Shown here piece by piece: positions 1-22,644 of a DNA stretch of 22,644 nt. Origin of the DNA: a virus. The position numbers and the translations under genes are program-made. The stretch lies in IMG/VR virus record IMGVR_UViG_3300047560_000036, positions 1 to 22,644 of that record, one strand, 5' to 3'. Position 1 is the stretch's first letter, and each line of letters opens with the position of its first letter. Under the pieces are notes generated by a model. The model worked only from the letters and a program-made list of their open reading frames with translations, had not been told where the DNA came from and did no database searches.

Positions 1-439
1 CTCTACTGTTGCGCCGATACAACACATGGGGGGGGAGGGGTGTGGGCAGAGAGAGATTTTTGTGGGTGCCTCCCCTCCACACGAAAAGCCAATTTAGCCT
101 TTTCTTAGCAAGCTCTGGCTAGTGATGGAAGAGGTGGTGGTGTCTGGTTGTGGTAGGTAAGAATCTAACCACTGGACTCAAGTTTCATTTGGGCGCGAGA
201 CGGCTACCCGATGCGAAATTAGGTAAAAAAGTGATTAACAGAAAGCTGCTTGGAGTGTTCTGCCATCTGGAGAGCCTACTTCTAGGCTTATTCTGGGTAT
301 CTTGTACGGTGCAGTCACTGCATTGGTACGCCAGCTTCTAGACGGTCATTGACAGGGGCTTGCAGGATTACCCTCTGTTGGGGTCGGGTAGCGGAACCGA
401 CACTCCTTCTGGTTAACACCTATTGACGGACAAATCATA
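1..439. other. Gene-free leader region with several short hairpins
   Basis: I see no convincing coding sequence in this stretch. It holds several short inverted repeats: GGAGGGG (34-40) with CCCCTCC (72-78), nested with GGCA/TGCC; AGCCTA-CTTC-TAGGCT (273-288), a perfect 6-bp stem; a dyad TGCAG-TCA-CTGCA (310-322) flanked by GTAC on both sides (304-307 and 326-329); and GTCGG/CCGAC (383-387 and 397-401). GCTACCCGA (203-211) is also complementary to TCGGGTAGC (384-392). Each of these alone could be chance; together they could mean a structured RNA or a terminal/regulatory region. No tRNA cloverleaf, CRISPR array or clear promoter was found. Confidence 0.5.
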
Positions 440-664
440 TTAGAAAATGAACCCAGTATCAAGGGCTTTGACCATCTTGTTGACCTTCTTTTTTTGCTTG
501 CGTTTTTCCCGTTTGATGGACAATGGATTGCTCAGATTCTTCTTCTCTACTGCCAAACCAAGTGCCTCGTCAGAGATTGAGCCTTTCCAGTGATGGATGG
601 CAATGGCAAGACGCTCACGCCTTCTCTTTGTTGACTTCTCTTCTGCGGTCAGTTCTATGGACAT
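440..664 (-). CDS. Small basic protein of unknown function (74 aa), leftward
   Basis: I do not recognise this protein. It is strongly charged, with basic runs KSTKRRRER near residues 11-19 and KREKRKQKKKVNK near 51-63 around a short helix-like centre (AIAIHHWKGSISDEALGLAV), which would suit nucleic-acid binding. It is the only plausible minus-strand gene in the window. Its ATG lies directly after the U-tract of the structured RNA at 665-756, and the only SD-like sequence (AAAGG, about 9 nt upstream) is buried in the 3' strand of that RNA's closing stem. If it is made, it would be by read-through or unfolding of the leader, so attenuation or translational control is possible. It could also be a chance ORF, because no homology can be checked here. 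Confidence 0.45.
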   Translation of the reverse strand: MSIELTAEEKSTKRRRERLAIAIHHWKGSISDEALGLAVEKKNLSNPLSIKREKRKQKKKVNKMVKALDTGFIF

Positions 665-756
665 GAAAAAAGCCCTTTAGGGGTGATACAGTCGCGCCCT
701 CTGAATACCAGAGGCTGTACCACTTCTAAAAGGCTTTATCTGGCGCGAACAGATAT
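665..756 (-). ncRNA. Candidate structured small RNA or attenuator leader with pseudoknot and intrinsic terminator
   Basis: Read on the minus strand from about 756, the transcript begins with hairpin P1: TATCTG (755-750), loop TTCGCGC (749-743), CAGATA (742-737). A long imperfect hairpin follows. Stem A has 12 pairs (737-726 with 680-669). Stem B has 9 pairs (723-715 with 691-683) after an AA/CC internal loop. Stem C has 6 pairs (714-709 with 703-698) and loop GTATT. Bulge GCGCGA (697-692) is perfectly complementary to TCGCGC of the P1 loop (748-743), giving a 6-bp pseudoknot. The RNA ends in GGGC-U6 (671-666), a classic intrinsic terminator tail. Pairs 731-675 and 720-686 are G-U on this strand but A-C mismatches on the other, so the minus strand is the sense strand. 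I match it to no family I know. It may be a free sRNA or the leader of the 74-aa ORF. Confidence 0.72.
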
Positions 757-762
757 GGCTTC

Positions 763-790
763 ATTATATCAGGGTTTTCCCTATTGTTAA
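763..790 (-). promoter_or_regulatory. Leftward sigma70-type promoter with extended -10
   Basis: On the minus strand there is a perfect extended -10 (TGATATAAT, 771-763) and a -35-like TTAACA (790-785) separated by 16 bases. Transcription would start near position 756, at the foot of the first hairpin of the structured RNA. This is the best promoter match I found in the window. Confidence 0.7.
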
Positions 791-794
791 ACAA
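771..794. promoter_or_regulatory. Two abutting perfect dyads in the promoter core (operator candidates)
   Basis: AGGG-TTTT-CCCT (771-782) fills the spacer of the leftward promoter, and TTGTT-A-AACAA (784-794) covers its -35 box and the candidate rightward -35. Both are perfect inverted repeats one base apart. A regulator bound here could act on both directions at once. No regulator can be assigned from this window. Confidence 0.5.
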
Positions 795-812
795 CACATT
801 GTGACTTATGAT
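784..812 (+). promoter_or_regulatory. Candidate rightward promoter for the late/packaging operon
   Basis: TTGTTA (784-789), 17 bases, then TATGAT (807-812) gives four of six and five of six consensus matches. It overlaps the -35 of the leftward promoter back to back, so the two would compete. Transcription would start near 819 and leave an untranslated leader of about 180 nt before the small terminase gene. It is weaker than the leftward promoter and rests on motif match alone. Confidence 0.4.
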
Positions 813-997
813 TGCGTTACACCAAGACGCATGGGGATTGAATTGGCCGTAAGCGCAGCGGTACTGGATAAACATAACCAGAGTCCTCAGCCGTGTTGGT
901 GGAAACGGATTAGCCCCGTGGGGTATTTCGTTCAATTGCGCCCCAACCCTGCTTTATGGGAGCCATCAACATAACTTCCCCTTTGTGGACAAAAGTA
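813..997 (+). other. Untranslated leader of the packaging operon
   Basis: No gene is seen between the divergent promoters and the terminase genes. The stretch contains TGCGT/ACGCA (813-817 with 827-831), a 5-bp dyad with a 9-base loop. GGGG at 920-923 could pair with CCCC at either 914-917 or 941-944, so alternative folds are possible. Function is unknown. Confidence 0.35.
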
Positions 998-1384
998 ATG
1001 ACAGAAATTAAAAAACGACCCCCTGGTAGACCAAAAGGCTCGACAAACAAGAAGTTCAGCCTGACGAGCTTTGCTGAGAAACCAAACATCCTACCCATGC
1101 CCAAAACAGAGGCAGGTCAGCTCAAAGAACTCAAGAATCTCCTGATAAACAGTGCTGGTAGCCGTGTTGTCCACAAAGCCGTAGAGATTGCCCTTAATGA
1201 TGAACACCCTGCCCAACTAGCCGCTATCAAGTTGTGCATGGACAGGATGCTGCCTGTCTCGATGTTTGAGAAAGAGGGAAAACAGCGTTCGGCTGTGACT
1301 ATCAACATTACTGGCATTGGCGAGCAAGTTAAGCCTCCAACAATTATTGACATGAATAACAATGAGGATATAGATAATGGCTGA
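998..1384 (+). CDS. Terminase small subunit-like DNA-binding protein
   Basis: The protein is about 128 aa and begins with a basic AT-hook-like segment (RPPGRPKGSTNKK, residues 7-19), followed by a helical region (about 40-95) with LKNLLINSAGSRVVHKAVEIAL and AAIKLCMDRMLP. It sits immediately upstream of, and overlaps by a few bases, the large terminase, the normal place of the small subunit, which recognises packaging sites on DNA and loads the motor. I chose the ATG at 998 because it places the AT hook at the N-terminus as in similar phage proteins. An in-frame ATG at 956 would add 14 residues, and neither start has a strong SD. The role is assigned from position and the DNA-binding motif. 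Confidence 0.75.
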   Translation: MTEIKKRPPGRPKGSTNKKFSLTSFAEKPNILPMPKTEAGQLKELKNLLINSAGSRVVHKAVEIALNDEHPAQLAAIKLCMDRMLPVSMFEKEGKQRSAVTINITGIGEQVKPPTIIDMNNNEDIDNG

Positions 1385-2636
1385 TTTGTCATTTCAGCTC
1401 TTGCCGTGGCAGGAGGAGGTCTTCAAGGATGACCATAGGTTTAAGGTTGTTGCCGCTGGTCGCCGATGCGGTAAATCCCGCCTTTCAGCCATTACCCTTC
1501 TAATTGAAGCCTTGAGGTGTCCTACTGGCTCTGCCGTTCTTTATGTTGCGCCTACCAATGGTCAGGCAAGGCAAATTATCTGGCAGGTCTTGATGGAGCT
1601 TGGCAGAGAGGTAATCCAGTCTGCCCATATCAATAACCAAGACATTACGACAATCAATGGCGCAACCATCTATGTGCGTGGCGCTGATCGACCTGACACA
1701 CTGCGCGGCGTGTCTCTGACCTATGCTGTGATTGACGAGGTGGCTGATATTAAGCAAGAGGCTTGGGAGCAGGTTATCCGAGCTTCTTTGTCTGATAAAA
1801 AGGGTCGTGCCTTATTTTTGGGCACTCCAAAGGGTAGAAATTGGTTCTATGACCTTTTCAAACTCGGTCAAAATGAAGAGGACAAAGACTGGAAATCTTG
1901 GCACTTCACAACAAAAGACAATCCCCTGATCGACCCTGAAGAGATTGAGGCTGCCAAGAAAACCTTGTCCACCTTTGCTTTCAAGCAAGAATACATGGCA
2001 AGTTTTACCAATGCTGGTAGCAACATCTTTAAGGAAGAGTGGCTGAAATACGGGGTTGAGCCTGAGATGGGCAGCTACTATGTGGCTGTGGACTTGGCTG
2101 GCTTTGAAGAAGTGGCAAAGCAGGCGGCCAACTCCAAGAAACGCCTTGACCAGACTGCTATCTCTGTGGTGAAGGTCACGGATGACGGGAAGTGGTTTGT
2201 CAAAGAGGTTGAGTATGGTCGATGGGATGTGAGGGAGACAGCCTCCAAGATTCTGATGAAGATGCGGGATTACCGTCCTTTGAGCATCGGAATTGAGAAG
2301 GGGGCACTGAAAAACGCTGTTTTGCCATATTTAAGTGACTTAATGCGGAAAAGTAATGTATATTCGCACATAGTTGACTTGACCCACGGCAATCGCAAAA
2401 AGGCCGACCGTATTATCTGGTCACTTCAGGGGCGATTCGAGCATGGACGAATTGTGCTCAATTCTGAGGAAAACTGGGATGAGTTTATTGACCAACTCCT
2501 ATTGTTTCCCTCGATTGGTGTGCATGACGACTTGATTGACAGCCTTAGCTACATAGATCAATTGGCGGTCACTTCTTACTTTGTTGACGACCAAGAAGAT
2601 GATTGGGAGCCTGTGGACGTAATATCGGGGGTGTAA
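1377..2636 (+). CDS. terL: Terminase large subunit (packaging ATPase/nuclease)
   Basis: This is the DNA-packaging motor that pumps phage DNA into the procapsid and cuts it. The N-terminal ATPase has Walker A GRRCGKSR (residues 28-35), Walker B YAVIDE with D120/E121, and the coupling motif LGTPKG (148-153). The C-terminal RNase H-like nuclease shows the expected acidic residues: D239 in YYVAVDLAG, a glutamate in SIGIEKGA near 312, and the HDDLIDSLSY segment at 383-392. At 419 aa it is compact but has both domains complete. It overlaps the small subunit gene by 8 bases, and its TAA overlaps the portal ATG (TAATG), which suggests translational coupling. Confidence 0.97.
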   Translation: MADLSFQLLPWQEEVFKDDHRFKVVAAGRRCGKSRLSAITLLIEALRCPTGSAVLYVAPTNGQARQIIWQVLMELGREVIQSAHINNQDITTINGATIYVRGADRPDTLRGVSLTYAVIDEVADIKQEAWEQVIRASLSDKKGRALFLGTPKGRNWFYDLFKLGQNEEDKDWKSWHFTTKDNPLIDPEEIEAAKKTLSTFAFKQEYMASFTNAGSNIFKEEWLKYGVEPEMGSYYVAVDLAGFEEVAKQAANSKKRLDQTAISVVKVTDDGKWFVKEVEYGRWDVRETASKILMKMRDYRPLSIGIEKGALKNAVLPYLSDLMRKSNVYSHIVDLTHGNRKKADRIIWSLQGRFEHGRIVLNSEENWDEFIDQLLLFPSIGVHDDLIDSLSYIDQLAVTSYFVDDQEDDWEPVDVISGV

Positions 2637-4687
2637 TGGCAACAAACAACGAAGTCAAATTAGAGCAGAGTGAGTTCTACGAGCCTACGGAGGCCGATAA
2701 AGAACTTACGGACTTTGTAACCAGTCATTGCACGAAATGGCGTGACTACCGTGATGTGAACTTCCTGCCAGATTGGTTGGAATATGAGCGCATCTTCCGT
2801 GGTCAGTGGGCAGCAGAAGACAAAACCCGCGAGTCTGAGCGTTCACGCATCGTTACCCCTGCCACACAACAAGCCGTAGAAACCCGCCATGCTGAGATCA
2901 TGGAAGCCATCTTTGGTCAGGGCGACTTCTTTGACATTGAAGACAACATCCAAGATGTGAACGGCAACCCCATCGACATTGAGATAATCAAAGCTCAGTT
3001 GATGGAAGACTTCAAAAAAGACAAAATCCGTAAGTCCATTGACCAAATTGAGTTGATGGCAGAGATTTATGGCACTGGTATCGGTGAAGTCATCGTCACC
3101 ACCGAGAAAGAATACGTCCCCGCCACACAACCGATTCCTGGCCAAGTTGGTCAGGCGGCCATTGGTGTGCTAGAGCGTGACCGTATTGGTGTCAAGATTG
3201 TCCCCGTCAACCCAAAGAACTTCTTGTTTGACCCCAATGGCACGTCAATTGACGACTGTATGGGTGTGGCTATCGAGAAATATGTTTCGATTCACAAGGT
3301 GGTCAAGGGCATTGAGCGTGGCATCTACCGCAAGGTGGACATTGGCACGACTGGCGAAGATACAGACCTTGAGCCTACTCAAGAGGTCAGCCAATATCAG
3401 GATGAAAAAGTCTTGTTATTGACATACTACGGCTTGGTTCCTCGTGAATACTTGAACAATCTCAAGGAAAACAAAGAGGTTGTTGAGCTTTTCCCTGAAA
3501 ACTCAGTTGCTGAGGACTATTCTGACTTGGTGGAGGCAATTGTGGTGATTGCCAACGATGGTTTATTGCTCAAAGCTGAGGAAAATCCTTACATGATGAA
3601 GGACAGACCAGTCTTAGCTTACCAAGATGACACCGTTCCCAATCGTCTTTTGGGTCGTGGCACTGTGGAAAAGGCGTTCAATATGCAAAAAGCTATTGAT
3701 GCCCAGACCCGTAGCCACTTAGATTCTCTGGCTTTGACCACTTCTCCCATGATTGCGATGGACGCAACCCGTCTGCCACGCGGCATGAAGTTTGAAGTCA
3801 AGCCTGGCAAGGCAATCCTGACAAATGGTGCGCCTTCGGAGATTCTGTATCCCTTCAAGTTCGGCAATACAGACCCAAATAACTTGGCAACGGCTCAGGC
3901 TTTTGAGCGTATGCTGCTCCAAGCCACTGGAACTCTAGATTCTCAAGGCATGGTCAGCAATGTTGCTCGTGATGGCGGTCAGGGCGGTATGTCAATGGCT
4001 GTCGCTTCTATCATCAAGAAGTACAAGCGCACTTTGGTGAACTTCCAAGAGGATTTCTTGATTCCTTTCATCAAGAAAGCTGCCTTCCGCTTCATGCAGT
4101 TTGATCCTGAGCGTTATCCTTCTGTGGACATGAACTTCATCCCCACGGCCACGCTTGGCATCATTGCTCGTGAGCATGAACAACAGCAGTTTATTGGCTT
4201 GTTGCAGACATTGGGGCCAAACACTCCTGTCTTGCCAATCATCTTGAAGGGCATTTTGGCCAACTCTAGCCTGTCAAACCGTTATGAGTTGATGGCGGCG
4301 TTGGACAAGATGAGCCAACCCGATGAACAAGCCCAACAACTGCAACAAGTTCAGCAACAGTTGGCTTTGCAGGCGGCTCAGGCTCAGATTGCGGTACAAA
4401 CTACCCAAGCGGAGCAAAATCGTGCTGAGGCTCAGAAGTTGATGACTGAAGCGCAGTTGATGCCTCAAGAAGTTCAGGCAAAAATGGCTGCTTCGTTGAC
4501 CAAAAATCTGCCAAATGAAGATGATGCCAATCAGCGTGAGTTTGACAAACGCGCCAAGATTGCAGAATTGATGCTCAAAGAGGCTGATATTAAGAACAAA
4601 GGCAAGATTGTTGAGATGCAAATGCTTGACAAGCGCCAGCAGGTTGAAAAAGACTTTTTAGACCGCTTATCCAAGGAACTTTCGTGA
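2636..4687 (+). CDS. Portal (head-tail connector) protein
   Basis: This 683-aa protein follows the large terminase directly, as portal genes do, and would form the dodecameric ring through which DNA enters and leaves the capsid. The N-terminus (WRDYRDVNFLPDWLEYERIFRGQW, then SRIVTPATQQAVETRHAEIMEAIFG) is typical of podovirus/P22-like portals. The C-terminal ~100 residues are rich in Gln/Ala and charged heptads (QQLQQVQQQLALQAAQ), predicting a long coiled-coil barrel or tail. The chosen start (2636) is the ATG in TAATG with a GGGGTG SD just upstream; an in-frame start 11 codons earlier lacks this support. Homology to named families is from recall, not a search. Confidence 0.93.
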   Translation: MATNNEVKLEQSEFYEPTEADKELTDFVTSHCTKWRDYRDVNFLPDWLEYERIFRGQWAAEDKTRESERSRIVTPATQQAVETRHAEIMEAIFGQGDFFDIEDNIQDVNGNPIDIEIIKAQLMEDFKKDKIRKSIDQIELMAEIYGTGIGEVIVTTEKEYVPATQPIPGQVGQAAIGVLERDRIGVKIVPVNPKNFLFDPNGTSIDDCMGVAIEKYVSIHKVVKGIERGIYRKVDIGTTGEDTDLEPTQEVSQYQDEKVLLLTYYGLVPREYLNNLKENKEVVELFPENSVAEDYSDLVEAIVVIANDGLLLKAEENPYMMKDRPVLAYQDDTVPNRLLGRGTVEKAFNMQKAIDAQTRSHLDSLALTTSPMIAMDATRLPRGMKFEVKPGKAILTNGAPSEILYPFKFGNTDPNNLATAQAFERMLLQATGTLDSQGMVSNVARDGGQGGMSMAVASIIKKYKRTLVNFQEDFLIPFIKKAAFRFMQFDPERYPSVDMNFIPTATLGIIAREHEQQQFIGLLQTLGPNTPVLPIILKGILANSSLSNRYELMAALDKMSQPDEQAQQLQQVQQQLALQAAQAQIAVQTTQAEQNRAEAQKLMTEAQLMPQEVQAKMAASLTKNLPNEDDANQREFDKRAKIAELMLKEADIKNKGKIVEMQMLDKRQQVEKDFLDRLSKELS

Positions 4688-6165
4688 TGGATATTGTTGA
4701 TTTAGAAAAGAAGTTGGGGATTGCTGGACTATCTGCTGAACAGCAGTTAGAGATGGTAGCCGCCCTTCAAAAATCAGCACAATCACGCTTAGAAGCCACC
4801 CGTCAAGAGTCTATCGGCAAGAGCACAGAGCTTGTTATCCAAGGTTTGAAGAAAATCAAGTCAGACTTGGAAGCCAAGTTTGGTGATTTGAGCCAAACAA
4901 TCCAAGAAAAAGCGTCAAGCCTGAGAAACGGCATGGATGGAAAGGATGGGCGAGATGGAAAAGACGGGCGGGACGGAAGCCAAGGGCCTCAAGGTCTTCG
5001 TGGTGAACCTGGAAGAGATGGGCGCGATGGAGTGGACGGTGCTGATGGTGTTTCTGTCACCTCTGCTCGGATTGATTTTGACGGTAGCCTTATTATTGAG
5101 TTGTCTAGTGGTCGTGAACTCAATGTTGGTGAGGTTGTTGCTCCTGAGCTTGCAGAACGCATCAAAGTCGTTAGTTCTAATGGCGGTGGTACTTCTCAGT
5201 CTGTTCTTGACACTCTGACAAGTCTGCAAAACCAGATTGATGCCATCTCTGGCGGCTTGGCTTACCAAGGCACATGGAATGCCTCAACCAATAGTCCCGC
5301 TTTGGCCTCTGGTGTTGGCACAACTAACTACTATTACATTGTCGGCACATCAGGCTCTACCAACTTGGATGGTATTACCGACTGGGTGGTGGGCGATTGG
5401 CTGATATTCAATGGTACTGTTTGGCAAAAGATTGACCAAACAAACTTGGTGGTGTCTGTAAACGGGCAGACTGGCGCTGTTACGCTGACCTCTACCAATA
5501 TCTCTGAAGGCACAAACCTGTATTTCACCAATGCTCGTGCTCGTGGAGCTTTGAGTGCTGGTACAGGGATTAGCTACGATAACTCTACTGGACAGATTAC
5601 TAATTCTTCGCCAGATCAGACAGTTGCTTTGACAGCAGGGACAGGGATTAGTACTTCTGGGACTTATCCAAACTTCACCATTACTAATTCCTCGCCTGAC
5701 CAAACTGTAAGCCTGACTGGTGCAGGAACCGCCTCGATTAGTGGCACTTATCCCAACTTCACCGTCACCTCAAACGACCAATATACGGGCACTGTGACAA
5801 GTGTGACTGGTACAAGTCCTGTGGCTTCTAGCGGTGGCAATACGCCTGCTATTAGCTTGGCAAGTGGTTATGGGGATACGCAGAATCCGTTTGCTTCCAA
5901 GACAGCAAACTTCTTCTTGGCTGCTCCCAATGGCTCGGCTGGTGCGCCAACATTCAGGGCGATTGTTGCGGCTGATGTACCTACTTTGAACCAGAATACG
6001 ACTGGTACAGCGGCAAGTACGCCTAAGTTGCTGACAACAAACTTCACGATTGAAGAGTCTGGTGGCAAATTGATCTTCAAATATGGCGCGACTACAATTG
6101 CGTCAATGTCTTCAACTGGCGTAATAACCTCTGCAACGAACATTGTTGCAAATGGAACACCTTAA
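4687..6165 (+). CDS. Tail-fibre-like protein with collagen-like repeats
   Basis: This structural fibre protein is about 492 aa. An N-terminal helical/coiled-coil region (about 1-78) leads into 13 Gly-X-Y triplets (about 82-121, Asp/Arg-rich: GKDGRDGKDGRDG), which would form a collagen-like triple helix. A beta-rich shaft follows, with AYQGTWNAS, the phage fibre motif VVSVNGQTGAVTLT, and a 28-residue tandem duplication. It ends in LIFKYG...ATNIVANGTP, a C-terminus resembling that of the 91-aa fibre protein at 15605. AAGGA lies 9 bases before the ATG at 4687, which overlaps the portal stop (TGATG). An in-frame GTG at 4684 is an alternative start. It probably reaches the cell surface, but whether it is a tail or a head fibre is not shown. 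Confidence 0.88.
   Translation: MDIVDLEKKLGIAGLSAEQQLEMVAALQKSAQSRLEATRQESIGKSTELVIQGLKKIKSDLEAKFGDLSQTIQEKASSLRNGMDGKDGRDGKDGRDGSQGPQGLRGEPGRDGRDGVDGADGVSVTSARIDFDGSLIIELSSGRELNVGEVVAPELAERIKVVSSNGGGTSQSVLDTLTSLQNQIDAISGGLAYQGTWNASTNSPALASGVGTTNYYYIVGTSGSTNLDGITDWVVGDWLIFNGTVWQKIDQTNLVVSVNGQTGAVTLTSTNISEGTNLYFTNARARGALSAGTGISYDNSTGQITNSSPDQTVALTAGTGISTSGTYPNFTITNSSPDQTVSLTGAGTASISGTYPNFTVTSNDQYTGTVTSVTGTSPVASSGGNTPAISLASGYGDTQNPFASKTANFFLAAPNGSAGAPTFRAIVAADVPTLNQNTTGTAASTPKLLTTNFTIEESGGKLIFKYGATTIASMSSTGVITSATNIVANGTP
5602..5769 (+). repeat. Two diverged tandem 84-bp units within the fibre gene
   Basis: Units 5602-5685 and 5686-5769 each encode 28 residues starting NSSPDQTV and ending SGTYPNFT(I/V)T. 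The protein match is strong while the DNA has drifted at synonymous sites, so this is an old in-frame duplication lengthening the beta shaft. A fragment at about 5551-5600 (SAGTGISYDNSTGQIT) resembles the centre of a unit. Confidence 0.8.
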
Positions 6166-6177
6166 AGGAAAAGAGAT

Positions 6178-7704
6178 ATGGCAACACAATTAACCCTTAA
6201 TGATGGCTCGTTAAACAGCGCAGGGGCATTGGCAATTAAGACCAATGGAACCACGCAAGCTATCAATATCACGACTGGTCAGCAAGTTGAGTTCAATGAT
6301 GGTTCTGCATCAGCGCCATCTATTACCAATACTGGAGATGGAAACACAGGTGTTTTCTTCCCAGATGCTGACACTGTTGGCATCACTACTGGTGGAACTG
6401 AGAGAGCTAGGGTTGATAGTTCTGGTAACTTAGGTATTGGTACTTCATCGCCTTCCTCGGCTTTGTATGTAAAGCGCACTTCTGGCAACTCTGGTATTTA
6501 TGCCGACTACAACGGTACAAACATCGGTCGCTTAGAAGCTGCGTCAAATGGTAATTTGTACATCGGCCTTACAACAGGGTCTGGCGACATCAGCATCGGT
6601 AACACTAGCAACGCCAGCGCTGTTGTGTTGAACTCTTCTGGCAACTTAGGTTTAGGTGTTACGCCTAGCGCTTGGAGAAGCACTTGGAAAGCAATGGAGT
6701 TTGGTCGAGTTGGTAACGCTGTATTCGGCAGTACGTCTGGGTCTTCCATGGAAATACTTGTCAACGGGTATGTAGATTCATCCAACGCCTACCGTTACGC
6801 AAACAACGGAGCCGCATCCGATTACTACCAAAATGGCGGCGCACACATTTGGTACAACGCAGCCTCGGGCACAGCAGGTAACGCCATCACATTCACCCAA
6901 GCAATGACGCTTGATGCTAATGGGAATTTGGGTGTTGGTACTACAAGTCCTGCGTCAAGATTAAATGTTTCAGCAGCAAATGGAGCTGTTATTTTAGATA
7001 GCACTACTGCACTTGCGGCAAATAACGGTACATCATTAAATTGGCGTGCTGTTTATGACGGTTCTGGTTCAATCGCAAACGTAGCTTCTATTCTTGGCGC
7101 AAAAGAAAACGCAACGTCTGGAAACTACGCTGGATATATGGCGTTTTCAACAGAAAGTTCTGCTGGTTCTTTAACAGAACGTGCCCGTATCGACTCCAGC
7201 GGTAACTTGCTGGTGGGGACTACAAGTAATGCAAACGTTGCCCGTATCAAATTAGCGTGGACAACAGGTGGTTATGGTATTGAATCAGTTGCTAGCGCAA
7301 ACACACTTAGTTATCACATTGTTTTCCAAAATGCTAGTAACACGCCCGGCGCTATATCTACAACTAATAACGCAACAACTTACGCCACAACATCAGACTA
7401 TCGTTTGAAAGAAAATATTGCGCCAATGACGGGCGCTTTGGCTACTGTGGCACAGCTTAAACCTTGCACTTACACATGGAAAACTGATGGTTCTTCTGGT
7501 CAAGGGTTTATTGCTCACGAACTTCAAGAAGTCGTTCCTGATGCTGTTGTGGGAGAAAAAGATGCAGTAAAAGAAGATGGAGCACCTCAATATCAAAATA
7601 TTGACACCAGCTTCTTGGTTGCAACACTCACGGCGGCTTTGCAGGAGATGAAAGCAATAATTGATGACCAAGCTGCTCGCATTGCTGCATTGGAAGCAAA
7701 ATGA
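6178..7704 (+). CDS. Tail fibre with C-terminal S74 intramolecular chaperone
   Basis: This 508-aa fibre carries repeated shaft motifs of the form DSSGNLGIGTTS (near residues 80, 155, 245 and 340), then an S74-type autoproteolytic chaperone. The chaperone shows SDYRLKENI with the predicted Ser406/Lys411 dyad, GFIAHELQEVVPDAV, QYQNIDTSFLVATLTAALQEM and a terminal coiled coil ending IAALEAK. In known members the chaperone trimerises the fibre and is cut off just before the serine, which here would leave residues 1-405 in the virion. A strong AAAGGAAAAGAG SD precedes the ATG. The second half is more A/T-rich than the surrounding genes, fitting a mosaic host-range module. Confidence 0.93.
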   Translation: MATQLTLNDGSLNSAGALAIKTNGTTQAINITTGQQVEFNDGSASAPSITNTGDGNTGVFFPDADTVGITTGGTERARVDSSGNLGIGTSSPSSALYVKRTSGNSGIYADYNGTNIGRLEAASNGNLYIGLTTGSGDISIGNTSNASAVVLNSSGNLGLGVTPSAWRSTWKAMEFGRVGNAVFGSTSGSSMEILVNGYVDSSNAYRYANNGAASDYYQNGGAHIWYNAASGTAGNAITFTQAMTLDANGNLGVGTTSPASRLNVSAANGAVILDSTTALAANNGTSLNWRAVYDGSGSIANVASILGAKENATSGNYAGYMAFSTESSAGSLTERARIDSSGNLLVGTTSNANVARIKLAWTTGGYGIESVASANTLSYHIVFQNASNTPGAISTTNNATTYATTSDYRLKENIAPMTGALATVAQLKPCTYTWKTDGSSGQGFIAHELQEVVPDAVVGEKDAVKEDGAPQYQNIDTSFLVATLTAALQEMKAIIDDQAARIAALEAK

Positions 7705-8195
7705 TAGAAATTTGGCATCCTTGTGCTGGCTATGAAACTCATTACGAGGTGAGCAATCATGGTAATGTTCGATCAATAGAAAGACTTGTAAGCCATGCTA
7801 AAGGCGGGTTGAAAAAATCACCGTCAAAAGTTTTGCGACAAGGAAAAAGCAAATCAGGTTATATGCTTGTTAGCTTTTCTATTGATGGAATTAAGTCAAA
7901 CCAAAGTGTTCATAGTCTTGTTGCTAGGGCTTTTCTTGAAAATCAATCCAATAAACCACAAGTCAATCATAAAAATGGCGTAAAAACAGATAATCGTCTT
8001 GAAAATCTTGAGTGGGTTACTGTGTCTGAAAACGGAATTCATGCTTATAGAACTTTGGGAATTTCAGCTTGGAATAAAGGCAAAACATTGCCAAAATTTA
8101 GCGATGAAAGAAAAGCTCAAATAAGCGAAAGAATGAAAAATTGGCACAAAACAAAAAAATCAACATCTAACATCAGCGCATTGGAGCAAGCATGA
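7701..8195 (+). CDS. NUMOD4/HNH homing endonuclease
   Basis: The 164-aa protein has a NUMOD4 motif (IWHPCAGYETHYEVSN, residues 4-19, then GNVRSIER), an HNH_3 core (H71; VNHKNGVKTDN at 88-98; ENLEWVT; H114) and a NUMOD3-like basic tail (NKGKTLPKFSDERKAQISER). This is a free-standing homing endonuclease that cuts DNA to spread its own gene. It overlaps the fibre stop (ATGA) and the next gene's start. Codon use is markedly A/T-rich (AAA, AAT, GAA), unlike the flanking genes, which indicates recent acquisition. Its last residues (ISALEQA) echo the fibre's end (IAALEAK), suggesting it carries a duplicated copy of the fibre 3' end. Confidence 0.93.
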   Translation: MIEIWHPCAGYETHYEVSNHGNVRSIERLVSHAKGGLKKSPSKVLRQGKSKSGYMLVSFSIDGIKSNQSVHSLVARAFLENQSNKPQVNHKNGVKTDNRLENLEWVTVSENGIHAYRTLGISAWNKGKTLPKFSDERKAQISERMKNWHKTKKSTSNISALEQA

Positions 8196-8488
8196 CCGCA
8201 ATAACTTGGAAAATCGTAAACCTTGACAGATACACCGCTGACGGACTTGTGTATTGTGTTCATTGGACTGCTTCAGCCGTAGATGGTGACTACTCCGCAG
8301 GTATTGTGAACACACAAGCCCTAGAGCGTGGTGACTCATTCGTAAGCTACGACACCCTGACTAAACAAACAGTTCTTGGTTGGTTGTGGACTAAGGTAGA
8401 CAAAGAAGCTGTGGAAGCTGCTTTGACAGCCCAAATTGAGGCTCAAAAAGCACCAGTAACCGCTAACGGCTTGCCTTGGGGTGAGTAA
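8192..8488 (+). CDS. Conserved phage protein beside the fibre gene (98 aa)
   Basis: The protein begins with a beta-rich segment (ITWKIVNLDRYTADGLVYCVHWTASAVDG) and contains GWLWTKVDKEAVEAALTAQIEAQ, ending in PVTANGLPWGE. This pattern resembles a small family commonly found next to tail-fibre genes in phages (DUF7936-like, from memory). No enzyme motif is visible. A GGAG SD lies 8 bases upstream, inside the 3' end of the endonuclease gene, and the ATG overlaps the preceding stop (ATGA). It is probably a virion or fibre-assembly accessory, but function is unproven. Confidence 0.75.
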   Translation: MTAITWKIVNLDRYTADGLVYCVHWTASAVDGDYSAGIVNTQALERGDSFVSYDTLTKQTVLGWLWTKVDKEAVEAALTAQIEAQKAPVTANGLPWGE

Positions 8489-8646
8489 TGGACTTGCATC
8501 TAACGCTTACAGTTGATGAAGTAAATGGGATTCTTCAGGTTTTGGGCGACTTGCCAACCAAATCTGGAGCTTACCCATTGGTGATGAAGATTAAAGAGCA
8601 GGCAGAATCCCAGATTCCCAAAGAGGAGCCTAAAGTTGAGTCCTGA
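8488..8646 (+). CDS. Small conserved phage protein (52 aa)
   Basis: The short ORF starts at the ATG of a TAATG overlap with the previous gene and reads MDLHLTLTVDEVNGILQVLG, then DLPTKSGAYPLVMKIKEQAE, and ends at TGA 8644-8646. This pattern (beta strand, helix with VN.IL..LG.LPTKSG, second helix with KIK.QAE) recurs in many phages near fibre genes. No catalytic residue is seen. Its end overlaps the TTG start of the next gene, fitting a coupled string of small genes. Function unknown. Confidence 0.78.
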   Translation: MDLHLTLTVDEVNGILQVLGDLPTKSGAYPLVMKIKEQAESQIPKEEPKVES

Positions 8647-8875
8647 ATTGCAAAAGTATTACGAGAACCGCTTTGAGATGATGGGCGGTCAGGGATGGAA
8701 AGACTTGATTGAAGATATTGACAAGATGATTGAGTCATTGAACAATATCAGTACAATCCCTGACGAAAAAAGTCTACAATTCAAAAAGGGTGAACTTTCA
8801 ATCCTAACGTGGCTAAAAACCTTGAAAGAGGTCAGCAACAGAGCGTATGAGGAACTGAATGAAAAGAATCTATGA
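8636..8875 (+). CDS. Small helical phage protein (79 aa), TTG start
   Basis: The protein is mostly alpha-helical (ELQKYYENRFEMMGGQGWKDLIEDIDKMIESLNNI, then KGELSILTWLKTLKEVSNRAYEEL). The TTG at 8636 is chosen because GAGGAG stands about 7 bases upstream and it gives the MSPELQ start seen in similar phage proteins; the first in-frame ATG (8678) lacks an SD. It overlaps both neighbours in the small-gene string ahead of the scaffold gene. Related proteins occur near capsid genes of other podoviruses, as I recall, but no role is known. Confidence 0.75.
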   Translation: MSPELQKYYENRFEMMGGQGWKDLIEDIDKMIESLNNISTIPDEKSLQFKKGELSILTWLKTLKEVSNRAYEELNEKNL

Positions 8876-9086
8876 ATTTGTCTGCAATTGTGGACAACGC
8901 ATTGAAAAACTAACTGGTTATGAGACAGAAAGTGTTCAATGTGAGTGCGGCGGTACAGCCAGTCGCACAATAAGTGCTCCGAAAGTCAATCTTGAAGGTT
9001 GGTCAGGTCAATTCCCAACGGCAGCAATGCAGTTTGACCGCAAACATCGGGAAAAATTGGCAGCAGAGCGTAAACAAAACTCTTAA
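8859..9086 (+). CDS. FmdB-like zinc-ribbon protein (75 aa)
   Basis: Two CxCG knuckles, C9/C11 (CNCG) and C28/C30 (CECGG), in an IYEFVCNCGQRIEKL...VQCECGGTASRTIS frame match small FmdB-type zinc ribbons, though typical members have CxxC spacing. The tail (LEGWSGQFPTAAMQFDRKHREKLAAE) is common in phage copies that precede the scaffold gene. GAGGAA lies upstream of the ATG, which overlaps the previous gene by 17 bases. It would bind one zinc ion; its partner is unknown. About 55 bases without a gene follow. Confidence 0.8.
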   Translation: MKRIYEFVCNCGQRIEKLTGYETESVQCECGGTASRTISAPKVNLEGWSGQFPTAAMQFDRKHREKLAAERKQNS

Positions 9087-9142
9087 GCAGAAATGCCGAG
9101 TTTAATGTCCTAGAACCGATAACGGCAGGAAAAGGAAACAAT

Positions 9143-9904
9143 ATGTTGATTGACAATGAAGACGAGAAGCTGAGTGAGTTGGAAGTAGAAGAAGAGAAAA
9201 AATCCAAGTTACCTGAAGTCGAGACTTTGCCAGAGTTGCCTGAGAAATACAGGAATAAAACCCTAGAAGAAGTCGTCAGAATGCACCAAGAGGCTGAAAA
9301 GCTCATTGGTAAACAGGCTCAGGAAGTTGGTGAAACTCGAAAACTAGCTGATGAACTGATTAAGCAAAACCTCGCCACCAAGTCGCAACCTATTAAAGAG
9401 GAAGAGCCTGAACCAGATTTCTTTGAAAATCCCAAAGAGGCGATTCGTAAGACTGTTGATAACCATCCTGATGTACTCGCTGGTCGCCAAGCGGCTATGG
9501 AGTTCAAAAAGATGCAGATTCAGCAAAAGCTATCGGCAGAGCACCCTGATTTCGGTCAGATTGCTCAAGACCCTGAGTTTGTGAATTGGGTGAAATCTTC
9601 TCCCGTCCGACTTGGGTTGTATGCCAAAGCTGATGGTGAATATGATTACGACAGCGCTAACGAGTTGCTGACTACTTACAAACAGTTGCGTGGCGTGAAG
9701 ACTAAGCAAACTAGCGATGCTGGTGAAGCTACTCGAAAGAGCAATCTGAAAGCTGCGTCTGTTGATGTGGGTGGGACTGGTGAGAGTACAAAGCGAGTCT
9801 ATCGAAGGGCTGACCTTATTCGGCTGAAGATGACAGACCCGAACCGCTACGAAGCCTTGTCTGATGAAATCATGCAGGCCTATGCAGAGGGACGGGTTAA
9901 GTAA
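9143..9904 (+). CDS. Capsid scaffold/assembly protein
   Basis: The 253-aa protein is very acidic at its N-terminus (LSELEVEEEKKSKLPEVE), has a long helical/coiled-coil region (about 25-75) and a C-terminus with basic patches (TKRVYRRADLIRLK). It sits directly upstream of the major capsid gene. Composition and position are those of podovirus scaffolding proteins, which guide procapsid assembly and then leave. EELPEKYRNKTLEEVVRMHQEAEKLIG-type segments recur in such proteins. The start has a strong SD (GGAAAAGGAAACAAT before ATG). No protease motif is seen. Confidence 0.88.
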   Translation: MLIDNEDEKLSELEVEEEKKSKLPEVETLPELPEKYRNKTLEEVVRMHQEAEKLIGKQAQEVGETRKLADELIKQNLATKSQPIKEEEPEPDFFENPKEAIRKTVDNHPDVLAGRQAAMEFKKMQIQQKLSAEHPDFGQIAQDPEFVNWVKSSPVRLGLYAKADGEYDYDSANELLTTYKQLRGVKTKQTSDAGEATRKSNLKAASVDVGGTGESTKRVYRRADLIRLKMTDPNRYEALSDEIMQAYAEGRVK

Positions 9905-9932
9905 TTAACTTATCGTTTTTTGGAGATTTAAC

Positions 9933-10904
9933 ATGGCAACAGCTTTTTCCCCCTCAAATAGTGTAACCACTAGCACCGCAGCAACGTTCATTCCTGAAAT
10001 TTGGAGTGATGAGATCGTTGCCGCATACAAGAAGAACCTCGTTTTGGCTAACTTGGTTATGAAAATGAACTTCAAGGGCAAGAAAGGTGACACCGTTCAC
10101 ATTCCAGCTCCTACCCGTGGTTCTGCTTCTGCCAAAGCCGCTGAAACCGCAGTGACTTTGATCGCCGCATCTGAGACTGAAGTGCAAGTTGCTATAAACA
10201 AGCACTATGAGTACAGCCGCCTGATCGAAGACATCGTGGAAGCCCAAGCCTTGAACAGCTTGCGTAACTTCTACACTGCTGACGCTGGCTACGCCTTAGC
10301 TCGTCAAGTTGATACCGACTTGGTGCGTTTGGGTCGTGCTTTCAACGGCGCTACTGTGGGCACTGACGACTATGCAACTTCTGCATCGTCTACCAAGGCT
10401 TACATCGGCGGCGACGGCACTACTGTGTACAACAGCTCAACCAGCAACGCTTCTGCTTTGACTGACGCAGCTATCCGTCGCACTATTCAGCGTTTGGACG
10501 ACAACGACACCCCTATGGACGGTCGTTTCTTCATCATTCCTCCCTCAAGCCGCAACACTTTGATGGGCTTGGCTCGTTACACTGAGCAGGCTTTTGTGGG
10601 CAATGGTGACGCAATCCGTAACGGTGAAATCGGTCAGTTGTATGGCATTCCAGTGTTCACCACTAGCAATGCTGACTACGGCGCTGGTAACACTGGCACT
10701 GACCGTATCTGCTTGATGGGTCACCGCGACTCTATGGTGTTGGTTGAGCAAGTGGCTGTGCGTTCACAAGTGCAGTACAAGCAAGAATATCTTGCCACTT
10801 TGTTCACTTCTGACACCTTGTATGGCGTGAAAGCAGTCCGTACAGCCGCCACCACTGGCGCTGCACTGTCTTCTTCTGCCTTTGCTTTGGCCGTTCCAGC
10901 CTAA
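9933..10904 (+). CDS. Major capsid protein
   Basis: The 323-aa protein begins FIPEIWSDEIVAAYKKNLVL after a flexible Thr/Ser-rich lead, then KGKKGDTVHIPAPTRG and an N-arm/spine-helix-like stretch (YEYSRLIEDIVEAQALNSLRNFY). A peripheral-domain segment (FFIIPPSSRNTLMGLARYT...) and a C-terminal beta-rich end follow. This is the layout of HK97-fold coat proteins of podoviruses. It follows the scaffold gene, has a good SD (TTGGAGATTTAAC before ATG), uses frequent translation-favoured codons, and is followed by a strong terminator, as expected for the most abundant virion protein. It would assemble the icosahedral shell. Confidence 0.93.
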   Translation: MATAFSPSNSVTTSTAATFIPEIWSDEIVAAYKKNLVLANLVMKMNFKGKKGDTVHIPAPTRGSASAKAAETAVTLIAASETEVQVAINKHYEYSRLIEDIVEAQALNSLRNFYTADAGYALARQVDTDLVRLGRAFNGATVGTDDYATSASSTKAYIGGDGTTVYNSSTSNASALTDAAIRRTIQRLDDNDTPMDGRFFIIPPSSRNTLMGLARYTEQAFVGNGDAIRNGEIGQLYGIPVFTTSNADYGAGNTGTDRICLMGHRDSMVLVEQVAVRSQVQYKQEYLATLFTSDTLYGVKAVRTAATTGAALSSSAFALAVPA

Positions 10905-10912
10905 TTGCAGTT

Positions 10913-10945
10913 GCCCCCCTGCCCTAGTGGTGGGGGGTCTTTTTT
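10913..10945 (+). terminator. Rho-independent terminator after the major capsid gene
   Basis: GCCCCCC (10913-10919) pairs with GGGGGG (10932-10937), with further CC/GG pairing inside the loop, and is followed closely by TC and a T6 run (10940-10945). Partial termination here would lower expression of the downstream head and tail genes relative to capsid. Confidence 0.88.
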
Positions 10946-10965
10946 AACCTAATTAGGAGAGAATA

Positions 10966-11289
10966 ATGGCAAATGCAAGTTCAGTTGTTGTCCGCCGTGG
11001 CAATGATCAATTCCGTGGTTTGTTTTCAGACACATGGAGCGTGACCGCAACAATCAATGCTGACAGCTTGTCTGATGGCGCTGGTGATACCGATACCGTG
11101 GCTGTGCCAGGCGTTGCTTTGGGCGACATGGTGATTGGTGCATCTTTGGCCGTTGATGTGGCTGGTTTGATTGTTACAGCTTATGTTAGCGCTGCTAGCG
11201 TGGTGTCTATCCGTTTCCAAAACGAAACTGGTAGCACTGTTGATTTGGCCTCAGCCACCCTGCGTTTGGTGGTTGCTCGTCAAGTTTAA
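10966..11289 (+). CDS. Putative capsid decoration/head protein (107 aa)
   Basis: The small beta-rich protein follows the capsid gene and its terminator. The pattern TDTVAVPGVALGDMVIGASL...AYVSAASVVSIRFQNETGSTVDLASATLRLVV resembles beta-sandwich virion proteins of phages that decorate capsids or form trimers. A strong AGGAGAGAATA SD precedes the ATG at 10966. No signal peptide, membrane segment or catalytic motif is visible. The assignment rests on position and fold-like pattern. Confidence 0.7.
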   Translation: MANASSVVVRRGNDQFRGLFSDTWSVTATINADSLSDGAGDTDTVAVPGVALGDMVIGASLAVDVAGLIVTAYVSAASVVSIRFQNETGSTVDLASATLRLVVARQV

Positions 11290-11294
11290 TGATT

Positions 11295-11316
11295 GGGGGG
11301 GCTTGTCCCCCCTTTC
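11295..11316 (+). terminator. Short G/C hairpin after the decoration gene, possible attenuator
   Basis: GGGGGG (11295-11300, plus one G) and CCCCCC (11307-11312) form a strong stem with a 5-6-base loop, then TTTCT. The T-tract is short, so it is more likely an attenuator or mRNA-stabilising hairpin than a full terminator. It ends 15 bases before the next start codon. Confidence 0.6.
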
Positions 11317-11330
11317 TACAAGGATTACAG

Positions 11331-11528
11331 ATGGCTTTGTTCAAATGCACTCGTTCTGGAAATATCGTTGAGTTCCGCTTGGAGCACGATATAGAGCAAA
11401 TGCGTAAGCACCACGAATATGTTGAGGTGGACACTTCTGCTGAGATTGAAGTGGAGAATGAGGATGGAACAAGGCAGACATTGACTCTTAAAAAGCCGTT
11501 GGGTCGGCCTCGTAAGGTGTTGGCATGA
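11331..11528 (+). CDS. Small phage protein with C-terminal AT-hook-like motif (65 aa)
   Basis: The sequence MALFKCTRSGNIVEFRLEHD recalls short phage proteins that start with F.C..(S/T)GN and contain D(I)EQMR(K/E)H..Y. The C-terminus PLGRPRK (56-62) is an AT-hook-like DNA-binding core. The start at 11331 has AAGGA six bases upstream; an in-frame codon at 11289 would run through the terminator-like hairpin and is rejected. The stop overlaps the next gene (ATGA). Function is unknown. Confidence 0.75.
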   Translation: MALFKCTRSGNIVEFRLEHDIEQMRKHHEYVEVDTSAEIEVENEDGTRQTLTLKKPLGRPRKVLA

Positions 11529-11728
11529 GCGACATTAGCGCAAGAGAATTTGGCAAGTTAGAGGCTCAAGTGGAGGCTCTACAAACCGAAGTCCATAAGC
11601 TTTCCAAAGATGTGAAGGCATTGCTTGAGCTTGCCAACAAGTCCAAGGGTGGCTTTTGGATGGGGATGACCATCGCTTCAATGGCGGGCGGTTTGATTAC
11701 CTTTATTGGCGGGAGATTCCTCAAATGA
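11525..11728 (+). CDS. Small one-helix membrane protein, holin-like candidate (67 aa)
   Basis: The N-terminal half is a coiled coil (FGKLEAQVEALQTEVHKLSKDVKALLEL, about 9-36). One hydrophobic helix (FWMGMTIASMAGGLITFIGG, about 44-63) and a short basic tail follow. Such proteins occur in phage late operons and are sometimes annotated as holins, but no endolysin or spanin lies beside it, so the role is open; membrane anchoring of a virion factor is an alternative. AAGGTG precedes the ATG, and both ends overlap neighbours by ATGA. Confidence 0.75.
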   Translation: MSDISAREFGKLEAQVEALQTEVHKLSKDVKALLELANKSKGGFWMGMTIASMAGGLITFIGGRFLK

Positions 11729-12135
11729 AGCCAGGATTGCTTTCAGGTAAGGTTTGCCCATTGGCAACTCAGGATGTTAGTGTCAACCTGAAGCATCGCA
11801 ATCATGCTTTCAAGGAATATGGGTATGGCCCACCCAATCCAAATGAGCCAAATGACGCTTTTTGGCTGAAAAAGGCCAAGATGTACAACGCGCCAACCTC
11901 TGCCATCAAGGGCATGAGATGTGGAAATTGTGCTGCTTTCATCCAAACTCCTGCCATGATGGAGTGCATTATTGGCGGTTTAGAGAAGGATGAGGGCAAA
12001 AATGAGTTGTCTTATGACGAACAATTTGTCAAGGCGGCTGATTTAGGATATTGCGACTTATTCCAATTCACTTGTGCAGCGGCCCGTACTTGTGATGCGT
12101 GGAAATCTGGTGGGCCAATCACTAAGGAAAAATAA
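11725..12135 (+). CDS. Cysteine-rich protein with HiPIP-like CxxC...C...GYC pattern (136 aa)
   Basis: The protein has seven cysteines: C11, C66, C69, C81, C110, C117 and C123. The order C66-x2-C69-x11-C81, then GYC110 within LGYCDLF, is the motif order of high-potential iron-sulfur proteins, which bind a [4Fe-4S] cluster; the gap before the last cysteine (28 residues) is longer than usual. The N-terminal half (LKHRNHAFKEYGYGPPNPNEPNDAFWLKKA) resembles conserved proteins from aquatic phages as I recall them. The ATG at 11725 overlaps the upstream stop. A zinc or structural disulfide role remains possible; a redox role for a phage is inference. Confidence 0.68.
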   Translation: MKPGLLSGKVCPLATQDVSVNLKHRNHAFKEYGYGPPNPNEPNDAFWLKKAKMYNAPTSAIKGMRCGNCAAFIQTPAMMECIIGGLEKDEGKNELSYDEQFVKAADLGYCDLFQFTCAAARTCDAWKSGGPITKEK

Positions 12136-12419
12136 TGGCTTCTTTAAGCGCCCCAACAACCCTTCTAAGTGCGGTTACAGCCACTGGAGCTTCTAAAGCA
12201 GTCCAATGCGATGCTGGAGCGCCTGCATTCTTGCAAGTAAGTGGCATTACATCTGCAACTGTTATCTTGCAGGGCAGTTTAGATGGCTCTAGCTGGTCAA
12301 CATTAGGCTCTTCATTGACTGCCGATGGTTTGATTACAGTTGCCAATGCTCCAAAGTATTTGCGCGCCAATTGCACTGTTTATGTCTCTGGCACTATCAC
12401 TGCCAAAGTCCTCTACTAA
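12135..12419 (+). CDS. Small beta-sandwich virion-type protein (94 aa)
   Basis: The sequence is rich in Ser/Thr/Ala with alternating beta strands ([33 protein letters not shown], then [26 protein letters not shown]). The SLDGSSW motif and ending resemble small phage structural or carbohydrate-binding-like modules. AAGGA stands upstream and the ATG overlaps the previous stop (TAATG). No enzyme motif is seen. Function unknown; a capsid or tail accessory protein is likely from context. Confidence 0.68.
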
Positions 12420-12429
12420 GGAGAAAACC

Positions 12430-12609
12430 ATGCCTCTGAAAAAAGGTTCTTCACAAAAGACTATCAGCGCCAACATCCGCACTGAGATGAAGGCAGGAAA
12501 GCCTCAGAAACAGGCGATTGCCATTGCTTTATCGTCTGCTGGCAAGTCTAAGCCTATGCCTGTTCGTGGTCAGCGCACCATGAAAAACAAGACAAAACGG
12601 GGTATGTGA
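12430..12609 (+). CDS. Conserved basic micro-protein, DUF6496-like (59 aa)
   Basis: [20 protein letters not shown] followed by [20 protein letters not shown] is a widespread phage pattern (S.K.I..NI...M..GKPQKQA.AIA...A), often labelled DUF6496-like. It is strongly basic, suggesting nucleic-acid or virion association. AAGGAG lies seven bases before the ATG at 12430; an earlier in-frame start lies inside the preceding gene and is rejected. It is the first of three consecutive Lys-rich small proteins. Confidence 0.78.
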
Positions 12610-12764
12610 TGAAAGAGGTTTGGGATAAAAAGCGACCCAAAGGCTTGGGAGCACCAAAACCTCTGACACCTGCCAAAAAAGCTGCGGCAAAGAAGATGGC
12701 TAAAGCGGCTGGCAGACCTTATCCAAACCTAGTTGACAACATGAGAGCCGCGAGGAAGAAATGA
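12609..12764 (+). CDS. Conserved basic micro-protein with GRPYPN motif (51 aa)
   Basis: The ORF starts at the ATG of a TGATG overlap and reads [19 protein letters not shown], then TPAKKAAAKKMAKAAGRPYP and NLVDNMRAARKK, ending at TGA 12762-12764. The KRPK.LG.P..L....K..A......GRPYPNL(V/I)DNM.A pattern recurs in phages beside the neighbouring genes. It is very basic and has no enzyme motif. It may bind DNA or RNA or act in the virion; function is unproven. Confidence 0.75.
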   Translation: MKEVWDKKRPKGLGAPKPLTPAKKAAAKKMAKAAGRPYPNLVDNMRAARKK

Positions 12765-13063
12765 AGACTCCTACTTGGCAAACAAAAGCTGGTCAAAATC
12801 CAAAAGGCGGCTTGAATGCCAAGGGCAGAGCGTCTTATAATGCGGCAACTGGTGGAAACTTAAAGCCTCCAGTTAAATCAGGGGATAATCCCCGCAGAGC
12901 GAGTTTCTTGGCACGAATGGGCAACATGGAAGGCCCTGAGTACAAGAACGGTGAACCAACCAGACTGCTTCTTTCGCTAAAAGCATGGGGTGCTAACTCC
13001 AAGGCTGATGCAAAGGCAAAAGCTAAAGCTATATCCGCAAGGAACAAGGCGAAAGCGAAATGA
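12761..13063 (+). CDS. Conserved basic phage protein, DUF6321-like (100 aa)
   Basis: The pattern WQTKAGQNPKGGLNAKGRAS, then YNAATGGNLKPPVKSGDNPRR and ASFLARMGNMEGP, matches a phage family I recall as DUF6321-like. The C-terminus is a Lys/Ala run (SKADAKAKAKAISARNKAKAK). Its high positive charge suggests nucleic-acid contact. The ATG overlaps the upstream TGA and its own stop overlaps the next start, so the three basic genes are translationally coupled. Function is unknown. Confidence 0.78.
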   Translation: MKTPTWQTKAGQNPKGGLNAKGRASYNAATGGNLKPPVKSGDNPRRASFLARMGNMEGPEYKNGEPTRLLLSLKAWGANSKADAKAKAKAISARNKAKAK

Positions 13064-13395
13064 AGCCCATCTCCATTCCAGTCAACCCAACGGCAGCTAC
13101 GCTGACTTCCGTTTATACGGTTCCGACTGGTTATTACGCCAAGATGAGCGTTATGTTCATTCATAACACCAGTGGCAGTAATAAGCACATCACAGTTCAA
13201 TGGACTGATGCAAGTTCATCAACAACTTATGACATTCTTAGCCAATACACGATTAGTGCTAAGACATATGTATTGTTTGATGGCGGTGCTTACATTGTTC
13301 TTGAAGAGGGTGACCAAATCAAGATTACGACTGAGACTGGTAGCACATTTACATTTATTGCAACGTTTGAAGAAGTGGGGTTGACAAGAACATGA
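13060..13395 (+). CDS. Small beta-rich virion-type protein (111 aa)
   Basis: The sequence TSVYTVPTGYYAKMSVMFIHNTSGSNKHITVQWTD, later VLFDGGAYIVLEEGDQIKITTETGSTFTFIATFEE, is the pattern of small beta-sandwich phage structural proteins that occur near head-tail joining genes. No catalytic residues are apparent. An AAGG SD and an ATGA overlap couple it to the preceding basic gene. It ends 4 bases into the connector gene. Confidence 0.7.
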   Translation: MKPISIPVNPTAATLTSVYTVPTGYYAKMSVMFIHNTSGSNKHITVQWTDASSSTTYDILSQYTISAKTYVLFDGGAYIVLEEGDQIKITTETGSTFTFIATFEEVGLTRT

Positions 13396-14039
13396 CCTAC
13401 CTAGAATTGGTTAACGATGTACTGGTCAGGCTCCGTGAGCCTGTTGTCACTACTGTTAGTGAAACTACTTATTCAGCCCTGATTGGCAAGTTTGTCAACG
13501 ATGCAAAGCGTCAGATTGAAGATGCTTTTGCTTGGAATGTGCTTGGTCAGACTTTGACTGTCACCACTGCAAGTGGCACTGCTTCTTACTCTTTGACTGG
13601 CTCTGGACAAAAGTTCCAAGTCACCAATGTGTTGAACACCACAAGCAACATCACAATGCGGAACATCAGCACTGCTGATATGAACCGTAAGCAGAACTTT
13701 CAGCCTACTGTGAACACTGTTCCGACAGAGTTTGCATTTGATGGCGTGGATGGTAGCTATGACACCAAGGTAACGGTTTATCCAAAGCCTGATGGTGTTT
13801 ATACCTTGAAGTTCTTTATGACCATCCCTCAAGCCACCTTGTCTTCTGACAACACTGTGGTTTTGGTTCCTGATGTGTTGATTGTGCAAAACGCCTATGC
13901 TCGTGCTTTGGTTGAGCGTGGCGAGGATGGTGGTTTGTCGTCTTCTGAGGCTTATGCTTTGTATCGGTCTATGTTGTCCGACTACATTGCTTTGGAAGGC
14001 ACTCGTTTCCCTGATAACGATGGGTTTGATGCCGTATGA
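13392..14039 (+). CDS. Head-tail connector (tail tubular protein A / gp4-like)
   Basis: The 215-aa protein begins YLELVNDVLVRLREPVVTTV and has a helix LIGKFVNDAKRQIEDAFAWNVL, beta strands (TLTVTTASGTASYSLTGSG) and a C-terminal helix (LIVQNAYARALVERGEDGG...LYRSMLSDYIALE). This matches adaptor proteins (T7 gp11-like or P22 gp4-like) that sit under the portal and start tail building. It directly precedes the nozzle gene, as in other podoviruses. ATGA overlaps couple it to both neighbours. Confidence 0.85.
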   Translation: MTYLELVNDVLVRLREPVVTTVSETTYSALIGKFVNDAKRQIEDAFAWNVLGQTLTVTTASGTASYSLTGSGQKFQVTNVLNTTSNITMRNISTADMNRKQNFQPTVNTVPTEFAFDGVDGSYDTKVTVYPKPDGVYTLKFFMTIPQATLSSDNTVVLVPDVLIVQNAYARALVERGEDGGLSSSEAYALYRSMLSDYIALEGTRFPDNDGFDAV

Positions 14040-15595
14040 CACAAGCACTCCGCACATTCAGCGTTCAGGCTCCAGGCTTCTTTGGGTTGAACACCCAAGA
14101 TAGTCCTTTGACGCTTGAATCTGGGTTTGCTGCCATTGCGGTGAACTGCGTGATTGACCAATATGGTCGTATTGGTGCGCGTAAAGGCTTTTCCCGCGTT
14201 AATTCCACCTCTGGCAACCTTGGCGCTAATGATGTCAAGGTAATGCACGAGTTGATTCAGGCTGACGGCACTTTGACTGTGTTGTTTGCTGGTAACAACA
14301 AGATATTTAAGCTCGATGGCTCAAATGCTGTTGTGGAATTGACCTATGGGGGGGGAGGGTCTGCGCCGACCATCTCTGCAAGCAATTGGTCTTGTGCTTC
14401 TTTGAATGGAATTACTTATTTCTTCCAGTCTGGTCACGACCCATTGATTTACGACCCTGCGGTGAGCACAACCACTTACCGCCGCGTGTCTGAGAAAACA
14501 GGCTATGTTGGCACTGTGCCATCTGGCAATATTGTTATATCTGCCTTTGGTCGCTTGTGGGCTGCTGATACAACGACAAACAACGCCACTGTTTACTTCT
14601 CTGATTTGTTGGCAGGCCATGTGTGGTCAACAGGTACGGCTGGTAGCTTGGATGTGTCTCGCGTGTGGGCAAATGGTGCAGATCAAGTCATGGGCTTGGC
14701 TGCTCACAATAACTTCCTTGTTATCTTTGGCAAGCGTCAAATCTTGGTTTATCAGGGTGCTACAACCCCATCTACCATGTCATTGAACGACACTATTGGA
14801 AGCATTGGTTGTATTGCTCGGGACTCAATTGCGTCTACTGGAACTGATATTATTTTCTTGTCTAACAGTGGTGTGCGTAGCTTGTTGCGTACTATTCAAG
14901 AGAAGTCTGCTCCTTTGCGTGACTTGTCAAAAAATGTCCGCAATGACTTGATGACCTATGTTTCTGGTGAGACTGCGGCAAACATCAAAGCTGTGTACTC
15001 TGAAAAAGAGGCTTTCTATCTGCTGACACTTCCTACTGCCAAGCAAGTTTATGTGTTTGACACAAAGGCTACTTTGCAAGATGGTTCAGCAAGGGTGACG
15101 ACTTGGGACTCTATTGAGCCTACATCGTTGCTGTCACGCCGCAATGGTGATGTTCTGATTGGCAAGAATGGCTATGTCTGCAAGTATGGCACTTACTATG
15201 ACCATACAGCCACCTATCGGATGCAGTATTTCACCAATTACTCTGACTTGGGTGATGTGAACATTACATCTATCTTGAAGAAGATTTCTGTGGTGGTGAT
15301 TGGCGGCTCAAATCAGGGCTTCACGATCAAATGGGGATATGACTTCAGTGGTCAGTATTACTCTGTTGTTGCCAACATCCCCGTGTCCACCGTGGCTGAA
15401 TATGGCACTGCTGAGTATGGCGCTAACGGCTCTCCTGTGGCTTATTACTCGCAAGGTATTCAGTTGAGCACATTAGTTGGTCAGGCTTCTGGGTTTGGCA
15501 AGGTTGTGCAAACAGGTTATGAAGTACAAGTTGCTGGCTCTGCTGTCAGCATTCAGAAGATTGAGATACAGGCTAAGAACGGCAAATTGGCATAA
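14036..15595 (+). CDS. Tail tubular protein B / nozzle-like protein
   Basis: This 519-aa beta-rich protein opens FSVQAPGFFGLNTQDSPLTLESGFAAIAVNCVID with RIGARKGFSRV, the usual start of podovirus nozzle (T7 gp12-like or P22 gp10-like) proteins. Repeated strand motifs suggest a beta-propeller (GNNKIFKLDGSN, FGRLWAADTTTN, GKRQILVYQGAT, IIFLSNSGVRSL, KQVYVFDTKATL). It would cap the tail tube and open for DNA ejection. A G8 tract (14348-14355) lies in the TYGGGGSA turn. The ATGA overlap with the connector gene supports co-translation. Confidence 0.9.
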   Translation: MTQALRTFSVQAPGFFGLNTQDSPLTLESGFAAIAVNCVIDQYGRIGARKGFSRVNSTSGNLGANDVKVMHELIQADGTLTVLFAGNNKIFKLDGSNAVVELTYGGGGSAPTISASNWSCASLNGITYFFQSGHDPLIYDPAVSTTTYRRVSEKTGYVGTVPSGNIVISAFGRLWAADTTTNNATVYFSDLLAGHVWSTGTAGSLDVSRVWANGADQVMGLAAHNNFLVIFGKRQILVYQGATTPSTMSLNDTIGSIGCIARDSIASTGTDIIFLSNSGVRSLLRTIQEKSAPLRDLSKNVRNDLMTYVSGETAANIKAVYSEKEAFYLLTLPTAKQVYVFDTKATLQDGSARVTTWDSIEPTSLLSRRNGDVLIGKNGYVCKYGTYYDHTATYRMQYFTNYSDLGDVNITSILKKISVVVIGGSNQGFTIKWGYDFSGQYYSVVANIPVSTVAEYGTAEYGANGSPVAYYSQGIQLSTLVGQASGFGKVVQTGYEVQVAGSAVSIQKIEIQAKNGKLA

Positions 15596-15604
15596 GGATT
15601 AGAT

Positions 15605-15880
15605 ATGGCAAATTACACCAAAACCACAAACTTCGCTGCCAAGGATGCTTTGTCGCCTGGCAATGCTAGCAAGGTTGTCAAGGGAACTGAGATTGATACT
15701 GAGTTCACCAATATTGCGACTGCGATTGCTACAAAGGCAGACGGTACTTTCACAAACTTCTCGTTTGTGGAAACAAGCAATGTGTTGTACATCTACAACT
15801 CATCGACTGCTGTGGCAAAGATTGACGCATCGGGTAATTTGACCGTGTTGGGCAACATCATTGCCAACGGAACAGTTTAA
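15605..15880 (+). CDS. Small fibre/tail appendage protein (91 aa)
   Basis: The sequence YTKTTNFAAKDALSPGNAS, then KVVKGTEIDTEFTNIATAIA, is the common N-terminal anchor of phage fibres. Here the chain stops soon after a short shaft motif (VAKIDASGNLTVLGNIIANGTV). It may be a short fibre, or an anchor joining the tail to the longer fibres coded upstream. Its C-terminus (NIIANGTV) closely resembles that of the collagen-like fibre (NIVANGTP). AAGGA precedes the ATG by six bases. Confidence 0.83.
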   Translation: MANYTKTTNFAAKDALSPGNASKVVKGTEIDTEFTNIATAIATKADGTFTNFSFVETSNVLYIYNSSTAVAKIDASGNLTVLGNIIANGTV

Positions 15881-15891
15881 GCAGAGTAATT

Positions 15892-18342
15892 ATGAGCTGG
15901 CTTTCAAAACTTACTGAAAATCTAGATAAGTTAGGGGACACTGCTGTCTCCAAAATGGCTAGCATTCCTTCTTACAATGAAAGATTAAAGCAAACCAATC
16001 CAGAGGCTTATGCTCAACTTGAAAAGCTGATGTCATATTCAGCGAATGAGGCTTTTGGTGGGAAGCCACAAGACTGGCAAGCTCAGATTTTCACAAACTT
16101 AGACACATCAAAACTTGATGCGCCAAAGAAGATTGATACTGGCAAATATGTTGATACGCCTGTTTACTATTATGACGAGTGGTTAGGCCAGATTCCTGCT
16201 GGAACTCAAAAACAATGGCAAACCGGTGAAACACCAAAGGGTTTTACTCCATCCTATGAGTTGGTGCAGATGGGTGAACTTGCTCCAGAACAAAGGTTAA
16301 ATGGCTACACAAAAGACCTTGGCATGGTAAATGGCCTTCCAGTTGTTGCTAATTACGACATTGAAGGCAACTTAACGGGTTACGATGCTCCTACTGAAGG
16401 TTATCGCAACTGGATTAACGGTAAACAAAGCGTTTCTGGGCGGTGGGATGCGGAAGGCAAGGCCACCCCTAGACAGTTTGCTGGTGGTGGCGGTGGTTTT
16501 TTTGGCAACTTATTGGCTGATCTAGGGCCTATTGCTCCGATTGCTTTGGCATTTGCTTTGCCAGGTGCGGGTGCTGCTATCGGTTCTGCATTGGGTACTT
16601 CTGCTGCTGTTGGCACTGGTCTAGCTAGTGCTGGATTAGGTGCTTTGCAAGGTGCTTCTGGTGAAGATTTGCTTAAAGGCGCGGCTCTAGGGACTATCGG
16701 CGGCGCAATTGGTTCCAATGTAGCTGGTTTAACAGACAATGCGGCTTTGGGTCAGATTGCTGGTGGTACAACATCAGGATTGTTGTCAGGTAAGGATTTT
16801 GAGTCATCTTTGGCTGGCGCTGCGCTAAACACTGGCACTCAGCAACTTGCTCAAAACATACTATCTACGCCTGTTGCCGCTACTCCTTTGCCGACAACAG
16901 ATAACTATTCTGTTAATGCTGATTACAGCATTTCTGCCCCTGCTTCTAGTGGATTGGGTTTAAAGGCTACTCTTGCTCCATTGGACATGAGCAACCCATA
17001 TTCGTTCGATACAACTCTTGCTGCCACTGGTGGATTGGGTTTAAATCTTAATAGAGCCGCATCTGCTGGCAATATTGAGGCGATGGGTGGTGGTCAGGGT
17101 TTGTTGGGCAATATTGGTGAAGGCAAGACTTTGAGCGAGATTGGCTCTGCTTATAAGAATCTCTTAACAAATACAATCACTGGCAACCCATTGGGCGAGG
17201 AATTGGCAAACATTACGACTGGTGCAGAGGCTTACAGCACCAATCCGAATGATTTAACAGACACTTCAAGCAAGGCACTTTCTAATCTTTTAGGGAAACT
17301 TCTTATGGCAACAACAGCAAACACTAGCGGAACAGGGGCAACCGCAACACAAAATCCATTTGCCTCTTTATTTGGCGGCCTGCTTGGTGGTGCTGGTTCT
17401 TTGTATCAGGGAAGTACCAATCAAGAGGCGAATAAGGCTTTGGCCGAACAACTGCGTCAGGCTGGTCAAACTGCACAACAACAGTCTATGTTCCGACCTG
17501 TTGGCACTACGACTAGGTTTGGCACTTCTAATTTCACGATTGACCCAACAACAGGTCAACTGACTGCTGCTGGCTATACCGCTGCACCTGAAATTACACA
17601 GGCTCAAACTCGTTTGATGGGCTTGGGTGCTGGTTATCTGTCTAAAACTCCAGAAGAAGCCGCGCAAGAATATCTTGCTAAACAATATGATTTGCTTGCT
17701 CCTAGTCGAGAGCGTCAATTGGCAGAGCTTAGAAACAGACAGTTCCAAACAGGTCGTGGCGGCTTGTCTGTTGGGGCGACTGGTGTGCGTCCAGGTGGAG
17801 GGCTAGGTTTACAGGCAACAAATCCAGAAATGGAAGCCTATTACAACGCCTTGGCACAACAAGATGCAGAATTGGCCGCGAAAGCAATGCAAGCTGGTCA
17901 GCAACAAATTGGCTTTGGCGCTGGATTGTTTGGCACTGCTGGTCAACTAGAGCAATTGGCTCAACAACCACTTGGTTTGAGCACAGACTTGGCAAGAATA
18001 TCTCAAGCAGCAAACGCAAATGCTGCTCGACTTGGTTTGTCAGGCAATCTGGGTGCTGCTGAGGCTATGAGAGCCGCAAACACTTATAACCCAACTGCAA
18101 GCGTTTTGAGTGGCTTGGGTACAAGCCCATTGGCTACAAGCGCTTTGGGAACACTGTTTGGTAACACTGCATTAGGTAAATCATTAAGTAGCTTCTTGAG
18201 TGGCACAGGCGGAGACTATTTCACAGGTTCTCCTGAAGGGGTTAATTTTGGCAATATCACATTAGAAGACATTGCAAAATATGCTTCAGCTAATCCTTAT
18301 GAAAACTTTTTAAACCCAGATGAAACTTGGATGGGAGAATAA
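15892..18342 (+). CDS. Internal virion / DNA-ejection protein (816 aa)
   Basis: This is a long Gly/Ala/Gln-rich protein, first of three in the ejection block. Residues from about 197 to 330 begin GGGGGFFGNLLADL and contain hydrophobic glycine-zipper helices (IAPIALAFALPGAGAAIGSA, ALGTIGGAIGSNVAG), suited to inserting in the host membrane. The C-terminal part is helical and Gln-rich (LAEQLRQAGQTAQQQ; YLAKQYDLLAPSRERQLAELR). Such proteins are packed in the capsid and ejected to form a DNA channel. No lysozyme or transglycosylase motif is visible. The SD is weak. Role inferred from position and composition. Confidence 0.82.
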   Translation: MSWLSKLTENLDKLGDTAVSKMASIPSYNERLKQTNPEAYAQLEKLMSYSANEAFGGKPQDWQAQIFTNLDTSKLDAPKKIDTGKYVDTPVYYYDEWLGQIPAGTQKQWQTGETPKGFTPSYELVQMGELAPEQRLNGYTKDLGMVNGLPVVANYDIEGNLTGYDAPTEGYRNWINGKQSVSGRWDAEGKATPRQFAGGGGGFFGNLLADLGPIAPIALAFALPGAGAAIGSALGTSAAVGTGLASAGLGALQGASGEDLLKGAALGTIGGAIGSNVAGLTDNAALGQIAGGTTSGLLSGKDFESSLAGAALNTGTQQLAQNILSTPVAATPLPTTDNYSVNADYSISAPASSGLGLKATLAPLDMSNPYSFDTTLAATGGLGLNLNRAASAGNIEAMGGGQGLLGNIGEGKTLSEIGSAYKNLLTNTITGNPLGEELANITTGAEAYSTNPNDLTDTSSKALSNLLGKLLMATTANTSGTGATATQNPFASLFGGLLGGAGSLYQGSTNQEANKALAEQLRQAGQTAQQQSMFRPVGTTTRFGTSNFTIDPTTGQLTAAGYTAAPEITQAQTRLMGLGAGYLSKTPEEAAQEYLAKQYDLLAPSRERQLAELRNRQFQTGRGGLSVGATGVRPGGGLGLQATNPEMEAYYNALAQQDAELAAKAMQAGQQQIGFGAGLFGTAGQLEQLAQQPLGLSTDLARISQAANANAARLGLSGNLGAAEAMRAANTYNPTASVLSGLGTSPLATSALGTLFGNTALGKSLSSFLSGTGGDYFTGSPEGVNFGNITLEDIAKYASANPYENFLNPDETWMGE

Positions 18343-18344
18343 AA

Positions 18345-19505
18345 ATGGCAACAGATAGCATCGTAGCTGGATTATTTGCTGACCCTAACACGTATGAAAT
18401 GCAACAACTTGCTTTGCAGAGAGCATTGAATGAGCGCACAGCTCAACTAAGCCCTGAGCAACAAGTAACTGCTGGTTTGCGTACTGCTGGTTACCAGTTG
18501 GGTCAAGGTGTTGGCGGCTTGATGGGCGCACAAGACCCTCAGCTACAAATAATTAGCCAACGCAATGCCATTTTGCGTGAGATTGACCAAACTGACCCAC
18601 AATCAATCATTGCTGGAGCAAGAAGGCTCCAACAAATTGACCCACAAGGTGCTGCTTCTTTGGTTAACGCTGCTCGTCAAGTAGAAGCCTCAAGAATGCA
18701 AAGAGCTGTACAAGAAAGCCAGATTGTTCGTAATTTGCGTGAGCGTCCTACCAGTCGTTCAGAGTTGGCCAAGTTGCAGGATGATCGTGCAGAATTGGTT
18801 GCTCAGTTTGGTGAAAATGACCCGCGAGTTAAGCAATTTGATGACTTAATTGCCAAGAAAACCACACCTAGCAAAAGCATTGGAGCAGAAATTGTTGAAG
18901 GTTTGGCTGGTGTTCTTAGTCCTAAAGATGCCAAAGCTGTTCCTGACTTTAGGAATGCTGTTCGTCAGACAATTAAACCTCAGATTGATGTGATTACATC
19001 AACAGATCAGGCTTTAAGTCAGCTTGAGTTGTCTGTTAAACAAAATAATCCTGCCGCATTCAATGCTGCTCGACTTCAATTGGCTCGTGCGATTGGCGGT
19101 AGCGGAGACATTTCCAACAAAGAGATTCAGGCGGCTGGTGGCGACCCATCTATTTATGGACGACTGATTGACACAACATCTACATTGTTCACTGGCACTC
19201 CCACGATTGAAGCTCAGAAAAACATTGAAAAGACACTTCAGGCTTTGCAGACTGTTGCCAAAAAGAAGGCAAATGACGAAATCGGCGTTCAAAAGCGTAT
19301 TGCCTTGGAGAGCCGACTTGGAACACAATCTCAGATTGATAGCGCTCTAGACTTCCCTGAATTGCGTGGTGGCGCTGCCAAACCAAGTTTTGCCAACATT
19401 CCTCCTGCGGCAATCAATGATTTGAAGGCAGGAAAAGGCACAAAAGAGCAATTTGATGCTATCTTTGGTAAGGGCGCAGCAGATAGCGTTCTTGGAGGAA
19501 AATAA
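18345..19505 (+). CDS. Internal virion protein, helical (386 aa)
   Basis: The protein is predicted to be mostly helical and Gln/Ala-rich, beginning MATDSIVAGLFADPNTYEMQ, then QLALQRALNERTAQLSPEQQ and an amphipathic GYQLGQGVGGLMG. The middle carries charged helices (KLQDDRAELVAQFGENDPRVKQ). The ATG at 18345 is two bases after the previous stop with GGGAGAATAAAA upstream; an in-frame ATG at 18327 lies inside the upstream gene and is less likely. It sits between two ejection-protein genes, so a second internal core protein is the natural reading. No enzyme motif is seen. Confidence 0.78.
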   Translation: MATDSIVAGLFADPNTYEMQQLALQRALNERTAQLSPEQQVTAGLRTAGYQLGQGVGGLMGAQDPQLQIISQRNAILREIDQTDPQSIIAGARRLQQIDPQGAASLVNAARQVEASRMQRAVQESQIVRNLRERPTSRSELAKLQDDRAELVAQFGENDPRVKQFDDLIAKKTTPSKSIGAEIVEGLAGVLSPKDAKAVPDFRNAVRQTIKPQIDVITSTDQALSQLELSVKQNNPAAFNAARLQLARAIGGSGDISNKEIQAAGGDPSIYGRLIDTTSTLFTGTPTIEAQKNIEKTLQALQTVAKKKANDEIGVQKRIALESRLGTQSQIDSALDFPELRGGAAKPSFANIPPAAINDLKAGKGTKEQFDAIFGKGAADSVLGGK

Positions 19506-22159
19506 TGGCTGACAATCCTTTTGCTCAATATGTCCAAAGAGGCGCAGACTCAACAAACCCATTTGCAGGGTATGTAACAGATACAGAAGAACCTGCTGCA
19601 CCTGCTGGTGACTACAAAACAGAGGCATTACGCCGTGGTTTTGGTGGAACGGTTGGAGCTGTTTCTGGCGCTGCTAATGTGGCTTTTGATTACTTACGGC
19701 GCATGGGCATTGACCCATTGAGCCTTGGAATGACAGCCGCTGGAGGTCAAGCTCCTGCTCCTGAGCCAACAGTTACAGAATCATTTAAAACTGGTCGTGC
19801 AGCTGTTAAGCAGCCTGTTATGCGAGCACTTGGCTCAACTGGTGCTATGCCACAAACAGGCACAGAGCGCGTTATTGCTGGAGGTTTAGAGGCTGTTACA
19901 TCACCAGAATCGTACCTTTTCCCTCCTTTGGCTGCTGTTCGCAGAATGGGCGTTCCTGCTCAGGCTTTGATGCGACCTGCCGAGCAAGCTATTGTTGGCT
20001 CTGGTGGCCAAGCTGGTGCTATTGCTGGTGAAGAGACACAACGCAAGATTACTGGTGAAACTGGTGCTACTGGTTCCATCCTTGGTGGTCTTTTGGGTGG
20101 CGGCGTATCTGCCTATGGTGCTGGAACCGTTTTGAAGGCAGGCCCATTGGCTGGCAAAGGAATGGATATTGCCAGAGGTCAATGGGATAAGATTCGTGGT
20201 ACTGTGCCTCAAGATGAGTTGATGAAGGATGTGGATAACCGCATCAGCAATATCTTTATTGCGGCTGGCGCTGCTGACCCTAACTTTATGAAAGTATTGG
20301 ATGAGGCTGCCAAGGCACAAAAAGGCGTGTCTTTGAAAGCCCCTGGCGGCCAAGAGATGCAGATGCCTTTGAGCGCTTTGTTGGCTGACAACCCTGTTAT
20401 CAACAACTTCATTCAGAGTTTGTCGTCAAAAGACCCTGTGTTCAGAGCACAGTATGGCGACCAGTTTGAGACAGCAAAACGCGCCTTGCTTGCCAACCAG
20501 ATTCGTTTGTTTGGTGACCCATCAAAGGTTACTGTTAACTTACAGCCAACTGATTTGGGTAAATTGCAGACTCGTAGAGTGCAAAGCCTTGATGAGCAAT
20601 TGCAATCAGCATCACGCGACTACTCAATTGACCCCAATTCTGTTGGTCAGCGCATTGATGCTTTGGTTCAGCAAAAGGAAAAGGCGGCAAGGACTGCTGT
20701 TCAGCCACTTTACAAAGAGGCTTTTGATGTTGCCAAGCAGAAGAATGTTGAGTTGCCTGCCTCATCGGTGGACGATATTTACAACTTCGTGGCGGGTGAA
20801 CAAGCCTCTGATGTTTTCAAGACTTTCCCTTCAATCTACAACAGGGTTCGTGCAAAGTTTCGTCCTGAAACGACTGAGCCAAGCCCCATCCTGACTGAGA
20901 CTGGTGCGCCAATGACACCTGGCGGCGTTAAGTTCAGCGCTGCCACTGTGGAAGACTTGGACTCTTTGAAGCGTGAAATCAATGCTCAATTGCGTAAAGC
21001 CAACGACCCTGCCGACATTCGCTTGTTGACAGAGCTAAAGACTCGTGTTGGCGGCCATATTGATTCGCTTGACCCAGATTTTGTAACGGCTTATCGCAAT
21101 GCTGACAATGCTTATTTGCAAAACGTTGGACTGCCTTTCTCGGCTGAAACGCTGAAATCGGTAGACCGCAAGAAGTTTGTTGAGCAAATTGTCCCTGCCA
21201 TTATTGGCAACAAGTCAAATGTGGATGAATTTATCCGTGTGACTGGCAAAGATGGCGAAAACATTGTCCGTGATGTTTACTTGGATAGCTTTACAAAGGC
21301 TGCACTCAAGAACGATGTTATTGACCCCAAAGCTGCTAATAAGTGGCTTGCCAAGAATCGTGGCGGCGTGAACCTTGTGCCTGGCTTAGAAGACCAATTG
21401 CGTGGCTCTATCAACAATGTTCAGGACTTGCTAAACCAAAAAGCTCGATTGAATGCTGATTTTCAGCGTGTTGCTGGTGAGCAAATTCTTGGCAAAGAGG
21501 GTTTCTCAACGCCACAAGAGCTTGTCTCCAAGATGTATCGTGATTTGAACTTTACGACCAAGTTTATGTCAAATTCTGGTTATGGTCAGAATAAAGACGC
21601 TGTGAATGCGGTTCGTTCGTTCATGTTGGATGACATTGTGAGTAGCGGCAACCCATTGGCAACATTGGGAGACAGAAACAAAGCGGCTGTGTTTAACAGG
21701 GTGTTTGGCCCTACTTATGCTCAGAAAGTGGCTGATTTTGCTACCGCCTCTGATCGACTGCTGAAAGACATTACACAAGTGCCTTTCCGTGGTGAGACTG
21801 TGCCTAAAACGCCCGTAGAAATGCTGACTGGCATTCCTCCTGAGCAGATCATTAGCCGCATCTATAACCCTGTTTCTGGCCCTGTTTACGCCATTACATC
21901 GCTAATTAGTAAGTATTGGGCAAAACAAGCCTCTCAGCAGACAGAGGAAAAGCTGAAAAACCTGCTTTTGAACCCTGCTGACGCTGTAAAAGTCTTCCAG
22001 GCTGTACAACCAAAAATCAATGCTCTTGACCCTGAGAAGATTCGTGATGCCATTGATATTGGCAAGAAATATGGCATTCAGTGGGTTGCTGACGCTGCAA
22101 ATGACTTTGCAACTGGTGCGGCTCGTGGTGCAACAGCGGCAGAAGTGCCAATGGAGTGA
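19505..22159 (+). CDS. Large internal virion / ejection protein (884 aa)
   Basis: The largest gene of the window follows the two other ejection-type genes, with a TAATG overlap and a GGAGG SD. The N-terminus carries two copies of NPFA(Q/G)YV (residues 4-10 and 18-24), then LRRGFGGTVGAVSGAANVAF and a Gly-rich amphipathic stretch (GSILGGLLGGGVSAYGAGTV). The remainder is long and helical. No transglycosylase or peptidase catalytic motif was found, although genes in this position often have one. It is probably ejected with the DNA. The stop is TGA followed by C, with the next ORF in the same frame. Confidence 0.82.
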   Translation: MADNPFAQYVQRGADSTNPFAGYVTDTEEPAAPAGDYKTEALRRGFGGTVGAVSGAANVAFDYLRRMGIDPLSLGMTAAGGQAPAPEPTVTESFKTGRAAVKQPVMRALGSTGAMPQTGTERVIAGGLEAVTSPESYLFPPLAAVRRMGVPAQALMRPAEQAIVGSGGQAGAIAGEETQRKITGETGATGSILGGLLGGGVSAYGAGTVLKAGPLAGKGMDIARGQWDKIRGTVPQDELMKDVDNRISNIFIAAGAADPNFMKVLDEAAKAQKGVSLKAPGGQEMQMPLSALLADNPVINNFIQSLSSKDPVFRAQYGDQFETAKRALLANQIRLFGDPSKVTVNLQPTDLGKLQTRRVQSLDEQLQSASRDYSIDPNSVGQRIDALVQQKEKAARTAVQPLYKEAFDVAKQKNVELPASSVDDIYNFVAGEQASDVFKTFPSIYNRVRAKFRPETTEPSPILTETGAPMTPGGVKFSAATVEDLDSLKREINAQLRKANDPADIRLLTELKTRVGGHIDSLDPDFVTAYRNADNAYLQNVGLPFSAETLKSVDRKKFVEQIVPAIIGNKSNVDEFIRVTGKDGENIVRDVYLDSFTKAALKNDVIDPKAANKWLAKNRGGVNLVPGLEDQLRGSINNVQDLLNQKARLNADFQRVAGEQILGKEGFSTPQELVSKMYRDLNFTTKFMSNSGYGQNKDAVNAVRSFMLDDIVSSGNPLATLGDRNKAAVFNRVFGPTYAQKVADFATASDRLLKDITQVPFRGETVPKTPVEMLTGIPPEQIISRIYNPVSGPVYAITSLISKYWAKQASQQTEEKLKNLLLNPADAVKVFQAVQPKINALDPEKIRDAIDIGKKYGIQWVADAANDFATGAARGATAAEVPME

Positions 22160-22162
22160 CCT

Positions 22163-22644
22163 ATTGACCCCATCTCTGCAATGCTCATGCTGTCAAGCGC
22201 ACTCAAGGGCATACGCTCTTGCTGTGAGATGCTGTCAGAGGGCAAAGCAGAGATTCAAAGGATAAAGAAGGGCGTAGAAGATGCCAAGGCTATCGTCAAG
22301 GATGTTTCTGGATTCTTTGGTTGGTTAAAAGGGTTGTTTAGTGGAGCGCAAAACACAGATAAGGCTCCACAAGAAACTTTGAGGAGTCCACAGACTCCAC
22401 AAAAGAAAGATGAGTATGTTGATTACATCCCTGATGAAGATGCTGTAATTGACCAATTCATTCGCCATGTTGGAGACTTCTTTAAAGCGCAAGCCTATTT
22501 GGTGGCCTATAAAGAGGATTTAGAAAGAAAGGTCTTTAGTTCGTCACATGGAGACAATAACATTGGCGCATTGGAACTTATCTCGATTGAGACAAAGTTG
22601 GTCAAGTGTGGTGCGGAACTGAGGGAGTTGATGAACGAGGCTCC
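22163..22644 (+). CDS. Partial gene, hypothetical phage protein with probable AUU start
   Basis: An open frame runs from just after the 22157-22159 stop to the window end (about 160 residues) and is in the same frame as the ejection protein. It reads IDPISAMLMLSSALKGIR, then CCEMLSEGKAEIQRIKKGVED and SGFFGWLKGLFSG, and later has acidic and charged helices. Phage proteins of this sort begin M(I)DP(I/V)(S/T)A, and a GGAG SD (22153-22156) stands six bases before ATT 22163, so AUU initiation is likely; the first ATG (22181) has no SD. The amphipathic FGWLKGLF segment might touch membranes. The 3' end is cut off, so function is unassigned. Confidence 0.6.
   Translation, partial: MDPISAMLMLSSALKGIRSCCEMLSEGKAEIQRIKKGVEDAKAIVKDVSGFFGWLKGLFSGAQNTDKAPQETLRSPQTPQKKDEYVDYIPDEDAVIDQFIRHVGDFFKAQAYLVAYKEDLERKVFSSSHGDNNIGALELISIETKLVKCGAELRELMNEA

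Follow-up and report, generated by a model that had tools for sequence, protein, structure and literature searches.

The question raised by this locus is what a short stretch on the minus strand of a phage genome fragment, positions 665 to 756, does for its virus. The DNA analysed, called the window in the following, is a 22.6-kb fragment (22,644 nucleotides) of an uncultured phage, which carries genes for the terminase large subunit, an SU10-like portal and the capsid on the plus strand. An earlier note, made from the letters alone, had described at this place two hairpins, a pairing between the loop of the first and a bulge in the second, and a terminal U-tract, and had suggested a phage sRNA or riboregulator of a shape that it did not recognise. 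The element, called RNA A here, lies divergently upstream of a small ORF (956-1384), which precedes the gene for the terminase large subunit; this ORF matches no family, and its name terS was given by position.

Fold and covariation of RNA A

RNA A is 92 bases long and is present as a single copy in the window (Table 1). P1, the second hairpin of 12 + 9 + 6 pairs (P2a, P2b and P3), the six-base pairing between loop and bulge, and the U6 tract that the earlier note had listed are all found on the minus strand. The loop and the bulge form six Watson–Crick pairs, and A737 could pair in P1 or in P2a, but not in both at a time. The earlier note had also pointed out two non-Watson–Crick positions that are G-U in this sense and would be A-C in the opposite one; these are U731-G675 and G720-U686, and the assignment is correct. 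The minus-strand sense is further supported by the asymmetry of the covariance-model score, which is 104.9 bits on this strand and 37.1 bits on the opposite one. Folding of RNA A gave a minimum free energy (MFE) of −39.3 kcal/mol, to be compared with −23.9 ± 3.3 kcal/mol for 200 shuffled sequences, none of which folds as well (z −4.6). The ensemble differs from the MFE by no more than 1 kcal/mol, and no competing nested (antiterminator) fold was found for RNA A. In all aligned copies the G+C-containing stem P2a is followed directly by a tract of five to seven U, which is the form of an intrinsic terminator.

Table 1. Positions of RNA A, its parts and the neighbouring elements in the window.
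Feature	Positions	Strand	Remarks
RNA A, whole structured RNA (putative leader)	665-756	minus	fold, covariation, covariance model (104.9 bits)
P1, 5' hairpin	737-755 (755-750/742-737)	minus	7-nt loop; 3 of 5 modelled pairs doubly changed
P2a, basal stem (putative terminator stem)	669-737 (737-726/680-669)	minus	double changes in L396-L399, L412, L413
P2b stem	683-723 (723-715/691-683)	minus	fold and covariation
P3, apical hairpin	698-714 (714-709/703-698)	minus	4 of 6 pairs doubly changed, other pairs invariant
Pseudoknot strand 1, P1 loop, UCGCGC	743-748	minus	covariation at 5 of 6 pairs; each of 8 haplotypes complementary
Pseudoknot strand 2, bulge between P3 and P2b, GCGCGA	692-697	minus	covariation
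Shine-Dalgarno-like AAAGGG, fully paired within P2a	673-678	minus	paired with probability 1.0
U6 tract, intrinsic-terminator-like 3' end	666-671	minus	U5-U7 in all copies
Sigma70-like promoter TTAACA-16-TATAAT, TG before −10	763-790	minus	11 of 12 matches; kept in relatives
ORF74, start codon 664-662	440-664	minus	conserved basic helical protein, median dN/dS 0.10
Second sigma70-like promoter TTGATA-17-TATGAT, end of ORF74	434-462	minus	−10 directly after stop codon
RNA D, structured, behind ORF74	195-433	minus	approximate ends

Homologues were collected from terminase relatives, by a pattern scan and by protein-first scans, giving well over a hundred locus records, some of which represent the same contig more than once; 59 distinct RNA sequences had been extracted before the last two scans. 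In an alignment of 41 distinct copies, 99.5% of the cells pair, and the same figure is obtained for 26 diverse distinct copies. The 41 copies contain 14 doubly changed pairs, in 136 cells, while column shuffles give 38 ± 7 and slid partners 1–8. The sole exception in this first set is L138, where P1 and the sequence upstream of it have been replaced. When all 1275 column pairs of the alignment are ranked by covariation, predicted pairs come first, and the highest 14 include five of the six that make up the pseudoknot.

It should be mentioned that much of the 5' strand of P2 was fixed by the scan pattern, and P2 therefore seemed more invariant than it really is. The copies derived from HNH proteins (L396-L399, L408, L412 and L413) are free of this bias, and in them P1, P2a, P2b or P3 differs in sequence with the pairing kept. 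With these included, a more diverse set of 26 distinct copies was compared, for which the P1 arm had to be realigned by hand in L412 and L413. Of the 37 pairs in this set, 24 are changed compensatorily in both partners, and eight pseudoknot sequences are seen, each of them perfectly complementary. The loop thus pairs with a distal strand and changes together with it at all but one of the six pairs, as in an H-type pseudoknot. The compensatory changes that the earlier note had proposed to look for in homologues are accordingly present both in the stems and in the pseudoknot, and RNA A is a genuine structured RNA with a real pseudoknot, the signal being far above chance.

Searches against Rfam gave no match at the gathering threshold for the window, and none at E values up to 5 for positions 180-960, so that the unfamiliarity of the shape is borne out and a match to a trivial terminator did not appear; L059 gave a chance miRNA match only. 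No homologue of RNA A or ORF74 was found in the phage-isolate and plasmid collections searched, and no published description of RNA A in the literature searches. Matches of the pattern scan in bacterial genome contigs look like chance, as they fall in unrelated phyla and the pattern is too loose. Judged by these sequence comparisons, the RNA family is a new one, with strong support and pseudoknot covariation of textbook quality, and it is represented neither in Rfam 15 nor in the searched phage isolates.

Promoter, downstream genes and neighbouring RNAs

Two features flanking RNA A had not been mentioned in the earlier note, namely a sigma70-like promoter upstream and an ATG at 664, one base past the U-tract. 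The promoter ends 6 nt upstream of RNA A, and with its end at 763 the transcript would be expected to start close to the first base of P1; across the copies the −10 box is mostly 6–8 nt ahead of P1. The promoter is kept also in relatives that carry other RNAs downstream. Within 665-756 on the minus strand a scan for sigma70-type promoters found no second one. The promoter spacer (764-780, minus strand) holds an inverted repeat, AGGGAAAACCCT, and another promoter family has the inverted repeat AGAATCAGATTCT instead; the spacer repeat looks like an operator.

Downstream, the ATG is found 0–1 nt past the U-tract in every aligned copy. The ORF that it opens is either ORF74 (63–74 aa) or an HNH endonuclease of ~150 aa; the HNH Pfam domain is present in about half of the loci, and the other half have the non-nuclease ORF. 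For the ORF74 of the window no match to any known family was obtained, and its predicted fold, two long helices of moderate confidence (pLDDT 78, pTM 0.48), gives no functional clue. Both ORFs are under purifying selection, with dN/dS values of 0.10 (ORF74) and 0.085 (HNH). In the protein-first sampling RNA A was directly upstream of all 36 relatives of ORF74 and of 53 of the 74 HNH relatives. These 53 are all those with at least 57% identity over the full length, plus one that is cut by a contig end; the more distant HNH genes, in other contexts, lack RNA A. Six RNA A sequences, including those of the window and of the HNH locus L004, are identical between ORF74 and HNH loci. Since identical copies precede either ORF family, RNA A would serve the gene position and not a particular product.

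The Shine-Dalgarno-like AAAGGG is weaker in divergent copies, being AGUGGG in L396-L399 and ACAGG in L412 and L413. The calculated anti-Shine-Dalgarno pairing is −2.5 to −3.4 kcal/mol in these, compared with −4.4 kcal/mol or better in most copies, and the weaker motif is seen in 5 of 27 aligned copies. This suggests that the conserved core is the fusion of terminator and start codon rather than the hiding of the Shine-Dalgarno sequence.

In 113 of the 117 locus records the locus stands upstream of terminase genes and is oriented divergently from them. A relative of this terminase could not be detected in the other four; in L142, the one of these that was read in detail, the divergent neighbour is once more a terminase gene, but a different one. 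The cassette of RNA A, ORF and RNA D in that record (5580-7646) is situated between SSB-like and replication-initiator-like genes. Sister phages of two types, B and C, have the same promoter without ORF74 or HNH and without RNA A, and carry other structured RNAs instead. The type B RNA (L005:4100-4369, minus strand, and relatives) comes directly after the promoter, with no ORF and no Rfam match; 17 of its 41 predicted pairs are doubly changed, which strongly exceeds the column-shuffle control. The type C RNA at the same site (L018:3703-4122, minus strand, ~400 nt) has a strong terminator-like end hairpin and no Rfam match. The site beside the terminase genes is prone to swaps, with one promoter serving alternative structured RNAs that lack Rfam matches.

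Structured RNAs are found also behind the ORFs. In the loci that were mapped, ORF74 is followed by RNA D and the HNH gene by RNA E (L004:3574-3803, minus strand); both RNAs are conserved and structured, and neither has an Rfam match. The second promoter, embedded in the end of ORF74, is at the same position in the ORF74 copies listed, and all 28 score 9–10 matches out of 12; in these loci it could provide RNA D with transcription of its own. For the HNH type, the sigma70-like scan found no strong promoter between the ORF and RNA E, and RNA E would therefore depend on read-through of RNA A. Further along, positions 1-80 of the window and the matching region in relatives contain a conserved C-rich tract, CCCCCTCCCCCC on the minus strand, which in the relatives is followed by direct repeats of the AGTAAGCACTAACTA type; tract and repeats are possibly an origin region.

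RNA A as a candidate leader, and the alternatives

The reading that we prefer, and consider to be probable on the strength of the comparative data, is that RNA A acts in cis as the 5' leader of a small phage gene, that is, as an attenuator fused to a ribosome-binding site. Transcription would start at P1, and the RNA polymerase would make the knotted RNA before it reaches P2a and the U-tract. Together these would form an intrinsic terminator that occupies the same place as the ribosome-binding site and stops one base short of the start codon. One stem can both end transcription and hide the ribosome-binding site because the 3' strand of P2a bears AAAGGG and is followed by U6. Most transcripts would stop as a ~92-nt RNA without the AUG; those that read through would carry the ORF, but with AAAGGG still locked in P2a. 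We infer that RNA A in this way keeps ORF74, or the HNH nuclease in the sister phages, at a low or conditional level, and that it would also limit the read-through that reaches the structured RNA downstream of the ORF. Formation of the pseudoknot does not have to wait for the 3' strand of P2a to be transcribed, and the knot may stabilise the 5' end or tune the closing of the terminator foot. Action in cis is suggested by the exclusive association with a start codon, the fixed spacing, the absence of RNA A where the ORF is absent, and its indifference to the identity of the ORF. Against this reading it can be said that the ensemble near the MFE offers no alternative antiterminator fold, that the Shine-Dalgarno-like sequence weakens in divergent copies, and that a strong promoter combined with a strong terminator would also suit a free sRNA.

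Such an sRNA of ~92 nt, acting in trans on host or phage RNA or on a protein, with the ORF expressed by occasional read-through, is the main alternative, although we find it unlikely. Its stability would come from the 5' hairpin, the pseudoknot and the terminator. RNA A has its own promoter, a terminator-like end and a compact pseudoknot, the sequence of P2 is nearly invariant in the main group, beyond what the pairing needs, and an identical RNA A stands ahead of two unrelated ORFs, all of which would fit. However, RNA A was never found without an ATG directly past the U-tract, and it is missing from the sister phages that have the same promoter but not the ORFs. In addition, P2 is largely replaced in L396-L399, L412 and L413 with its pairing kept, which argues against a fixed seed sequence. 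What stands of the earlier suggestion is therefore a structured RNA of the riboregulator type, with covariation in its favour, and the free-standing sRNA is the weaker reading in view of the ATG right after the U-tract. A further option, which we regard as rather improbable, is an attenuator gated by the knot itself, where pseudoknot and terminator foot would be mutually exclusive, and where a protein, ion or small molecule favouring the knot would lead to read-through and translation. The linker between P1 and P2a is only 0–4 nt in the copies, and a coarse rigid-rod model with unbent P2 requires two to five basal P2a pairs to be open for the intramolecular knot (one to three with strong bending); the pseudoknot strand is also transcribed ahead of the 3' strand of P2a. 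Against this, the model is coarse, and with 3-nt linkers it opens only two A-U pairs with the U-tract, so that termination may persist; moreover, the alignment has hardly any conserved unpaired bases that could make up a ligand pocket. If true, this option would represent a new class, in which a phage or host signal would settle termination, start-codon release and the downstream structured RNA in one step.

The order of promoter, pseudoknot RNA, terminator and small ORF resembles that of toxIN (PMC5772629), and one could envisage a type III toxin-antitoxin-like system in which the knotted RNA would act as antitoxin to the product of the ORF past the terminator. This is very improbable, as RNA A is one unit and not a set of repeats, the ORFs code for HNH or an unrelated 74-aa protein and not for anything like ToxN, and the six identical RNA A sequences are shared between both ORF families. 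Equally far-fetched is that the pairing between loop and bulge is intermolecular, leading to dimers or rings as for packaging RNAs. The strained intramolecular geometry at short linkers and the terminase-adjacent site would agree with it, but P1 (5 pairs), the 1-nt connector and the 6-bp knot helix have the proportions of a classical intramolecular H-type pseudoknot, and RNA A is absent from the close relative L002, whose TerL is 94% identical. Finally, the terminator form of the 3' end could mean that the element is just an ordinary intrinsic terminator or a DNA palindrome with no further function. We give this hardly any credence: it is contradicted by the covariation of the pseudoknot, the model score differs between the strands, and the terminator would precede its own gene.

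If the leader reading is right, terminator, ribosome-binding site and start codon would be fused in one knotted module common to two unrelated genes. RNA A would then offer a small, testable example of how phages control a gene, and might be of use as a portable regulatory part.

Comparison with known systems

In the Pistol ribozyme, the loop of the 5' hairpin forms a pseudoknot of ~6 bp with a strand between two stacked stems, and the same can be said of RNA A. Its strand is, however, on the 3' side of the apical hairpin, and loop and bulge covary rather than being conserved. The Pistol reading was set aside on the grounds of this different strand position, the lack of an Rfam match and the freedom of loop and bulge to covary. 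From ToxI, with which it shares the arrangement of promoter, pseudoknot RNA, terminator and ORF, RNA A differs in being a single 92-nt unit instead of 36-nt repeats, in the proteins, and in that the RNA is not specific to one ORF. Neither the tandem repeats nor a toxin of the ToxN, TenpN or CptN type that define type III systems were found at the RNA A loci, the proteins being HNH or unmatched.

Riboswitches of the fluoride and preQ1 types combine a pseudoknot with transcription attenuation. RNA A likewise has a pseudoknot and then an intrinsic-terminator-like stem ahead of an ORF, but it has no conserved unpaired pocket, no antiterminator pairing that we could find and no Rfam match, and one stem-loop serves both its terminator and its knot. 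Terminator and antiterminator folds that exclude each other, by which a riboswitch would be recognised, were not seen in RNA A, the conflict between knot and terminator foot coming from the coarse model only.

The closest parallel is offered by structures that hide the ribosome-binding site, which have been documented for the phage homing endonucleases I-TevI, I-TevII, I-TevIII, segB and Aeh1 mobE (PMC2988022). These T4-type leaders are hairpins that are by-passed by a late promoter, and the late transcripts lack the structure (PMC2988022). As in these cases, RNA A is a structure in phage RNA that can immediately precede a nuclease gene and pairs the Shine-Dalgarno region; in the window, AAAGGG is fully paired directly upstream of the start codon. 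An HNH nuclease is encoded downstream in mobE among the T4-type cases and in about half of the RNA A loci. In contrast to the T4-type leaders, the only promoter found for RNA A is upstream of the whole element, with no late-promoter by-pass found, its stem would double as an intrinsic terminator and is accompanied by a pseudoknot that covaries, and in about half of the loci the ORF does not encode a nuclease. By analogy, RNA A is thus most likely comparable in its action to the T4-type leaders that hide the ribosome-binding site, but constitutes a distinct, new family.
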